From Vicinamibacterales bacterium (lineage in GTDB: Bacteria > Acidobacteriota > Vicinamibacteria > Vicinamibacterales > 2-12-FULL-66-21): a DNA stretch of 64,000 bases. Positions 1 through 64,000 of this stretch are shown one piece after another. The stretch covers positions 1-64,000 of the forward strand of contig DASSPH010000088.1 of assembly GCA_035699745.1 (NCBI GenBank), written 5' to 3'. Numbering within the stretch: position 1 is the stretch's first letter; each line of letters starts with the position of its first letter. The notes under the pieces were generated by a model. The model had not been told where the DNA came from. It ran no database searches and worked only from the letters and a program-made list of their open reading frames with translations. The position numbers and the translations under genes are program-made.

Positions 1-1098
1 ATCGTCCGCGACGCGTCGCGCCGCCCCACCGGCGTCCTCAAGGACAACGCGATGAGCCTCGTCGACGCCAAGGTCCCGCCGCCGTCCGACGCCTCGAGCG
101 ATCGCGCACTCGACGCCGCGATGCGCTACGTCGCGGCGCAAGGCGTGACCGCGGTGCATCACATGGGCACGTGGAGCGATCTCGACGTGTTCGAGCGCGC
201 CTGGCGCGGCCGGCGTCTCGGGACGCGCATCTACGCCGCCGTGCCGCTCGGCACGTGGGAGCGGCTGCGCGACACCCTGGCCGCCAGGCGCTTCGGGCCG
301 GACGGACGCGGCGATGCCTGGCTGCGCGTCGGGCTGCTCAAGGGATTCGTCGACGGATCGCTCGGATCGCACACCGCCCGGTTCGAGCAGCCGTTTGCCG
401 ATGCGCCGAAGGATCGCGGGCTGTTCGTCACGCCGCCCGAGGATCTCTACCGCTGGATCTCGGGCGCCGACAAATCGGGGCTGCACGTCGCCGTGCACGC
501 CATCGGCGACGGCGCCAACGCCGCGCTGCTCGACATCTTCGAGCGCGTCGCGCGCGAGAACGGCGCGCGCGACCGGCGATTCCGCATCGAGCACGCCCAG
601 CACCTCCGCGCCGCCGACATCCCTCGCTTCGGCACCGCCGGCGTCATCCCGAGCATGCAGCCATATCACGCCATCGACGACGGGCGGTGGGCGGAGCGGG
701 TCATCGGCCCCGAGCGCATCCGGACGACCTACGCCTTCAGATCGCTCCTGGACAGCGGCGCGCGATTGGCGTTCGGCAGCGACTGGTTCGTGGCGCCGCC
801 CACCCCGCTGGAGGGCATCTATGCGGCGGTGACGCGGCGGACGCTCGACGGCAGGAATCCCGGCGGCTGGGTGCCCGAGCAGAAGATCACCGTCGAGGAG
901 GCGCTGCGCGCGTATACGGCGGGCGGCGCGTATGCGGCGTTCGCGGAGACGGAGTCCGGCGCCATTGCCCATGGCAGGCTCGCCGACCTGACCGTCATCG
1001 ATCGCGATCTGCGGACCATCGATCCCGCGGCGATCCGCAGCGCGCGGATCGTGCAGACGATCGTCGGCGGAAAGATCGTCTATCCCGGCGGCAGCTAG
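1..1098 (+). CDS. Amidohydrolase family protein (YtcJ-like), 5' truncated
   Basis: Metal-dependent amidohydrolase of the YtcJ-like branch (amidohydrolase 3 family), which hydrolyses C-N bonds in amide-type substrates; the substrate is unknown. The frame is open from base 1, so the N-terminus and the first metal motif lie outside the window. The visible part starts with RDASRRPTGVLKDNAM, typical of the middle of this family. It continues with AVHAIGDGAN (metal-ligand His region), RIEHAQHL (second His region) and FGSDWFVAPPTPLEGI (catalytic Asp region). The C-terminus has the usual composite-domain ending, LADLTVIDRDLRTIDP. Its stop overlaps the convergent aldolase gene by 4 bp. An internal ATG at 52 is not the real start. 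Confidence 0.88.
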   Translation: MVRDASRRPTGVLKDNAMSLVDAKVPPPSDASSDRALDAAMRYVAAQGVTAVHHMGTWSDLDVFERAWRGRRLGTRIYAAVPLGTWERLRDTLAARRFGPDGRGDAWLRVGLLKGFVDGSLGSHTARFEQPFADAPKDRGLFVTPPEDLYRWISGADKSGLHVAVHAIGDGANAALLDIFERVARENGARDRRFRIEHAQHLRAADIPRFGTAGVIPSMQPYHAIDDGRWAERVIGPERIRTTYAFRSLLDSGARLAFGSDWFVAPPTPLEGIYAAVTRRTLDGRNPGGWVPEQKITVEEALRAYTAGGAYAAFAETESGAIAHGRLADLTVIDRDLRTIDPAAIRSARIVQTIVGGKIVYPGGS

Positions 1099-2042
1099 CG
1101 CCCTGCAGCCTTGCGGCCTATCTCGACGGCGCGGAAGCCGGGTTCGCCCCAGTTCATGATGAACACGCTGAAGCCCTGCTTGATGCGCGTCTCGATGTCG
1201 CTCTCGGTCGCCGGATAGCCGCAGGGCACGTCGAACTCCTTGCACGCGGCCAGCACCTGCTGGATCGCGGCTTCCCAGCCCGCCTGGTCGAAGCTGCGCT
1301 GGCCGTCGGCGCCGGTTGCGGTGAACACGCCGCGCAGCGTGCCGGCGCCGGGAAACAGCACGCTGATCCCTTTGACCGCGGCGATCTCACGAACCTTGGC
1401 GAGCCCGGCCTTGCTCTCGACGATCGCCCAGGTGGTGAGCTCCCCTTTCGGATTCAACGGCCAGAGATCCGCCTTGTCGCGGTACTCCGCCTCCGAGAGG
1501 CCCCAATACGCCGGCGCCGCGCCGACGTCGTCGGGGCGCGTGCCCCCTCTCGATTTGAACCGCGTTGCCGCGAGCCCCTGCTGGAGTTCGGCGGCGCTCT
1601 CGACGCCGACGAACACGATCGTCGACGCGCCCAGGTTCAACTGGCGGCTGATGTTCTCGACCGCCTTGGCGGGGTCGGGCGCGATCTCCGGCGTCTTCAC
1701 CGACACCGGATGCTTCCAGCGAACCGCCGCCGGCGCCGCGTCGGCGAGACCGCGCATGAATTCCGTGAACGGACCGATCGCCCGATCTACGCCGCCTTCC
1801 ATCGAGCCGTCGAAGATGAAGTCGCTCTTCTCGTAAGCGACCGCGTCCCTGGCGAGTTCCGCCGCCGTCTTCGCCGCGGCGGCGCCGCGCGGATTGCGGG
1901 GCGCGTAGAGACCGAAGATCGGCTTCTTCTGGAGGTGAAGATCGATCATCGGGTTCAGGTGCTGACCGGGTCTGTCCTGTCCGGCAGCCAGCGTGCCGAG
2001 CACGCTCACCCCCAATGCGGCCAGCGCCATTCGTGATCGCAT
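1095..2042 (-). CDS. HpcH/HpaI aldolase/citrate lyase-like secreted protein
   Basis: A 315-residue protein resembling the HpcH/HpaI class of metal-dependent aldolases, which cleave or form 4-hydroxy-2-oxoacids on a phosphoenolpyruvate-binding barrel. The N-terminus (MALAALGVSVLGTLAAGQ) looks like a signal peptide, so it is probably exported, unlike the classical cytoplasmic enzymes. Family-like stretches are the region around RWKHPVSVKTPEIAPDP, the GASTIVFVGVES segment and the C-terminal GFSVFIMNWG. It is the last gene of a minus-strand set behind the MFS transporter and a small secreted protein. The substrate cannot be read from sequence, and I cannot confirm that all metal ligands are present. 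Confidence 0.7.
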   Translation of the reverse strand: MRSRMALAALGVSVLGTLAAGQDRPGQHLNPMIDLHLQKKPIFGLYAPRNPRGAAAAKTAAELARDAVAYEKSDFIFDGSMEGGVDRAIGPFTEFMRGLADAAPAAVRWKHPVSVKTPEIAPDPAKAVENISRQLNLGASTIVFVGVESAAELQQGLAATRFKSRGGTRPDDVGAAPAYWGLSEAEYRDKADLWPLNPKGELTTWAIVESKAGLAKVREIAAVKGISVLFPGAGTLRGVFTATGADGQRSFDQAGWEAAIQQVLAACKEFDVPCGYPATESDIETRIKQGFSVFIMNWGEPGFRAVEIGRKAAGR

Positions 2043-2066
2043 CCGTCCTCCTCGAGCCGGCGTATT

Positions 2067-2468
2067 CTACTGCTTTCCGTTCCCCGGCTGCCGGCGCGTC
2101 GGCGCATCCTCGACACTCGCGCGCAGCGGTTCCCAGTCGCCCGTCTTCTTCACCGACGCGATCTCGACCGGCAGCGGCGCGCCGGGCGAATACGGGAGCG
2201 TCGCCAGCAGCGGCGTCGGCAGCGTGACCGGAAGGGTCGGGTCGGTCGCCGGGATCTGGCCGCGCCTCGAGACGAAGTTCACCGTCACCGTGCCCGCCTG
2301 GTCGAGCGTGCCGGTGCCGACGAGAATCACCGGCTGCACGTCCGCGTGCGGAAACAGCCGCGTGCCGCTCTGCGCGGCGAGCGGAGATCCGGCGCCCATG
2401 ACGCACATCCACAGCAGACACGCGGCGATGACGGTCAGCACGCACTTCGTATAGCGATCGATGTTCAT
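2067..2468 (-). CDS. Small secreted hypothetical protein
   Basis: A 133-residue protein I do not recognise. The start ATG (complement 2466-2468) overlaps the stop codon of the upstream MFS gene in the ATGA arrangement, so translation is probably coupled. Residues 9-32 form a hydrophobic segment ending in PLAAQS, consistent with a signal peptide. The mature part has DVQPVILVGTGTLDQAGTVTVNFVSRRG, which could be beta-rich, and a polar C-terminus. It lies 24 bp before the aldolase gene in the same direction, so it is probably an accessory of that transporter/aldolase unit. No function is proposed. Confidence 0.65.
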   Translation of the reverse strand: MNIDRYTKCVLTVIAACLLWMCVMGAGSPLAAQSGTRLFPHADVQPVILVGTGTLDQAGTVTVNFVSRRGQIPATDPTLPVTLPTPLLATLPYSPGAPLPVEIASVKKTGDWEPLRASVEDAPTRRQPGNGKQ

Positions 2469-3763
2469 GACGTCCTCCGTTTCACGGCGAGCGCCGCGAT
2501 GCCGTTCGCTGCGACGATCGCGGCCAGAATGCGGAACATGCCGGCGTAGCTGCCCGTCCACGCCACGCACACGGCGAGCAGCAGCGGGCCGACGGCGGAC
2601 CCGGCGACGGTGAGCGCCTGCGCCGTCCCCTGGATGCGGCCGAGGTCGCGGCGGCCGTAGAAGCGCGGCCACACGCTGAAGAACAGCACCATCAGGATGC
2701 CGCCGCCAATGCCCATCGCCGACGCCCAGACCATGACGTGCGCGATCGTTGAGACGGCGGGCAGCATGAGCAGGCCGGCGGCGAGCGTGAACAACGAGGC
2801 GGCGAGCAGCCGTCCGAGCGGCGCTTTCGTCGCCAGCCACCCCCCGAGGAAGTTTCCAGCGAGCCCGGTCATGGCCGTGACGGCGAGGGTCTGGTAGTAG
2901 ACCTCGGGTCCGAACCGCCGTTCGGCGAGGATCGATTCGTTGAACAGGCCGATGCCCGAGGCGACAAGACCGTAAAGCGCTGTGCCAAGAGCGAACACCC
3001 AGAACGCCGGCTGGGTAACCGCGACCCGCCACGGCACCGAAAAGGGGTCAGACCCGGGTCTGGTTCCTTTTGGGCCGTCGCCGGGCGCCGAAAAGGGGTC
3101 AGACCCGGGTCTGACCCCTTTTGAGTCCCCGTCCGGCTCCAGGCCAAGATCGGCGGGCGAGCGGCGGACGACCAGCCAGCAGAGCGGCGCCAGTCCCACG
3201 AGAATCGACAGGCCGACCGCGAGCCAGGCCGCGCGCCAGCCGTGCGCCTGCACCGCCCAGCCGACCGCGGGAAAGGCAGCCATGAAGCCCACGCTGAGGA
3301 CGATGCTGTAGATCGCCATCGCGGCGTCGATGCGGCGGACGAACCAGTGGCCGACGGTCGCGATGCTGATGACCGAGAGCGCACTCTGGCCGAATCCGCG
3401 CGTGAGCGTAATCGACACAGCCAGCGCCGCCAGGCTCTGTACCTGTGACATCGCGCAGACGATCGCGCCGAGGACCACCGCCACCGCCGTGAGCACGGAT
3501 CGTGCACCGAAGCGATCCATCAGCCGCCCGATGCCGATCCCGAAGAGCGCGCCGGCCAGCGTGCCCCAGAGATTCAGCTGCGCGAACGTGACGCGATCGA
3601 GTCCCAGATCGCGGAGCAGCGGCTCGGTAATGAGACCGAGTCCTTGCGTCCGTCCGGGCAGCGTGCCCACCATCGCGGCGGCGGCCACCAGCACCACCCA
3701 CCACCCGTAGTACGCGCGGGGGGTGGAGCGCGCGTCGAGGGAGCACCCTTCGGCGGAAACCAT
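2465..3763 (-). CDS. MFS transporter with repeat-derived central loop
   Basis: A 432-residue major facilitator superfamily transporter with about 12 hydrophobic segments. The first helix region is YYGWWVVLVAAAAMVGTLPGRTQGLGL. An MFS-like loop motif follows TM2 (GIGIGRLMDRFGARSV). This arrangement resembles oxalate/formate-antiporter-type and other organic-anion MFS carriers, but the substrate is unknown. The cytoplasmic loop between TM6 and TM7 (about residues 214-242) is encoded by two REP-like palindromes at 3040-3071 and 3091-3122. This gives the duplicated peptide RPGSDPF, so the repeats were kept in frame. It is the first gene of a three-gene minus-strand unit and is coupled to the next gene by an ATGA overlap. 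Confidence 0.88.
   Translation of the reverse strand: MVSAEGCSLDARSTPRAYYGWWVVLVAAAAMVGTLPGRTQGLGLITEPLLRDLGLDRVTFAQLNLWGTLAGALFGIGIGRLMDRFGARSVLTAVAVVLGAIVCAMSQVQSLAALAVSITLTRGFGQSALSVISIATVGHWFVRRIDAAMAIYSIVLSVGFMAAFPAVGWAVQAHGWRAAWLAVGLSILVGLAPLCWLVVRRSPADLGLEPDGDSKGVRPGSDPFSAPGDGPKGTRPGSDPFSVPWRVAVTQPAFWVFALGTALYGLVASGIGLFNESILAERRFGPEVYYQTLAVTAMTGLAGNFLGGWLATKAPLGRLLAASLFTLAAGLLMLPAVSTIAHVMVWASAMGIGGGILMVLFFSVWPRFYGRRDLGRIQGTAQALTVAGSAVGPLLLAVCVAWTGSYAGMFRILAAIVAANGIAALAVKRRTS
3040..3122. repeat. Two REP-like palindromes inside the MFS gene
   Basis: Copy 1 (3040-3071) and copy 2 (3091-3122) both begin AAAAGGGGTCAGACCC and continue with its reverse complement. Copy 2 is a perfect 32-bp palindrome. 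Copy 1 has a few mismatches in its right arm (GGGTCTGGTTCCTTTT). They are 19 bp apart and in the same register, so both are translated as part of the transporter's central loop. This looks like a dispersed REP-type element. No transposase is nearby. Confidence 0.85.
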
Positions 3764-3798
3764 GAAGCAGCGTAGCTCAGGATCCGATAAGCAACCGT

Positions 3799-4293
3799 AT
3801 GGAATCGCCAGGCGGGTCGAACGAGTTCCGATTCGAGAAGCGCCGCGCCGCGGCCGTCGTCACCATGGTCGGCGGCGAGGTGGCGCGCGGCTCGTTCTTC
3901 ACCGCCGGTGACACCACCCGCCGGCACGGCGGCGAGCGCGTCGCGGACCTGCTCAATTCCGAGCCCGGCTTTTTTCCATTCGAGGTCGAGGGGAACGGCC
4001 ATCCGCGGACGGTGCTGTACAACCGCGCCCACCTGATTTCCGCGGAGATCTTCGACAACGAACCGAAGGACGATCCCGACTACGACGTCGCGTCGCGGCG
4101 GCCGGTCTCCATCCTGCTGTCGAACGGGCGCCGCCTCGACGCGTTCGTCCGCGTCGCCCGCCCGGCCGGGCGCGATCGGCTGAGCGACTGGACGCGGCAG
4201 CCGGAGGTGTTCCGCTACGTCGAGTCGGGCACGTCGGTCCTCATTCTCAACGCCGCTCACATCGTCGCATTCACCGAGGTATCAGGCCCTTGA
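3799..4293 (+). CDS. Hypothetical protein coupled to pilT
   Basis: A 164-residue soluble protein with no signal peptide or membrane helix; I do not recognise a named family. Notable stretches are EKRRAAAVVTMVGGEVARGSFF, HPRTVLYNRAHLISAEIFDNEP and RRPVSILLSNGRRLDAFVRVARP, which suggest a mostly beta fold of two similar halves (each hydrophobic strand, then Gly turn, then polar strand). Its stop codon TGA (4291-4293) overlaps the TTG start of pilT, so the two proteins are very likely made together. A role in type IV pilus motor function or its regulation is inferred from position only. Confidence 0.7.
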   Translation: MESPGGSNEFRFEKRRAAAVVTMVGGEVARGSFFTAGDTTRRHGGERVADLLNSEPGFFPFEVEGNGHPRTVLYNRAHLISAEIFDNEPKDDPDYDVASRRPVSILLSNGRRLDAFVRVARPAGRDRLSDWTRQPEVFRYVESGTSVLILNAAHIVAFTEVSGP

Positions 4294-5414
4294 GCGAGAC
4301 TCCTCCTCCGATCGATCAACTGTTCCGCGCGATGGTGGCGCAGGGCGCGTCCGATCTCCACTTGTGCGTCGGCTCGGCGCCGATGGTGCGCAAGGACGGC
4401 CACATGCAGGCGCTCGATCCGGCCGCGGCGCACCTCACCTCGCAGGACGTCGTCCAGCTGCTCGCGCCGATCATTCCCGAGAAGAACCGGAAGGAGTACA
4501 CCGACCGGCACGACACCGACTTCGCCTACGAGATCGCGCAGCTCGCCCGCTTCCGATCCAACGTCTTCGCCGACCGCCGCGGACCGGGTGCGGTGTTCCG
4601 CGTCATTCCGTCGAAGATTCTCACCGCCGAGCAGCTCGGGCTGTCGCCGCACATTCTCAATCTCTGCTCGCTGAACAAGGGACTGGTGCTCGTCACCGGC
4701 CCGACCGGATCGGGCAAGTCGACGACGCTCTGCGCGATGATCGATTACATCAACCGCACTCGGCAGGATCACATCATCACGATCGAGGATCCGATCGAGT
4801 TCGTGCACGAGAACCAGCGGTGCCTGATCAACCAGCGCGAGGTCCGCACCCACACCGATTCGTTCAAGGACGCGCTGCGCGCCGCGCTGCGCGAGGACCC
4901 GGACATCATTCTCGTCGGCGAGCTGCGCGACCTGGAGACGGTGGCGATCGCGATCGAGACCGCCGAAACCGGCCACCTGGTGTTCGGCACGCTGCACACG
5001 ACCACCGCCGCCTCCACAGTGGATCGCGTCATCGATCAGTTCCCCGCGGATCGCCAGGCGCAGATCCGCGTGATGCTGTCGGAGTCGCTGAAGGGGGTCA
5101 TCGCGCAGACGCTGTGCCGCAAGATCGGCGGCGGCCGTGTGGCGGCGCTCGAGGTGCTGATCGCGACGCAGGCCGTCAGCAACCTGATCCGCGAGGGCAA
5201 GACCTTCCAGATCCCCTCGATCATGCAGGTGAACAAGGCGAACGGGATGGTGAGCCTGAACGACGCGTTGATGGACCTGGTGACGAAGAAGCTGGTCGAA
5301 CCCGCCGAAGCCTACGCGAAGGCGGTCGACAAGGCCGGCTTCGACGCCTCGCTGAAGCGCGCCGGCATCAACATCAATCCCGTGGGGGAAGCGAAGAAGG
5401 CGGCTCAGGGCTGA
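4290..5414 (+). CDS. pilT: Type IV pilus retraction ATPase PilT
   Basis: A 374-residue hexameric ATPase that powers type IV pilus retraction at the cytoplasmic face of the pilus machine. The N-terminal PAS-like domain has ASDLHL near residue 20. Walker A is GPTGSGKST (137-145), the Asp box ITIEDPIEFVHE follows, Walker B is DPDIILVGELRD (about 204-214) and the His box is GHLVFGTLHTTTA (228-240). The segment AVSNLIREGKT matches the PilT AIRNLIRE retraction motif, which favours PilT over PilB. The TTG start at 4290 overlaps the upstream stop; the first ATG (4332) would remove 14 residues just ahead of the conserved ASDLHL. No other pilus gene is in the window. Confidence 0.93.
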   Translation: MSETPPPIDQLFRAMVAQGASDLHLCVGSAPMVRKDGHMQALDPAAAHLTSQDVVQLLAPIIPEKNRKEYTDRHDTDFAYEIAQLARFRSNVFADRRGPGAVFRVIPSKILTAEQLGLSPHILNLCSLNKGLVLVTGPTGSGKSTTLCAMIDYINRTRQDHIITIEDPIEFVHENQRCLINQREVRTHTDSFKDALRAALREDPDIILVGELRDLETVAIAIETAETGHLVFGTLHTTTAASTVDRVIDQFPADRQAQIRVMLSESLKGVIAQTLCRKIGGGRVAALEVLIATQAVSNLIREGKTFQIPSIMQVNKANGMVSLNDALMDLVTKKLVEPAEAYAKAVDKAGFDASLKRAGININPVGEAKKAAQG

Positions 5415-5430
5415 GTCGCGGCCCGCGGGA

Positions 5431-5464
5431 GCCGGAAAAACCCGTTCCGGCGGGAGTATTTTCC
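5431..5464 (+). terminator. Stem-loop, possible pilT terminator
   Basis: GCCGGAA (5431-5437) and TTCCGGC (5445-5451) form a perfect 7-bp stem with a 7-nt loop, 17 bp after the pilT stop. The stem is followed by GGGAGTATTTT, a weak T tract. This is consistent with a factor-independent terminator, but the T run is short. Confidence 0.5.
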
Positions 5465-5568
5465 CCTGGGCACGCGCGGCCGGTCCCCGGCATTCGCGGG
5501 TTTGCCTGACTTCCCGCGCGCGCGCGCGTCCGTGACGCGGGTACAGCCGATGCTGTTCCCACGGTGTC

Positions 5569-6537
5569 ATGGCGAAGCACCGTTCCTGGACACCATCGCT
5601 GCCCGCCGCTGTTGCCGCGGGTGTGGCAGTCCCCGCGCTGGGGCTGCTCGTCCGCTACCGCCGGGATCTGCATGCGGCGCGGGCGCGCCTGGACGCCGTC
5701 GACCGCCACGCCGTCTCGACCCCATGGGGCGCCGTCGAGTACGCGGAACGCGGCGCCGGCGAGCCCGTCCTCGTCGTGCACGGGATCTTTCAGAACTGCG
5801 TCAGCGGACTGATCTCGGTCCGCGATCTGCTCGCCGGCCGGCGGCTCATCGCGCCGTCCCGGTTCGGCTACCTCGGCTCGAGCATGCCGCCCGACGCGAC
5901 GCCTGCGGCGCAGGCCGACGCGTTCGCGGCGCTGCTCGATGCGCTCGACATTCGAAGCATCGACGTCGTCGCGGTCTCGGCCGGCGCCACCTCCGCGCTG
6001 CAGCTGGCGCTGCGGCACCCTGACCGGGTGAAGCATCTCGCCGTGCTGGTGGGAAACCTGCCGGGCAGTCCCACCGCCGTCGTCCAGCCGCGATGGACGA
6101 AGCGAAGCGGCCGGCAGTTCGTGATGTGGGCGCTGTGGACGCTTGTTCCGTCGGTGATGGTCCGCATGGTCGCGGCCGTTCCCGAAAGCTTCGTGATGTC
6201 GCCGGACGACGTCCGGAATGTCGACGAGCTGATCGACAGCATGTTCCCGATGAGCCGCGAGGGGTTCAACTTCGACCTCTTCGTCTCGAACGCAGACGTC
6301 AACAGCTGCGCGCTCGAGCAGATCAGCGTCCCCACGCTGATCGCGCACACCAACGACGACCAGCTCGCCTCGCACGAGGCGAGCCGGCGCGCGGCCGAAC
6401 GCATCCCCGGCGCTCGATTCGTCAGTCTCGATTCGGGAGGCCATCTCATGCTCGGTCAGCAGAAGAAGGGACGCGACGCGCTCGCCGACTTCTTTGCCGG
6501 CGCAAAGGATCGCGCCGCGGAGCCGGTGGCATCCTGA
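5569..6537 (+). CDS. Alpha/beta hydrolase
   Basis: A 322-residue alpha/beta-hydrolase fold protein. An N-terminal hydrophobic stretch (LPAAVAAGVAVPALGLLV) suggests membrane anchoring or export. The fold is shown by VLVVHGIFQN (oxyanion loop), the nucleophile elbow VAVSAGATSA, the acid region LIAHTNDDQLA and the catalytic His in SGGHLMLGQ. The elbow has Val-Ser-Ala-Gly, preceded by Ala rather than the usual Gly of GxSxG. The reaction and substrate are not identifiable. The next gene starts 21 bp downstream on the same strand, and the two may be cotranscribed. Confidence 0.82.
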   Translation: MAKHRSWTPSLPAAVAAGVAVPALGLLVRYRRDLHAARARLDAVDRHAVSTPWGAVEYAERGAGEPVLVVHGIFQNCVSGLISVRDLLAGRRLIAPSRFGYLGSSMPPDATPAAQADAFAALLDALDIRSIDVVAVSAGATSALQLALRHPDRVKHLAVLVGNLPGSPTAVVQPRWTKRSGRQFVMWALWTLVPSVMVRMVAAVPESFVMSPDDVRNVDELIDSMFPMSREGFNFDLFVSNADVNSCALEQISVPTLIAHTNDDQLASHEASRRAAERIPGARFVSLDSGGHLMLGQQKKGRDALADFFAGAKDRAAEPVAS

Positions 6538-6558
6538 GCAATAGCAGCGGAGGATGTC

Positions 6559-7203
6559 ATGTTGCCCATACTGTTGCTGATTGTCGTTCTGCTGGCGCTG
6601 TACTGGTTCCCGGTCCGGCGGTGGATGGGGCAATGGGGCGCCACGCCCCGCGATCTCGCGCGCATCATGGCCGGCGATGTCGTGCTTGAGAATCCGACGC
6701 ACTCCGCGACGCACGCCGTCACCATCGACGCATTGCCGGAGGACATCTGGCCGTGGCTGGTGCAGATCGGGTCCGACCGGGCCGGCCTTTACAGCTATGA
6801 CTGGCTCGATCGGGTATTCGGCATCCTCGATCGGCCGAGCGCGACGCGCATCATTCCGGAGTATCAGCACCTGGCGGTTGGCGACCAGGTGCATCTCGGG
6901 CCGCGCGCGGAGCTCACCGTCATCACCTGCGAGACCGGCCGCGCGCTGGTGCTCGGCTACCGCGCGCACGGCTTCGAGTGGGTGTGGCAGTTTGGCCTGT
7001 ATCCGCTCGACGCGACCCGGACGCGCCTGGTCACGCGCGGTACCGAACGGTACGCGAATACGGCTGGCGCCTGGCTGTTCATGCGCGTGATGGAGCCGGC
7101 GGCGTTCATCATGACGCGACGGATGCTCCTCGGCGTGAAGCAGAGGGCGGAGGCGCTGAAAGGCACGCGGAGCGGCCCCCGTGCCAGCCGCCAGGCGGCC
7201 TGA
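6559..7203 (+). CDS. Membrane-anchored SRPBCC-like protein
   Basis: A 214-residue protein with one N-terminal transmembrane helix (LPILLLIVVLLALYWFPV) followed by a START/SRPBCC-type hydrophobic-ligand fold. The typical opening is ITIDALPEDIWPWLVQIGSDRAGLYSYDWLDR, with the later strand TRLVTRGTERY. SRPBCC proteins bind lipids or other hydrophobic molecules or act as cyclases; the ligand here is unknown. It has a good GGAGG-like ribosome site (agcggaggatgtcATG) and follows the hydrolase on the same strand. Confidence 0.7.
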   Translation: MLPILLLIVVLLALYWFPVRRWMGQWGATPRDLARIMAGDVVLENPTHSATHAVTIDALPEDIWPWLVQIGSDRAGLYSYDWLDRVFGILDRPSATRIIPEYQHLAVGDQVHLGPRAELTVITCETGRALVLGYRAHGFEWVWQFGLYPLDATRTRLVTRGTERYANTAGAWLFMRVMEPAAFIMTRRMLLGVKQRAEALKGTRSGPRASRQAA

Positions 7204-7238
7204 TGTCGCGCCCTCGCGGCGCCGGGACTGGCCGGAAC

Positions 7239-7268
7239 TTGACACGGGTTGCGGTCGTCAGATATTGT
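7239..7268 (+). promoter_or_regulatory. Sigma-70-type promoter of the MarR gene
   Basis: A perfect -35 hexamer TTGACA lies at 7239-7244. A -10-like TATTGT follows at 7263-7268 with an 18-bp spacer (GATATT at 7261 would give 16). It sits directly upstream of the MarR start and overlaps the proposed operator, which fits autorepression. The start site itself is not known. Confidence 0.55.
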
Positions 7269-7285
7269 TGTCACTACCAACTACA
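7267..7285. promoter_or_regulatory. Proposed MarR operator, copy 1
   Basis: The 19-bp sequence GTTGTCACTACCAACTACA has an internal GTTG/CAAC dyad. It matches 16 of 19 positions of a second copy (7836-7854) in front of arsM. It overlaps the -10 region and the first base of the MarR start codon, a position suited to repression. Confidence 0.55.
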
Positions 7286-7818
7286 TGACGACGAGCATCT
7301 CATCCCGATCGACCGTGCCGGCAGCCGACCTCCAGGGGGACGCCGAGGCCCTGCAGGCGGCCGTGGCCGAGCTGGTGCGCGTGTACCAGTTCCGCGATCG
7401 CGATCGCATCTGCTGCCATGACGTGTCGGTGACGCAGTGCTACGCCCTCGAGACACTGGTCGAGCGTGGGCCGATGCGGCTGCGAGCGCTGGCGGAGCGC
7501 CTGTTCCTGGACAAGAGCACCGCCAGCCGCGTCGTGAACGCGTTGGTGCGAAAGGGTTACGTCGAACAGCGCCCGGACGCCACGGATGGGCGCGCGATGC
7601 TGCTCGACGCCACGCCGGCGGGGCGGCGGTTGTGTGGGCGGATCTGGTCGGATCTCGTCGCGCAGCAGAAGCAGCTGCTGGGGGATCTGGCTCCCGACAT
7701 TCGTGCCGGTGTCGTCCAGGTGATTCAGCGGCTCGCCCGTGCCGCCGACGCACGATTCCGGTCGGGCGCGGCCGGCGGCTGCTGCGGTCCAGGCTGCGAA
7801 ACCGCGGCCTGCGCGTGA
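7285..7818 (+). CDS. MarR-family regulator adjacent to arsM
   Basis: A 177-residue winged-helix regulator of the MarR type. The recognition-helix region is MRLRALAERLFLDKSTASRVVNALVRKGYVEQRPDATDGRAM, with the typical wing D-x-R. Two cysteine groups are of interest: RICCHDVSVTQC near the N-terminus and GGCCGPGC close to the C-terminus. Either could bind a thiophilic metalloid such as As(III). The ATG at 7285 directly follows a promoter and operator. It is followed by arsM, and a near-identical 19-bp dyad precedes both genes. The protein is therefore probably an arsenic-responsive repressor of itself and arsM. That role is inferred. Confidence 0.85.
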   Translation: MTTSISSRSTVPAADLQGDAEALQAAVAELVRVYQFRDRDRICCHDVSVTQCYALETLVERGPMRLRALAERLFLDKSTASRVVNALVRKGYVEQRPDATDGRAMLLDATPAGRRLCGRIWSDLVAQQKQLLGDLAPDIRAGVVQVIQRLARAADARFRSGAAGGCCGPGCETAACA

Positions 7819-7835
7819 CTTTGTCAGGCGAATTG

Positions 7836-7854
7836 GTTGTCAGTAACAATTACA
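7836..7854. promoter_or_regulatory. Proposed MarR operator, copy 2 (arsM)
   Basis: GTTGTCAGTAACAATTACA differs from copy 1 at three positions and has the dyad TTGT/ACAA. It lies 17 bp before the arsM start, just upstream of its AAGGAG ribosome site (about 7859-7864). Confidence 0.55.
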
Positions 7855-7871
7855 CTCGAAGGAGACGGCAG

Positions 7872-8711
7872 ATGTCCACGACACGCGTTCAGGATGCGGT
7901 TCGCGAAAAATACGGCGAGATTGCCCGCTCGGTTGGCGCATCGGGGTGTTGCGGCCCGACCGCCTGCGGGTGCGGCGACCCGATCACCTCCAACCTGTAC
8001 GCGAGCTCCGAAACCGAGGGGCTTCCCGCAGAGGCGGTCGCCGTCTCGCTCGGCTGCGGCAACCCCACGGCGCTCATCGAGCTGACGCCCGGCGAGACCG
8101 TGCTCGATCTCGGATCCGGTGGCGGGATCGACGTGCTGCTGTCGGCGAAGCGCGTCGGGCCGACCGGCAAGGTGTACGGCCTGGACATGACGGACGACAT
8201 GCTGGCCCTTGCCCGTGAGAATCAGCGCAAGGCCGGCGCGGCCAACGTCGAGTTCCTCAAGGGCACCATCGAGGCAATTCCGCTTCCCGACCAGTCCGTC
8301 GACGTCATCATCTCCAATTGCGTGATCAATCTGTCGGTCGACAAGGATGCGGTGCTCCGCGAGGCCTTCCGCGTCCTGAAACCCGGCGGCCGCTTCGCCG
8401 TGTCCGACGTGGTCATTCGCGGTGAGGTCGCGCCGGAGATTCGTCGCAGCCTGGAGCTCTGGGTCGGGTGTGTCGCGGGCGCGCTTCGCGACGAGGAGTA
8501 CGTTTCGAAACTGCGGGCGGCGGGGTTCGCCGACCCGACGGTCGAGGCGTGGCGGGTATATCGGGTCGAGGACGCGCGGGCGTTTCTCGCCGGCGCCGGT
8601 CTCGACGTGGATCGCATTGCCGCCGACGTCGACGGCAGGATCGCCAGCGCGTTCATCCGTGCGCGAAAGCCCGAAGCGAAGACATGCTGCGGCCCGACCT
8701 GCTGCTCGTAG
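7872..8711 (+). CDS. arsM: Arsenite methyltransferase ArsM
   Basis: A 279-residue SAM-dependent As(III) methyltransferase that converts arsenite to methylated, partly volatile arsenicals. The SAM site is VLDLGSGGGIDVLL (about 77-90) with GLDMTDDML. The three cysteines expected to bind As(III) are present: C62 in GCGNP, C150 in ISNCVINLS and C200 in GCVAGAL. The N-terminus has an extra SGCCGPTACGCG cluster and the C-terminus ends CCGPTCCS, both common in ArsM proteins. A strong AAGGAG site precedes the ATG. It follows the MarR gene and shares its operator. Identification is strong; regulation is inferred. Confidence 0.95.
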   Translation: MSTTRVQDAVREKYGEIARSVGASGCCGPTACGCGDPITSNLYASSETEGLPAEAVAVSLGCGNPTALIELTPGETVLDLGSGGGIDVLLSAKRVGPTGKVYGLDMTDDMLALARENQRKAGAANVEFLKGTIEAIPLPDQSVDVIISNCVINLSVDKDAVLREAFRVLKPGGRFAVSDVVIRGEVAPEIRRSLELWVGCVAGALRDEEYVSKLRAAGFADPTVEAWRVYRVEDARAFLAGAGLDVDRIAADVDGRIASAFIRARKPEAKTCCGPTCCS

Positions 8712-8743
8712 GGTCTGGCACACCAGCGGCGAGGGGGGACGAG

Positions 8744-9163
8744 ATGCAGCACGTAATGGAATGGAGACACAGGCAGACGCGGAGCGTCAAGCTGTCCAGG
8801 GTGCGTCAGTTTTCGCTCACGTCGATCCGCGACGCACACCGGGTGCTCGTGCGCGCCTGCGGCCGGCTGGTGCTGGGCCGCGGTGCGCACGACGCGCTGT
8901 GGACGCCGCACCTGGACGAGGCCGCCACGCATGTGGCGCTCGATCTGTCGTGCGTGACCGACCTGGATGCACGAGGGGTCGGCCTTCTCGCCGCTCTCGT
9001 TCGGCGCGCTCGACAGCATGGCGGAACGGTAACGGTGGTCGCCGCCAGCCGCGTCGTTCAGCGGCTTGGTGAAATGACGCGCCTGGATCGCGCACTGCCA
9101 GGCGCGTGGCATGAACAGAGTGGCCGCGCGGCCGCTCAGTCGTGCCTGAGCGCGGCAGGATAA
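8744..9163 (+). CDS. STAS-domain protein without the usual phospho-Ser
   Basis: A 139-residue protein with a C-terminal STAS fold, the domain of anti-sigma-factor antagonists. The diagnostic part is VALDLSCVTDLDARGVGLLAALVRRARQHGGTVTVV. In phosphorylatable antagonists the corresponding motif is D-S-x-G; here it is DARG, so the acceptor Ser is Ala. The protein may therefore be a constitutive binder. The N-terminal 45 residues are basic and resemble nothing I know. It is 32 bp after arsM on the same strand, but no anti-sigma kinase is adjacent. A start at 8744 is chosen because of the GAGGGGGG ribosome site. Confidence 0.65.
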   Translation: MQHVMEWRHRQTRSVKLSRVRQFSLTSIRDAHRVLVRACGRLVLGRGAHDALWTPHLDEAATHVALDLSCVTDLDARGVGLLAALVRRARQHGGTVTVVAASRVVQRLGEMTRLDRALPGAWHEQSGRAAAQSCLSAAG

Positions 9164-9222
9164 CTGCCGGCCAGGCACTGTCGCGACGGCAGAACGCCGT
9201 CAGTTGACGCGGGCGTGCGGGT

Positions 9223-9248
9223 TATTCCCCGCACACCCTGGAAATTCC
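9223..9248. promoter_or_regulatory. Motif TATTCCCCGC-N7-GGAAATTCC, copy 1
   Basis: The two half-sites TATTCCCCGC (9223-9232) and GGAAATTCC (9240-9248) form an imperfect dyad (TTCC...GGAA). The same pair with a 6-bp gap occurs in front of the NtrC-type regulator gene at 36669-36693. It lies about 55 bp upstream of a sigma-54-like promoter, a plausible enhancer position. Confidence 0.4.
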
Positions 9249-9303
9249 GGTGTGTGAGCCATCCGCCGTCCACTGGCCCCCTGGCAGATCGTCAAGCGCG
9301 CTG

Positions 9304-9319
9304 TGGCACGCGCGTTGAT
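9304..9319 (+). promoter_or_regulatory. Sigma-54-like promoter element
   Basis: TGGCACG-N4-TTGAT closely matches the -24/-12 consensus TGGCACG-N4-TTGCW, with GA instead of GC at the -12 dinucleotide. It lies 36 bp before the DGC-type gene. That -12 mismatch lowers confidence. Confidence 0.35.
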
Positions 9320-9354
9320 CATTTATGAGAGATGGCTTGTGCCGGGGGGTGAAC

Positions 9355-9861
9355 ATGGAAGACTACACACCCGATTTCTCCGTCGCCGTGCAAGGCGTCA
9401 AGGGATTGTGTCCGGCAGGCGAGGCGTACGCCAGGCGCAACATCGAAAACAGGAAGATCCCCGTACTCTCATGCGAGGGACCGTGCATCCGAGGCGACAT
9501 CGCCAGGCTCGCCGCAAACCTGGTCGCCAACGAAGTGCCGGGGTTTGCCCGCGCGTGCCACGCCGAAGCGTTTTTCGTGCCTCATTCGGCAATGGCGCGC
9601 TGGGTCAAGGACGCCAACCAGACAATCATGATCGACGGCTGCTTTCTGAAGTGCCATGGACGCGTCCTCAAGACGCTCATTCCCGAAGACAGAGTCGTCC
9701 ATATTGATGCTCTGCCCATGTACAAGAAGTACACGGACATCTTCTCGATGGACGACGTACCCGAAGAGGAACGCAAGGCCGTCGCCCGGCGGGTCGCGGA
9801 CCGGATCATTGCGACGCTGAAGGACCGCCAGCCAGCAACGATTGCCGCCACCGGGCTCTGA
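9355..9861 (+). CDS. Putative zinc-binding protein, DGC-like
   Basis: A 168-residue cytoplasmic protein that resembles the DGC-domain family of putative zinc-binding proteins. Conserved cysteine motifs are CPAGEA, SCEGPCIRGDIARLAANLV and the signature MIDGCFLKCHGRVLK (Asp-Gly-Cys plus a second Cys). The function of the family is not established; the Cys pattern suggests a metal or metalloid ligand set, which may be relevant next to arsM. The ATG at 9355 is preceded by GGGGGGTGAAC; an upstream ATG at 9325 is less well placed. A sigma-54-like element and a dyad motif lie upstream. Confidence 0.65.
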   Translation: MEDYTPDFSVAVQGVKGLCPAGEAYARRNIENRKIPVLSCEGPCIRGDIARLAANLVANEVPGFARACHAEAFFVPHSAMARWVKDANQTIMIDGCFLKCHGRVLKTLIPEDRVVHIDALPMYKKYTDIFSMDDVPEEERKAVARRVADRIIATLKDRQPATIAATGL

Positions 9862-9916
9862 CCCGGAGGCCACGGGTGTCGAGCGCCGCGGCCATGGGAC
9901 GCTACAATAGACGGTC

Positions 9917-10492
9917 ATGGCTGCGCTGATTGAAGCAATCGAGATCAAGCGGAAGATGTTCTTCGAGTACGAGGGCGCCCCGTATCACGTCATCGACGTC
10001 GAGGTTTCCCGCCCGACGGCGCGAGGCGGCCAGACGCTGGTCCGCATCAAGATGCGCAACCTGCTCACCCGCGCAGTGTTCGACAAGACGTTCAAGGCGG
10101 GCGAGAAGTTCGCCGAGCCGGATCTGGAAATGGTCGACGCGATGTTCCAGTACGCCGACAGCGCCGGCTTCCACTTCATGGACCAGGAATCGTTCGACAC
10201 GATGACGCTGCGCCCCGAGATCGTCGGCGACGATCGGCTGCTGCTGGTCGACAACCTGCTGGTGCAGGTGCAGAAGTGGAACGGCGGGCCGATCGGGCTC
10301 CAGTTCCCGCCGCACATCGAGCTCGCCGTCGTCGCAACCGAACCCGGCGTCCGCGGCGACACCGCCAGCGGCGGCGTCACGAAGAACGCGACGCTGGAGA
10401 CCGGACTCGAGATCCGCGTCCCGCTGTTCATCAAGGAGGGGGAAAAGGTGAAGGTGCACACCGAGACGCGCGAGTTCGCCGGCCGCGCCTGA
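9917..10492 (+). CDS. efpL: Elongation factor P-like protein EfpL (YeiP)
   Basis: A 191-residue EF-P paralogue that relieves ribosome stalling at difficult nascent-chain motifs. The tip of domain I is SRPTARGGQTLVRIKM, which matches the PTARG tip loop of E. coli YeiP/EfpL; the key Arg is residue 36. Canonical EF-P has PGKG with a modifiable Lys. The C-terminal ETGLEIRVPLFIKEGEKVKVHTETREFAGRA also matches YeiP. It is therefore EfpL-type rather than canonical EF-P. A TACAAT -10-like element occurs at 9903-9908. No EpmA/EpmB or EarP modification gene is in the window. Confidence 0.88.
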   Translation: MAALIEAIEIKRKMFFEYEGAPYHVIDVEVSRPTARGGQTLVRIKMRNLLTRAVFDKTFKAGEKFAEPDLEMVDAMFQYADSAGFHFMDQESFDTMTLRPEIVGDDRLLLVDNLLVQVQKWNGGPIGLQFPPHIELAVVATEPGVRGDTASGGVTKNATLETGLEIRVPLFIKEGEKVKVHTETREFAGRA

Positions 10493-10495
10493 TCC

Positions 10496-10957
10496 TCAGA
10501 AGCGCAGCCGCACCTGCAGCCCGGCCGCGCCTCCAGGTGCCGGCGCCGGCGGACGGCTGTAGACCGCGCTCCGGCCGCCGTTCAACGCATCGATGCCTGC
10601 GCCGATCAACGCGCCGAAGCCGGCGTTGAACCCTACGATCGCGCCGCACTGCCCGGCGTTGGTCGCCCCCTGGCAGGCGACCAGCGACAACCCGCCCATG
10701 ATCGCGGCACCCAGCACGAGGCCGTTCTTCAGCGAGTCTCCCCGCGTCTCGATCCGCAGCACGCGCGACAACGGCAGGTCGACGCGGCGCTGATCGACGG
10801 TCAGAATCGTCAGCGACTCGGGACTCAAGGTGACGATCTCGCCGCGCACGACCTCGCCCGAGTCCGCGTGGCTGACCCAGACTTCCTTCAGGCGTTCCTG
10901 TGCGGCGGCGGGTGACGCGACGGCGAGAGCAGCCAACAGCAAGACGGCGCTACGCAT
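10496..10957 (-). CDS. Secreted hypothetical protein with glycine-rich hydrophobic segment
   Basis: A 153-residue protein with a clear signal peptide (MRSAVLLLAALAVASPAAAQ). The mature part begins with a beta-rich segment, EVVRGEIVTLSPESLTILTVDQRRVDLPLSRVLRIE, that resembles small-barrel proteins. It then has a glycine-zipper-like stretch, GAIVGFNAGFGALIGAGIDAL, which could insert in a membrane. It ends GLQVRLRF, with the terminal aromatic residue typical of outer-membrane proteins. No family is recognised. It converges on efpL with a 3-bp gap. Confidence 0.65.
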   Translation of the reverse strand: MRSAVLLLAALAVASPAAAQERLKEVWVSHADSGEVVRGEIVTLSPESLTILTVDQRRVDLPLSRVLRIETRGDSLKNGLVLGAAIMGGLSLVACQGATNAGQCGAIVGFNAGFGALIGAGIDALNGGRSAVYSRPPAPAPGGAAGLQVRLRF

Positions 10958-11000
10958 TCTGACCTCCTCCTGGCAAGGCGCAGGAGGCGCGAAATCCGGC

Positions 11001-11639
11001 TCAGCGCGGCCGGCCGGGACGGATCACGACGCCGAGCGAGGCTGTCATGTAGCGGACGTGCACGTCTCCGTCACCCAACGCGATCGGGCCGTGGTAGGTC
11101 CCGGTGACGGTGCTGTAGTAGCGCACGTCGAATCGCACGCCGGTGTGCCGCGTGAGAAATCCCACGGCGCCGCCGCCGACGTTGTAGGCGAACAGGTTGA
11201 GGTTCGTCGACAGCAGATCCGCCCCCTCGACCTTCGAGACGCGCAGCAGGCCGAACCCGCCGGACACGAACGGGCGCAGGAAGTACTCGGTCCATTTCTG
11301 GGGCGCGGCGACGACGACGTTGCCCATCATCGCGAAGGCGTAACTGCTGTCGACGATCGGACTCTGTCCGGACGGAGTCAACAGCGTCCGCATGTCGCGG
11401 TTCTCGAAGAACCGGGGCGTGAGTGACACCACTCCTTCGACGCCGAGCACGCCGCCGCTGAGCAGGGCGACCGACCCGGCGAGGGCCGGGTGACGGTTGG
11501 ATGTACCCTGGTCGGGATCGGTGATCGTCGTCTTGCCGGCGAAGGTCACGCCGATCATCGGGGTGATCTGCCACTCGGCAGAAGCGGCGGCGGGCGCTGC
11601 CAGCAGCAGCGCGCAGGCAAGAACGGCCGCTCTCACCAT
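11001..11639 (-). CDS. Outer-membrane beta-barrel-like protein
   Basis: A 212-residue protein with signal peptide (MVRAAVLACALLLAAPAAASAE) followed by alternating strands typical of small outer-membrane barrels. Examples are WQITPMIGVTFAGKTTI, FLRPFVSGGFGLLRV, GVRFDVRYYSTVTGTY and HVRYMTASLGVVIRPG. The pattern is OmpW/OmpA-barrel-like, but no specific family motif is clear. The start ATG is at complement 11637-11639, and a longer upstream reading is not supported. It lies 5 bp after the serine-hydrolase-like gene, so it is probably cotranscribed with it. Confidence 0.65.
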   Translation of the reverse strand: MVRAAVLACALLLAAPAAASAEWQITPMIGVTFAGKTTITDPDQGTSNRHPALAGSVALLSGGVLGVEGVVSLTPRFFENRDMRTLLTPSGQSPIVDSSYAFAMMGNVVVAAPQKWTEYFLRPFVSGGFGLLRVSKVEGADLLSTNLNLFAYNVGGGAVGFLTRHTGVRFDVRYYSTVTGTYHGPIALGDGDVHVRYMTASLGVVIRPGRPR

Positions 11640-11644
11640 CACCG

Positions 11645-12754
11645 CTAGGTTGTGAGCTTGAGGAAGATCGTGGCGAACAGCGAGCGGGTGACGTCGCCCG
11701 ACTGCAGCTGGAACGGATTGCTCAGCCCGTCGCTGTTGGCGAGCAGGATGAAGGTGATCCGCTTGAGCGGCAGCTTGAGGATCAGGGCGGAGTAGGCGTT
11801 CGGCACCTGGCCGAAGTGCCATACCACGCGCTCGCCGCGGTGGAACTGGACGAACCAGCCGAGGCCCATCGGCGTCGCCTGCCCGCTGCGGTCGAACGCG
11901 GGGGTCCACGCCGCGGCCAGCGTCTCGTCCAGCAGCAGGACGCCATTGGGCGACAGCGCGCGATCGAGCCGAGCCAGGTCGCGCACCGTCGACACCAGTC
12001 CGCCGGACGCGGTCATCGGCGCGACCGGCAGCTCCATGCGATCCGCCCTGGTGCGCCCCGTGACCTTGTAGGGCACCGCGATCCGCTGCAGCACCGTGCG
12101 ATAGCGTTCGAGCTCGTCGGGGGCGAACAGATCGTCGGGCAGCGCGAGATTGGGATCGATCAGATCCGTGCCCGGAACCGAATCGCGCATCGCGAGGCGG
12201 TTCAGCACGCGGTGCGACACGCTCTTTCGATAGGGCTGCGGCGCGCACCACTCCATCAGGGCGGTGAGGCTCGAGTAGCGCTCGGGACTGTAGGCGAACG
12301 GCTCGCCGCCGGTGACGCGGCCGGCGCCCGGGGCGGCGTGTGAGAGCAGGCCGCGGAGCGTCGCGTCCGGCTCGGGGGACGAGAGCCCATAGCGCGACAC
12401 CGGCTGATCGAGCTCGAGGTGGCGCTGCTCGACGCACTGCAGCAGCAGCACGGCGGCGAGCGTGCCGCTCATGTCGCCCACCATGAACGGCGTGTCGGGG
12501 GTGACGCGCTCGCGCGTGGCGGTGTTCGCGAAGCCGTAGCCCTTCTCCCAGACGGTTTCGCCGTCCAGCATGACGGCGGCGGCCATGCCGGGAATGCCCG
12601 CCTGCTGGCGAAGCGCCTCGAGATAGGAATCGAGAACCGGGATGCTGCCGCCCTGCGTGAACAGCGGCGATGGCTGCTGCGCCGACGGCAGCGCCACCTG
12701 CAGCACAGCAGTGGTGAGGACAGCGATTCCGGCGGACAGGATCCCGCGTCGCAT
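11645..12754 (-). CDS. Serine-hydrolase (beta-lactamase class C fold) protein, likely catalytically dead
   Basis: A 369-residue exported protein of the class C beta-lactamase/serine hydrolase fold. After a signal peptide it shows IPGMAAAVMLDGETVWEKGYGFAN, then PFMVGDMSGTLAAVLLLQCVEQRHLELDQPVSRYG. That second segment aligns with the family block in which SxxK holds the nucleophile Ser and base Lys, and here the four residues are DMSG (94-97). The later YxN position reads YSP. The C-terminal HxG survives as HFG. The fold is kept while the active site is lost, which suggests a binding or sensing role. It sits between the DUF4390 gene and the beta-barrel gene. Confidence 0.75.
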   Translation of the reverse strand: MRRGILSAGIAVLTTAVLQVALPSAQQPSPLFTQGGSIPVLDSYLEALRQQAGIPGMAAAVMLDGETVWEKGYGFANTATRERVTPDTPFMVGDMSGTLAAVLLLQCVEQRHLELDQPVSRYGLSSPEPDATLRGLLSHAAPGAGRVTGGEPFAYSPERYSSLTALMEWCAPQPYRKSVSHRVLNRLAMRDSVPGTDLIDPNLALPDDLFAPDELERYRTVLQRIAVPYKVTGRTRADRMELPVAPMTASGGLVSTVRDLARLDRALSPNGVLLLDETLAAAWTPAFDRSGQATPMGLGWFVQFHRGERVVWHFGQVPNAYSALILKLPLKRITFILLANSDGLSNPFQLQSGDVTRSLFATIFLKLTT

Positions 12755-12760
12755 CGTCAG

Positions 12761-13303
12761 CTACCGGATGAAGGTGAACTTACCCAGTCCCAGCGCGTGA
12801 TCGCCCTGCCAGGGCCAGACGAAGGCAGAGTTGCGGGGCGAGGCGTTCGCGGTGACGCGGACGTAGTAGTCGGCGTTCGGCTCGAGCTGGACGCCGGGAA
12901 ACAACGACAGGCGCGCGAAGTCGCGGGTGAGCCAGTTCCACGCGATGTCTTCCTTGAGCGTGGTGTCGGCGAACTCGATCCGGCCGTCGATGGCGCGCGA
13001 GAAGTGGTAGGTGCGGGTCAGCGTGTCGTACCGCACCGATGCCATTACCACCGCCGACCTTATCGTGCGATCGACCCATACGGCCGAACTGCGCCGCAGA
13101 TCGACTTTGTAGATGAACTTGACCGTCAGCCCGCTGTTGATGGCCGCCCGGACCTCGTCGGTCAACGATTCCTCGAGCTTGAACGAGACGAGCACCTCGC
13201 CGTCCCGCGGCAGCGGGATGACGTGAAGCGTCTGCGCCTGTGCGGCGGCGCTCGAGGCGAACCCGAGCAGCATGAGGAGCAGAATCAGGGCGCGGCTGAG
13301 CAT
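12761..13303 (-). CDS. DUF4390 domain-containing secreted protein
   Basis: A 180-residue protein with signal peptide (LILLLMLLGFASSAAAQAQ). The mature part matches the DUF4390 pattern as I know it: VSFKLEESLTDEVRAAINSGLTVKFIYKVDLRR, then YHFSRAIDGR and a terminal region with LFPGVQLEPNADYYVRVTANASP. The function of this family is unknown; in other bacteria it is often next to a membrane histidine kinase, which is absent here. The stop is 6 bp before the serine-hydrolase-like gene, so the two are probably cotranscribed. Confidence 0.7.
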   Translation of the reverse strand: MLSRALILLLMLLGFASSAAAQAQTLHVIPLPRDGEVLVSFKLEESLTDEVRAAINSGLTVKFIYKVDLRRSSAVWVDRTIRSAVVMASVRYDTLTRTYHFSRAIDGRIEFADTTLKEDIAWNWLTRDFARLSLFPGVQLEPNADYYVRVTANASPRNSAFVWPWQGDHALGLGKFTFIR

Positions 13304-13316
13304 GTCGAGGCGGCCT

Positions 13317-13940
13317 CTATGATAACCCGGCCGCCCCCGCCTCGTAGGGGATTTCCTCGAACGGCGGCAGGCCGGCCAGCCGGATGACGTCGACGAGGCC
13401 GGCCCGGTCGTGAAACTCCTTCCCGTCGCGGTTGATCACGACGGTATTGGGGTAGGTGGGCGCCAGACGGCGGAACTCGGCGTCGATCAGCCGGAAGCGC
13501 CGCACCATGTTCTCGGCGTCCTCATGCGGCCGGTTGCGGAGCCTGATGTGCTTGTCGACGGTGTCGGTGCTCGAGGTGAGGACAATCGTGCGATCGGGGT
13601 TCCAGTGGTCGCCAATCGCGAGCACCCGTCGAAGGTCCGCATGGCACTCCTCGGGGTACTCCGCCAGGTGCGCCTCGAGCGTGATGCGCGCCCCCTCGAA
13701 GAAGATCACTTTGCCGGGCCGATCGTGATCGGCGGCATCGCGGTAGTTGGCATCGTAGAGGCGCGCGAAGTACGTCGTCACGGCGACGGCATTCCGCCCT
13801 GCCTCGATGTCCTCGAGCACCCCCGGGTGCCACACCCCCTGCTCGCCTTCGCCGTACGAGCCGTTGTGATACAGGTCCCCGAGCTGCCGGACGAGCGTGC
13901 TCTTGCCGATGCCGGGGCCGCCGACGATCGCGACGCGCAT
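13317..13940 (-). CDS. P-loop NTPase, deoxynucleoside-kinase-like
   Basis: A 207-residue cytoplasmic ATPase/kinase-like protein. Walker A is at the extreme N-terminus (GGPGIGKST, about residues 7-15). The middle has VIFFEGARITLEAHL and a LID-like region DKHIRLRNRPHEDAENMVRRFRLIDAEFRRL, rich in Arg as in deoxynucleoside and other small-molecule kinases. The C-terminal NTVVINRDGKEFHDRAGLVDVIR is also kinase-like. The substrate is uncertain; a deoxynucleoside kinase is the closest idea, but a generic AAA-type ATPase is possible. It is the first gene of the minus-strand run 13.9 to 10.5 kb. Confidence 0.6.
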   Translation of the reverse strand: MRVAIVGGPGIGKSTLVRQLGDLYHNGSYGEGEQGVWHPGVLEDIEAGRNAVAVTTYFARLYDANYRDAADHDRPGKVIFFEGARITLEAHLAEYPEECHADLRRVLAIGDHWNPDRTIVLTSSTDTVDKHIRLRNRPHEDAENMVRRFRLIDAEFRRLAPTYPNTVVINRDGKEFHDRAGLVDVIRLAGLPPFEEIPYEAGAAGLS

Positions 13941-14040
13941 GACGCGACGAGCGTATCATTCGGCTCCGTGTGGCTGCGCGTCTGGATCTGATGACGGCGT
14001 CGGCGATGTGAGGCGCGCCGGTTGTCCGTGCGATCCGCGG

Positions 14041-16677
14041 CTAGGCTTCGGCGCGCAGCGTCTCGGCAGGGTCGACGCGCGTTGCGCGGCGGGCGGGCTG
14101 GTAGGCGGCGAGGACGGTGGCGAGGAGCACCAGCGCCAGCGCGATGGCGAACGGCGCCGCGTTGAGCAGCGACACCTCCTTCAGCTGCACCAGCGAGCCG
14201 AGGAACTTCAACGTCGCGAACGCGATCGCGGTTCCGGCCAGGGCGCCGACGCCGGCGAGGCGGACGGACTGCCGCATCACCAGTCCGATGACCGCGCCGG
14301 CCGTGGCGCCCAGTGCCATGCGGATGCCGATCTCGCGGGTCCGCTGACTGAGCGTGTACGACAGCACGCCGTACAGCCCGGAGATGCTGAGCACCAGCGC
14401 GATTCCGCCGAGCAGTCCGCCGATCCACGCCGCTGCCCGAAGCGGATAGACCTGGGCCTGGCGCATCTCGTCCAGCGGAATCGCCTCGAACGTCTCCGGG
14501 TCCGCGCCGGTGCGGCGGAAGAGTTCCTGGAGCGCGTCCAGACGGAGCTCGCCGGCGGCGCGCGGACGGATCAGCAGCGCCGACGCCTGCTCGTGCCGCG
14601 CGTGCGTCGGTAGATACATGTGGCTGGCATCCTTGCCGTCCACGAGCAGCCCGCTGACGACGTCCGCGGCGACGCCGACGACTGTCGCTTCCGTGTAGCC
14701 GGGAATCTCCTCGACGCGGCGTCCGTTCGCACGTTCGATGGCGATCGTCTGCCCGATCGGATTGGCGTTCGGCCAGAAGGTCCGCGCCGCGGCGGCGCTG
14801 ACCACCGCCACGGGCGCCGCGCCGCGCGCCTCCTCGCGCGTGAACGAGCGTCCCTGCACGATGGGAATCCGCAGGATCGTGAAGTATTCAGGCGAGACGA
14901 ACGTGTATCGCGTCGGCACCGCCCCGGATCGCGACGGCTCGCCGTCCGGCAGCGGTGACCGCGGCCGCGCCGCCACGTTGCGGGACTGGACGAACATCGG
15001 GTTGCCGCCCGTCACGGCAAGCTCCGCGACGCGCGGATCGAGCGAGAGCACGTCCGCCACGCGGGCGAGCTGGCTGCCCTGCTCGCCGCGCACGTTGATC
15101 GAGTAGACGCCGCGCGTGTCGTAGCCGAGGTCGATCGCGCCCAGCGACGTGAAGTTGCGGGCCAGCGTCAGCGCGATCACCACCAGCAGCAGCGACACGG
15201 CGACCTGCGCGATGACGAGCGCGCCGCGCAGCCGCGACGCGGTCCGCGTGCCGCTGCGCTGGCCGTGCATCGCGTCGGTCAGCCGCTGCCGCGAGGCCTG
15301 CAGCGCGGGCACCAGCGCGAACATCAGCGTGGCCACTGCCGCGACCGCCAGCGCAAACCCGAACACCCGGTAATCGAACGACAGCGGCACCACGCGCATC
15401 AGCGCCGCCAGCGAGGGCGGCAGCGTGCTGAACAGCGCCACTACCCCGGCGCGCAGGAGCCATGCTGCGAGCGCCAGAGCGGCGGCGCCGGCCAGCGCCG
15501 CCACCAACAGGCCTTCCGTCAGCAGCTGCGCCACGACCCGCCTCCGCGTGGCGCCGAGCGACAGGCGCACCGCGATCTCGCGCTGGCGTCCAACCGCGCG
15601 CGCCAGCATCACGTTCGACACGTTCGCGCACGCGGTGACGAGCACGAGCACGAACGCCGCGAACACCGGGGACAGCACCGCGAGCGTCTCGACGCTCAGC
15701 GGGTTCGGCGTCGAATTGGGGCGCATCTCGGCACGGACGGCGGACGGCGTCTTCGTCAGCGCGCCCATGCGCGACGACACGAACGGCGTCAGCGCTGCTT
15801 CGGCATGCGCGATGGTCACGCCGGGCTGAAACCGGACGGTGATCTCGGCCCGGCGCGGTTCGGGACTGCCGGGCGCAATCGGACGCATGTCCGCGTAGGT
15901 GGATTGCGGGGCCCAGACGTCCAGCGGATAGTCGTCGAGGCCCGTGAAGCGCGGCCCCATGATGCCGACGACGGTGAACGGCCGGCCATCCAGCTCGACC
16001 TCGCTGCCCAGCGCGCGGCGGTCCGCGGCGAAGAGCCTCGTCCACGCCTGGTGGCTCAAGACGACGGAGTACGCGTGCGCGTCGGCGGCGCGCAGCGGGC
16101 GGCCGTCGAGCATCTCGGGTCCAAGGACGTCGAAGTAGTTCGCCGACACGAAGGCCGCGGCGATCGGCCGCCCCACCGACGACACGAAACGATTGTGCTC
16201 GGCCACCATCGCCGAGAAGATGTCGGTACGCTCGCGCAGCGCCTCGTAATCGCGCCACGCGAAGTTCTGCCCGCCGGCATCGGGCGCACGCCAGGCGATG
16301 CGATAGAGCGTCGCCGGATCGCGCACCGCGAACGGCCGCAGCACGTAGGCGTTGAACACCGTGAACACGACCGTGACCAGCCCGAGGCCGACCGCGAGCG
16401 TCAGTACGGTCGTCACCAGGAAGGCGGGGCTCTGGCGCAGCGCCCGCGCGCCGTAGCGAAGATCGCGGACGAAGTGATCGAGCCACATCCAGCGGTTCGT
16501 TTCGTAGAACCGCTCCCGCGCCGCGGCAGCGTTCCCGAACGCTCGGGCGGCCGCCGCGCGCGCTTCCGCCGGCGCCATGCCGTCCGCGATCAGGCGATCG
16601 GCTTCGAGCGCGATGTGGGCGTCCACTTCGGCGGCAAAGTCTTCGTCGGGCCGGCGCCGCCGCGGCAGCCGCATCAC
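14041..16677 (-). CDS. ADOP-type ABC transporter permease (MacB/FtsX fold)
   Basis: An 878-residue duplicated permease of the acidobacterial type. It has an N-terminal prefix domain (DEDFAAEVDAHIALEADRLIADGM), then two MacB/FtsX units. Each has one helix before a large periplasmic domain and three after it. Repeat hallmarks are VTTVLTLAVGLGLVTVVFTVFNAYVLRPF, ARAVGRQREIAVRLSLGATRRRVVAQLLTEG and SQRTREIGIRMALGATAGAVIGLV. Such proteins lack their own ATPase and are thought to form mechanotransmission-type exporters or efflux parts. The start overlaps the upstream PadR gene by 4 bp, so regulator and permease are coupled. The cargo is unknown. Confidence 0.88.
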   Translation of the reverse strand: MMRLPRRRRPDEDFAAEVDAHIALEADRLIADGMAPAEARAAAARAFGNAAAARERFYETNRWMWLDHFVRDLRYGARALRQSPAFLVTTVLTLAVGLGLVTVVFTVFNAYVLRPFAVRDPATLYRIAWRAPDAGGQNFAWRDYEALRERTDIFSAMVAEHNRFVSSVGRPIAAAFVSANYFDVLGPEMLDGRPLRAADAHAYSVVLSHQAWTRLFAADRRALGSEVELDGRPFTVVGIMGPRFTGLDDYPLDVWAPQSTYADMRPIAPGSPEPRRAEITVRFQPGVTIAHAEAALTPFVSSRMGALTKTPSAVRAEMRPNSTPNPLSVETLAVLSPVFAAFVLVLVTACANVSNVMLARAVGRQREIAVRLSLGATRRRVVAQLLTEGLLVAALAGAAALALAAWLLRAGVVALFSTLPPSLAALMRVVPLSFDYRVFGFALAVAAVATLMFALVPALQASRQRLTDAMHGQRSGTRTASRLRGALVIAQVAVSLLLVVIALTLARNFTSLGAIDLGYDTRGVYSINVRGEQGSQLARVADVLSLDPRVAELAVTGGNPMFVQSRNVAARPRSPLPDGEPSRSGAVPTRYTFVSPEYFTILRIPIVQGRSFTREEARGAAPVAVVSAAAARTFWPNANPIGQTIAIERANGRRVEEIPGYTEATVVGVAADVVSGLLVDGKDASHMYLPTHARHEQASALLIRPRAAGELRLDALQELFRRTGADPETFEAIPLDEMRQAQVYPLRAAAWIGGLLGGIALVLSISGLYGVLSYTLSQRTREIGIRMALGATAGAVIGLVMRQSVRLAGVGALAGTAIAFATLKFLGSLVQLKEVSLLNAAPFAIALALVLLATVLAAYQPARRATRVDPAETLRAEA

Positions 16678-17030
16678 CGCGGCTCCGTTTCAGGCCCCAG
16701 CACGCGTGCCATCGCGGCGGCGAGCCGGCGCCAGCGGTTCGACTCCCGGGTCAACTGCGCGCGCCCTGCCTTGGTCAGCGTGTAGAACCGCGCCCGGCGG
16801 TTGTTCGACGAGGTGCCCCACTTCGCCCCGATCCAGCCCTGCGCTTCGAGCCGTTGCAGGGCCGGATACAGCGCGCCGTGGTCGACGAGCAGCTCGTCCT
16901 GCGAGGTTTCCTGGATCGCCCGGGCAATCCCCTGCCCGTGCTGCGGACCGAAGATGAGGGTACGCAGGATCAGCACGTCGAGCGTGCCCTGCATCAGCGC
17001 CAGGCGATCCTGTCTGTCTCGGGTAGACAT
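16674..17030 (-). CDS. PadR-family transcriptional regulator
   Basis: A 118-residue regulator with a PadR winged helix. It opens LMQGTLDVLILRTLIFGPQHGQGIARAIQETSQDELLVDHGALYPALQRLEAQGWI, with the wing AKWGTSSNNRRARFYTLTKAGRAQL and a short C-terminal dimer helix. PadR proteins are usually repressors of the gene next to them; here the stop overlaps the ADOP permease start by 4 bp. The start is the ATG at complement 17028-17030. The inducer is unknown. Confidence 0.9.
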   Translation of the reverse strand: MSTRDRQDRLALMQGTLDVLILRTLIFGPQHGQGIARAIQETSQDELLVDHGALYPALQRLEAQGWIGAKWGTSSNNRRARFYTLTKAGRAQLTRESNRWRRLAAAMARVLGPETEPR

Positions 17031-17095
17031 CTAACCCAAGGATCGCCGCCTTGGGGCCGGATGTCAACCGCCACGGATTCGCCGGGCGGCCCGGA

Positions 17096-18445
17096 TCAGC
17101 CGAATACCGTGGACGTCAGGTAGTAGACCGCGAAACCGGACATCACCGCGGTCGAGATCCAGAGCGCCGCGGTCGTGAACGCCGACGGCTGCAGCTCGCG
17201 CGGCAGCCGGGTGTGGCGCACGTAGATCGCGGCAACGCCGATGAGGGGCAGCATCATCGCCTGGGCCACGCCGCCGGCCACCACCATCCGCACCGGCGAC
17301 TCGAACAGCCAGAAGAACAATGCCGGCACCGCTGCCAGCACGACGACGAACCGGTTGCGCCACTTCACCCGCGCCGCCGCGTCGTCCCGCTGGTAGACGC
17401 CGAGGAGACGGACGACGTCCGCCATCATGCGCGAGTGTGCCGCCGTCGCCGCGAAGATGGTGCCGTAGAGCGTGATGACGACGCCGACGTAGAACACCCA
17501 CAGAGCCCAGCCGCCGAGCGTCTCGGTGTAGATCCGCGACAGGACCGCGACGGTGTCTCTCGCGGCCGGAACCACGCCGGCGGTGTGCAGCACGCCGGCG
17601 CCGAGCAGGTAGAAGGCGACGGTCGCCATCGTGTAGATGGCGAGCGAGCACGTGATGTCGAGGTGCATCACGCGAATCCAGCCGCGGGCCCGCGCCACCC
17701 ACGCGGCGTTCGATTCGTACGGGCCGACGAACCGCGCGTACCCCTTCTCGACGCACCAGTAGGGATACATCACCAGCTCGGTTGCACCGACACCGGTGAT
17801 GCCGAACACGGCAATCGCCGTCATCAGTCCCGCCGCCGGAAGCTGCAGACTCAGCCCCTGCCCGAGGTCCGACATCGAGACCGCGCCGGGGCGCCGGATC
17901 AGCACCGCGGCGGCGAACACGGTGATCAGCGTGAACAACGCCACCTTCAGCATCGCGAAGCGTTCGATGCGGGCGTAGCCGCCGCCGAGCAGCAGCGCCA
18001 GGGTGATCGCGAGACAGATCGCCACCCAGACGCCCACCGACAGCGCGGGGATGATCGCGTTGAGCACCTGGGCGACGCCGCCGTACATGCCGCCGACCTG
18101 CAGCAGCGTCATCGTCACGGTGATCGCCCACGCCCAGACCAGCCAGCTGACGCCGGCGCGCGGTCCGGGCACCGCGTTGAAGCCTTCGAGGCCCGTGTTG
18201 CCGGTGACGATGGTGTAGCGCCCGAGCTCCGCCTGGACCACGGGCTTGATGGCGCAACTGACGAGGACGATCCAGAGCGCCACGTACCCGACCTGCGCGC
18301 CGAGGGTGGTGGTGGCGATCACTTCCCCCGAGCCGACGATGGCGGACGCGAGGACGAGCCCCGGCCCGATGCGGCGGAGCGCCGATTTGAACGAAACCGG
18401 CGGATCGAGGACGGAAGACGGAAGACCGAAAGCGGAAGTACTCAA
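17096..18445 (-). CDS. Nramp-family divalent metal transporter-like protein
   Basis: About 449 residues with 11 predicted transmembrane segments and Nramp-type sequence. Hallmarks are RRIGPGLVLASAIVGSGEVIATTTLGAQVGY near the N-terminus (the canonical DPGN metal-site motif is replaced by VGSGE), and FGITGVGATELVMYPYWCVEKGYARF in the TM6 region (the canonical MPH is absent). It probably belongs to a divergent Nramp branch and may not carry Mn or Fe. No good ATG is present; TTG at complement 18443-18445 is the best start. The first residues, STSAFGLPSSV, are encoded by a repeat element, so the real start is uncertain. Confidence 0.8.
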   Translation of the reverse strand: MSTSAFGLPSSVLDPPVSFKSALRRIGPGLVLASAIVGSGEVIATTTLGAQVGYVALWIVLVSCAIKPVVQAELGRYTIVTGNTGLEGFNAVPGPRAGVSWLVWAWAITVTMTLLQVGGMYGGVAQVLNAIIPALSVGVWVAICLAITLALLLGGGYARIERFAMLKVALFTLITVFAAAVLIRRPGAVSMSDLGQGLSLQLPAAGLMTAIAVFGITGVGATELVMYPYWCVEKGYARFVGPYESNAAWVARARGWIRVMHLDITCSLAIYTMATVAFYLLGAGVLHTAGVVPAARDTVAVLSRIYTETLGGWALWVFYVGVVITLYGTIFAATAAHSRMMADVVRLLGVYQRDDAAARVKWRNRFVVVLAAVPALFFWLFESPVRMVVAGGVAQAMMLPLIGVAAIYVRHTRLPRELQPSAFTTAALWISTAVMSGFAVYYLTSTVFG

Positions 18446-18490
18446 GGATGCTCGCCGCTTTCTCGTCTTTCGTCTTCGGTCTTCCGTCTT
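18413..18490. repeat. Purine-rich inverted repeat at the Nramp start
   Basis: AAGACGGAAGACCGAA (18415-18430) and its exact reverse complement (18475-18490) are 44 bp apart, with further related GAAGAC/GTCTTC units around them. The repeat fills the space between the LVIVD gene and the Nramp gene and extends into the Nramp coding region. It looks like a dispersed intergenic repeat; it could also form an RNA hairpin. Confidence 0.75.
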
Positions 18491-18495
18491 CGGTC

Positions 18496-20433
18496 TTACT
18501 TGCGCAGTCGCTCTGCGCGCCCCTTCAGCGTGCCGGCGAGCGCCTTCATGCGATCGGCATCCCTGCCGGAGGCCGACGCGGCGTCGCGTTCGAGCTGCTG
18601 CGCCAGGGTGTCGAGCTGATCGATCGCCGTCTTGTTCGGCGTCCCCTTCTCGGTCTTGTCGATCGCCGATTTCACCGCCGCGGCGCGCGCCGGGTCCAGC
18701 GCCTTCGTGCGATTCAGCTGATCGAGATAGGCGCGCGCCACCGCGGGCGTCGGCGGCCACACGACCTTCGGCTGCATCTGCGCGTTGAACGTGTCCAGCC
18801 GGACGGCGGAGGCGGCGTCGATCTCGTTCTGGGTCAGGAACTCGCTCGGGGTGAGCCGGAAGATGTCGATGCCGCGCGAGATCTCCGATCCGTAGATCCG
18901 GCCGTTGTACCAGTAGGTGGACCAGTAGCCGCCGGTGATCAGGTTCTTCTCGTCAATCGGCCCGCGGTCGAAGTACGCGATCTCGAACGGCCTGGCCGAG
19001 TCGGTGAAGTCGAACACCGACACGCCCCCCTGGTACCACGCCTGCACCATGATGTCGCGCCCCGGCACCGGGATGATCGAGCCGTTGTGCGCGACGCAGT
19101 TCTCCTTGTCGGTCTGCGGCGCCGGCAGCTTGTAGTAGCCGCCGAACTTCAGCTTCTTGTCGACGATGTCGAAGACCGCGTCGGCACCCCAGGTCGGCGG
19201 ATCGGTCGCGCGGCAGCGCGGCTGGGTGCCGCCGCCCCACTCGTCGGTGAACACGATCTTGCTGCCGTCGTTGTTGAAGGTCGCCGAGTGCCAGTAGGCG
19301 AAGTTCTTGTCGACCACCTGATCGAGACGCACCGGGTTCACCGGGTCCGAGATGTCGAGCAGGATGCCGTTCCCGGAGCACGCGCCCGCGGCCAGCCCGA
19401 CCTCGGGGAACACGGTGATGTCGTGGCACTGGTTGGTCAGCCGCGAGGTCTGCGTGCCTTCGCCGTGGCTGCCGCCCTGCCACAGGCCCGAGATGGCCCC
19501 GGTCTTCGGGTCCGCGAAGATGCGCGGCCGGTTCACGATCGCCGCCTTCTCCGGCGCGGCGAGCGGCACCTTGATGACGTCGATGCTGAAGAGCGCGGTG
19601 TTCGGATCTTCGTTCGGGCCCTTGTTCGAGCAGCCTTCCAGCTCTTCGCCGGAGCGCACCGCGCCGGTGCCGGACCCGTACACGTAGATGTTCGCCTTGT
19701 CGTCGGGATCGACGACGAGCGTGTGGGTGTGTGAACCGCGGCAGCTCTGAATGGCGGCAATCTGCTTCGGCTTCGTGATGTCGCTGACGTCGAAGATGCG
19801 GACGCCGCGGAAGCGTTCCGCGCTCACCGTTTCGGTCACCCCCTGCGTGCCGCAGTCGATCCGGCCGCGGGTCTGCTCGACGGACATGAACAGGAGGTTG
19901 CCGTAGATCGACATGTCGCCCTGGCCGCCGGGACACACGACGGACGCCAGCAGGCGCGGTTTCTTCGGCGATTCGATGTCGTAGGTATTGAAGCCGTTGA
20001 AGTTGCCGAGGAACATGTCGGCGCGGCGGAACGCGATGTCGGAGTTGGAGAAGTTCAGTCCCTGTCCCTGCTGCGGCTGCGGCGGACGCGTGGCCGGCGG
20101 ATTCGGCTCCGGTCCGGTCTGCGGCTGCGCCGGCGCTTCGGCTGCCGCGCCCGCCGTGCCGCTCGCGGCGCCGCCGCGGCCCGTGCGGGCCGGCATCGGC
20201 AACCCTGCAGGCGCCTTCGGATCGAAGAACCCCGGCGGCTTCGGCATCGTCGACACGAGCTCCATGTTGCGGGCGACCTGTCCGGCGTCGCGGAAGCCGG
20301 GCTTCAGGTTGGCGCGCGGATCGGTCGACGGCGGCGGCGCGGGGGGGGCCGGCTTGTCCTGCGCGCGGCCGTCGATCGAGATCGCCAGCGTCACCGCTGA
20401 CACGGCAAGGAGGCTGGCGGCAAACCGTTTCAT
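18496..20433 (-). CDS. LVIVD-repeat secreted protein, beta-propeller-like
   Basis: A 645-residue exported protein. After the signal peptide comes a Pro/Ala/Gly-rich linker (about 26-130). A repeat domain follows with LVIVD-type units such as FRGVRIFDVSDITKPKQIAAIQSC, GNGILLDISDPVNPVRLDQV and GGVSVFDFTDSARPFEIAYFD. These units usually form a beta-propeller on the cell surface. The segments RGSHTHTLVVDPDD, CHDITVFPEVGLAAGACSGNG and FAYWHSATFNNDGSKIVFTDEWGGG are well conserved in appearance. The C-terminal 100 residues are helical and Lys/Arg-rich. The start ATG overlaps the DUF305 stop (TAATG), so the two are probably a functional pair. The role is unknown. Confidence 0.82.
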   Translation of the reverse strand: MKRFAASLLAVSAVTLAISIDGRAQDKPAPPAPPPSTDPRANLKPGFRDAGQVARNMELVSTMPKPPGFFDPKAPAGLPMPARTGRGGAASGTAGAAAEAPAQPQTGPEPNPPATRPPQPQQGQGLNFSNSDIAFRRADMFLGNFNGFNTYDIESPKKPRLLASVVCPGGQGDMSIYGNLLFMSVEQTRGRIDCGTQGVTETVSAERFRGVRIFDVSDITKPKQIAAIQSCRGSHTHTLVVDPDDKANIYVYGSGTGAVRSGEELEGCSNKGPNEDPNTALFSIDVIKVPLAAPEKAAIVNRPRIFADPKTGAISGLWQGGSHGEGTQTSRLTNQCHDITVFPEVGLAAGACSGNGILLDISDPVNPVRLDQVVDKNFAYWHSATFNNDGSKIVFTDEWGGGTQPRCRATDPPTWGADAVFDIVDKKLKFGGYYKLPAPQTDKENCVAHNGSIIPVPGRDIMVQAWYQGGVSVFDFTDSARPFEIAYFDRGPIDEKNLITGGYWSTYWYNGRIYGSEISRGIDIFRLTPSEFLTQNEIDAASAVRLDTFNAQMQPKVVWPPTPAVARAYLDQLNRTKALDPARAAAVKSAIDKTEKGTPNKTAIDQLDTLAQQLERDAASASGRDADRMKALAGTLKGRAERLRK

Positions 20434-21071
20434 TACTGTGGCTCCTTCATCATTGCGAGCATCGCGCCCATCCGTTCGATTTCCATGCGCTGATCGGCGT
20501 CCACGTCCGAGGCGAAGGCGTAGATCTCGGAGTCCTGGCCCGCTCCTGGCGTGTTGAACAGCTCCCGCACCATGGTCAGCGCGCCGGCGTGGTGCTTGAT
20601 CATTCCCTCGAGGAACAACCGGTCGAATTCAGGGCCCTTCGCGGCAGCGAGGCGGGACATCTCTTCGGCGGTGAGCATCCCGGGCATCATCGGCGCGCCG
20701 GGCTGGTGATGCGCGTGCTCGCCCGGAACCTCCTGGCCCCGCGCCTCGAGCCAGCGGCGCATCGTCTTGATCTCGTCGTCCTGGGAAACCTGGATGCGGA
20801 GCGCGAAGCGCTTCATGTCGTCGCTCTGCGTGCGCGTCTCCAGCAGCTTCACCATGTCGATCGCCTGCGAGTGGTGATGAATCATGCCCTGCATGAACTT
20901 CACGTCCGCGGCGGTGAACTGCACTCGGGACAGATCGCGCGCCTGCTCGGCGTTGACGATCCTGCTCGCCTCGCCGGGGGCGCCGGGCTGGACGATGGCC
21001 GGACCTCCTCCGCCCGCCGTGCGGCACGACGCCGCGGCTGCCGCAAGAACGAGCGTCACGAGCCAGCGCAT
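20433..21071 (-). CDS. DUF305 lipoprotein
   Basis: A 212-residue protein with a lipoprotein signal (MRWLVTLVLAAAAASC, lipobox AASC) and two DUF305 halves. These are VQFTAADVKFMQGMIHHHSQAIDMVKLLETRTQSDDMKRFALRIQVSQDDEIKTMRRWL and FDRLFLEGMIKHHAGALTMVRELF. The paired HHHSQAI and KHHAGAL helices are family signatures, a ferritin-like four-helix bundle whose His residues may bind copper or iron. The start at complement 21069-21071 fits the lipobox; a longer reading would cover the start of the divergent DoxX-like gene. The next gene, LVIVD, is coupled by TAATG. Confidence 0.85.
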   Translation of the reverse strand: MRWLVTLVLAAAAASCRTAGGGGPAIVQPGAPGEASRIVNAEQARDLSRVQFTAADVKFMQGMIHHHSQAIDMVKLLETRTQSDDMKRFALRIQVSQDDEIKTMRRWLEARGQEVPGEHAHHQPGAPMMPGMLTAEEMSRLAAAKGPEFDRLFLEGMIKHHAGALTMVRELFNTPGAGQDSEIYAFASDVDADQRMEIERMGAMLAMMKEPQ

Positions 21072-21102
21072 GCGGGATCCTACCGTACCGGAGAGGTGTA
21101 GT

Positions 21103-22461
21103 ATGCGCGGCATGCTCGCCGAAGCTCCTGCAGATCTCGCAGTTCTGGACGCCGCACCGGCGCCGGCGCCGCGGTCCGCGCCTGCAGCGCCGCCGGTCCG
21201 CTGGCGGCTGGCGACGCGGATCGCCTTCCGGCTGTCCTTTCTGTACTTCAGCCTCTACGTCCTCACCACGCAGATGCTCAACGGCATCGTCAACCTGCCG
21301 CTGCCGGATCTGGGAGCCACCGGCTACATGAAGCCGGTCGTGGTCTACACCGCCACCAGCGTGTTCCGCGTGAGCCGCCCGTACCTCACGACCGCCACGG
21401 GCAGCGGCGACAGGACCGTCGACTGGATCCAGGCGTTCGTGCTGCTGGCCGCCGCCGCCGCGGGAACGGTGCTGTGGTCGGTTCTCGATCGCCGCCGCGC
21501 GAGCTACGCCGGCATGCACAAGTGGTTTCACCTGTCCTTGCGCTTCGCGGTCGGCGCGACGATGGTGAGCTACGGGATGGTGAAGGCGATGCCGCTGCAG
21601 ATGCCGTATCCGTCTCTGCAGCGCCTGGTGGAACCGTTCGGAAACTTTTCGCCGATGGGGGTGCTCTGGTACTCGATCGGCGCGTCGCCCGCGTACGAAC
21701 GGTTCGCCGGTTTCATGGAGCTGGCGGGCGGCGTGCTGCTGTTCATTCCGCAGCTGTCGCTGGTGGGGGCGCTCATCACGATGGCGGACTCGGTGCAGAT
21801 CTTCACGCTGAACATGACCTACGACGTCCCGGTGAAGCTCTTCTCGTTCCATCTGCTGCTGATGTCGCTGGCGCTCGTCGCGCCGGAAGCGCGGCGGCTG
21901 ATCCGGGTGCTGGTGCTGAACAGGACCGCGGAGCCGTCGACGCAGCCGCCTCTGTTCCGCGGGACGCGCGCGCGCCGGATCGCGGTCGGTCTTCAACTGG
22001 CGTTCGGCGCGTATATCGTCGGCATGAATGTCTACGAGGCGAACCAGAGCTGGTCGCGGTTCGGCGCGGGGGCGCCGAAATCGCCGCTCTATGGCATCTG
22101 GAACGTCGAAGAGATGAAGGTCGATGGCGTCGTGCGCTCCGCGCTGGTCGGCGATCACGGGCGCTGGCGGCGGCTGATTTTCCAGAACCCGGCGTCGATG
22201 TCGTTCCAGCGGATGGACGACACGTTCGTCGGTTACGGCGTGAAGATCGACGACGGCGTCAAGCAGCTCACGGTCGACAGCGCTCCCGACGTCCCCTTTG
22301 CCGCGTTCGCGATCGAGCGGCCGGGGCCCGACCGTTTGATCCTCGACGGCAACATGGACGGACACCAGGTCCGCTTCGACATGCGGCTGCAGCCGCGCGA
22401 GAAGTTCCTCCTGGTGAGCCGCGGCTTCAACTGGATCCAGGAACGGCCATTCAATCGTTGA
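21103..22461 (+). CDS. DoxX-like membrane protein with soluble C-terminal domain
   Basis: A 452-residue protein with a DoxX-type membrane domain of about 6-7 helices. Characteristic parts are RWRLATRIAFRLSFLYFSLYVLTTQML, the helix LRFAVGATMVSYGMVKAMPLQMPYP (DoxX-like GxxK region) and YERFAGFMELAGGVLLFIPQLSLVGALITMADSVQIF. After the last helix (GLQLAFGAYIVGMNVYEA) there is a cytoplasmic or periplasmic beta-rich domain of about 130 residues, containing YGIWNVEEMKVDGVVR and RWRRLIFQNPASMSFQRMDDTF. The start at 21103 has GGAGAGG 7 bp upstream. It is divergent from the DUF305 gene with only 31 bp between starts. Confidence 0.75.
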   Translation: MRGMLAEAPADLAVLDAAPAPAPRSAPAAPPVRWRLATRIAFRLSFLYFSLYVLTTQMLNGIVNLPLPDLGATGYMKPVVVYTATSVFRVSRPYLTTATGSGDRTVDWIQAFVLLAAAAAGTVLWSVLDRRRASYAGMHKWFHLSLRFAVGATMVSYGMVKAMPLQMPYPSLQRLVEPFGNFSPMGVLWYSIGASPAYERFAGFMELAGGVLLFIPQLSLVGALITMADSVQIFTLNMTYDVPVKLFSFHLLLMSLALVAPEARRLIRVLVLNRTAEPSTQPPLFRGTRARRIAVGLQLAFGAYIVGMNVYEANQSWSRFGAGAPKSPLYGIWNVEEMKVDGVVRSALVGDHGRWRRLIFQNPASMSFQRMDDTFVGYGVKIDDGVKQLTVDSAPDVPFAAFAIERPGPDRLILDGNMDGHQVRFDMRLQPREKFLLVSRGFNWIQERPFNR

Positions 22462-22480
22462 GGCGGAGACCGTCAGGCGG

Positions 22481-23140
22481 TCAGCGGCACGCGAGCAGCA
22501 GGCGGTTCCTGGGCGTGATCTCCGCCGGGATCGTCTGCGTCCACACGCGGTAGCCGCGCGACTCGAGGCGGACCACGCGGGCGGCGTCGATCGCCAGGGC
22601 GCGATCCATCCAGCCCGAAAACGACCCGGCGTCGCAGGCGCCGAAGTCGTGGCAGCACGGCATCAGCGCCAGGCGCGCGCCGGCGGCCGATGCCTGGTCG
22701 ATCACCACGTCGCTGAGCCGCCCGCAGGCGTGGCTCGACACCACGAGGTCGTCCCGCGCGATCCGCACCGACGCCAGATCGCCCTCGAGAAACGTCACGC
22801 GCCCGGCCAGGCGGGGCCACACGGCGGTCAGCGCTTCGTGCACGCGCGCGGCGCAGGGCGGCTGCGACTTGTCGATCGCGATGGCGGCCGGCGACGAGTC
22901 GTCGAGGATCAGCAGCACCTGCGCGAGCAGCCCGTGCCCCGACCCGAGATCGACGACGCGCCCTCCGCGGAACAGCCGCCGCGCGCGCCGGGCCACCTCC
23001 CAGGCCTCGTACAGCTCCTTGCGCGGCAGACAGCCGGCCTCACAGACGGCGCGTCCGATCCTGTCGAATACACCGCCGCCGGCAAAGCGATCGCGATCGC
23101 GGCCCGTCAGCCGTCCGCGCGACCCCGGGGCGAACCTCAC
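22481..23140 (-). CDS. SAM-dependent methyltransferase
   Basis: A 219-residue class I methyltransferase-like protein. SAM motif I is VVDLGSGHGLLAQVLLIL, followed by AAIAIDKSQPP and the motif IV region DDLVVSSHACGRLSDVVI. The segment LALMPCCHDFGACDAG carries clustered Cys and His residues, as in the METTL25-like/PF13679 group. The target is unknown. The GTG start (complement 23138-23140) overlaps the stop of the upstream gene in a GTGA joint. It ends 20 bp before the convergent DoxX-like gene. Confidence 0.72.
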   Translation of the reverse strand: MRFAPGSRGRLTGRDRDRFAGGGVFDRIGRAVCEAGCLPRKELYEAWEVARRARRLFRGGRVVDLGSGHGLLAQVLLILDDSSPAAIAIDKSQPPCAARVHEALTAVWPRLAGRVTFLEGDLASVRIARDDLVVSSHACGRLSDVVIDQASAAGARLALMPCCHDFGACDAGSFSGWMDRALAIDAARVVRLESRGYRVWTQTIPAEITPRNRLLLACR

Positions 23141-23754
23141 GAGGCGCCGGCAAGATACGCGGGATAGCCGGCGTTGCGCGCCAGCTCACGATGCGCGACG
23201 GGCGGCGCCGCGCCTGAACTGCGCATCGCCTCGAAACAGAGCGAGCGGGCGGCCGGCTTCCCCGGCACCTCGATCTCCACCAGCTCGGCCAGCCATCCGG
23301 GATCCGCTGCTTCGCGCCCGAGCGCCGGAAGCAGCTCGCCGGCTCGCGTCTGCAGGCGCGTCTTTGCGACGGTGACCTCGCGCACCGCGATGCCCATCGC
23401 GGCGAGCGCGGCCTTGACGCCATCGACCGGCGTCGCGGCCTCGACGCGCTGCGGCAGCGGCTGCTGCAGCGCGACGGAGAAGCGGGTGATCTCGAGATCG
23501 TCCCATCGGAAGAACGGGATCTTCTCCCACAGTTCCCAGCCCAGTTCGCTCTGATGCCGCAGCTTCGCCTCGAACTCGCCGCCGGCGCCGCGGGTCTTGA
23601 GGCCGACGTCGGGACGGTCGGCGAGAACCAGATACGTGTCAGGCCGGGTCTCCGGTGTGCGGCCGTGGCGGCGAAGCGCGGCTTCGCCGGCGCGCCAGGC
23701 CGCATCCCACCACGACGGCGCCTCACCGGTCCAGATCAGACGGTACTCCCACAT
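23137..23754 (-). CDS. Hypothetical protein
   Basis: A 205-residue soluble protein with no family I recognise. It begins MWEYRLIWTGEAPSWWDAAWRAGEAALRRHG and has a Trp-rich central segment (HQSELGWELWEKIPFFRWDDLEITRFSVAL). The middle is an alpha/beta-like stretch, KAALAAMGIAVREVTVAKTRLQTRAGELL. The C-terminal part, IEVPGKPAARSLCFEAMRSS, is also unrecognised. It overlaps the preceding membrane gene by 1 bp (TGATG) and the following methyltransferase by 4 bp, so the three are translated as one operon. Confidence 0.6.
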   Translation of the reverse strand: MWEYRLIWTGEAPSWWDAAWRAGEAALRRHGRTPETRPDTYLVLADRPDVGLKTRGAGGEFEAKLRHQSELGWELWEKIPFFRWDDLEITRFSVALQQPLPQRVEAATPVDGVKAALAAMGIAVREVTVAKTRLQTRAGELLPALGREAADPGWLAELVEIEVPGKPAARSLCFEAMRSSGAAPPVAHRELARNAGYPAYLAGAS

Positions 23755-24452
23755 CAGACCGGCTCGACGGCGGAATCCAGCGTCAGACGCTGCCTCTCGT
23801 CCGCCGCTCGAATGCATGTCATCTTCTCGGTCGTCATTCGCGTCTTCACGGTCTGTTTCTGAAGGCACCAGATGATGAACGCTCCGGCCGCACCGACCAG
23901 CGGCCACCAGCCGGCGTCGGGGCGCCACCATCGTATCGCGCCGCCGACAATGGCAAAACAGATGACCGCGTTCACCGCCTCCACACTTTCCAGCCAGCCG
24001 CCGCGTGCCAGGCTGAAGGTCTTCAGCGACCGCCCGGGCGGGTCGCCGTACGGCTGCAGGAATGCGTTGGGCGCAATCGCGGCGTCGGCGCGGCTGATGA
24101 ACAACCGCCGCAGGTCGCGGAGGGCGAAGATCAGCTTGTCGGTCGTGACCTGCCGTTCGATCAGCCGGATGACCGTCATCCATCCAAACAGCAGCACGAC
24201 GGTACCGACGACGACGACGGCGGGAGCCAGGCGCGCGCGCTCGAACACGGGTTGATCGCCATCGAAGGCGAAGGCCAGGACCGCACCGGCCGCGCCCGCC
24301 AGGGTGAGGAAGAATGCGGCGCGGCGCTCGCCCGATTCTTCGTTCTTCAGCAGCGATTCCGTTGTCAGCTGGTATTCCACAATGAGAAACTCGGGGACGC
24401 GCTCACGCGCCGCGCCGGAAATGACCGCAGGTCGGCTGGTGACCGTCTTCAT
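23754..24452 (-). CDS. Hypothetical membrane protein, four predicted helices
   Basis: A 232-residue protein with hydrophobic segments AAFFLTLAGAAGAVLAFAF, LAPAVVVVGTVVLLFGWMTVIRLIE, VNAVICFAIVGGAIRWW and WWPLVGAAGAFIIWCLQ. Between helices 2 and 3 is a cytoplasmic-looking stretch, LRDLRRLFISRADAAIAPNAFLQPYG. It has an AGGAGG-type ribosome site. I know no family match. As first gene of the 24.45 to 22.48 kb operon it may anchor the adjacent hypothetical protein and methyltransferase. Confidence 0.62.
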   Translation of the reverse strand: MKTVTSRPAVISGAARERVPEFLIVEYQLTTESLLKNEESGERRAAFFLTLAGAAGAVLAFAFDGDQPVFERARLAPAVVVVGTVVLLFGWMTVIRLIERQVTTDKLIFALRDLRRLFISRADAAIAPNAFLQPYGDPPGRSLKTFSLARGGWLESVEAVNAVICFAIVGGAIRWWRPDAGWWPLVGAAGAFIIWCLQKQTVKTRMTTEKMTCIRAADERQRLTLDSAVEPV

Positions 24453-24530
24453 GGGAGCACCTCCTGAGCACGCTTGTATACACCGGCGCGGTCCGGGCGA
24501 ACTGAAGAATCGTTGGAGCCATTCGTGATC

Positions 24531-25436
24531 ATGAAACCCGTGGTTGTGGCGGGCGCGCTGCTCGCCGTGCTGGCCCAGTCCTCCGCAACGCTGCAACCGG
24601 ATCCCCCGCACACCTGCGCCGACTGCGACGCGTGGAACAAGCCGTACGAGCCGTTCAAGGTCTTCGGCAACACGTACTACGTCGGCGCCAGTGACGTGTC
24701 GGCGGTGCTGATCACCGGCGGCGGCGGTTCGATCCTGCTCGACGGCGGCCTGCCGCAGACGGCGCCGCAGATCGACGCCGGCATCCGGAAGCTTGGCTTC
24801 AGGACCGGCGACATCCGGCTGATCGTGAACTCGCACGCGCACTACGATCACGGCGGCGGGATCGCGGCGCTGCAGCGCGCGAGCGGCGCGGCGGTGGCCG
24901 CCAGCGCCGCCGGCAAGCGCGCGCTGGAGCAGGGAGAACCGACGGCCGACGATCCGCAGTTCGCGTTCGGACGCGCCGCGAATGCCTTCCCCGCCGTCAA
25001 GAACGTTCGCGCCGTCCGCGACGGTGAGACGCTGCGCGTCGGCGATCTCGCGATTACCGCGCATCTGACCCCCGGCCATACGCCCGGCGCCACCACCTGG
25101 AGCTGGCGGTCGTGCGAAGGCGCCACCTGCTACGACATCGTCTACGCCGACAGCCTGAATGCGGTGTCGGCGGAGGGCTTCCGGTTCAGCGGCGGCAGGG
25201 GCACACCGTCGATCGTCGAGTCGTTCCGCAGGTCGATCGAGAAGATCGCCGCGCTGCCCTGCGACATCATTCTCAGCGTCCATCCCTCCGGCACCGGGAT
25301 GGATGCGAAGGTGCAGACGCGCCGCCGGCAGACGTCGCCCGATCCCTTCGTCGATCCGAACGGCTGCCGCGCGTACGCCCGCGGGGCCGCGTCCCGGCTG
25401 GAAGCGCGCATCGCGGAGGAATCGAAGACGAAGTAG
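24531..25436 (+). CDS. Subclass B3 metallo-beta-lactamase-fold hydrolase
   Basis: A 301-residue exported metallo-beta-lactamase with B3-type features. It starts with a signal peptide ([16 protein letters not shown]), then the fold opens with [16 protein letters not shown]. The metal sites are complete: HAHYDH (H102, H104, D106, H107), H183 in [11 protein letters not shown] and H251 in SVHPSG. That gives a full set of B3 ligands, so the protein is probably an active zinc hydrolase. Whether beta-lactams are substrates cannot be judged from sequence. The gene is divergent from 24452 and 38 bp before the sugar dehydrogenase. Confidence 0.88.
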
Positions 25437-25474
25437 CGGCGTGCCGCCGGGGGAAGTTGGATAAGATTCCGGTC

Positions 25475-26743
25475 ATGAAGATGACCGCATTCGTGACCGT
25501 AGCTCTGCTGCTCCCCGGCGTCGTGCCTCAGACAACGCCGGCACAGCAGCCGCCCCAGCCGCCCGCAGCGGAGAAGACCGCCGAAGAGAAGTGGCCCGGC
25601 GTCGATCCGCGCCCGCCGAACGCCCCCAACCAGAAGCCGGCGTTCCCCGGCCAGACGCGCGCGCCCGAGCGCAAGACCAACGTCGCGTTCGACGTCGTGA
25701 CGGTCGCCGAAGGGCTGAACAAGCCCTGGGGGCTGACCTTCCTGCCGGACGGCAGGATGCTGGTCACGGAGAAGCCCACCGGCGCGCTGCGGATCGTGGC
25801 GGCGAACGGCACGCTGTCGCCGCCGGTCGCGGGATTGCCGACGGTGGACGGCCGCAACCAGGGGGGCCTGCTCGACGTCTCGCTCAGTCCGCGCTACGGG
25901 CAGGACCGGACGATCTACTGGTGCTACTCGGAACCGGCGGCGGAGGCGGGCACGAACAACACCGCGGTCGCGCGCGGCAAGCTGGTCGACGGCGCGCAGC
26001 CGCGCGTGGACGACGTGCAGACGATCTACCACCAGCAGCCGTCGATGAACTCGACGCTGCACTTCGGCTGCCGCCTGGTGTGGAACCGCGACGGGACGCT
26101 GTTCGTGACGCAGGGCGACCGGTCGATCACGCCGGGACGGATGCAGGCGCAGCAGATGGACAGCCTGCTCGGCAAGATCGTGCGGATCAACGCGGACGGC
26201 ACGATTCCGAAAGACAACCCGTTCGCCGGCAAGCCGGGCGTGCGTCCCGAGATCTGGTCGTTCGGCCACCGCAACATCCAGGCGGCGACGCTGCACCCGA
26301 CGACCGGCGAGCTGTGGGAGGTGGAGCACGGCACGCGCGGCGGCGACGAGCTGAACATCGCGCGCAAGGGGAAGGACTACGGCTGGCCGACGATCGCCTA
26401 CGGCATCGAGTACGCGGGCGGGCCGATCACCGGCGGCATCCAGCAGAAGGAAGGCATGGAGCAGCCGCTCTATTACTGGGACCCGGTCATCGCGCCGAGC
26501 GGAATGTTCTTCTACACCGGGAATCTGTTCCCGCAGTGGCGCAACAGCCTGTTCATCGGCGGCCTGGGAACGACCAACATCGTGCGTCTCGACGTGCAGG
26601 GTGAGAAAGTCACCGGCGAGGAGCGGCTCCTCAAGGAGAACAAGGAGCGCATCCGCGACGTGCGGCAAGGGCCGGACGGCGCGATCTACGCGATCACGGA
26701 TCATCAGCCCGGGCGGATTCTCAAGCTCGTGCCCAGGAAGTAG
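25475..26743 (+). CDS. PQQ-dependent sugar dehydrogenase (soluble aldose dehydrogenase-like)
   Basis: A 422-residue exported six-bladed propeller of the soluble aldose sugar dehydrogenase type. After the signal peptide there is a Pro-rich linker ([25 protein letters not shown]). The propeller then shows [67 protein letters not shown] and [45 protein letters not shown]. The His and Arg residues in the last blocks match the PQQ/Ca site of this family. It would oxidise aldoses in the periplasm, passing electrons to quinone or cytochrome. The cofactor biosynthesis genes are not in the window. Confidence 0.9.
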
Positions 26744-26795
26744 ATCGTCCTCGCCGCGCGGCGGGATTTCCCTTAGGATGCGCGCAGGAGGTTCG

Positions 26796-29700
26796 ATGGT
26801 CATCCTGCGCGCACTCTGTGGGGCCCTGTTCCTTCTGGGTTCGGCGCTTCCCCTCGGAGCGCAGTCCCAGATCACCACGGCGGTCATCGATGGGACCGTC
26901 CTCGACGCCAGCGGCGCGGTCCTGCCGGGGGTCGCCGTCGAGATCCGCAACACCGACACCAACCTGGTTCGTGAGCTGACCACCGATCGCGAAGGGCGCT
27001 TCGTCGCGCTGCAGCTGCCGCCCGGCCGCTACCGGGTGACGCTCAAGCTGCAGGGCTTCGCGACCCTGGTGATGGAGGACGTGCGGGCGACGGTCGGCGA
27101 AGCCATCCACCTCGCACCGTCGATGAAGCTGTCGAGCCTCTCCGAGACGATCACGGTGAGCACACAGGCGTCGGCGATCGAACGCACCCGCACGGCGGCG
27201 TCGACGACGCTGGATCAGACGACGATCGCGACGACGCCGATTCTCGGGCGCAAGTTCGAGGACCTGCTGACGCTCACCCCGGGGGTCAGCATCGTGCAGG
27301 GGCCGGACGGCGACGAAATCACGTTTGCCGGCCAGCGCGGCGTGTTCAACAACGTGAGCCTGGACGGCGGGGATTACAACAACGGCTTCTTCGGCGAGCA
27401 GGCGGGCGGGCAGCGCGCCGCGATCGACATCACGCTCGACGCGGTGAAGGAGTTCCAGGTGATCGCCTCCGGCGCGAGCGCGGAGTTCGGGCGGACGGCG
27501 GGCGGTGTGGTCAACGTAATCACGAAGTCGGGGACCAACACGCTCGCCGGCAGCCTGTTCCACTATCAGCGGATCGAGGGGCTCACGTCGCACACCTCGG
27601 ACGGGCAGACGTTGAAGGACTTCCATCGCGAGCAGTTCGGCGGCACCGTCGGGGGCCCGCTGATCAAGGATCGGGCGTTCTACTTCCTGGCGCTCGAAGG
27701 CGTGCGGGAGAAGCTGGAGCGGCCGAACCTGTCGGTGCCGATCGGCACGCCGTGCCCGGTGGCGGCGCCGACGATCACCGCCAACGAAGCCCTGATCAAT
27801 GCGAACCCCGACTGCCAGCGCGTTGCGCTGCTGAACTTCTTCCGGACGACGCGCGGCCAGGAGGAAGGGCAGCCGGTGAGGCACGCCATCAACAACAACG
27901 GGCTGCTGACCAAGCTGGATTGGAGCGTTTCACCGTCGACGAACCTCTCTGCGTCCTATAACTTCAACTATTCGCGCAACGAGAACCAGACGTTCGACGT
28001 CGCCACCTACGGCAATTCGGCCAATGGCATCGAGGGGCCGTCGAAGATCAACGTCGCCAACCTGAACCTGTTCACGACGTTGTCGCCGACGCGGCTGAAC
28101 GAGTTCCACTTCACCTACTCGCGCGAGTCGCGGCCGCGTTCGGCGGTGGACTCGAACGTGCCGGCCGATACGGCGATGGGCTTCGGGCCGACGTTCCGGT
28201 TCGGCAACCCGTTCTTCCTCGGGCCCAACGTCGACGAGTTGATGCAGCGGTTCCAGTTCAAGAACAACCTGTCGATGATCCGCGGCCGCCATACGATGAA
28301 AGCCGGCGCCGAATGGATGCACTCGAACAACGCGCAGGTGTTCCGCGGGTTCTTCGAAGGGCGCTACATCTTCGACAGCGTGGCCGGCTTCCTGCGATAT
28401 GCCTCGCCGGCAGCGCCGGGCGGGTTCGGGCCCTTCACGGTAGGCTGCTCGAACGGTGGGTTCGTCACGGCGCCGTCGCCCTGTCCTGCAGGCGCGAGCG
28501 CCACGGTGAGCCCGCTGCTCTTCTATCTGCAGAGCAGCAGCCCCGACGGCGTGGCGCGCGATGCCGCGGGAGCGTCCGACATCAACAATGAGGAGTTCTC
28601 GCTCTTCATCCAGGACAAGTGGCAGGCGGGCGGCGGCGTGACGATCGACTACGGGCTGCGCTGGGACGCGCAGCTGATGCCGGACACGGTCGATCCGTCG
28701 ACGACCGCGTACGCGCACCTGCTGAACGATCCGCGGTTTCCGTCGAACGGCACGATCCCCGATCAATGGAAGCAGTTCCAGCCGCGCGCCGGATTCGCCT
28801 GGGACGTCAATCAGGACGGGCGCACGCTGCTGCGCGCATCCGCCGGCGTCTATTACGCGCGGCAGAACATGCTCAGCCAGGTCGGGTCGGTCACGACCAA
28901 CGGCATCCAGCAGAAGAGCGATTTCCGCGACTCGAGCTTCACCGCCTTCGCGGACATGCCGGTCTGGCCGAACCTGCTCGCGCCGAGCGCGGTGCCCGCG
29001 GGGACGTTCCCGCTGTTCACCGGCGTCCGCGTGTTCGACCGCAACTACCGCAACCCGCGGATCTACAACTTCTCGAGCGGCTTCGAGCGCGAGCTCGCGC
29101 CGTCCGTCGCGGCCTACCTCGACTTCACCGTCGCGAAGGGGGTGAACCTGACACGGTTCCTGAACTACAACGCTCACGGGACGGCGCCCGCGGCGTCGCA
29201 ACCGGCGACGCGGGATGCCACGACATACACGGGCGGCAACCCGTTCGAACCGCGGCTCAGCGACGTCTTCGTCACCACCAGCCGCGGGCGCGGGCTCTAT
29301 CGCGGACTGACGGCCGGCATCCGCAAGCGCTTCTCACAGCGCTATCAGCTCGAGGCCAACTACGTCCTGGCCAAGGACGAAGACGACGACTCGAACGAGC
29401 GGGATCCGTTCACCGATCGGTCGTTCAACTTCTACGATCTGAGCCTGGACTACGGCCCGTCGGACCGCGACATCCGCCACAAGTTCAACTTCTTCGCCTA
29501 TGCGGAGCTGCCGCGGCACCTGCTGGTCAACATCCGGATGCAGGGGCGCACCGCGCAGCCGATCACCAGCTCGCCGCGCGTCCTCAACAACACCGATCGC
29601 GGCCGCAACTGGGATCGCAAGGACAACGAGTACTTCTCGCTGGACTGGCGCCTGCAGCGGCCATTCCGCGCCGGCGCCAGCGTGCGCATCATCCCGAGCC

Positions 29701-29840
29701 TCGAGATGTTCAACACGTTCAACAACGCCAACAACGTGAACCCGCTCTCGACGCCGGCGCTGTTCAACTTCGACGGCTTCCTCCGCCAGGGCGTCGGCGA
29801 TCCGCGCCAGGTGCAGCTGGCGGTGAAGGTGACTTTCTGA
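26796..29840 (+). CDS. Oar-like TonB-dependent receptor with CarboxypepD_reg domain
   Basis: A 1014-residue outer-membrane protein of the Oar-like TonB-dependent type abundant in Acidobacteriota. It has a signal peptide (to about residue 26), a carboxypeptidase-regulatory-like beta-sandwich (TTAVIDGTVLDASGAVLPGVAVEIRNT), a plug domain (LTPGVSIVQGPDGDEITFAGQRG, ASAEFGRTAGGVVNVITKSGTN) and a long barrel. It ends in QLAVKVTF with the terminal aromatic. Such receptors probably import or process polymers or oligosaccharides; the ligand is unknown. The ATG at 26796 has AGGAGG 5 bp upstream and is chosen over 26778. It follows the sugar dehydrogenase on the same strand, so a shared sugar role is possible. 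Confidence 0.9.
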   Translation: MVILRALCGALFLLGSALPLGAQSQITTAVIDGTVLDASGAVLPGVAVEIRNTDTNLVRELTTDREGRFVALQLPPGRYRVTLKLQGFATLVMEDVRATVGEAIHLAPSMKLSSLSETITVSTQASAIERTRTAASTTLDQTTIATTPILGRKFEDLLTLTPGVSIVQGPDGDEITFAGQRGVFNNVSLDGGDYNNGFFGEQAGGQRAAIDITLDAVKEFQVIASGASAEFGRTAGGVVNVITKSGTNTLAGSLFHYQRIEGLTSHTSDGQTLKDFHREQFGGTVGGPLIKDRAFYFLALEGVREKLERPNLSVPIGTPCPVAAPTITANEALINANPDCQRVALLNFFRTTRGQEEGQPVRHAINNNGLLTKLDWSVSPSTNLSASYNFNYSRNENQTFDVATYGNSANGIEGPSKINVANLNLFTTLSPTRLNEFHFTYSRESRPRSAVDSNVPADTAMGFGPTFRFGNPFFLGPNVDELMQRFQFKNNLSMIRGRHTMKAGAEWMHSNNAQVFRGFFEGRYIFDSVAGFLRYASPAAPGGFGPFTVGCSNGGFVTAPSPCPAGASATVSPLLFYLQSSSPDGVARDAAGASDINNEEFSLFIQDKWQAGGGVTIDYGLRWDAQLMPDTVDPSTTAYAHLLNDPRFPSNGTIPDQWKQFQPRAGFAWDVNQDGRTLLRASAGVYYARQNMLSQVGSVTTNGIQQKSDFRDSSFTAFADMPVWPNLLAPSAVPAGTFPLFTGVRVFDRNYRNPRIYNFSSGFERELAPSVAAYLDFTVAKGVNLTRFLNYNAHGTAPAASQPATRDATTYTGGNPFEPRLSDVFVTTSRGRGLYRGLTAGIRKRFSQRYQLEANYVLAKDEDDDSNERDPFTDRSFNFYDLSLDYGPSDRDIRHKFNFFAYAELPRHLLVNIRMQGRTAQPITSSPRVLNNTDRGRNWDRKDNEYFSLDWRLQRPFRAGASVRIIPSLEMFNTFNNANNVNPLSTPALFNFDGFLRQGVGDPRQVQLAVKVTF

Positions 29841-29874
29841 GATGAGCGACTGACCGGACACCGCACGCTGCGCA

Positions 29875-29962
29875 GCAAGGCACGCAGTCACAGAGGCACG
29901 AAGCACAACCAGGTTTGGTCCTGATCCGTTTCGTGCCTTCCTGCCTTTTGTGCCTTGTTGCG
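29875..29962. repeat. Imperfect inverted repeat, GCACGAAG/CTTCGTGC type
   Basis: The left arm GGCACGCAGTCACAGAGG, continuing GCACGAAGCACAA, pairs imperfectly with the right arm TTTCGTGCCTTCCTGCC, continuing TTTTGTGCCTTG. This type of GCACAAAG-rich filler is known to me as a dispersed intergenic repeat in several bacterial phyla. It could act as a terminator-like hairpin. Confidence 0.5.
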
Positions 29963-30005
29963 AAGCGAGCCGTCGGCGCGTTTCAGTCGCTCATTTCACG
30001 GTCTG

Positions 30006-30074
30006 ACGCTCAGGCTCACCTCGCAGCCCAATTCGAGCGCGAAGCGGCCTCGGGCTCGCGGGACGAGGCGGATG
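30006..30074. repeat. 69-bp direct repeat, copy A
   Basis: Identical over 69 bp to 30233-30301, which is the 3' coding end of the GAF-domain gene. Read on the minus strand, copy A continues in frame to the same C-terminal residues LSVRP and a stop at 29996-29998, using different synonymous codons for VRP. It is therefore a duplicated gene tail with no gene in front of it. Confidence 0.85.
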
Positions 30075-30124
30075 AAGGTGACGTTTTCACGAGCGACCGA
30101 AACGGCCCACGGCTCGCGCGCCGG

Positions 30125-30198
30125 CACGAAGATCACAAAGAGCACAAAGAGCCCACACGTCTTCTTAGCGATCTTTGTGGCCTTCGTGTTCTTCGCGT
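30125..30198. repeat. Imperfect inverted repeat, CACAAAGA/TCTTTGTG type
   Basis: The left arm CACGAAGATCACAAAGAG, continuing CACAAAGAG, pairs imperfectly with the right arm CGATCTTTGTGGCCTTCG, continuing TGTTCTTCG. It is the same type as 29875-29962, and lies between the two 69-bp direct-repeat copies. Confidence 0.5.
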
Positions 30199-30222
30199 CG
30201 GAGCGTACGCCGCCGGCCGTCC

Positions 30223-31620
30223 TCAGGGACGCACGCTCAGGCTCACCTCGCAGCCCAATTCGAGCGCGAAGCGGCCTCGGGCTCGCGGGACGAGGCGGAT
30301 GTCGGGTGATTTCTGCTGCAGTCTTCGCCGGAGCAGGAGCAGCCGGCTCTCGAGGTTGTCCTTCCAGTCCGGCAGATTCAGCGACTTGTCGAGCCGCAGC
30401 TCGCGGTTGGTGAACTCCTGACGTCCGGTCGTCTCGCGCTCCGTCAGCAGCCGCCACAGAATCTTGGCCGGCAGGCTGCGGATCAGGTACTCCCCGTCCA
30501 GCAGAATGCATTCGTCGGCCGCGTAGTAGACGATGTCGCGGCGCGCCGCCGGTTCGGCCGGACGGGACGCGGCGCGGACGCCGCGGCGCGCGGGCGCGTG
30601 CGCCGGCGCGTCGGCGGGCTCCGCCGTGCGCTCCTGCAGCTGCATGTTCTGAATCGCAATCGCCAGGTAGCTGCCGAGCAGCTCGATCGAGGCCTTGTCT
30701 TCGGCGTGGAACCGGTACGGCATGTCGCTCTCGAGCGTGAGCACGCCGACCAGCTCGCCGCGCACCAGCAGCGGGACGCCCAACTGACTCTCGGGATTCG
30801 CGAGGCCCGGCATCGGAATGCGCCGCCGCTGAAGGCCGGCGCTCCGATCCGCCGCGTCCTTGTGCATCGCAAACGCGTACAGCATGCCGCGCATCAGCCC
30901 CGAGATGCGGATGGGCTTGCGCGCTTCCGCGACCAGACCGGCGATGCCTTCGCCGAAGCGGACCTCCGCGCCGGCGCCGTTCTCCGGATAGCCGCGCGTC
31001 GCAATCGTCACCAGCACGCCGGGTTCCTCGGCCGGGACCAGGATGGCCGAATGCTTGAACCCGAGACTCTCGTCGAGGCCGCGCAGGATTGCATCCACCA
31101 GCGCGTCGAGGGTATCGGCGTGGTTGATCTGGATCGCCAGATCCTGCAGCGCCTTGGTGGTGAAGACGGCGCCCATCAGCGCCGCGGCATCCTGGTCGAT
31201 GCCCTTCGACGGCGCGCCCGCCTCCTCGGGCGCCCGCTCGATCGACAGCACTTCGTAGACGTCGGCGGCGCGCAGCTTGAAAATGCCTTTCAAGCCGCAG
31301 TACGACGCAATCGCCTCGATCCTGAGCGCCATCTGCTCGAACAGCGGTCCCTCGGTTTCCGAGCGCACGAACCGCACGCGCAGCAGCCAGCCCTGCCCGG
31401 TGTCGGGATCGGGCACCATGACGAGCGCCCGCGGATTGTGGGCAACGTTGCGCCGGCTCTTGTTGAAGAACTGGAACGAGAGCGCGACGTGCGAGTCGTC
31501 CACGTACTCGACGTGGCTGAGATACGCCGCGTTGGGAATGCCGTCGGCCGAGCAGGTGAAGAGCTGCGCCGGCAGGATCCCCTGGAAGCAGGTCGCCAGC
31601 GATTCGAGGGTGACGTTCAT
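30223..31620 (-). CDS. PNPOx-like/GAF protein with C-terminal winged-helix-like domain
   Basis: A 465-residue three-domain protein. Residues 1-150 form a pyridoxamine-phosphate-oxidase-like split barrel (LFTCSADGIPNAAYLSHVEYVDDSHVALSFQFFNKSRRNVAHNPRALVMV), which usually binds flavin or a related cofactor. Residues about 165-325 are a GAF sensor (SAILVPAEEPGVLVTIATRGYPENG, SQLGVPLLVRGELVGVLTLES). The last 95 residues contain FTNRELRLDKSLNLPDWKDNLESRLLLLRRRLQQ and RLVPRARGRFAL, a winged-helix-like tail as in OmpR-type DNA-binding domains. It overlaps the preceding PNPOx-like gene by 4 bp. A redox- or ligand-sensing regulator is inferred. The last coding part is duplicated downstream. Confidence 0.78.
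   Translation of the reverse strand: MNVTLESLATCFQGILPAQLFTCSADGIPNAAYLSHVEYVDDSHVALSFQFFNKSRRNVAHNPRALVMVPDPDTGQGWLLRVRFVRSETEGPLFEQMALRIEAIASYCGLKGIFKLRAADVYEVLSIERAPEEAGAPSKGIDQDAAALMGAVFTTKALQDLAIQINHADTLDALVDAILRGLDESLGFKHSAILVPAEEPGVLVTIATRGYPENGAGAEVRFGEGIAGLVAEARKPIRISGLMRGMLYAFAMHKDAADRSAGLQRRRIPMPGLANPESQLGVPLLVRGELVGVLTLESDMPYRFHAEDKASIELLGSYLAIAIQNMQLQERTAEPADAPAHAPARRGVRAASRPAEPAARRDIVYYAADECILLDGEYLIRSLPAKILWRLLTERETTGRQEFTNRELRLDKSLNLPDWKDNLESRLLLLRRRLQQKSPDIRLVPRARGRFALELGCEVSLSVRP
30233..30301. repeat. 69-bp direct repeat, copy B
   Basis: The 3' coding end of the GAF-domain gene (it encodes most of RLVPRARGRFALELGCEVSL). Identical to copy A at 30006-30074. The two copies are separated by 158 bp that include an inverted repeat. 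Confidence 0.85.
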
Positions 31621-32075
31621 GTGAGCGGCGCCCCTGCGCCGGGTCCCGGGGTCTGGTCGAACAATGCGTTGGCGCGGAGCCGGATCGCAACCGCGGGCCA
31701 GGTGACCCACGTCCGCGTCGCCGCACGGGGAATGCCGATCTTCTCGAGGCTGGCGAGAAAGCCGTCCCACTGCGCGAGCACCTGCGGCCGCTCCTCCTCC
31801 GTCGCCTCGCGCGCGCCGACGAAGACTCCCTTGACCTGGCACGCGCGATCGTCCACCGGCCGGCCGAATCCGACCGCCGCCTGACCGTTCGATTCGAGGT
31901 CCGGCAGAATCCGCGCCGCGGCGACGCGCGCGACATACACGATCAGATGCTCGCCGTCAGGTTCGACCCGCACGGCGACCGCCCGGGCACCGTTCGGCTG
32001 CAGCGCCTCGTTCCGCGTCGCGATGTGTATGCCGACACCCTCCTGCAGGAAGGCGGCGAGAGCCCCGTCGATCAT
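31617..32075 (-). CDS. Pyridoxamine 5'-phosphate oxidase-like protein
   Basis: A 152-residue split-barrel protein. It has LAAFLQEGVGIHIATRNEALQPNGARAVAVRVEPDGEHLIVYVARVAAARILPDLESNGQAAVGFGRPVDDRACQVKGVFVGAR, a typical PNPOx/flavin-reductase-like pattern with the conserved QVKG turn. The exact cofactor (FMN, F420 or haem) cannot be told. Its stop overlaps the start of the GAF-domain protein by 4 bp, so the two are one unit. The promoter region upstream contains a phased TTAAGG array shared with the divergent cytochrome genes. Confidence 0.78.
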   Translation of the reverse strand: MIDGALAAFLQEGVGIHIATRNEALQPNGARAVAVRVEPDGEHLIVYVARVAAARILPDLESNGQAAVGFGRPVDDRACQVKGVFVGAREATEEERPQVLAQWDGFLASLEKIGIPRAATRTWVTWPAVAIRLRANALFDQTPGPGAGAPLT

Positions 32076-32100
32076 TGAAATGCCACGAGTATATCGACGT

Positions 32101-32159
32101 TTAAGGTCTTTTTAGGATTCGTGCAGGTTCTCTTAAGGAGGCCGTAAGGATTGTTTAGG
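32101..32159. promoter_or_regulatory. Helically phased TTWAGG array (six units)
   Basis: The units TTAAGG (32101), TTTAGG (32111), TGCAGG (32122), TTAAGG (32133), GTAAGG (32144) and TTTAGG (32154) occur at steps of 10, 11, 11, 11 and 10 bp. All face one side of the DNA helix. This is the layout of tandem sites for OmpR/PhoB- or SARP-type activators. The array sits in the 144-bp space between the divergent PNPOx and cytochrome genes. Confidence 0.6.
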
Positions 32160-32219
32160 TTCCCGCCTTCGTATCCCCCTTTACGATTTCGAGGTCATCA
32201 ACCAACGAGGTCACACCGA

Positions 32220-32813
32220 ATGAAACGCACTCGACTGACGACGCAGCTGACGGTTCTCGGAATAGCGCTGTTCTCGGGCGCGATGCTGCGCGCGGTTGCC
32301 GCCGAAGGGCAGGGGACCGCGACCGTGTCGCCGGAGCAGAAGAAGGCGCGCGTGGAGCGCGGCGCCTACCTGGTCGGGATGATGGGCTGCAACGACTGCC
32401 ACACGCCGTGGAAGATGGGCGCCCAGGGGCCCGAGCCCGACATGACGCGCGCGCTGACCGGCCATCCCCAGGACATGGTGATGCCGCCGCCGCCCGCCGC
32501 GTCCGGCCCGTGGATCTGGCATGGCGCCGCGACCAACACCGCCTTCGCCGGGCCGTGGGGCGTGAGCTTCACCGCCAACCTGACGCCCGATCCCGAGACC
32601 GGCCTCGGCAAGTGGACGGAGGAGATGTTCATCGCGACCCTGCGCACCGGCCGGCACCAGGGAAAAGGCCGCCCGATCCTGCCGCCGATGCCGGTGAAGA
32701 TGATCGGCAAAGCCAACGACGAGGACCTGAAGAGCATCTTCGCGTATCTGCAGTCGCTGGCGCCCGTGAAGAACCGCGTGCCGGCCCCGATCGATCCGCC
32801 CGAAGCGAAGTAG
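32220..32813 (+). CDS. Monohaem c-type cytochrome
   Basis: A 197-residue exported cytochrome c with one haem site, CNDCH (57-61), in GAYLVGMMGCNDCHTPW. Signal peptide: MKRTRLTTQLTVLGIALFSGAMLRAVAAE. The C-terminal ILPPMPVKMIGKANDEDLKSIFAYLQSLAPVKNRVP supplies the usual cytochrome helix and Met-containing region (likely axial ligand). It resembles the c-type subunits that work with periplasmic dehydrogenases. It is 51 bp before a diheme cytochrome and is divergent from the PNPOx/GAF pair; the TTAAGG array is its promoter region. Confidence 0.88.
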   Translation: MKRTRLTTQLTVLGIALFSGAMLRAVAAEGQGTATVSPEQKKARVERGAYLVGMMGCNDCHTPWKMGAQGPEPDMTRALTGHPQDMVMPPPPAASGPWIWHGAATNTAFAGPWGVSFTANLTPDPETGLGKWTEEMFIATLRTGRHQGKGRPILPPMPVKMIGKANDEDLKSIFAYLQSLAPVKNRVPAPIDPPEAK

Positions 32814-32819
32814 AGCGGA

Positions 32820-32854
32820 TTTGGAAATTTGGAAATTTGGGAATCTGGAAATCC
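32820..32854. repeat. Short tandem TTGGAAATT-like repeat
   Basis: The sequence contains four related units (TTGGAAATT, TGGAAATTT, GGGAATCT, GGAAATCC), far more AT-rich than the surroundings. It lies between the two cytochrome genes just before an AGGAGC ribosome site. It has the look of a dispersed filler repeat; no function is assigned. Confidence 0.5.
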
Positions 32855-32864
32855 AGGAGCAACT

Positions 32865-33911
32865 GTGAACCACAGAACGCGCGCAGCGACGATCGGACTG
32901 GCCCTCGTCTGGGTCGGCGCGCTGCACGCCGCGGTTCGCAGCGTCGAGCAGGAACCCTGCGCGCCCGCGCTGCTCAGCGAGACCGGATTGTGGGAGGCGA
33001 GCCGCCCCGGCGCGATAGCGCGCGGCGTCCGCCGGTTCTCCCCGCAGTATCCGCTCTGGTCGGACGGCGCCGCGAAGGCGCGCTGGGTTTACCTGCCGGC
33101 GGGTACCACCATCGACACCACGAACCCGGCCGACTGGGAATTCCCGGTCGGCACGAAGTTCTGGAAGGAGTTCACGTTCAACGGCCGCAAGGTCGAGACG
33201 CGCCTCATCTGGCGCGCCGCGGCGGACCGCTGGATCTTCGCGACCTACGCGTGGAATGAGGAGCAGACCGATGCTGTACTGGCACCCGCCACTGGAATCC
33301 CCGGCGCCGCCGACCTCGGCGGAGGCAAGCGCCACGACATCCCCGGAGAGATCGATTGTCAGGCCTGCCACGGCACCACGCGCAGCGGCCCGCTCGGGTT
33401 CAACGCGCTGCAGCTCTCGACCGATCGCGACCCCGACGCGATCCACGGCGAGCCGCTCGCGCCGGGGATGATCACGCTGGCGACGCTCGAGCAGGAGGGG
33501 CGGCTCTCGCCCGCCCGGCCCGAGCTCGTCGCCGCCCCGCCGCGCATTCGCGCCGCCAGCCCGCGGACGCGATCGGTGCTCGGCTACCTGGCGGCGAACT
33601 GCGGCACGTGCCACAACCCAACGGGCGGAACCAGCTTCACCGGTCCGTCGCTGAAGCACAGCGACGTCAGCGACGGCGACGACGTGGTGGCGCGGATGCT
33701 GCTGTTCGCGACGACGTGGCAGGTGCCGGGACAGCCGGAAGGGGCGAGCCGGATGCTGAATGCGCTGGAGCCGGACGCCAGCGCGATCCTGGCGCGCATG
33801 CGCTCGCGGCGGCCATCCTCGCAGATGCCGCCGCTGGCCACCCAGCTACGGGACGAACAGGCGATTGCCGCGATCGAGCGGTGGATCGCGCTGGACCTGG
33901 GTCGTAAGTAG
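32865..33911 (+). CDS. Diheme c-type cytochrome-like protein
   Basis: A 348-residue exported protein with two haem sites: CQACH (165-169) and CGTCH (246-250). The first is preceded by GKRHDIPGEID and the second by RSVLGYLAAN. The N-terminal domain contains FSPQYPLWSDGAAKARWVYLPAGTTIDTTNPADWEFPVGTKFWKEFTFNGRKVETRLIW. I know this arrangement from uncharacterised diheme cytochromes annotated as SO2930-type. A GTG start with AGGAGC upstream is used; a longer ATG reading passes through a repeat. The last 66 bp overlap the convergent SRPBCC gene. Confidence 0.8.
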   Translation: MNHRTRAATIGLALVWVGALHAAVRSVEQEPCAPALLSETGLWEASRPGAIARGVRRFSPQYPLWSDGAAKARWVYLPAGTTIDTTNPADWEFPVGTKFWKEFTFNGRKVETRLIWRAAADRWIFATYAWNEEQTDAVLAPATGIPGAADLGGGKRHDIPGEIDCQACHGTTRSGPLGFNALQLSTDRDPDAIHGEPLAPGMITLATLEQEGRLSPARPELVAAPPRIRAASPRTRSVLGYLAANCGTCHNPTGGTSFTGPSLKHSDVSDGDDVVARMLLFATTWQVPGQPEGASRMLNALEPDASAILARMRSRRPSSQMPPLATQLRDEQAIAAIERWIALDLGRK

Positions 33912-34448
33912 AGTCCCGCGCGTGGTGATCTCGGCGGCGAGGCGCTCGATGGTGCGCGTCGAGTCGCGCTTGAGCAGCCGCCGCAGAATGAAGTCGGGGA
34001 CCTCGAACCCCGGTTTCGCGGTCAGCTCGTACGTGACGTCGCTGCCGCGGCCGCGCGCGGCGACGCGCCAGGACCCCTCGTATCTCTCGAAACTGCGTCC
34101 CGAGCGATCGCGGAAGCGGATGGCGTTCCCCTCTTCGGTGATCTCCAGCAGGAGGTGCACCTTCTTCGAGAACATCATCATGCGGGAGACCGCTTCCTGC
34201 TCGACCACGGCGTGCGCGACGGACCGCTCGCGCACCACGGAGGAGGTCACGTCGGGCAGGAAGCGGGGAATGTTCTCGTAGTCGGTCAGCACCGCCAGCG
34301 CGACGGCCGGCGGCTGCGCGACGTGGAACCGGGCCGACACCGAATACACCCCGCGCTCTTCGCGGACGGTGACGCTCGGCGCCGGTCCGGCTCCTTCCAT
34401 GGCCCCGGTCAGGGCGACAACCAGCGTGGCAGCGACGACGAGGACCAT
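33846..34448 (-). CDS. SRPBCC (polyketide cyclase-like) secreted protein
   Basis: A 200-residue exported protein with signal-like N-terminus (MVLVVAATLVVALTGAMEGAG). It then has an SRPBCC fold: ARFHVAQPPAVALAVLTDYENIPRFLPDVTSSVVRERSVAHAVVEQEAVSRM, with FERYEGSWRVAARGRGSDVTYELTAKPGF later. This resembles the START-like domain of coenzyme Q-binding/cyclase proteins, with an unknown hydrophobic ligand. It is downstream of the porin-like gene, separated by 14 bp, so it is probably cotranscribed with it and YceI. Its 3' end lies antisense to the end of the diheme cytochrome gene (33846-33911). Confidence 0.75.
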   Translation of the reverse strand: MVLVVAATLVVALTGAMEGAGPAPSVTVREERGVYSVSARFHVAQPPAVALAVLTDYENIPRFLPDVTSSVVRERSVAHAVVEQEAVSRMMMFSKKVHLLLEITEEGNAIRFRDRSGRSFERYEGSWRVAARGRGSDVTYELTAKPGFEVPDFILRRLLKRDSTRTIERLAAEITTRGTLLTTQVQRDPPLDRGNRLFVP

Positions 34449-34462
34449 GGCGTGTCTCCGAA

Positions 34463-35881
34463 CTAGAAGGCCACGACGCCTTCGAGCATGAACCCGTTGA
34501 ACCGGCCGCCGTTCCGGATGTTGGTCAGCGGGAAGCCGGTGTACTTCTGCGTCACGTACTCCGCCTTGGCGAGCACGTTGGCAGTCACGAACCAGCCGCC
34601 GCCGGCCTGCCACCGGTTGGCGCCCACGTCACCGGCGATCCCCGCCAGCGCGCCGGTCGCCTTGTTGTAGCGGACCGCGACATACGCCGCCTCGTCGGGC
34701 AGGAACCGGTAGACGGCGTCGGCCGCATACTGCTTCCACACCCGGTCGGCCGCTTCGGCGGCCGTCTTGCCGTTGGCGCGCTCGACCACCCCGAACAGCT
34801 CGAATCCGCCGAACTTCACGAACGGGTTCAGCTGGAAGGCCCGCACCTTGTTCTTGAAGCCGGGATTCAGCGCCCCCGAGGTGTAGTTCGCCGTCTCGGT
34901 CGCCGCCGTGTTCTCCATCACCCAGTAGTAGCGCGAGCCGGCGCGGTCGCCGCTGTAGAGGGTGTTGCTCATCGCCTTGTTTGCCTGATACAGCGAGCCG
35001 GTCAGCCGCACGCGCAGCTTGTCGTTGAGCTGCCGATCGACGCCCAGCTTGCCGATGAGCGACGGTCCGCGCTGGTCGGGCGTGAGCACCGTGCCGCGCA
35101 GCTCGCCCGCGGTCACCGCGCCCATCGCGATCAGCCCGTTGACCTTCAGGTAGACCTCGCCGCCGATCTCGGTGGTGAAGGCGTCGAGGATGTAGTTGCC
35201 GACAAACGGGTTGTACATCGCGTTGCCGTTGTCGCTGCGGCGGAAGTGCGCGTCGCCGTAGTTGATCTCCATGTGGCCGATGCGCACCGTGGCGATCTCG
35301 AACAGCATCTTCAGCGGCGCGAGGTCGATCGGCGACTTGTCGATCTGGATGTAGCCGTCCTTCACCCACGTCTCGTTGTGGTGCCGGGCCGAGAGGTAGC
35401 TGGTGAGCTGGACGCGGATGCCAGGCGCGAGCTGCGCGTGCAGCACGGCGTTGGCGGTCGAGTTGTTGAAGCCGAACCCGATGGTCTGCAGCTTGTTCGC
35501 GTCGACGCCGTTCACGATGTTCGGCAGCGCGCGGTTCTCGTGTTTCAGGTCCTGCAGCTGCGACGTGAACGCGGCCCCGAAGTCCATCGCGAAGCCCTTG
35601 AACTCCGCCCCGGGTTCCTTCGTGGTCTCGAAGACGTTGAGCCCGCGCTTGTCCAGCGGGCGCAGGTACTGGATGCGCATCGTGCGTCCCTTCTTCCAGG
35701 ACGCTTCCGCTTCCTGCTCCTCGGTCTTGGCCGGAGCCGCGGCGGGGTCGGTGGCGGCGGGAACCGTCGCCGCCGGCACGGTGGCCGGAGGCGCGGATTC
35801 CGCCGGCCCTTGCTGCGCGGCGGCCGGAGCGGCGGCCAGCAGCACGGTCAGGGCGGTAGCAAGACGAAGTGTCGATTTCAT
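34463..35881 (-). CDS. Porin-like outer-membrane protein
   Basis: A 472-residue protein with signal peptide (MKSTLRLATALTVLLAAAPAAAQQ) and a Pro/Ala-rich linker. After that come alternating strands with Phe/Tyr turns (TTEIGGEVYLKVNGLIAMGAVTAG, VRAFQLNPFVKFGGFELFGVVERANGK, RYNKATGALAGIAG). It ends GFMLEGVVAF with the terminal aromatic. This supports an outer-membrane barrel, perhaps an anion or general porin; I do not recognise a subfamily. The ATG at 35881 is chosen because the GAGGT ribosome site fits it better than the upstream ATG at 35887. It lies 34 bp after YceI. Confidence 0.75.
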   Translation of the reverse strand: MKSTLRLATALTVLLAAAPAAAQQGPAESAPPATVPAATVPAATDPAAAPAKTEEQEAEASWKKGRTMRIQYLRPLDKRGLNVFETTKEPGAEFKGFAMDFGAAFTSQLQDLKHENRALPNIVNGVDANKLQTIGFGFNNSTANAVLHAQLAPGIRVQLTSYLSARHHNETWVKDGYIQIDKSPIDLAPLKMLFEIATVRIGHMEINYGDAHFRRSDNGNAMYNPFVGNYILDAFTTEIGGEVYLKVNGLIAMGAVTAGELRGTVLTPDQRGPSLIGKLGVDRQLNDKLRVRLTGSLYQANKAMSNTLYSGDRAGSRYYWVMENTAATETANYTSGALNPGFKNKVRAFQLNPFVKFGGFELFGVVERANGKTAAEAADRVWKQYAADAVYRFLPDEAAYVAVRYNKATGALAGIAGDVGANRWQAGGGWFVTANVLAKAEYVTQKYTGFPLTNIRNGGRFNGFMLEGVVAF

Positions 35882-35915
35882 GATCATGACCTCGTATGTG
35901 TCGAATGAATGCGGA

Positions 35916-36542
35916 CTACGTGAGATTGGCGGCAAGCGCGACGTCGAACGTGATCGTGACCTTGGGATCGGTCTTGAGCATGCCCATCATGGCCTTCGGC
36001 GGCGCGATGCCGAAGTCCGTCATCAGCAGCGCCAGGGTTCCCTTGACGACGAGCGTGGCTTCCTTGCGTTCGGTGGTGATGTCGATCGCGACCTGTCGAT
36101 CGACGCCGGCGACGCGCAGCACGCCGATGGCCCGCAGGCCGGTGGCCGGCGCCGGACGATTCTCGAAGCGCAGCAGCTTGAACGTGATCTCCGGATGCTC
36201 GGCGGCCTTGAGCGCGTTGTGCATGTTCTTGTCGAGGCCGTCCTTCTGCGACGCCAGCGACTTCACCGGAATCGCGACCTCGAACGCCTCCACCACGCCC
36301 GGCTTCAACGCGTTGTCGAGCAGCTCGCCGGCCGGAAGCGCGCCGAGCTGGACGCGCGTCACGCGAATCGCAGTGGTGGTGGCGGTGTAGTCGTGGATGT
36401 TCGAGGTGCCCGCGATGGTGAGCCGTGCGGCGCCGAGCCCGAGCGGATCGCTCGGCGCGGCCGCCGGCGCTGCGGCAAGCATGAACCCCGCGGCCATCGC
36501 CGCCGCCGCGGTCCGCAGGACATATGAATACCCGTTTCTCAT
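35916..36542 (-). CDS. YceI-family periplasmic protein
   Basis: A 208-residue YceI-type lipocalin-fold protein, which binds polyprenyl-type lipids in the periplasm. After a signal peptide it shows the YceI opening ARLTIAGTSNIHDYTATTTAIRVT, then FEVAIPVKSLASQKDGLDKNMHNALKAAEHPEITFKLLRF, with the conserved helix. It ends LLMTDFGIAPPKAMMGMLKTDPKVTITFDVALAANLT. It is the first gene of the 36.5 to 33.8 kb set with the porin and SRPBCC genes. Its exact ligand is unknown. Confidence 0.85.
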   Translation of the reverse strand: MRNGYSYVLRTAAAAMAAGFMLAAAPAAAPSDPLGLGAARLTIAGTSNIHDYTATTTAIRVTRVQLGALPAGELLDNALKPGVVEAFEVAIPVKSLASQKDGLDKNMHNALKAAEHPEITFKLLRFENRPAPATGLRAIGVLRVAGVDRQVAIDITTERKEATLVVKGTLALLMTDFGIAPPKAMMGMLKTDPKVTITFDVALAANLT

Positions 36543-36668
36543 GATGAAAGCCTCGCTGGTTAATCGGTTCGCGGGCCTTCAAGGGCAACGGGCGTGCCGC
36601 GGCGAATTCGCGGTTTTTCGGGGATTCCCGGCCGATCCCACCTCGTCGGCGAACGCCGGCATGAGGAC

Positions 36669-36693
36669 TATTCCCCGCTGCGCGGGAAATTCC
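36669..36693. promoter_or_regulatory. Motif TATTCCCCGC-N6-GGAAATTCC, copy 2
   Basis: It matches the motif at 9223-9248 in both half-sites with a 6-bp rather than 7-bp gap. TTCCC (36671-36675) and GGGAA (36684-36688) form an imperfect dyad. It is 32 bp before the start codon of the NtrC-type regulator, consistent with autoregulation. Confidence 0.4.
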
Positions 36694-36724
36694 CCGCACC
36701 GCTTTTTGGCATACTCGATCGGAC

Positions 36725-38086
36725 ATGACACACGCCACCATCCTCGTCGTCGACGACGAAGACCTGATCCGCTGGTCGCTGCGCGAACGGCTGAGGACAG
36801 ACGGCTACACCATTCGCGAGGCGGGCACTGGCGCGGACGCGATGGAAATCTTCAAGGAGGGCGTCGACCTCGTCCTGCTCGACTACCGCCTTCCCGACAC
36901 CGACGGGCTCACGCTGCTGCGCCAGATGAAGAGTCTGGAGCCGGACGTGCTCGTCGTCCTGCTCACGTCGTTCGTCAGCGTCGAGGCCGCGGTCGAGGCG
37001 ATGAAGCTGGGCGCGTTCCACTTCGCCAACAAGCCGTTCAACCTGGACGAGGTCGCGGCGATCGTCGCGCGGGCGCTCGAGACGACGCAGCTGCGGCGCG
37101 AAGTGAAGCAGTTGCGCGAGAACGAGGCGCGGCCGTACAGCCTGCGCGCCATCGTCGGCGAGTCGGCCGCGATGGAGAACCTGCGGCAGCTCGTCGCCAA
37201 GGTCGCCGCCAGCCCGGCGTCGACGGTGCTGCTGACCGGCGAGAGCGGCACCGGCAAGGACCTGGTGGCGAAGACGATTCATTACAGCAGCGGGCGCGCG
37301 CCGCGGCCGTTCATGAACATCACCTGCTCGGCGCTGCCCGAGCAGCTGCTCGAGAGCGAGCTGTTCGGGCACGAGCGCGGCGCCTTCACCGACGCGCGGA
37401 TGCAGAAGCGCGGGCTGCTGGAGAGCGCCGACGGGGGCACCGTCTTCCTCGACGAGATCGGCGAGATGGTGCCGGCGCTGCAGGCGAAGCTGCTGCGCTT
37501 CCTCGAGGAGAAGTGCTTCAAGCGCGTCGGCGGCGCCTCCGACATCCGCGTCGACGTCCGGGTGGTCGCCGCGACCAACCGCAATCTCGAGGAGCAGGTC
37601 GCCAAGGGCGGGTTCCGCAGCGACCTCTACTACCGCCTCAACGTGCTGCCGATCAGGCTGCCGCCGCTGCGCGAGCACGCCGACGACGTCCCGGTGCTGC
37701 TGCGGTTCTTCATCGACAGCTTCAACACGGAGTTCAAGAAGAAGATCAAAGGCGTCAGTCCGGCGGCGGAGACGCTGCTGCGGAACTACGGCTGGCCCGG
37801 CAACGTTCGCGAGATGCGCAACGTCGTCGAGCGGGCGATGCTGCTCGCGGAAGGGCAGCGGCTCGAGGTGCAGGACTTCGGCGTCCTCAACCCGGGCGCG
37901 GCGGGCGGCGACGCGTTCGAATTGCCCGCCTCGGGAGTGGACCTGGAAGCGCTGGAGCGCAGCCTGGTGGCGCAGGCGCTGCGCCGGGCCGGCGGAAATC
38001 AGACCAAGGCGGCGGCGCTGCTCGGCCTCAACCGGGATCAGATTCGCTACCGGATCGAAAAGTTCGGCCTCTCGCTGACTCCATAA
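36725..38086 (+). CDS. Sigma-54-dependent response regulator (NtrC-type)
   Basis: A 453-residue activator with three domains. The receiver (1-120) has the phospho-acceptor D53 in LVLLDYRLPDTDG. The AAA+ domain has Walker A GESGTGKD (172-179) and the sigma-54 contact loop GAFTDA (219-224, GAFTGA-type). The Fis-type HTH at the C-terminus reads NQTKAAALLGLNRDQIRYRIEKFGL. It activates RNA polymerase with sigma-54 at -24/-12 promoters. The histidine kinase starts 4 bp downstream, so they form a two-component pair. The target genes are unknown; a shared dyad motif suggests the DGC gene at 9.4 kb as a candidate. Confidence 0.94.
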   Translation: MTHATILVVDDEDLIRWSLRERLRTDGYTIREAGTGADAMEIFKEGVDLVLLDYRLPDTDGLTLLRQMKSLEPDVLVVLLTSFVSVEAAVEAMKLGAFHFANKPFNLDEVAAIVARALETTQLRREVKQLRENEARPYSLRAIVGESAAMENLRQLVAKVAASPASTVLLTGESGTGKDLVAKTIHYSSGRAPRPFMNITCSALPEQLLESELFGHERGAFTDARMQKRGLLESADGGTVFLDEIGEMVPALQAKLLRFLEEKCFKRVGGASDIRVDVRVVAATNRNLEEQVAKGGFRSDLYYRLNVLPIRLPPLREHADDVPVLLRFFIDSFNTEFKKKIKGVSPAAETLLRNYGWPGNVREMRNVVERAMLLAEGQRLEVQDFGVLNPGAAGGDAFELPASGVDLEALERSLVAQALRRAGGNQTKAAALLGLNRDQIRYRIEKFGLSLTP

Positions 38087-38090
38087 CGCG

Positions 38091-39149
38091 ATGCCCGACG
38101 ACGATTCCCTCCGGCTCCTCGAACAGATCCGCTACGCCCTCGACCAGGCGGCCATCGTGGCCATCACCGATCAGCGCGGCGTGATTACGTACGTCAACGA
38201 CAAGTTCTGCGAGATCTCGGAGTACTCGCGCGGCGAGCTGATCGGCCAGGATCACCGCATCGTCAACTCCGGCTACCACCCGAAGGAGTTCATCCGCGGC
38301 CTGTGGCGGACGATCGCGCAGGGGGAGGTGTGGCGGGGCGAGCTGCGCAACCGGGCGAAGAGCGGATCGATCTACTGGGTGGACACGACCATCGTGCCGC
38401 TGCTGAACGCCGAGGGCAAGCCGCGGCAGTACCTGGCGATCCGCAGCGACATCACCCAGCGCAAGGCGATGGAGCAGCAGCTCGCGGATCAGGCGGCGCT
38501 GGCCCAGCTCGGTCAGTTCGCCGCCGTCGTCGCGCACGAAGTGCGCAACCCGCTCGCCGGCGTGAAGGGATCGCTGCAGGTGCTGCAGTCGCGCGCCGCG
38601 ACGCTGCCGGACGACCGCCGGGTCATCGAGGCGATGATCGCGCGGCTCGACACGTTGAACGCGAAGGTGGAGGACATCCTTCGCTTCGCGCGGCCGCGCT
38701 CGCCGAAGGTCGAGCGCGTCGACGTGCGCGCCGTGACGATCGATGCCGTCGCCAGCACCGAGGCGGGGATGAAGGGCAACTATCCCGGGATCCGCATTCC
38801 CGAGAGCACGGTCATGGCGCTCGCCGACCGGGAGATGCTCCGCGCCGTGCTGCTGAACCTCCTGATGAACGCGTGCCAGTCCGGATCGACCGCGCCGGTC
38901 GAGGTGGAGATCGCGTCGGACGGCGCCGCCTGCCGGATCGACGTGCTCGATCGCGGGACGGGGTTCGGCGACACCGAACCGGAACAGCTGTTTCAGGCGT
39001 TCCACACGACGAAGAAGAGCGGCACCGGGCTCGGTCTGGCGATCGTGCGCCGCCTGATCACGCTGCAGAACGGCACCATCGTGCTGCTGCCGCGCGAAGG
39101 GGGCGGGGCGATCGCGCGGGTCACGCTGCCGGCGGCGCCGGCGGACTGA
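38091..39149 (+). CDS. PAS-domain sensor histidine kinase
   Basis: A 352-residue soluble kinase with no transmembrane segment. A PAS domain spans about 15-125 (QAAIVAITDQRGVITYVNDKFCEISEYSRGELIGQDHRIVNSG...). The dimerisation/phospho-acceptor helix follows with H149 in VVAHEVRNPLAG, and the HATPase domain contains LLMNACQSG (N box), DRGTGFGD (G1) and KKSGTGLGLAIVRRLI (G2). It therefore senses a cytoplasmic or redox signal, possibly through a PAS-bound cofactor. It is the partner of the NtrC-type regulator just upstream. Confidence 0.93.
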   Translation: MPDDDSLRLLEQIRYALDQAAIVAITDQRGVITYVNDKFCEISEYSRGELIGQDHRIVNSGYHPKEFIRGLWRTIAQGEVWRGELRNRAKSGSIYWVDTTIVPLLNAEGKPRQYLAIRSDITQRKAMEQQLADQAALAQLGQFAAVVAHEVRNPLAGVKGSLQVLQSRAATLPDDRRVIEAMIARLDTLNAKVEDILRFARPRSPKVERVDVRAVTIDAVASTEAGMKGNYPGIRIPESTVMALADREMLRAVLLNLLMNACQSGSTAPVEVEIASDGAACRIDVLDRGTGFGDTEPEQLFQAFHTTKKSGTGLGLAIVRRLITLQNGTIVLLPREGGGAIARVTLPAAPAD

Positions 39150-39211
39150 GAGGGCGCGGCCCCCTTCTTGCTCGGTTGACGCGGCATCACCGGTTTCCGG
39201 AGCCAATCGTC

Positions 39212-39625
39212 ATGATGCCGCCCGTCACCCGCGGAAAGTTTCACATCGTCGCCGCGAAATTTCCCGGCCGCGTCCTTGTGATCGACGATGAGGCGCTCGT
39301 CTGCTGGTCGCTTGCGACCGGTCTGCGGCAGGCGGGGTTCGTCGCGGACACCGCGTCCACCTCCACGGAAGCGCTCCTGCTCGCCCGGGTGAGACCGCAT
39401 CCTGCGGTCATCGTGATCGACTCGCGGCTCCACGATTGCCCGGCGGCCGTACTGCTGTGCCAGCTGCGCGCTGTCGCGCCCGAGTGCCGTTTCGTGCTGA
39501 TGACCACCGACAGGCATGAAGCGCCGCCGGCCCCGTACGACGCGCTGATCGTCAGAAAGCCGTTCGATCTGCCCGACGTGGTGCGGCAGATCGGCGCGGA
39601 GGTGGCGCGGGCGCAAACCGGCTGA
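39212..39625 (+). CDS. Stand-alone receiver-domain protein
   Basis: A 137-residue CheY-like receiver with no output domain. The acidic pocket is VIDDEAL, the phospho-acceptor is D70 in VIVIDSRLHD, the Thr region is FVLMTTDRHE and the Lys is in VRKPFDLPDV. There is a short N-terminal extension. It follows the kinase by 62 bp on the same strand, so it may compete for or relay the phosphate from that kinase. It could also be regulated by another histidine kinase. Confidence 0.85.
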   Translation: MMPPVTRGKFHIVAAKFPGRVLVIDDEALVCWSLATGLRQAGFVADTASTSTEALLLARVRPHPAVIVIDSRLHDCPAAVLLCQLRAVAPECRFVLMTTDRHEAPPAPYDALIVRKPFDLPDVVRQIGAEVARAQTG

Positions 39626-39660
39626 CACGGGCGCGGCGATCGAGTACATCTGGGCCCGGG

Positions 39661-40491
39661 ATGAGCCCCTTTCCCGACTGGCTCGAGCCGATGGCCGCGA
39701 CGCTGACGCAGGAGCGTTTCACCGGACCCGAGTGGATCTTCGAACGCAAGTACGACGGCATCCGGCTGATCGCGTTCAAGCAGGAGGATGCCGTACGCCT
39801 GTATTCCCGCAACCGGCTGCCGCAGAACCTTCCCGCGGTCGAGGCGGCGATTGCCGCGCTTCCCGTGCGCGACGCGATTCTGGACGGCGAGATCACGTGG
39901 GACGCTCCGGTCCATCCCGCGTATCACGTCTTCGACGTGCTCTGGCTCGACGGCCGGAGCGTCACCGCGCTGCCGCTCGAGGAGCGCCGCGCGCTGCTCG
40001 AAGGACTGCCGTTTCGAGCGCCGCTGCAGCGGGTGCCGCTGCTCCACGACCCCGCGCCGTGGGAGCGCGCCTGCCGCGAGGGCTGGGAGGGGGTGATCGC
40101 GAAGCGGCGCGATTCACGCTACGAGCACAGGCGATCGAAGAGCTGGCTCAAGATGAAGTGCGAGCTGACGCACGAATTCATCGTCGGCGGGTTCACCGAT
40201 CCGCAGGGGTCGCGCGTCGGCCTCGGCGCGCTGCTGGTCGGACACCGTGACGGGGGAGAGCTGGCGTTCGCCGGAAAGATCGGGACCGGGTTCGACACCA
40301 GGCTGCTGATCGAGCTGCGGAAGCGGCTCGACGCGATCGAGATCCCGGCCTCGCCGTTCACCCGGGCGACCGGCCTGCCGCGGCTGCGCGCGCACTGGGT
40401 TCGCCCGGAAGTGGTCGTCAAGGTAGCCTTTATCGAATGGACCGTTCACGGAAAGCTCCGGCATCCCCGGCTGCTCGGCGTAGTGTCGTGA
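39661..40491 (+). CDS. ATP-dependent DNA ligase (LigD ligase-type, stand-alone)
   Basis: A 276-residue ATP-dependent DNA ligase of the type found as the ligase domain of LigD. The nucleotide-binding Lys is K30 in motif I (IFERKYDGIR). Further motifs include DGEITWD and GWEGVIAKRRDSRY, SWLKMKCELTHEFIVGGFTDPQGSRVG, and the C-terminal OB-fold RPEVVVKVAFIEWTVHGKLRHPRLLGV. The LigD polymerase domain is a separate gene overlapping by 55 bp, so LigD is split. The window contains no Ku, which this ligase would normally use in non-homologous end joining. Confidence 0.88.
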   Translation: MSPFPDWLEPMAATLTQERFTGPEWIFERKYDGIRLIAFKQEDAVRLYSRNRLPQNLPAVEAAIAALPVRDAILDGEITWDAPVHPAYHVFDVLWLDGRSVTALPLEERRALLEGLPFRAPLQRVPLLHDPAPWERACREGWEGVIAKRRDSRYEHRRSKSWLKMKCELTHEFIVGGFTDPQGSRVGLGALLVGHRDGGELAFAGKIGTGFDTRLLIELRKRLDAIEIPASPFTRATGLPRLRAHWVRPEVVVKVAFIEWTVHGKLRHPRLLGVVS

Positions 40492-41366
40492 TCACCCATC
40501 CGGAGAAGGTGCTGTTTCCCGAAGACGGCATCACGAAGGGAGATCTCGCCGCCTATTACGAGGCGGTCGCTCCGTTGATGCTGCCGCACATCTCGTCGCG
40601 GCCGGTGACGATGGAGCGGTATCCGGCCGGGATCGGCAAGCCGGGGTTCTGGCAGAAGGACGTGTCGAAGGGCTTTCCGTCGTGGCTGCAGCGCGTGGAG
40701 GTCCCGAAGAAGGACGGGGTGGTGCATCACCCGCTGGTGACGGACACCCGGTCGCTGCTCTGGATCGCGAATCAGAACACGATCACGCCGCACGTCTGGA
40801 CGTCGCGGGCGCCGGATCTCCGGCACCCGGACGTCGCCGTGTTCGATCTGGATCCGTCGCGTGAGGAGCCGGAGGTCCTGCGGGCGGCCGCGGTCGCGCT
40901 GCGCGATCTGCTCGCGGAGCTGGGGCTGCCGTGCTGGATCAAGACGTCGGGATCGAAGGGCTTTCACATCCTCACGTCCCTGGACGGCAAGACGCCGATG
41001 AACGAGGCCGCGGGATTCGCGCACGGCGTGGCGCGTCTGCTGGTGCAGCGCTATCCCCGGCAGCTCACGCTGGAGTTTCACAAGCGCGATCGCGCCGGCC
41101 GGATCCTCGTCGACACCGGCCGCAACGACTACAGCGCGACCTTCGCCGCCGCTTACGCGGTGCGGCCGAGGCGCGGCGCCCCCGTCTCGGCGCCGTGTAC
41201 GTGGGAAGAGGTGATCACCGGCGAAGTCGCGCCCGACACGTTCAACCTCCGCAACATGCCGGATCGCATCGCCACCGCCGGCGACGTGTGGGCGGATCTG
41301 CGCAAGCGCACGCGCGCGCTCAAGGGGCCGATTCAGAAACTCCGGCGCCTGCTCGACGCCGGGTAA
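40437..41366 (+). CDS. LigD polymerase/primase-like protein (stand-alone)
   Basis: A 309-residue archaeo-eukaryotic-primase-fold polymerase, the Pol domain of LigD. The metal motif is DLDP (D137, D139) in VAVFDLDPSREEPE. Other conserved blocks include KVLFPEDGITKGDLAAYYEAVAPLMLPHISSRPVTMERYPAG, WIKTSGSKGFHI and RNDYSATFAAAYAVRPRRGAPVSAPCTWEEV. It adds nucleotides at break ends in end-joining repair. It starts inside the ligase gene and its 3' end overlaps the convergent PolB gene by 47 bp, so all three repair genes are packed together. Confidence 0.9.
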   Translation: MDRSRKAPASPAARRSVVITHPEKVLFPEDGITKGDLAAYYEAVAPLMLPHISSRPVTMERYPAGIGKPGFWQKDVSKGFPSWLQRVEVPKKDGVVHHPLVTDTRSLLWIANQNTITPHVWTSRAPDLRHPDVAVFDLDPSREEPEVLRAAAVALRDLLAELGLPCWIKTSGSKGFHILTSLDGKTPMNEAAGFAHGVARLLVQRYPRQLTLEFHKRDRAGRILVDTGRNDYSATFAAAYAVRPRRGAPVSAPCTWEEVITGEVAPDTFNLRNMPDRIATAGDVWADLRKRTRALKGPIQKLRRLLDAG

Positions 41367-43662
41367 CGGGCTGCGGCTGCGGCGCCGCGTGTGCCGTTCC
41401 TGCTCGCGGCAGCGGCGTCAGCACCGTGCTGGCGCCAGCCAGCTCGTCGTCGAACAGCGATGGCTGCATCGGATCCGCGACGATTGCCAGCAGGTGCTCG
41501 GGGCGCAGCGCCCGGGCGAGACGCTCGCTGAAGATGTCACGCAGCACGCGCACGTAGTGCTCGACGTCGTAATCGTGCGCGTCGAGCGCGGCATCGGCGC
41601 GGGTCCCGTCCTCCTGTTCCGACACCAGTCCGGCGCCGCCCGTGGCCGTGCGATAGACGCGCACCCGTTCGCCGATCGTCCAGCTGGTCCGCCCCGCCTC
41701 GAGCAGCGCCTCGTAGGTGAGCTCTCGCCGCCGGTCGCGGCTCGCCAGATACCGCGCCGCCGTCTTGGTCAGCCGCACGCGCGACGAGACGTCGCCGGTC
41801 GGTATCTCGCGCCGCCGCAGCGCCTCCACCGTCTCGACGAACGCGGCGCGGACCCCCGGAATGTCGCGGAGCAGCAGGCGCTCCAGCGCGCGGCGCAGGA
41901 ACGCCTCGCCGAAGGGCGCGGCGCGGCTCGATCGAAAGGCGACCCCTTTCAGGATCAGCGCGCCGCCGTAGGTGAGCAGTGCGTAGTTCTTCGGTTCGTG
42001 CGACAGCATCGCGCGATACCGGCCGTCGAACTCCAGCTGCACCAGGGGCGGCAGCAGCGCCGCCACCTCGGAGACGACGCGGCGTTCGTCGGCGTCGGTC
42101 CACGCGTCGGGCACCGAGAAATACACGCCGTCGGTGTCCGCCTCCAGCAGCGTGACGCCGCGCGCCTCCAGCCCGCGGCACATCAGCGCGAGCACGTCCC
42201 GTCCGCGGCGGGTGACTTCGTTGGCCGCCTGCACGTCCGCGAACCGCGTCAGTCCACTGCCCGCGGCCAGATAGCCGTAGGCGGAGTTCACGACCAGCTT
42301 CAGCGCCGCAGACATCGCCTCGTGCGTGAAGCGCTCGCTCGACTCCGCGGGGGCGCCCCTGGCGCGCGCCTTGGCCTCGAGCCGGCGTTCGACCAGGCGA
42401 TCGACGAGCGCAAGCATCGCTCCGAGCGTGTCGCGGGCGGGGCCGATCCGGTACGAGCGCATCAACGAGGGATACAGGCTGGCGACGTCCGCCTTCACGA
42501 CGCGCCGCGCCACTCCGGTGGCGAAGAGATGCAGGGCGGCACCGGTGTGCGGCTCGCGATCGCCGCCGCCGTACGCGGGCAGCGCGTGTCCGGCGCGAAT
42601 GTACGCCCGCACCAGCAGCGGATCGATGATGCCGGTCGCGGCGCCGGCGTCGGCGACCCGCTCGTAGCGCCGCGGCGCCATCTGCGCGAGCGCGAACGCC
42701 GCGCCGCCCAGGATCCGCGCGAGCGCGGCGACCTCCTCCACGTCCTGCGCGGCGTAGCGGCGCACCGGCGCGGGATCGCGGCGGTATTCCTCGTAGATCC
42801 GGTCGCCGGGAATGTAGACGCGATTGCCGGCGGCAACCCCGAAGTGCCGCGCCACCGCCTTCAGCCCGCGCCACGGCAGATCACCCGTCGAAAAGCCGTA
42901 GCGCACGACCGCGTCCATCGTGTCGATCAGTTCGCGTCCCTGGGCCACGTAGCGGATGCGGCGAGCCTCGTCCTGTTCGTCGGCGATGCCGCGTCTCGCC
43001 GGCCGCTGGCGCAGCCCGCGGCCGACGCGCCCGAGCGGCAGGGCGACACGCAGCATCCGTGCGCGCCTTGCCAGGAACGGCAGATCGAAGCCGTGGAGGT
43101 TGTGATTCTCGATCACGTCGGGATCGGCGGCGGCAATCGTCAGCACCAGGTTGCGGATCAACTCCGCTTCGCTGGCCGCGTCCTCACCCGCCGCTTCCAG
43201 TACGCGGGTCGCACCGTCAGGGGTGCGGATCGCGATCATGAAGATCCGGTCCGCCGCCGCGTCGAGTCCGGTGGTTTCGAGATCGAACTGAAGGCGGTGG
43301 AGCGCGTCGAACGGCAGATCGCGGAAGTAGGTGCGGCCGGTGGAGACGAGGTACTGCTCCTCCGGCGGCAGAATCAGGATCCGATCCTTGCCCAGCTCCT
43401 TCAGCGGCTGCAGCCGCCGGCCGTCCTCGGCGTGGACGAGAAACCGGAGCGCGCCGGGACCCTCGAGCTCGCGGTAGCGGAAGTGCCCGGACGGCGGGCC
43501 GAGCGGTTCGAGCGAGTCGAGCAGGGCCCACGGCCTGAACCGCGCGTCTTCGCGAACCAGCGCACCCGACTCTGGAATCCGGCGCCAGACGATCGCGCGC
43601 CCGTCCCACTCCGCCCAGACCGAGACGATACCCGGCGTCGGATCCCATCCCGCGTCATACAT
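41320..43662 (-). CDS. B-family DNA polymerase (PolB/Pol II-type)
   Basis: A 780-residue family B DNA polymerase. Exonuclease motifs are FDLETTGL (I, about 126-133), ENHNLHGFDLPFL (II) and YAAQDV (III). Polymerase motifs are VVKADVASLYPSLM (A), KLVVNSAYGYLAA (B) and EADTDGVYFS (C, with catalytic DTD). All appear intact, so the enzyme should both synthesise and proofread DNA. Near the C-terminus QPSLF (733-737) is a typical clamp-binding peptide. It lies convergent with the LigD genes and probably acts in repair or damage-tolerant synthesis. Confidence 0.92.
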   Translation of the reverse strand: MYDAGWDPTPGIVSVWAEWDGRAIVWRRIPESGALVREDARFRPWALLDSLEPLGPPSGHFRYRELEGPGALRFLVHAEDGRRLQPLKELGKDRILILPPEEQYLVSTGRTYFRDLPFDALHRLQFDLETTGLDAAADRIFMIAIRTPDGATRVLEAAGEDAASEAELIRNLVLTIAAADPDVIENHNLHGFDLPFLARRARMLRVALPLGRVGRGLRQRPARRGIADEQDEARRIRYVAQGRELIDTMDAVVRYGFSTGDLPWRGLKAVARHFGVAAGNRVYIPGDRIYEEYRRDPAPVRRYAAQDVEEVAALARILGGAAFALAQMAPRRYERVADAGAATGIIDPLLVRAYIRAGHALPAYGGGDREPHTGAALHLFATGVARRVVKADVASLYPSLMRSYRIGPARDTLGAMLALVDRLVERRLEAKARARGAPAESSERFTHEAMSAALKLVVNSAYGYLAAGSGLTRFADVQAANEVTRRGRDVLALMCRGLEARGVTLLEADTDGVYFSVPDAWTDADERRVVSEVAALLPPLVQLEFDGRYRAMLSHEPKNYALLTYGGALILKGVAFRSSRAAPFGEAFLRRALERLLLRDIPGVRAAFVETVEALRRREIPTGDVSSRVRLTKTAARYLASRDRRRELTYEALLEAGRTSWTIGERVRVYRTATGGAGLVSEQEDGTRADAALDAHDYDVEHYVRVLRDIFSERLARALRPEHLLAIVADPMQPSLFDDELAGASTVLTPLPRAGTAHAAPQPQPVTRRRAGAGVSESAP

Positions 43663-43732
43663 CGGCGCCTGGATCTTAAGCCGGGTGAGGGCGCCGCCGC
43701 GTGTGCCGCCACGAAGGCGCCGGATCTCCCGG

Positions 43733-44614
43733 CTAATCCGGATTGATGTACCGGTATAGCAGGCGGATCAACGTGTAGGCCTTCGGCATCGTGTCCTGCG
43801 TGAACGCAATCGTATCGGGCGAGGGACGCTGCATGCCCGGGAGGTTTTCCGCCACCTCGGGAATCGCAATCTCCTGGAACTGCACCTCGACGCGGTAGCT
43901 CCCCTCGCGCCGCGGCGCGAATCTCTTCGCGGCGGCGACACCGTCGCGCGCGCCACGCTCGATGTCCGCATGCGCGTCCCTGAACGGGCGCAGCTCCGCG
44001 GCGCGCGGGTTGATCGCACGCTTGACCGCGACCGTGCGCGCGCCGGTCGCGATCTCCGCCACCTGCTTCACCGCGACGTCGTCGCCGGTGACGAGCACCA
44101 CGGGAACGCCGTACCATGCCGCGACCAGCGTGTTCAGCCCGCCCTCCCCCATCGACGTGCCGTTGACGCGCACGTCGCGGACGACGCCGCTGCCGGTGTG
44201 CGCGAACAGGCCCGCCGGATGGCCGGCCTTGGCGTGGTAGCCGACGAAGATCGCCGCGTCGAACGTCTCGTCGAGCCCCTCCATCATCCCCGACCGCTTG
44301 AAGCTGTGGCTGATGAGGCGGACCTCGGGATCCAGATCCTCGAGCCGCAGGTTGCGCATGCTCCCGTGGGAGTCGTTCACGACGACCGCCGTGGCGCCGC
44401 CGGCGCGCGCGCCGCGAATCGCCGCGTTCACGTCGTCGGCCATCATCTTCCGCGACCGTCCGTACTCGGAGCCCGTGGCCGACAGCTGGTCCGAGCCGGA
44501 GATTCCGCTGATCCCTTCCATGTCGGCCGAGATGAATACTTTCTTGCCGGGCTGCGCGCCCGCCGGAAACGACAACAGAATCGACGCCGCGACCGCGGCC
44601 AACGCTCGCCTCAT
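43733..44614 (-). CDS. M55-family peptidase (D-aminopeptidase DppA-like), exported
   Basis: A 293-residue exported metallopeptidase of family M55. After the signal peptide (MRRALAAVAASILLSFPAGA) comes KVFISADMEGISG (metal ligands D and E), followed by VVVNDSHGSMRNL and FVGYHAKAGHPAGLFAHTGSG (further His ligands), then MGEGGLNTLVAAWYGVPVVLVTGDD. DppA cleaves D-Ala-containing dipeptides, so a role in peptidoglycan-fragment or D-peptide turnover is likely. The ATG at complement 44612-44614 has AAGGAG upstream. It is divergent from the UvrA2-like gene with 66 bp between starts. Confidence 0.88.
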   Translation of the reverse strand: MRRALAAVAASILLSFPAGAQPGKKVFISADMEGISGISGSDQLSATGSEYGRSRKMMADDVNAAIRGARAGGATAVVVNDSHGSMRNLRLEDLDPEVRLISHSFKRSGMMEGLDETFDAAIFVGYHAKAGHPAGLFAHTGSGVVRDVRVNGTSMGEGGLNTLVAAWYGVPVVLVTGDDVAVKQVAEIATGARTVAVKRAINPRAAELRPFRDAHADIERGARDGVAAAKRFAPRREGSYRVEVQFQEIAIPEVAENLPGMQRPSPDTIAFTQDTMPKAYTLIRLLYRYINPD

Positions 44615-44680
44615 GGGTGCTCCTTGGCTCTGCATTATCTGCGAGACCCGGCCCTGCACGGCAGTTGCATGGTTCTCTGT

Positions 44681-47224
44681 ATGGCCGGGTTCGTCGACGT
44701 CCGAGGCGCGCGCGAGCACAACCTGAAGAACGTCGACGTGCGGATCCCGCGCGACGCGCTGGTCGTCTTCACGGGCGTGTCGGGCTCGGGCAAGTCATCG
44801 CTCGCGTTCGGCACGCTCTACGCCGAGGCGCAGCGCCGCTACCTGGAATCGGTCTCGCCGTACGCACGGCGCCTGTTCCATCAGATGGCCGTCCCCGAGG
44901 TCGACGACATCGACGGGCTGCCGCCCGCAGTGGCGCTGCAGCAGCAGCGCGGCACGCCGACCACGCGATCCTCGGTCGGCAGCGTGACCACGCTGTCGAA
45001 CCTGCTGCGCATGCTGTATTCGCGCGCCGGCGACTATCCGCCCGGCCAGCCGCTGCTCTATGCCGAATCGTTCTCGCCGAACACGCCGGAAGGCGCGTGC
45101 CCGGAGTGCCATGGGCTCGGACGCATCTACGACGCGACGGAAGAGTCCATGGTCCGTGACGATACGCTGACCATCCGCGAGCGCGCCGTCGCCGCCTGGC
45201 CGCCGGCATGGCACGGCCAGAACCTGCGGGACATTCTCGTCACGCTCGGGTATGACGTCGACCGCCCCTGGCGCGACCTGCCGAAGAAGCAGCGCGACTG
45301 GATCCTGTTCACCGACGAGCAGCCCACGGTACCCGTCTACGCCGGCTGCACGCCCGCGGAAACCAGGCGGGCGTTGAAGCGCAAGGAAGAACCCAGCTAC
45401 ATGGGCACGTTCACCGGCGCGCGGCGCTACGTGCTCCATACATTCGCGACGACGCAGAGCGCGCTGATGAAGAAGCGGGTCTCCCGGTTCCTGGTCAGCA
45501 CCGAATGTCCCCGCTGCCACGGACGCCGGCTGAAACGCGAAGCGCTGTCCGTGAGGTTCGCCGGCCTCGACATCACCGAGATGTCCCGGCTGCCTCTCAA
45601 ACGCCTGGCGGCGCTCTTCGCGCCGTACGGATCGGCCAGCCCCCGGGCGGCCGCGCTCGACGAGGCCCACCCCGAAAGAGCGGCGGTGACGCGCCGCATC
45701 GCCGACGATCTGCGGGCGCGCCTCGACGTGCTGCTCGATCTCGGCCTCGGCTACCTGACGCTCGAGCGCAGCACGCCGACGCTGTCGCCAGGCGAGCTGC
45801 AGCGGCTCAGGCTCGCCACGCAGGTTCGATCGAACCTCTTCGGCGTCGTCTACGTTCTCGACGAGCCGTCCGCGGGGCTGCACCCCGCCGACACCGAGGC
45901 CCTGTTGCGCGCTCTCGACAAGTTGAAAGCGTCGGGCAACTCGCTGTTCGTCGTCGAACACGAAATCGAAGTGATTCGCCATGCGGACTGGATCGTGGAC
46001 GTCGGACCGGCGGCGGGGCAGCATGGCGGGCGCGTTCTCTATAGCGGACCGCTCGAGGGACTCGCCGAAGTCGGCGAATCCAGGACACGTCTCTATCTGT
46101 TCGACGAGGGGCGGCGCAGCAGGCGCCCCGCGCGGCGGACGCCGAAAGACTGGCTGCGGCTCGCCGGCGTCACGAAGAACAATCTGCGCCGGCTCGACGC
46201 CGCCTTTCCGCTCGGCGTGTTGAGCACCGTCACCGGCGTTTCCGGCTCCGGCAAGTCGAGCCTCGTCAGTCAGTCGCTCGTCGAGCTGGTCGCCGAATCG
46301 CTCGGCCAGAGTCTGGACGCCGCCGACGACGCCGGGCCGGCGCTCGAACGCGAGGCGCCGGCTGCCGCCGGCGGACGAATCGTCGGCGGCATGGAGCACG
46401 TGCGCAGGCTCGTCCAGGTGGACCAGAGGCCGATCGGCCGGACGCCGCGATCGAACCTCGCCACCTACACCGGCCTCTTCGATCACGTGCGCGCGTTGTT
46501 CGCCTCGACGCCAGGCGCCCGCGCCCGGCGGTACGACGCCGGGCGATTCTCGTTCAACGTGAAGAAGGGGCGCTGCGAGACCTGCGAGGGGGAGGGATTC
46601 GTGATGGTGGAGCTGCTCTTCCTGCCCAGCGTCTACGCGCCGTGCCCGGCCTGTCATGGCGCGCGCTACAACCCCAGGACGCTCGAGATCCACTACCGCG
46701 GGAAATCGATCGCCGACGTGCTGCAGCTCACGGTGGACGATGCCTGGGAGTTCTTCGCGGACGATCCGGCGGTGCGGCGCGCGCTCGACGTGCTGCGCGA
46801 AGTCGGCGTCGGCTACCTGCGCCTCGGCCAGCCCGCCACGGAACTCTCGGGAGGCGAGGCGCAGCGGATCAAGCTGGCGGCGGAGCTGCAGCGGCCGCAG
46901 CGCGGCGACTCCCTCTACGTGCTCGACGAACCCACCACCGGGCTGCATGCCTCCGACGTCGAGCGGCTGCTGGCGCAGCTCGAGCGTCTGGTCGACGCCG
47001 GGAACACGGTCATCGTCGTCGAACACGACATGCAGGTCGTCACCGCGAGCGACTGGGTGATCGACGTCGGCCCGGGTGCCGGGGACGAAGGAGGGCGCAT
47101 CGTCGCCCAGGGTCCGCCCGAGCGCGTGGCGGCAGCCCGCGGGAGCAGGACGGCTCCCTACCTGCGCCAGGCGCTGAGCGGCGGGCTGGTGCCGGGCCCC
47201 GCCTATTCCGACCTGAGCGCCTGA
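44681..47224 (+). CDS. UvrA-like excinuclease ATPase (class II/UvrA2)
   Basis: An 847-residue ABC ATPase of the UvrA type with two nucleotide sites. Walker A sequences are [13 protein letters not shown] and [12 protein letters not shown]. Signature motifs are [12 protein letters not shown] and [12 protein letters not shown]. Zinc-type CxxC pairs are [25 protein letters not shown] and CPACHGAR. It is shorter than the usual UvrA (about 940 residues), as expected for UvrA2 proteins, which tend to lack the UvrB-binding insert. UvrA2 proteins bind damaged DNA and are linked with drug or damage resistance in some bacteria. An alternative ATG at 44669 would add four residues. Confidence 0.88.
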
Positions 47225-49650
47225 ATGACGTCGACGCGCGACGCGCGCGCGGCGGGCATGAGCGACGCGGCGATTGCCGCGGCGATCAGAACCGCCGCTG
47301 CGACGACGATCGGGAGCGCGCCCGGGATGCGCACCTCCTGCACGTAGCTGCCGACGACCTTCGCGAGCAGCAGCCCGCCGATCGTTCCGGCGACGATCCC
47401 GGCGCAGGCGATCACGGCGCCCTCGCCGAGCACGCGCGTCAGGAGATGCCGCGGGGCGGAGCCGATTGCCAGGCGGATCCCGAACTCCCGGGTCCGCGCG
47501 CTGACCGAGAAGGCGAGTACGCCGGCCACGCCGACGATCGCGATGACGAATGCCACCGTGGCGAATCCGCCGAACACCAGCGCGTTGAGCCGATCCGGCG
47601 CCAGCACTTCGGCGCGGATGTCTTCCAGGGTGGCGGCCTGCTCCACCGGCTGCTCCGCCGACAGCTCGCGGACGATGCGGGTGATCGACGGCACGAGCGC
47701 ATACGGATCCGTTCGCGCGTGCACGAAGAAGCGGCCGCCGCCGATCTCCTGCTCGAAGGGGTGATACACGGCAAGCGCCGGCCCCGGGACGATGTTCTCG
47801 TCGTCGATATCGGCGGCGATTCCCACGATGCGGCGCCCCTCGGTGCTGACGTCGATGAACTTCATCACCGGATCGGTCCAGCGAAGCCGCCGGTTCAGCG
47901 CGTCCTGATTCGGAAACATCCGGCGCGCCAGGCTCTGGCTGACGATCACCACGCGATCGGTGTCGCGCCGGTCGCCGTCGCTGAAATCGCGGCCGGCGAC
48001 GATCGGGACGCCGAGCGCGGCGAAGAATCCCGGGGAGACGGTGCGGAAGCGCGCGCGCGGGTCCTCTTCGCCGTTGCCTTTCGCGTAGCCCTCCACCATG
48101 AACTGGAAACCTGGCCCGAACCCGCCGGCGTCGCGCCACGGCACGATCGTGCCGACCGCCACCCTCTCCACCCCGGGCAGCTCGCCGATCCGCCGCAATG
48201 CTTCCTTGTAGAAACGCGTCGTATCCTGAGGGCCGCGCTCGAAGGAAATCGCGGGCACGTTCAGCGCCAGCACGTTGTTCTTGAACCCCGTCTCGGCCCG
48301 CTGCAGCGCGACCAGCGCCGTCAGCAGCATCCCGGCCCCCGCCAGCAGCACGAACGACGCCGCGATCTGCGTCACCGCGAACGCGCGCAGGCGGCGGTTC
48401 GTCCCGGACGTGATGCGCACGTTCCCGCCGGTGAGCCCGAAGCCGCTCGCGGCGTCCGGGGACGGCAGGCGCGGTACGAATGCGAGCAGCGCGGCCGCCG
48501 CAATCGCCAGTCCGGCGCCGACCCAGAGCAGGGACGCGTCCACCGTGACGTCGAGGGCGCGGACCGAGAAGCGCGACGCGTAGCGTGCCAGGATTGCGAC
48601 CATCGGCCGCGCGAGCAGGATGCCCAGCAGCGCCCCGGCCCCGCACAAGAGCAGGCTCTCGGCCAGCAGCGTCCGGCGCAGCGCCCAGTTGCCGGCGCCG
48701 AGGGCCGCCCGGATCGCCAGCTCACCCTGCCGGCGAACCGAGCGCGCGAGGATCAGGTTCGCCACGTTGGAGCACGCGATCACGAACACGAGCGCTGACG
48801 CCGCGAGCAGCACGAGCAGCACGGTCCGCGCCGACGACGTGATCTGATCGCGAAGCCCGACCGCCTCCAGGCGGAAGTCGCCGTCCTTGGGGTACGACTC
48901 CGGATGGTCCTTCACCATCGCGGCGTGAATCGTCCGCAGCTCCGCGCGCGCGCCGTCCAGCGTCGCGCCCGGCGCGAGCCGGCCGAACAGCTCGGTCATC
49001 CGGTGAACGCGCCCGTCCACCATCGTCGCGGACAGATGGTGCGGACTCGTCACGACGTTGGCGATGATTTCCGTTTCCGAGGGATACGGGACCGACGGCT
49101 CGAGGACGCCCACGATCGTCGCCGACCGATCGCCGAGGCGGATGGCCTTGCCGACCACGGCGGGATCGCCGCCGAGCGCGGTCGACCAGAACCGGTGGGT
49201 AAGCACCGCCGCCCCCGCGGCGTTCGGCCCGTCGTCCGTCGCGTCGAGGAGGCGGCCGGCGACCGGCTTCAGGCCCATCACGTTGAAATACGAGCCGCCG
49301 ACGACCCCAGCGCGCACCACCCGCGGCTCGCCGAGCCCGATCAGGGTGAACTGGATCACCGAGAAATCGCCGAACTCCGCGATCGCCTTGGACCGCGACT
49401 GGAAGTCACGGATCTCCGGCACGGAGAAGTTCGCGTTGTCGGCGCCGATGCCGGTCGCGGTCTGACGAATGTAGATGAGGCGGTCTTCGTCACGGTTGAC
49501 GAGCGGGCGCAGCAGCACCCCGCGGACGACGCTGAAGATCGCCGCGTTGGCGCCGATGCCGAGCGCCAGCGTCACGATGACGGTGAGGGCCAGCCCCTTG
49601 ACGCGGAACAGGGAGCGTGCCCCCTGCCGCAGGTCCATGCCGAAGTTCAT
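47203..49650 (-). CDS. ADOP-type permease without adjacent PadR
   Basis: An 815-residue MacB/FtsX-fold duplicated permease. Hallmarks are the N-terminal DLRQGARSLFRVKGLALTVIVTLALGIGANAAIFSVVRGVLLRPL, ACSNVANLILARSVRRQGELAIRAALGAGNWALRR at the first C-terminal set and SARTREFGIRLAIGSAPRHLLTRVLGEG at the second. It lacks the N-terminal prefix seen in the 14.0 kb protein and has no PadR neighbour. Its partner ATPase is not visible, as is usual for this group. The stop overlaps the convergent UvrA2-like gene by 22 bp. Confidence 0.87.
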   Translation of the reverse strand: MNFGMDLRQGARSLFRVKGLALTVIVTLALGIGANAAIFSVVRGVLLRPLVNRDEDRLIYIRQTATGIGADNANFSVPEIRDFQSRSKAIAEFGDFSVIQFTLIGLGEPRVVRAGVVGGSYFNVMGLKPVAGRLLDATDDGPNAAGAAVLTHRFWSTALGGDPAVVGKAIRLGDRSATIVGVLEPSVPYPSETEIIANVVTSPHHLSATMVDGRVHRMTELFGRLAPGATLDGARAELRTIHAAMVKDHPESYPKDGDFRLEAVGLRDQITSSARTVLLVLLAASALVFVIACSNVANLILARSVRRQGELAIRAALGAGNWALRRTLLAESLLLCGAGALLGILLARPMVAILARYASRFSVRALDVTVDASLLWVGAGLAIAAAALLAFVPRLPSPDAASGFGLTGGNVRITSGTNRRLRAFAVTQIAASFVLLAGAGMLLTALVALQRAETGFKNNVLALNVPAISFERGPQDTTRFYKEALRRIGELPGVERVAVGTIVPWRDAGGFGPGFQFMVEGYAKGNGEEDPRARFRTVSPGFFAALGVPIVAGRDFSDGDRRDTDRVVIVSQSLARRMFPNQDALNRRLRWTDPVMKFIDVSTEGRRIVGIAADIDDENIVPGPALAVYHPFEQEIGGGRFFVHARTDPYALVPSITRIVRELSAEQPVEQAATLEDIRAEVLAPDRLNALVFGGFATVAFVIAIVGVAGVLAFSVSARTREFGIRLAIGSAPRHLLTRVLGEGAVIACAGIVAGTIGGLLLAKVVGSYVQEVRIPGALPIVVAAAVLIAAAIAASLMPAARASRVDVIQALRSE

Positions 49651-49692
49651 ATGCCTCTCTCGCTCCTTGATTACTCGTCGAGCGGGATTCCT

Positions 49693-49944
49693 TTAAATCG
49701 ACATCCGGACGTTACTTTCTTCTGAGCGCGTCGACGCTCCAGGGTCCGGAGCCGCGGCGGAAAAGTATAGCCAGAGCCCCTCGACCGCTTCCAGCGTGCC
49801 TCCGATACCGATTTGCTCATCAACGGTGCCGCCCCGCCGCCCCGCATGCCAGCCGGCCAGCCGGCCAGCCGGCCAGCCGAAGAGCTTCATCGCGCCTGCC
49901 GGAACGAACATGAAGGCGGCGACGACGCGGAGCAGGTTCTGCAC
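49693..49944 (-). pseudogene. DoxX-family remnant
   Basis: Read from a GTG at complement 49942-49944, this gives VQNLLRVVAAFMFVPAGAMKLFGWPAG, which matches the first helices of the DoxX family. It continues in frame with IGGTLEAVEGLWL, similar to the next helix, and then turns into unrelated sequence before a stop at 49693. Four 8-bp repeat units (CCAGCCGG on the plus strand) lie inside it. I therefore read it as a truncated, probably non-functional gene. A DoxX next to a YCII/ECF42 pair is a common arrangement to my knowledge. Confidence 0.5.
49849..49880. repeat. Four tandem 8-bp units, CCAGCCGG type
   Basis: The first three units are CCAGCCGG and the fourth is CCAGCCGA. The unit is not a multiple of three, so a change in copy number would shift the reading frame of the DoxX remnant. 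That is the usual signature of a slippage-prone repeat. Confidence 0.7.
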
Positions 49945-49998
49945 TATTGTCGATCCCGGCCCGCCCGATTCGACCAATCGGCAGAAGGAGAACAGAAC

Positions 49999-50430
49999 AT
50001 GCGTGTGATGGTGATCGTGAAGGCGAGCAGGGAATCGGAAGCCGGGACGATGCCGGATGAGAAGATGCTCACCGAGATGGGCAAATTCAACGAAGAGCTG
50101 GTGAAGGCCGGCGTCATGCTGGCGGGGGAAGGGCTGCACTCAAGCGCCAAGGGGAAGCGCGTCCGTTTCTCGGGCAGCCGGCGCACCGTGGTGGACGGCC
50201 CGTTCGCCGAGACGAAGGAGCTCATCGCCGGCTTCTGGATCTGGAAGGTCAACTCGATGGACGAGGCGGTCGAGTGGGTGAAGCGCTGCCCGAACCCGCA
50301 TCCGTCAGATTCGGAGATCGAGATCCGGCAGATCTTCGAGAACGAGGATTTCGGCGAGGAGTTCACGCCCGAGCTGCGCGCCCAGGAAGATCGTCTGCGG
50401 GCTGAGATCGCCAGGAACGAGAAGAAGTGA
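49999..50430 (+). CDS. YCII/DGPF-domain protein
   Basis: A 143-residue protein of the YCII (DGPF) family. The diagnostic VVDGPFAETKELIAGFW carries the motif at 66-69. The fold is a ferredoxin-like dimer (MRVMVIVKASRESEAG at the start). A strong AGAAGGAG site precedes the ATG. It directly precedes an ECF42 sigma factor (GTGA overlap), the typical partner of this family, and the pair follows a truncated DoxX gene. The role of DGPF proteins is not settled; they may feed a signal to the sigma factor. Confidence 0.9.
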   Translation: MRVMVIVKASRESEAGTMPDEKMLTEMGKFNEELVKAGVMLAGEGLHSSAKGKRVRFSGSRRTVVDGPFAETKELIAGFWIWKVNSMDEAVEWVKRCPNPHPSDSEIEIRQIFENEDFGEEFTPELRAQEDRLRAEIARNEKK

Positions 50431-51671
50431 CCGACTCGATCCAGGATGCGGTCAGCGCCGTCTACACGGCCGAGTCGCGGCGCGTGCTCGCGACGCTGAT
50501 CCGCCTCCTCGGAGACTTCGACGTGGCCGAGGAAGCGATGCACGATGCCTTCCGCGCTGCGCTCGAGCAGTGGCCGCGCGAAGGCGTGCCGGGAAACCCG
50601 CGCGCGTGGCTCGTCTCCGCCGGCCGCTTCAAGGCGATCGACGGGCTGCGCCGCCGCGCGCGATTCGAGTCGCTCGACAAGGATGGCGCCCCTCCCGAGA
50701 TCGCCGTCACCGACGACGCGGCGTGGAAGGACGACGAAAGCGTCGAGGACGACCGGCTCCGCCTGATCTTCACGTGCTGTCACCCGGCGCTGGCGCCCGA
50801 CGCGCAGGTGGCGCTGACGCTGCGCGAGGTCTGCGGCCTGACGACGGAGGAGATCGCGCAGGCGTTTCTGACGCCGGCCTCGACGCTTGCGCAGAGAATC
50901 GTCCGCGCCAAGGCCAAGATTCGTGACGCGAAGATTCCCTATCAGGTCCCGGGCCCGGCGGATTTACCGGATCGGCTCGACGCGGTGCTGCGCGTCATCT
51001 ACCTCGTGTTCAACGAAGGGTATTCCGCCAGCTCCGGCGCGACGCTGACGCGCCACGATCTCTCGACGGAAGCGATCCGCCTCGGACGCCTGCTCGTCGA
51101 TCTGCTGCCCGAGCCCGAGGCCCGCGGGCTGCTGGGGCTGATGCTGCTGCACGAATCCCGGCGCGCCGCCCGCACCTCCGCCGACGGCGAAGTGATCCTG
51201 CTCGACGATCAGGATCGCTCGCTCTGGAACCGGGAGTTGATCGCCGAGGGGCTGACTCAGGTCGAACAGGCGCTCGGCTCCCGGCGCTTCGGCCCTTACA
51301 CGATCCAGGGCGCCATCGCCGCCGTGCACGCGGAAGCGGCCAGCGCCGGCGCGACCGACTGGGCCCAGATCGCCGGTTTGTACGACGTCCTGCTCCGCGC
51401 GGATCCTTCGCCGGTAATCGAACTGAATCGCGCCGTCGCCGTCGCGATGCGCGACGGCCCCGCCGCGGGCCTGCGGATCGTCGACACGATCCTCGGGCGC
51501 GGCGATCTGCAGGAGTACCGCCCCGCTCACGCCGCCCGCGCCGAGTTGTGCCGCCGGCTCGGACGCAGCGACGACGCGCGCCAGTCGTACGAGCGCGCGC
51601 TCTCGCTGTCGCGGCAGGACGCCGAGCGGCGGTTCTTCGAACGGCGGCTCGCCGAGCTGCGCTTGGGCTGA
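50427..51671 (+). CDS. ECF42-family RNA polymerase sigma factor
   Basis: A 414-residue extracytoplasmic-function sigma factor. Region 2 is at VLATLIRLLGDFDVAEEAMHDAFRAALEQWPREGVPGNPRAWLVSAGRFKAIDGLRRR. Region 4 is at VALTLREVCGLTTEEIAQAFLTPASTLAQRIVRAKAKIRDAKIP. A long C-terminal domain follows with RLDAVLRVIYLVFNEGYSAS (the ECF42/DUF6596 signature) and TPR-like repeats near the end. This type usually works without an anti-sigma factor and with a DGPF partner, as here. The GTG start overlaps the YCII stop. The lasso-peptide genes begin 25 bp after its stop on the same strand. Confidence 0.92.
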   Translation: MTDSIQDAVSAVYTAESRRVLATLIRLLGDFDVAEEAMHDAFRAALEQWPREGVPGNPRAWLVSAGRFKAIDGLRRRARFESLDKDGAPPEIAVTDDAAWKDDESVEDDRLRLIFTCCHPALAPDAQVALTLREVCGLTTEEIAQAFLTPASTLAQRIVRAKAKIRDAKIPYQVPGPADLPDRLDAVLRVIYLVFNEGYSASSGATLTRHDLSTEAIRLGRLLVDLLPEPEARGLLGLMLLHESRRAARTSADGEVILLDDQDRSLWNRELIAEGLTQVEQALGSRRFGPYTIQGAIAAVHAEAASAGATDWAQIAGLYDVLLRADPSPVIELNRAVAVAMRDGPAAGLRIVDTILGRGDLQEYRPAHAARAELCRRLGRSDDARQSYERALSLSRQDAERRFFERRLAELRLG

Positions 51672-51696
51672 TCCGCGCGGTGTGCGATTATCGGGC

Positions 51697-52017
51697 ATGA
51701 TCGCCGAACGCGATCGGCCCGAACGGTTTCCCCCGGACGCGTCCGTGGTGGCGTCCGACCGTCAGTTGTCGACCACGCTCGCCGGCGAAGTCATCATCCT
51801 CGGTCTCGACGACAGCATGTACTACGGCCTGAGCGGCGCCGGCACGCGGATCTGGGAGCTGCTGCAGTCGCCGCGCACGATCGGCGACGTCATCGACGCG
51901 ATCGCCGCGGAGTTCGACGCGGACCGTGCGCGGATCGCCGCGGATCTCGACGCGCTGCTCGCCGACCTGGCCTCGCGGGGGCTGATTGCCATCACCCGGC
52001 CGCCGGTTGATCGCTAG
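51697..52017 (+). CDS. Lasso peptide B1: RRE (PqqD-like) leader-binding protein
   Basis: A 106-residue RiPP recognition element of the PqqD fold. It has GLDDSMYYGLSGAGTRIWELLQSPRTIGDVIDAIAAEFDADRARIAADLDALLADLASRGLI, with the typical strand then helix then helix pattern. In lasso biosynthesis such B1 proteins bind the precursor leader, through the YxxPxL motif seen in the 55169 gene, and deliver it to the peptidase. The ATG at 51697 is chosen over a GTG 15 bp upstream. Its 3' end overlaps the B2 start (51986). It begins 25 bp after the ECF42 stop. Confidence 0.87.
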   Translation: MIAERDRPERFPPDASVVASDRQLSTTLAGEVIILGLDDSMYYGLSGAGTRIWELLQSPRTIGDVIDAIAAEFDADRARIAADLDALLADLASRGLIAITRPPVDR

Positions 52018-52423
52018 CGCGCTTCGTCTCGACGCGCGCGAACGCGTGCAGGCGCTGCGCGCGCTGGGATGGCTGGTTGGCGCGACCGCGGCGGTGCGGG
52101 TGGTCCCGTATGCCACGCTCACCCGCGCGATGACCCGAATCGGCCCCGGCGGATCCGGGGCGGTCATCACCCCCGAAGCGTGCGCGGCGGCCATTCGGCG
52201 GGCCGCACGGATATGGCCGGCCGGATGCCTGCCGCAGGCGATCGCGGCGTCCTGCCTGCTCCGACGCGCGGGCCTGACCCCGAGGCTCACCCTCGGCGTG
52301 TCACAGACCGACGCGCGCTTCGACGCGCACGCGTGGCTCGAATGCAACGGCGTCGTCGTCACCGGCGCGGCGACGGATCGGCATTACACGCCGTTGACGG
52401 CGGGCGGACGGCAGACACGATGA
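51986..52423 (+). CDS. Lasso peptide B2: transglutaminase-like leader peptidase
   Basis: A 145-residue cysteine protease of the lasso B2/McjB type, which removes the precursor leader. The Cys and His of the catalytic set are C81 (PAGCLPQAIAASCLLRRAGL) and H114 (FDAHAWLECNGVVV). The catalytic Asp is not assigned with certainty. The TTG start at 51986 overlaps B1 by 32 bp, and a second TTG at 52007 is an alternative. The stop TGA overlaps the start ATG of the cyclase (ATGA). Confidence 0.85.
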   Translation: MPSPGRRLIASALRLDARERVQALRALGWLVGATAAVRVVPYATLTRAMTRIGPGGSGAVITPEACAAAIRRAARIWPAGCLPQAIAASCLLRRAGLTPRLTLGVSQTDARFDAHAWLECNGVVVTGAATDRHYTPLTAGGRQTR

Positions 52424-54150
52424 CGGCATTCGCCGCGATCCTGCACAAAGACGACGACCCGCCGTACATCGAGGGGATCGCGGCGGAACTGAGCGCGCTC
52501 ACCGGTCGCCCTGCAACCGCGGCGGCGCACGGGCGCTGCGCGCTGATCGCCGCGCCGATGCACGCTGACGACGAGCCCGTACCCGTCGAGCGGCCGAATC
52601 ATGTCGCCGTCGCCGGTTCGCTCGTGGTGGAAGGCGGAATCGGCCGCTTTCGCGGCGACAGCGATCGGCTGACCGGCGAATACGCGTTCGCCGCCTGGGA
52701 TCGGAAGCAGGAGCGGCTGCTGTGCGCCCGCGACGGTCTCGGCATCCGCTGCGTCTACGTCGCGGCAGCGCCGGAGGCAATCGTCGTCACCAACGTGCTC
52801 GCGGCGGCGCTGCGCCATCCGCGGATTGCCGCGGCTCTGGACGACGCGGCGCTGCTCGCGTTCCTGGCGCACGGCGGTGCGCCCGATGACGTGCGCACGT
52901 GCTACCGCGACATCAGGATGCTGCCGCCCGGCCACACGCTGGCCATCGACGGCCGGACGTTCGCGTCGCGAATGTGGCGGCACTGGCACTTTCCGCTCGC
53001 CGACGGCCGCCGCCGCACCGACGCCGCGATTCTCGAAGAGTACCGGGCGGTGCTCGCCGAGGCTGTCCGCGATCGGCTCGATCCCAGGGGCACGACGATC
53101 TTTCTCTCCGGCGGCATCGACTCGACGACCATGGCGGCGGCAGCCGTCGACGCGGCGCCGGCGGACACGCTGCGTGCCATCACCACGCGGTATCCGCGCT
53201 ACGTGGACGATGTGGAACTGCCGTTCACGCGCGCAGCAGCGGATTGCCTCGGACTTCCGCTGATCGTCGTCAATGCCGACGCTCACGTTCCATGGCAGGT
53301 GGATCCGGCCGATCTGCCGCCGGCGTCGCCGCTGGACGAGCCGATGCTCGCCGACTGGCGGGATGCGCTCGCGCGCGCGGCGGAACACGGCAGCGTGGCG
53401 CTGTATGGCGAGGACGGCGACGCCCTCTTCCGTCCGCCCGGCTGGCGGGCGCTCCGCCGGTCCGCGTCGCTGATCACGATTGCCGCGTCAGTGGCGCGGT
53501 ACGTCGCCGCCGAGCGGCGGCGGCCGTACCTCGGGCTGCGCTGGCGCGAACGCACCGGCATCGTCCGCCCGCGCATGCACGCACCGCCCGTGTGGCTGAA
53601 TGCGGAGGGGCGCGCGCTGCTCGACCGGCGCGAACCGGCAACGGTGCTCGGCTGCGCGCCCGAGCCGCTGCCGCCGCACCCCACGCGTCCGGAGGCGCAG
53701 GCGATTCTCACCTCGACGACAGTCTCGAGGACGTTCGCGGCGACGATTGCGCCGGAAACGACCCGGCGCCGCGTCGAGCTGCGCCTGCCAATCCTCGATA
53801 CCCGCGTGATCCAGCTCGTGATGTCGGTTCCGGCCATCCCGTGGTGCCAGCGCAAGGCGCTGCCGCGCCGCGCGTATCGCGGACGGCTTCCCAGGGAAGT
53901 GCTGGCCCGCCCCAAGACGCCGCTGGTCGGGTTCAACGAGGCGCTGGTGGCGGCATGGCGAGCGGCGAGCGGCGACCGCATCATGCCGCCAGGCGAGCCG
54001 GTCGCACGCTGGATCGATGTCGGGACATGGACGCGCACGCTGCGGCAGGGAGCGCCGGATGCCGTCATGGCGGCGTGGCGCGTCAGCGCGCTCGACGCGT
54101 GGATCGCGTCCGGCGCGCGTGCCGCCGGAGAAGCCGCGTGTATTCGATAA
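52420..54150 (+). CDS. Lasso cyclase (asparagine-synthetase-like, C protein)
   Basis: A 576-residue asparagine-synthetase-family protein. The PP-loop ATP site is SGGIDST (230-236) in TTIFLSGGIDSTTMAAAAVDAA. The N-terminal glutaminase-like domain lacks the Cys2 of true asparagine synthetases: it starts MTAFAAILHK, as in other lasso cyclases. This enzyme adenylates an Asp or Glu side chain of the core and forms the macrolactam with the amine of residue 1. It overlaps B2 by 4 bp and the methyltransferase by 13 bp. It is similar in length to other lasso C proteins. Confidence 0.9.
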   Translation: MTAFAAILHKDDDPPYIEGIAAELSALTGRPATAAAHGRCALIAAPMHADDEPVPVERPNHVAVAGSLVVEGGIGRFRGDSDRLTGEYAFAAWDRKQERLLCARDGLGIRCVYVAAAPEAIVVTNVLAAALRHPRIAAALDDAALLAFLAHGGAPDDVRTCYRDIRMLPPGHTLAIDGRTFASRMWRHWHFPLADGRRRTDAAILEEYRAVLAEAVRDRLDPRGTTIFLSGGIDSTTMAAAAVDAAPADTLRAITTRYPRYVDDVELPFTRAAADCLGLPLIVVNADAHVPWQVDPADLPPASPLDEPMLADWRDALARAAEHGSVALYGEDGDALFRPPGWRALRRSASLITIAASVARYVAAERRRPYLGLRWRERTGIVRPRMHAPPVWLNAEGRALLDRREPATVLGCAPEPLPPHPTRPEAQAILTSTTVSRTFAATIAPETTRRRVELRLPILDTRVIQLVMSVPAIPWCQRKALPRRAYRGRLPREVLARPKTPLVGFNEALVAAWRAASGDRIMPPGEPVARWIDVGTWTRTLRQGAPDAVMAAWRVSALDAWIASGARAAGEAACIR

Positions 54151-55124
54151 CCGACTATCTCTGGATGCTCGCCGACGAGACGCGCGTCGCCGCCTACGCG
54201 GCGGCGATCCGCGCGACCGTGCGGCCCGGCGATCGGGTGCTCGAGGTCGGCGCCGGCTTCGGGTTCTTCAGCGTGCTGGCGGCGCGCGCCGGCGCCGCGC
54301 ACGTGGACGCCGTCGACACCAATCCGGCCGTGCAGCTCGGGCCGCGCCTCGCGGCGGCGAACGGGTGCGCCGATCGCGTCCGGTTTCATCAGCTCGACGC
54401 GGAGCATCTGGAGCTTCCCCACCGCGCCGACGTCCTCATCAGCGACCTGCGCGGCCCGACGCCGTTCGCACGCCGGTCTGTCGCGACGCTCATCCGAGTA
54501 CGGCAACGGCTGCTGCGCGACGGCGGCGCGCTCGTTCCCCGCGCGGACACGCTTTTCGCCGCGCCGTGCGGCGTTCCCGAGGCGGTGCGCCGCGACGTGC
54601 GCGCGGCGTTCGGCCGCGAGGAGGTCGACACCAGCCCGATCGAACGCATCGTCCTGGACACGCCCTACCGCTGCGCGATCCAGCCCGCCGATCTGATCGC
54701 GGACGGACGGCAGTGGGCGCGCCTCGAGTACGGGAGCGTCCTGACACCCGACGCGCAGGGGGACGCCGAGTGGACGTTCGCCGGGCCCGAGACGCTTGCG
54801 GGCTTCGCGGTCTGGTTCGACACCGAACTGACGGAGACGATCGGCTTCTCCTCGGCGCCCGGGACGGCCGTTCGGGTCTACAACCAGGTCTTTCTCCCGC
54901 TCCGGCCGCCGCTGGCGATCGGCCGGGACGAACGCGTCCGCGTGCGAATCGCGCTGCGCCTGGTGCACGACGACTACATCTGGGCGTGGACCGTGTGGGC
55001 CGCCCCCGCGGGCGGGCACGAACGTGAAGTGGCGCGGCAGAACTCGATTGCCGACGCGGTGCTGGACCCGGTTCTCCTCCATCGGCAGCTGGCGGCAAAG
55101 CCGACCGCTGGTTTGACCGGCTGA
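54138..55124 (+). CDS. PRMT-like class I methyltransferase in the lasso cluster
   Basis: A 328-residue SAM methyltransferase similar in layout to arginine methyltransferases. It starts YSITDYLWMLADETRVAAYAAAIR, then motif I VLEVGAGFGFFSVLAARAGA (34-53), D60 (VDAVDTNPA) and SDLRG (102-106). In PRMTs this last position is SEWMG, whose Glu residues grip the substrate Arg; here the first Glu is Asp and the rest differ, so a different acceptor is possible. The C-terminal half is beta-rich as in the PRMT barrel. A GTG start at 54138 overlaps the cyclase by 13 bp. Not in the canonical lasso gene set. Confidence 0.82.
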   Translation: MYSITDYLWMLADETRVAAYAAAIRATVRPGDRVLEVGAGFGFFSVLAARAGAAHVDAVDTNPAVQLGPRLAAANGCADRVRFHQLDAEHLELPHRADVLISDLRGPTPFARRSVATLIRVRQRLLRDGGALVPRADTLFAAPCGVPEAVRRDVRAAFGREEVDTSPIERIVLDTPYRCAIQPADLIADGRQWARLEYGSVLTPDAQGDAEWTFAGPETLAGFAVWFDTELTETIGFSSAPGTAVRVYNQVFLPLRPPLAIGRDERVRVRIALRLVHDDYIWAWTVWAAPAGGHEREVARQNSIADAVLDPVLLHRQLAAKPTAGLTG

Positions 55125-55168
55125 GATTCGTCCCCTACACTGAAGTCTCCTGTCCGCCGGGAGTACCC

Positions 55169-55330
55169 ATGACGCAGATGCCGGATTCGCGTGACGTTCG
55201 TCCTGCGCCGCCGCGGCGGCCGTATGCGACGCCGTCCCTGACGGTGTTCGGCACGGTGGCGAGCCTGACCGGCACGCAGACCATGTCGGGCGTCAACATG
55301 GACGGCGGTCCGAACAACAGCAAGACTTGA
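55169..55330 (+). CDS. Lasso peptide precursor (A)
   Basis: A 53-residue precursor. The leader (1-37) has a charged N-terminus, then RRPYATPSLTVFGTVASLTGTQ with the RRE-binding motif Y19-x-x-P22-x-L24 and Thr36 at position -2. The proposed core is TMSGVNMDGGPNNSKT (38-53). Thr38 would bond to Asp45 (ring of eight). An Asp followed by two Gly, and a Pro/Asn tail, fit lasso cores. Position 1 is Thr rather than the usual Gly. The site of cleavage is inferred from the Thr(-2) rule and the ring size. Its TGA stop overlaps the TTG start of the kinase. Confidence 0.8.
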   Translation: MTQMPDSRDVRPAPPRRPYATPSLTVFGTVASLTGTQTMSGVNMDGGPNNSKT

Positions 55331-56274
55331 TCGGCGGCGTCCTGCACCGCGCGGCCGGTCTGGTCGTAGCCGCCGATCGGCCGTTGCCCGGCTTCATCCG
55401 GGAGCCGGCCCACGCGACGCTTGCGGACCTGCACGTCCATCTCGGCACCCCACCTTCGTGGCATGGCGCAGAGGCCTCGGCGCTCCACAGCGGCGATCGC
55501 ATCACCGGCAGTGGAGAACCGGTCGTCGTCATCTCGCGCTCCGCGGCAGGATTTCATCTCGATTACGCCGACGGCACGCGTGCGTGGATCGACGCGTCAG
55601 GCGCGAATGTGTGGTGCACCTGGCCCGCGTCGGCGTCGCTGGACGATGCCTGCACGTATCTGTACGGTCCGATTCTCGGGCTCGTCCTCCGGCTGCGCGG
55701 CGCCCTCGCGTTCCATGCCAGCGCGGTGCAGATCGGCGGCGGCGCGATCGGGTTCGTGGGACGGCACGGCGCCGGCAAGTCCACGCTGGCCGCGGCCCTC
55801 GGCGCGGAGGGCTGCCCCGTGATAACAGACGATGTGCTGCACGTGACGCCGGACGGGCGGCGGTGGCTCGCCGAGCCGTTTGCGTCGATGCTGAAGCTGT
55901 GGCCGGACGGGGCGAAGATGGCGCTCGGAAAGGGGGCGGATCTGCCGCGGATCGCCGAAGGGTGGGACAAGCGGGCGCTGGTCCTGGGCGAGCGGATCCC
56001 GGCGGCGACGCAATCGGTTCCGCTGCGCGCGCTCGCCTGCTTCGGTGAGCCCGGCAAAAGCTCCGCCATCGCGCCGCTGCCCGCCGCGGCGGCGCTGCTG
56101 CGCCTGGCCGGCAACAGCTCGGCGTCGCCGCTGCTCGATCGCGAGCAGCGCGCGGCCGAGTTTCAGATGCTGTCGGCGCTCGTGCGCGACGTGCCGTGCG
56201 TCACGCTCACGCCGCCCGAGGATCCGCGAGACCACGCGGTCCTCGTCCAGCAGGTCCTTTCATGGAGCCCTTAG
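55327..56274 (+). CDS. HPr-kinase-like protein (lasso peptide kinase)
   Basis: A 315-residue protein of the HPr serine kinase fold. Walker A is GRHGAGKST (145-153) in AIGFVGRHGAGKSTLAAALG. The conserved ALAFHASAV carries H130, and ITDDV (about 166-170) provides acidic residues. Homologues in other lasso clusters phosphorylate the C-terminal Ser of the peptide; here Ser51 and Thr53 of the precursor are candidates. The TTG start at 55327 overlaps the precursor stop and is supported by continuity; a later start cannot be excluded. It overlaps the nucleotidyltransferase by 13 bp. Confidence 0.85.
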   Translation: MIGGVLHRAAGLVVAADRPLPGFIREPAHATLADLHVHLGTPPSWHGAEASALHSGDRITGSGEPVVVISRSAAGFHLDYADGTRAWIDASGANVWCTWPASASLDDACTYLYGPILGLVLRLRGALAFHASAVQIGGGAIGFVGRHGAGKSTLAAALGAEGCPVITDDVLHVTPDGRRWLAEPFASMLKLWPDGAKMALGKGADLPRIAEGWDKRALVLGERIPAATQSVPLRALACFGEPGKSSAIAPLPAAAALLRLAGNSSASPLLDREQRAAEFQMLSALVRDVPCVTLTPPEDPRDHAVLVQQVLSWSP

Positions 56275-57389
56275 ATCTCCTCGTCGCGAGCGCACGCCAA
56301 TCGCTGGGTGCGCCGCGACGCGGCATCACGGCGCCACGGACGGTGTGGCACGCGCTGCCCGACGCCGCCGAACGGCACGGGATGAGCGCGTGGGTGCACG
56401 CGTCGCTGCAGACCGGCGGTGACGCGCCCGCGGAGATCCGCGCCGCGATCGAGGCGCGCGCCCGCGCGCAACGCATACGGGCGCTGCACGCCGTGTCGCA
56501 GCTCACGAGCATCGTCCAGTCGCTGCGCCGGGCGGGCATCGAGTCGGTCGCGCTGAAGGGGCCGCTGCTGTCGGCATGGCTGTACGGCGATCTCGGGATG
56601 CGGCGCTTCACCGATCTCGATCTGCTGATCGACCGCGAGCAGCGGGAGGCGGCGCTGCGGATCCTCTCGGGTGACGGGTATGTGCTGCGCGGCGGGATGT
56701 CGGTCGCAACCGCGCGCGTCGTGTATGCCGGGACCGGTGCGTGGCCGCTGACGCATCCGGCGGGATTCCCCGTCGACCTGCACTGGCGCGCGCAGGCGCA
56801 CGGATTCGCGTCGCCGTTCGGGCCGCGCGAGGTCCTGCGCGACAGCATCACCGTGCCCGCGGCCGGCGGCGACGTCAACCTGCCCTGCGCCCCGCACGCC
56901 GCCGTCCTTGGCCTGCTCCACGCCGCCAAGCATCTGTGGACGTCACTGGAGCTGGTGCTGTCGATCGCGCACGTGATGCGGCGGAGCGAGGTCGACTGGA
57001 CGCTGGTGTATCGGCTGAGCAAGAACGCGGGCGCATGGAACGCATGCGCGGCGGGCATGACGCTCGCGAACGAACTGTTCGATGTCATCATTCCGGCGGT
57101 GGCACACGATCACCTTCGAACGGCCGCGATCGACCCGCTGGTGCGAATGGCGCGGGCCTTCCTGCGGATGCCGGACGTCGCCGGGGCGCCGCTGCGCGCC
57201 GAACTCCGCGCGCATTGCGCGTCGCTCGATACGCTGCGCGGCCGCGGCCGCTATGCCGCGTGGCGGCTGCTCGCGCCGACGCCGCTCGAGCCGGCCTGGT
57301 GGCCGCTGCCCGATCGGCTCGCGCCGCTCTATGCGCCGGTGCGGTTGATTCGTCTGGCGATGCGGCGCGGCGTCCGCGTGCCACACTGA
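56262..57389 (+). CDS. Nucleotidyltransferase-family protein of the lasso cluster
   Basis: A 375-residue protein of the nucleotidyltransferase family (PF14907-like). The active-site block is VALKGPLLSAWLYGDLGMRRFTDLDLLIDREQREAALRIL (K99 to D124), with the typical DxD pattern. Further parts are PVDLHWRAQAHGFASPFG and HAAVLGLLHAAKHLWTSLELVLSIAHVMRR. Such proteins occur next to lasso kinases in other genomes. In the pseudomycoidin system a homologue has been associated with adding groups to the phosphorylated peptide, to my knowledge. The ATG overlaps the kinase stop region. The next gene is thrA after 6 bp. Confidence 0.82.
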   Translation: MEPLDLLVASARQSLGAPRRGITAPRTVWHALPDAAERHGMSAWVHASLQTGGDAPAEIRAAIEARARAQRIRALHAVSQLTSIVQSLRRAGIESVALKGPLLSAWLYGDLGMRRFTDLDLLIDREQREAALRILSGDGYVLRGGMSVATARVVYAGTGAWPLTHPAGFPVDLHWRAQAHGFASPFGPREVLRDSITVPAAGGDVNLPCAPHAAVLGLLHAAKHLWTSLELVLSIAHVMRRSEVDWTLVYRLSKNAGAWNACAAGMTLANELFDVIIPAVAHDHLRTAAIDPLVRMARAFLRMPDVAGAPLRAELRAHCASLDTLRGRGRYAAWRLLAPTPLEPAWWPLPDRLAPLYAPVRLIRLAMRRGVRVPH

Positions 57390-57395
57390 GCCGGC

Positions 57396-59870
57396 ATGGA
57401 CGCGTGGCGAGTACACAAGTTCGGCGGATCCAGTGTCGCCGATGCCGCCTGCATGGAACGGGTGGCGGACATCCTGGAGGCGGACGCCCGGCCGCGTGTC
57501 GCCGCCGTGCTCTCGGCCTGTCGAGGCGTCACCGACGCGCTGCTCACGCTGGTCAGGACGGCCGCGGCCGCCGGGGATGACCCGGGCGCGGGGCTGGAGG
57601 CGCTTCGCGAACGCCACGCCGCGATCGCGCGCGCGCTGCTCGCCGGTCCGGCCGCCGCCGAGTACCTCGCCGAGCTCGACGCCGACCGCCGCGACATCGC
57701 CGGGATCCTGCAGACCATCCGGCTGATTCGCGAAGCGTCGCCCGCCGTCAGCGATCTCGTGGCCGGCTACGGCGAGATCTGGTCGACGCGGCTGTTCTGG
57801 CGCTTTCTCGCGGCCCGCGGACGGAGGCCGGGCGGCGTCCGCTGGATCGACGCGCGGGACATCGTCACGGTGGAACGCGCGGCGCTCGGGCCCAACGTCC
57901 TCTGGACCGAGTCGCGCGAGCGCGCCCGGCGCACCGTCCCCGCCGATCGCGAAGGGACGCTGATCGTCACCGGGTTCATCGCTCGCACGCGCGACGGGCT
58001 GCAGACCACGCTGGGCCGCGACGGCAGCGATTTCTCCGCGTCGATCTTCGGATCCCTCCTCGCGGCAGACGAGATCGTCATCTGGACCGACGTGCCCGGC
58101 GTGCTCAGCGCGGATCCGCGCCGCGTGCCCGACGCCACCGTCATCGATTCCCTCTCCTACAACGAGGCGATGGAGCTCGCCTACTTCGGCGCCAAGGTGA
58201 TCCACCCGCAGACGATGACGCCGGCGGTGAGCGGCGGCATTCCGATCTGGATCCGCAGCACGTTCGCGCCCGGCGAACCGGGCACCGTGATCTGCGCCGA
58301 TCCGGCGTCGCGGCTGCCGGTCAAGGGCATCACCAGCATCGATCGCGTGGCGGTGATCAACGTCGAAGGGACCGGCATGATCGGCGTTCCCGGAACGGCG
58401 CAGCGGCTGTTCGGGGCGCTCCGCGAGAACGGCATTTCCGTCGCGCTGATCTCGCAGGGCAGCTCCGAACATTCGATCTGCTTCGCGCTGGCGGACGCCG
58501 AGGCCGACCGCGCCGCCGCGGTCGTCCGCCACGCCTTCGACGTCGAGCTGCGCCAGGGGCAGATCCAGCGCGTCGACGTGACCCGCGACTGCAGCATCCT
58601 GGCGATCGTCGGCGACGGCATGGCGGGCACCCCCGGGATCGCCGCGAAGCTGTTCAACGCGCTCGGCAGCTCCGGCGTCAACGTCCGCGCCATCGCGCAG
58701 GGATCGTCGGAGCGGAACATTTCGGTCGTCATCGACGCCAAGCACACGGCGCGGGCGCTCGGATCGGTCCACGCCGGCTTCTATCTCTCGCCGCACACCA
58801 TCTCGATCGGCCTCATCGGACCCGGCACCGTCGGCAGCGCGTTCCTCGATCAACTGGCCTCGCAGATGGACCGGCTGACGCGCGACTTCAGGCTGGACCT
58901 GCGGCTGCGCGGGCTGCTCACGTCGCGGACGATGGTGCTGGCCGATCCCGCGGTGCCGATCGCGGCGTGGCGCGAGGCCCTGCGGAACGGCACTGCGGCC
59001 GACCTGCAGCAGTTCGTCCGGCACGTGGATGCCGCCCACCTGCCGCACGCGATCATCGTCGACTGCACCGCCAGCGCCGCCGTGGCGCGGCACTACCCGG
59101 AATGGCTCGCCGCCGGCATCCACGTCGTCACGCCGAACAAGCAGGCGGGCAGCGCCGATCTGCCGTTCTACCGATCGCTGCAGGAAGCACGGCGGACCGG
59201 CGGCTCGCGGTTCCTGTACGAGGCGACCGTCGGGGCCGGACTGCCCATCATTCAGACGGTCCGCGACCTCCGCGAGACGGGCGACCGGGTGCACCGCATC
59301 GAAGGGATCCTGTCCGGCACGCTGTCCTACCTGTTCAACGTCTGGGACGGCGAGCAGCCGTTCTCGTCACTCGTGCGCGACGCGAAGGCGCAGGGATTCA
59401 CCGAGCCGGATCCGCGCGACGATCTGTCGGGACGGGACGTCGCGAGAAAGCTCGTCATCCTCGCGCGCGAGACCGGCGCCGATCTCGAGCTGGACGACGT
59501 GGCGCTGGAGGGCCTGGTGCCCGAACAGCTGCAGGGCTGCGGCGCGGAGGAGTTCCTGGCGCGGCTGCCCGAAATGGACGCGATCATGCGGGAGCGGGTC
59601 CTCGCCGCGCAGTCGCGCGGCCGCGTGCTCCGCTACGTCGGCCGCCTGGATACCGATACCGGGAAGGCGACCGTCGGCCTGGCCGAGTTCGATCGATCGC
59701 ATCTCTTCGCCGGCGTCACCTTCACCGACAACGTCGTCAGCTTCACGACCGAGCGCTACGACCGGAATCCGCTCGTGGTGCGCGGGCCGGGCGCCGGACC
59801 GGCCGTGACCGCCGGAGGAGTGTTCGGCGACCTGCTCCGCGTCTGCGCGTACCTGGGCGCGCACGTATGA
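57396..59870 (+). CDS. thrA: Bifunctional aspartate kinase/homoserine dehydrogenase I
   Basis: An 824-residue fusion that catalyses the first and third steps of threonine synthesis. Aspartokinase opens with HKFGGSSVADAACMERV, and tandem ACT domains follow around 310-460 (VAVINVEGTGMIGVPGTAQRLFGALRENGISVALISQGSSEHSI...). These probably give feedback control by threonine. Homoserine dehydrogenase starts near 468 with ISIGLIGPGTVGSAFLDQL (Rossmann), then TPNKQAGSADLPFYRSL. Length is close to the E. coli enzyme (820). It overlaps thrB by 4 bp (ATGA). There is no leader attenuator in the 6-bp gap; the gene may be read from the lasso operon. Confidence 0.96.
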   Translation: MDAWRVHKFGGSSVADAACMERVADILEADARPRVAAVLSACRGVTDALLTLVRTAAAAGDDPGAGLEALRERHAAIARALLAGPAAAEYLAELDADRRDIAGILQTIRLIREASPAVSDLVAGYGEIWSTRLFWRFLAARGRRPGGVRWIDARDIVTVERAALGPNVLWTESRERARRTVPADREGTLIVTGFIARTRDGLQTTLGRDGSDFSASIFGSLLAADEIVIWTDVPGVLSADPRRVPDATVIDSLSYNEAMELAYFGAKVIHPQTMTPAVSGGIPIWIRSTFAPGEPGTVICADPASRLPVKGITSIDRVAVINVEGTGMIGVPGTAQRLFGALRENGISVALISQGSSEHSICFALADAEADRAAAVVRHAFDVELRQGQIQRVDVTRDCSILAIVGDGMAGTPGIAAKLFNALGSSGVNVRAIAQGSSERNISVVIDAKHTARALGSVHAGFYLSPHTISIGLIGPGTVGSAFLDQLASQMDRLTRDFRLDLRLRGLLTSRTMVLADPAVPIAAWREALRNGTAADLQQFVRHVDAAHLPHAIIVDCTASAAVARHYPEWLAAGIHVVTPNKQAGSADLPFYRSLQEARRTGGSRFLYEATVGAGLPIIQTVRDLRETGDRVHRIEGILSGTLSYLFNVWDGEQPFSSLVRDAKAQGFTEPDPRDDLSGRDVARKLVILARETGADLELDDVALEGLVPEQLQGCGAEEFLARLPEMDAIMRERVLAAQSRGRVLRYVGRLDTDTGKATVGLAEFDRSHLFAGVTFTDNVVSFTTERYDRNPLVVRGPGAGPAVTAGGVFGDLLRVCAYLGAHV

Positions 59871-60802
59871 CCGGCCGGACTCACGCGGTGGCGTTCGCGC
59901 CGGCCAGCGTGGGGAACGTGGCGGTCGGCTTCGACGTGCTGGGATACAGCGCATCGGTCGCCGGCGATCGCGTCCGCGCCGGCCGCTCGTCCGCGCGCGG
60001 GGTCCGCATTGCTTCGATTACCGGGATCGTGTCGGATCTTCCGCTCGACTTCGAGCGCAACACGGCCGGCATGGCGGTCGCGGCCATGGCTGACGCGCTC
60101 GATCTCGATTTCGGGTTCGAGCTGTCGATCGACAAAGGGATCCCGCTGGGTTCGGGACTCGGCGGATCCGCCGCGTCGGCGGTCGCGGCGGTCTATGCGG
60201 CGAATGCGCTGCTCGACGAGCCGGTCGACAACCTGCGACTCCTGAAGTTCGCGATGCGCGGCGAGATGGTCGCCAGCGGCACCGCGCACATCGACAACAT
60301 CGCGCCGTCGCTTTACGGCGGGCTCGTGCTCTCGGTCGGCATCGACAATCCCCACATCAAGCAGATCCCGGTGCCCGGCAACGTCCGTTCGGTGCTGGTG
60401 CGTCCGCACCGCGTGCTCGAGACGCGCGGCGCCAGGGCGATCCTCGGGCGAACGGTGCCGCTGTCCGACGTCGTCTGGCAGCAGGCGAATCTGGCGGGAG
60501 TGGTCACCGGCTGTTTCACCGGCGATTTGCCGCTGATCGCCGCGTCGCTCGAGGACGTGCTGATCGAGCCGCAGCGCAAGGGGCTGATCCCCGGGTTCCA
60601 GGCGGTCAAGGATGCGGCGATGACGCGAGGCGCGCTCGGATGCTCGATCTCGGGCGCGGGCCCGACGATGTTCGCGTGGGCGGAAGAGGGCAGCGCCGAC
60701 GCGGTTCGCGGCGCGATGGTCGAGGCCTTTCGAAGTGAAGGTATCACCAGCGACGCGTGGATCACCAGGATCGAGCCGATCGGGGCGGCGATCGTCGACT
60801 GA
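59867..60802 (+). CDS. thrB: Homoserine kinase
   Basis: A 311-residue GHMP kinase that phosphorylates homoserine. The start MTGRTHAVAFAPASVGNVAVGFDVLGY is typical, and the ATP-binding motif is GIPLGSGLGGSAASAVAAV. Later blocks include RGEMVASGTAHIDNIAPSLYGG and the C-terminal GALGCSISGAGPTMFAW. The ATG overlaps thrA by 4 bp and the stop overlaps thrC by one base (TGATG), so all three are tightly coupled. Confidence 0.95.
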   Translation: MTGRTHAVAFAPASVGNVAVGFDVLGYSASVAGDRVRAGRSSARGVRIASITGIVSDLPLDFERNTAGMAVAAMADALDLDFGFELSIDKGIPLGSGLGGSAASAVAAVYAANALLDEPVDNLRLLKFAMRGEMVASGTAHIDNIAPSLYGGLVLSVGIDNPHIKQIPVPGNVRSVLVRPHRVLETRGARAILGRTVPLSDVVWQQANLAGVVTGCFTGDLPLIAASLEDVLIEPQRKGLIPGFQAVKDAAMTRGALGCSISGAGPTMFAWAEEGSADAVRGAMVEAFRSEGITSDAWITRIEPIGAAIVD

Positions 60803-62094
60803 TGAAGTTCCTGAGCACGCGCGGCCGCGGCACACCCGCCGGGTTGAGCGCGGCAATCCGCGACGGCATCGCGGCCGACGGCGGGCTGTTCGTACCCGAA
60901 CGGATTCCCGCGCTTGCCTGGACGGATTGGCCGGCGGCGATTGCACTGCCCGGCCTCGCCGAGCGCGTGATCGCGCCGTTCGCGGAAGCCGATCCGCTGA
61001 GCGGGTCGCTCGCCGCGATCTGCCAGGACGCGTTCACCTTCCCCGCGCCGCTCGTTCCGCTTCGCGGCGCGGATGGCGACGCGAGCGCGCTCGAGCTGTT
61101 TCACGGACCGACCTGCGCGTTCAAGGACTTCGGCGCGCGCTTCCTCGCGGCGGCGCTCGAGCGCGTCCGCCAGCCCGGCGCGGGCCGGATCACGATTCTC
61201 GTCGCCACGTCGGGCGACACGGGCGGCGCCGTCGCCGCGGCGTTCCACCGGCGCCCGTGGGTCGACGTCGTGCTGCTGTATCCGCGAGGTCTGGTCTCGC
61301 AGCGCCAGGCGCATCAACTGTCGTGCTGGGGCGGGAACGTCCGGACGTTCGCCGTCGAGGGCACGTTCGACGACTGCCAGCGGATGGTGAAGGAGGCGTT
61401 CAAGGATCCGGCGCTCAGCGCGCGGCACCGCCTTTCGTCGGCGAACAGCATCAACGCCGGGCGGCTGCTGCCCCAGATGGTCTACTACGCCGCGGCGAGC
61501 CTCGAGATCTGGCACGCCAGGCGGCGCAAGGCCAGCTTCATCGTGCCCTCGGGAAATCTCGGCAACGTGACTGCCTGCGTCTGGGCGCGGGCGGCCGGGC
61601 TGCCGATCGGCGACATCGTGCTCGCCACCAACGCCAACCGCACCATTACGGAGTTCCTCGACAGCGGCGTCTGGCGGCCGCGGGCGAGCGTCGCCACGCT
61701 GGCGTCCGCAATGGACGTCGGCGATCCCTCCAACATGGAACGGCTGCGCGCGCTGCTCGGCGACGAACTCCCGCGCCACCTCACCGCGCGTCTCGTCACC
61801 GACGACGAGATCCGCCGCACGATCCGCGAGGATGCCGCGACGCTGTCGTATGTCTGGGATCCGCACGGCGCGACCGCGGCGTCGGTGTATCGGCAGCTGC
61901 CCCGCGAGCGCCGCGACGAGCCCTGGGTGCTCGTCGCCACGGCGCACCCGGCGAAGTTCAACGACATCGTGGAACCGCTGATCGGGCGCGAGGTGCCGGT
62001 GCCGGGCGCGCTGGCGCGGCTGCTGGACCTGCCGCGCCAGGAGGAGGTCCTGCCGGCGTCGCTGGACGCGCTGCGCGCGCGGCTCGATCGCTAG
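60802..62094 (+). CDS. thrC: Threonine synthase
   Basis: A 430-residue PLP enzyme that makes threonine from phosphohomoserine. The PLP Lys lies in ELFHGPTCAFKDFGARFLAAAL, and the phosphate loop is LVATSGDTGGAVAAAF. The substrate block SANSINAGRLLPQMVYY and FIVPSGNLGNVTACVWARAAGLP match the family. The C-terminal HPAKFNDIVEPLIGREVPVPGALARLLDLP is the usual end. It is the last gene of the thr operon. Its stop overlaps the convergent Sel1-repeat gene by 4 bp. Confidence 0.95.
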   Translation: MKFLSTRGRGTPAGLSAAIRDGIAADGGLFVPERIPALAWTDWPAAIALPGLAERVIAPFAEADPLSGSLAAICQDAFTFPAPLVPLRGADGDASALELFHGPTCAFKDFGARFLAAALERVRQPGAGRITILVATSGDTGGAVAAAFHRRPWVDVVLLYPRGLVSQRQAHQLSCWGGNVRTFAVEGTFDDCQRMVKEAFKDPALSARHRLSSANSINAGRLLPQMVYYAAASLEIWHARRRKASFIVPSGNLGNVTACVWARAAGLPIGDIVLATNANRTITEFLDSGVWRPRASVATLASAMDVGDPSNMERLRALLGDELPRHLTARLVTDDEIRRTIREDAATLSYVWDPHGATAASVYRQLPRERRDEPWVLVATAHPAKFNDIVEPLIGREVPVPGALARLLDLPRQEEVLPASLDALRARLDR

Positions 62095-63185
62095 CGCACC
62101 GGCTTCGCCGACGCGGCGATCAGACTCTGCACGAGGGCTTCCTGCGCGGGAATCGCCTCGGGCAGCATGAGCCGCACCGCGCTCTTCACGCGTTCGGCGG
62201 CGCGCGCCTTCATCGCGCCTTCTGGCAGCCGCAGCTCCGCGAGCCTTGCCAGCGTGTAGGCGCGGTAGGGATTGGGGTCGGTGCCGCGGCCCTGGCGGAC
62301 GAGATCGCTCAATTCGATCTGAGCTTCGGGATCGCCGTCGTCCGCGGCGCGCTCGTACGCCTCCAACGCGGCCTGGTCGGGCGCATGCACGCAGCGCTTC
62401 GCGTACAAGTGCCCGAGTTGGGTGCTCGAGCTCGACTCCCCCTTTTCCGCCGCAGCCTTGTACGCCGCTTCCGCGCGCACCGGATCCAGGTCGACACCGA
62501 GACCGCAGGCATACGCGTCGCCGAGAAAGCGCGAGGCGAGCGGCGTGTGCGCCTGCGCGCGCAGCCACCAGCGGGCCGCCGCATTCCAGTTCTGCGTCAC
62601 GCCGCTGCCGGCGGCATAGCGGAGTCCCAGCGCTGTCATCGATATGGGGTCGCCGCGCAGCGCACCCTGATGAAACCAGTAGGCGGCGGCAGCGGCGTTC
62701 TGCTCGAGGCCGCGCCCGCGGGCGTAGCGCAACCCGAGAAAGCGAAAGGCGTCTGCATTCTCCTGTGCCGCCGCGAGGTGCAGCCAGCGCGCGGCTTCCT
62801 CCTCCATTCGCGGATCGCCGCCCGCGAGGGCGGACTCGAGGCTCAGATGCATCGCGATCCCGAAGCTGGCGTAATAGTTGCCGTCGAGGCCGTCCTCGGC
62901 TCGCCTGGCGAACGACGCCCGATCGTCCTTGAGGTGATTGAGATTGATCGGCGGTCCGGAGCCTTCCAGGGGCGCGCCCGCTCCACTTCGCGGTCCGCGG
63001 CTCGGCGCGTGCGCCACGGTGAAGGGGGACGAGATACAGGAACAGGAGCCCGGCACCGGCACGGGGCCGGCGTCGACGATGGCGTAGACGTTCATGTCTT
63101 GCGGCGCTTGCGCGGAGGGACTCGTGGCGGCCACGGCCACGACGGCTCCGACGGCAATGAGGCCGGCACGCACTGCCTGGGTCAT
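62091..63185 (-). CDS. Sel1-repeat secreted protein
   Basis: About 364 residues. After a signal peptide (AGLIAVGAVVAVAATSPSAQA) and an unusual PVPVPGSCSCISSPF segment it consists of Sel1-type (TPR-like) helical repeats. Examples are AARWLHLAAAQENADAFRFLGLRYARGRGLEQN, AAYWFHQGALRGDPISMTALGLRYAAGSGVTQN, AARWWLRAQAHTPLASRFLGDAYACGLGVD and AAYKAAAEKGESSSSTQLGHLYAKRC. Such repeats mediate protein contacts, often in the periplasm. The start at 63185 has GGAGG very close (2 nt), so a start at 63203 (GTG) is possible. Confidence 0.78.
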   Translation of the reverse strand: MTQAVRAGLIAVGAVVAVAATSPSAQAPQDMNVYAIVDAGPVPVPGSCSCISSPFTVAHAPSRGPRSGAGAPLEGSGPPINLNHLKDDRASFARRAEDGLDGNYYASFGIAMHLSLESALAGGDPRMEEEAARWLHLAAAQENADAFRFLGLRYARGRGLEQNAAAAAYWFHQGALRGDPISMTALGLRYAAGSGVTQNWNAAARWWLRAQAHTPLASRFLGDAYACGLGVDLDPVRAEAAYKAAAEKGESSSSTQLGHLYAKRCVHAPDQAALEAYERAADDGDPEAQIELSDLVRQGRGTDPNPYRAYTLARLAELRLPEGAMKARAAERVKSAVRLMLPEAIPAQEALVQSLIAASAKPVR

Positions 63186-63302
63186 GTCCTCCGCTGCGTG
63201 CACAAGGGCTGCCGTTGAAAGGACGGCGATTTCTCGCGGCGCGGCCGTCAGGCGCGGCGCGGATTCTGTCAGGTCGGCGTCGAGGACTGTAATCGGGCGG
63301 GG

Positions 63303-64000
63303 CTACCCGTGGCGAAGCGCATCGGCCGGCTGGACGCGCGCCGCGCGCCGCGCCGGCAGGTATGCGGCGAGCAGGGCGACGGCGATCAGCGCGACCGACG
63401 CCGCCGCGATCGGCACGAGAGATCCCGCCTCGAGCCCGGGCACGAGCCCGGCGGCAATGCGTGCGGTCCACCAGGCGAGCGGCACGCCGGCCGCGGCGCC
63501 GGCAAGTGCCAGACGGAGCGCGCCGCCGAGAACCATGCGGAGGACGTCATTCCGGGTCGCGCCGAGCGCCAGCCGCAGACCGATTTCGCCGGTGCGACGC
63601 GTCACGGTGTAGCCGAGCAGCCCGTACAGCCCGAGGGCCGCCAGCACGGCACCGGCCACCGCGAACGACGTCGACAGCGCGGTCATCAACCGCTCGATCA
63701 CGACCGATCGATTCAGCTGGTCGTCGAGCGTCGTCACTGCGGCGATCTTCACCGCGGGCACCACCTCGGTCACCGTGCTGCGGACGACGGGCGCGAGCGA
63801 CGCCGGCGGGAGCGACGTGCGCAAGGCGAAATCGGAGAACACGCGCTGCTGGAACGCATGCAGGTAGACCGTTCGCGGCGCCGGCTCGCGCAGATCGGCG
63901 TACTTCGCGTCGGCGGCGACGCCGACGATCTCGAACGCCTGCGTTTCCCGTTCCATGATCAGACGCCGCCCGATCGGACTCGCGGCGCCGAAGTAGTGGC
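63303..64000 (-). CDS. ADOP-type permease, C-terminal part (runs off the window)
   Basis: The C-terminal part of a third MacB/FtsX-fold permease. It is open to base 64000, where the frame reads HYFGAASPIGRRLIMERETQAFEIVGVAADAKYADLREP. It then has AGAVLAALGLYGLLGYTVTRRTGEIGLRLALGATRNDVLRMVLGGALRLALAGAAAG and the final helix before YLPARRAARVQPADALRHG. The large N-terminal portion lies beyond the window. An internal ATG at 63956 is not a real start. Confidence 0.88.
   Translation of the reverse strand, partial: HYFGAASPIGRRLIMERETQAFEIVGVAADAKYADLREPAPRTVYLHAFQQRVFSDFALRTSLPPASLAPVVRSTVTEVVPAVKIAAVTTLDDQLNRSVVIERLMTALSTSFAVAGAVLAALGLYGLLGYTVTRRTGEIGLRLALGATRNDVLRMVLGGALRLALAGAAAGVPLAWWTARIAAGLVPGLEAGSLVPIAAASVALIAVALLAAYLPARRAARVQPADALRHG

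Follow-up and report, generated by a model that had tools for sequence, protein, structure and literature searches.

A probable lasso-peptide gene cluster of an acidobacterium carrying a PRMT-fold methyltransferase without the arginine-binding motifs

In this study, a stretch of 64,000 nucleotides from a Vicinamibacterales genome (hereafter the window) was investigated, and we observed a compact group of seven genes which, judged by its predicted proteins, is almost certainly a lasso-peptide biosynthetic cluster of an acidobacterium. Besides the core machinery, it encodes a kinase (K), a nucleotidyltransferase-like protein (N) and a methyltransferase (MT), whose relatives accompany lasso genes in about 30 clusters of Acidobacteriota. 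Our preferred reading, to which we attach a probability of roughly three in four, is that the precursor peptide (A) would be converted to a lasso peptide on which K and N act by phosphorylation and further decoration, and whose tail is methylated by MT.

The seven co-directional genes occupy positions 51697-57389 of the plus strand, with all frames open, and five of the six junctions overlap, namely B1/B2, B2/C, C/MT, A/K and K/N, so the mostly overlapping gene set drawn up in a preliminary description of this DNA was confirmed throughout. The sole junction with a gap is that between MT and A (44 bp), and a GGGAG Shine-Dalgarno-like motif precedes the start of A. Upstream, the cluster is flanked by an ECF-type sigma factor, and downstream by genes for aspartokinase-homoserine dehydrogenase and threonine synthase; further flanking genes encode a YCII protein and, on the opposite strand, a MacB/FtsX permease. 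An exporter gene adjoining the cluster was sought in both flanks, and none was found.

With reference to the core machinery, B1 (51697..52017, +) encodes a predicted discrete RRE of the PqqD-like type for leader binding, matching PF05402 at 2e-18 (66.9 bits, cut-off 23.4) and the lasso PqqD model NF033536 at 48.6 bits, under its cut-off of 80. B2 (52007..52423, +, TTG start) is a putative transglutaminase-like leader peptidase, which matches PF13471 (78.9 bits, cut-off 26), exceeds the cut-off of NF033537 lasso_biosyn_B2 (69.6 bits against 33), and has its catalytic Cys conserved in 74/75 homologues and its His in 75/75. C (52420..54150, +) is predicted to be an asparagine-synthetase-like lasso cyclase; it matches PF00733 (83.6 bits, 2.8e-23, cut-off 21), its best NCBIfam match is the lasso cyclase NF033535 (111 bits, under the cut-off of 525), its SGGxDS loop is invariant in the homologue alignment, and it groups with other lasso cyclases in the tree. 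A lack of lasso-family domain matches in B1, B2 or C, named in the preliminary description as evidence that would count against it, was not encountered, with B2 over its lasso-specific cut-off and B1 and C scoring under theirs. The product of K (55327..56274, +, TTG start), a putative HPr-kinase-related peptide kinase, is weakly HprK-like (TIGR04352, 26 bits, 3.9e-06); it has the four residues His-Lys-Asp-Asp that lasso kinases are described to share (PMC9266682), and these vary little or not at all among about 50 homologues. N (56262..57389, +) encodes a PF14907 nucleotidyltransferase-like protein of the PsmN/BsfN type (132.5 bits, cut-off 31), with an invariant DxD. B1, B2, C, the kinase and the nucleotidyltransferase all belong to established lasso families.

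The MT gene (54138..55124, +, GTG start) encodes a class-I methyltransferase, which scored 25 bits against PRMT_C, under the cut-off of 27. A profile built from 26 members of the family matched PRMT6 at E=2e-62 over positions 4-277, and with the AlphaFold model of MT (pLDDT 91.5) Foldseek returned PRMTs in all 50 matches listed, PRMT6 at 4.6e-27. Profile and model show MT to have the PRMT two-domain fold, which it has in common with the eukaryotic PRMTs PRMT6, PRMT2 and Hmt1, its closest solved structures; however, it lacks their arginine-binding double-Glu loop and THW motif. The PRMT loop SEWMGYxLLxESM (SE...ES) is replaced by SDLRGPTPFARRS in the window MT, which falls within clade A of the MT tree (17 rows, support 99/96), and its equivalent reads D-x-(R/G)-G-x-L-P in most clade-A proteins. 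In clade B one Glu is mostly kept, at a shifted place, and both clades have lost the double-Glu loop and the THW motif; MT is therefore not classed here as a PRMT enzyme. A true arginine methyltransferase activity of MT, directed at arginines in lasso peptides, would fit PRMT6 being its closest solved relative and the Arg found near the C-terminus in several relatives' cores. Nevertheless, with the double-Glu loop and THW gone in both clades, and with zero Arg in the predicted core of the window precursor and in several other clade-A cores, arginine methylation is unlikely, and we give it the least credence of all the alternatives considered. The label of PRMT-like methyltransferase, applied earlier from the letters, therefore stands for profile and fold, but not for arginine methylation.

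Most relatives of the window MT, including those of L034, L035 and L037, carry a C-terminal helical tail of about 55 residues in three helices, which the window MT lacks. This tail weakly resembles the helical half of PqqD, but its interpretation as a fused RRE was rejected, as its profile matched the B1 set with only 33% probability and AlphaFold predicts it to be all-helical, without a beta wing.

To place the cluster among its relatives, 193 genomes of the same class were searched, with MT homologues detected in 38 of them and lasso B2 in 67, and the neighbourhoods of these genes were scanned with profiles made from the window genes. About 30 other Acidobacteriota clusters hold, alongside MT homologues, B1, B2, C, K and a precursor with the matching leader, and this recurrence, together with the family matches, bears out the lasso-peptide assignment and answers the proposal to search related genomes for homologous clusters. 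The same result means that the tailoring set, taken earlier to be atypical, is not unique to the window. Another cluster gene lies on the same stretch in 16/17 clade-A cases, the exception being L194, near a contig end, and cluster genes lie nearby in 13/13 tree rows of clade B; L040 and L042 harbor two MTs each, one per clade. The sequence of one clade-A locus recurs unchanged in Acidobacteria bacterium UBA2161, whose genome belongs to the same order as the window; this match places the MT family in Acidobacteriota and, as it concerns a close homologous cluster, agrees with the presumed acidobacterial host. Mapped on the cyclase tree, MT presence shows about ten changes, indicating that lasso production does not need it, and this is what might be expected if MT were a passenger gene or modified a non-peptide target. 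We consider this improbable, as the co-location with lasso genes is repeated in two clades and many families, and the window MT overlaps C; that MT acts on the window precursor is, in our assessment, very likely.

The position of the precursor after C and MT was also confirmed, but not as an unusual feature, because most relatives share the order with the precursor after C, making it ordinary in Acidobacteriota. An MT immediately after C is less common, and was also noticed in L035, L044, L047 and L048.

The product of A (55169..55330, +), a precursor of 53 aa, displays the leader motif Y19xxPxL24...G28...L33T34 (YxxPxL...G...LT) and an acceptor Asp45. The leader weakly matches the lasso models NF033528/NF033521, and its pattern was matched in about 30 homologous Acidobacteriota clusters, so that the absence of a conserved precursor at 55169, the other finding held in advance to speak against the cluster, was not observed. 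The cores were compared in a common register that counts 17 residues on from the Tyr/Trp in the leader motif, and in this register nearly all MT-associated precursors have Thr at -2 and most have the acceptor Asp/Glu at position 8. The window core may be read either as T36-T53 with Asp10, in the register of its relatives, or as T38-T53 with Asp8 and Thr36 at -2, and Thr(-2) and Asp8 coincide only with a core start at T38. Of the features expected of a split-B lasso precursor, the YxxPxL leader is thus present, whereas Thr at -2 together with Asp/Glu 7-9 residues into the core depends on which start is taken. The window shares Asp at position 10 of the common register with L037 and L203, and Asp is at position 9 in L034, L195, L198, L200 and L205; these clusters, together with L039 and one MT-less cluster, belong to one cyclase clade (11 rows, 100/100). 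This clade either closes larger rings or is cut at a displaced site, and the predicted ring of the window peptide would accordingly comprise 10 residues in the register of the relatives, or 8 with a two-residue shift of cleavage. The calculated masses are 1819.78 Da for T36-T53 with the 10-residue ring and 1590.68 Da for T38-T53 with the 8-residue ring. To our knowledge, a ten-residue ring exceeds every known lasso ring.

This unusual position of Asp, the scores of C and B1 under their lasso cut-offs, and the missing helical tail of the window MT could also be taken as signs that the cluster is decayed or yields no threaded product. Such decay is very improbable in our view, given that the frames are open, the catalytic residues are kept, B2 is over its cut-off, and both leader and acceptor are present.

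During comparison of the cores, two features of the C-terminus were found to accompany MT. The core ends in Cys-Leu in 13/14 clusters with a clade-B MT, compared with 0/11 with clade A only and 0/25 without MT, and among related cores, those of L036/L049 (only clade A) differ from those of L040/L042 (both clades) by just this Cys-Leu at the C-terminus. Lys or Arg is found among the last five core residues in 27/30 MT clusters, against 5/25 MT-less ones (p=2e-7, ignoring ancestry); in L196, of clade A, the core contains neither Lys nor Arg. Ancestry was controlled for by independent pairs on the cyclase tree, of which only 3 to 5 could be formed. The link between Cys-Leu and clade B is supported by 3/3 such pairs, too few for significance, and the link between basic tails and MT was not significant over 4-5 pairs on that tree (1.7 for, 0.4 against). 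These basic-tail and Cys-Leu associations make the C-terminal tail a candidate site of MT; for a site within the last five core residues specifically, we hold the chances to be about even. A target in the ring or loop instead of the tail, such as Ser/Thr5, Asn or Asp with lihuanodin-like aspartimide chemistry, would account for the Ser/Thr at core position 5, seen in 20/25 clade A/B clusters against 2/25 MT-less ones, and the ring Asp is indeed the target of PIMT-type lasso methyltransferases. Against it, the fold of MT is that of PRMTs and not of PIMTs, the window core offers no free acidic residue other than the ring acceptor, and the position-5 association is not significant once ancestry is controlled on the cyclase tree; we regard it as unlikely, yet as the most serious competitor to tail methylation. 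The clusters behind the link of Cys-Leu with clade B are L040, L042, L043, L044, L046-L048, L053, L054, L056 and L058, with the fragments L064 and L127 in addition.

Under the preferred reading of a tail-methylated lasso peptide, B1 would bind the YxxPxL leader motif, and MT would methylate the C-terminal tail of the linear precursor, with the side chain of Lys52 or the C-terminal carboxylate as the best candidates. This methylation would precede leader removal by B2, and it is placed before threading because the linear precursor is the substrate of most such lasso tailoring enzymes characterised so far (PMC8498205). K would phosphorylate a Ser/Thr of the core; the case of paeninodin would suggest the C-terminal Thr53 or Ser51, and Ser3 of bsf would suggest a Ser in the ring. 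N may add a further group onto the phosphate, as PsmN adds a hexose in pseudomycoidin. B2 would cut the leader, and C would close the macrolactam ring on Asp45. Speaking against this reading are the scores of C and B1 under their lasso-specific cut-offs, the lack of an adjoining exporter gene, the lost significance of the basic-tail link under ancestry control, and the core of L196.

Without MT, the window cluster would be a bsf- or pseudomycoidin-like one. The bsf cluster of Bradymonas sediminis, whose HPr-kinase-like K was shown to phosphorylate Ser3, resembles it in the split B1/B2, C, the HPr-kinase-like K, the nucleotidyltransferase N and the YxxPxL leader (PMC10368454); it differs in having no methyltransferase, in possessing a D transporter, and in Ile rather than Thr at position -2 of the leader. 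Likewise, the pseudomycoidin (psm) and paeninodin clusters share the HPr-like kinase, and psm, known for phospho- and hexosyl-lasso peptides, also the PF14907-type nucleotidyltransferase (PMC9266682, PMC8498205), but they are of Bacillota, have no methyltransferase, and end in Ser, whereas the window core ends in Thr.

The known lasso methylations are the work of two other enzyme families, StspM/LasF (C-terminal ester) and the LihM-type PIMTs (aspartimide) (PMC9266682), which are SAM-dependent lasso tailoring enzymes like MT but of different methyltransferase families. Our search of the open-access literature found no description of a PRMT-fold lasso methyltransferase, and nothing relevant on lasso peptides together with arginine methyltransferase, PRMT or Vicinamibacter. 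We know of no StspM/LasF or PIMT-type lasso methyltransferase that is PRMT-fold. The preliminary statement that the combination is not described thus holds only as far as the open-access literature goes; Group II lasso clusters of uncultured bacteria from soil metagenomes, with split B1/B2 like the window and with 'phospho- or methyltransferases', were cloned before without a product (PMC12670498); the available portion of that text leaves the methyltransferase family unstated, and the combination may therefore have appeared in annotation already. A tailoring family that has the PRMT fold but no arginine pocket, and is common in a soil phylum with few cultured members, would bring a new activity to a peptide scaffold and open another way to modified lasso peptides. 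As the precursors are conserved, the substrate of MT is directly testable, with cores ending in -CL (clade B) set against basic tails (clade A) in matched pairs such as L036 and L040. A broader and rather speculative proposal, doubtful as a whole, is that a PRMT-fold family which lost the double-Glu loop and THW took on a dedicated role in Acidobacteriota, methylating lasso tails, with two clades that differ in target (clade B being tied to a C-terminal Cys-Leu), and that the cyclase clade of the window closes nine- or ten-residue rings.

Several other observations were made among the relatives. At position 13300 of L042, the core TCGITTKATGNMLRVCL has no acidic residue at the acceptor place (Ala at position 8), in a cluster that is otherwise complete. 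L152, L157, L159 and L160, with K present and MT absent, have their first acidic core residue at positions 10-12 of the common register. The MT-less L108, L110, L112, L113, L119 and L120 display a predicted ring with two Cys (xCxGxCxDG), a pattern that suggests a disulfide inside the ring. In L056 (7191-7780), three tandem lasso precursors precede one MT-K pair. Finally, the genome of the window itself harbors a second lasso cluster (L072, contig C46), which is MT-less and consists of B1-B2-C and two precursors with a different core type.
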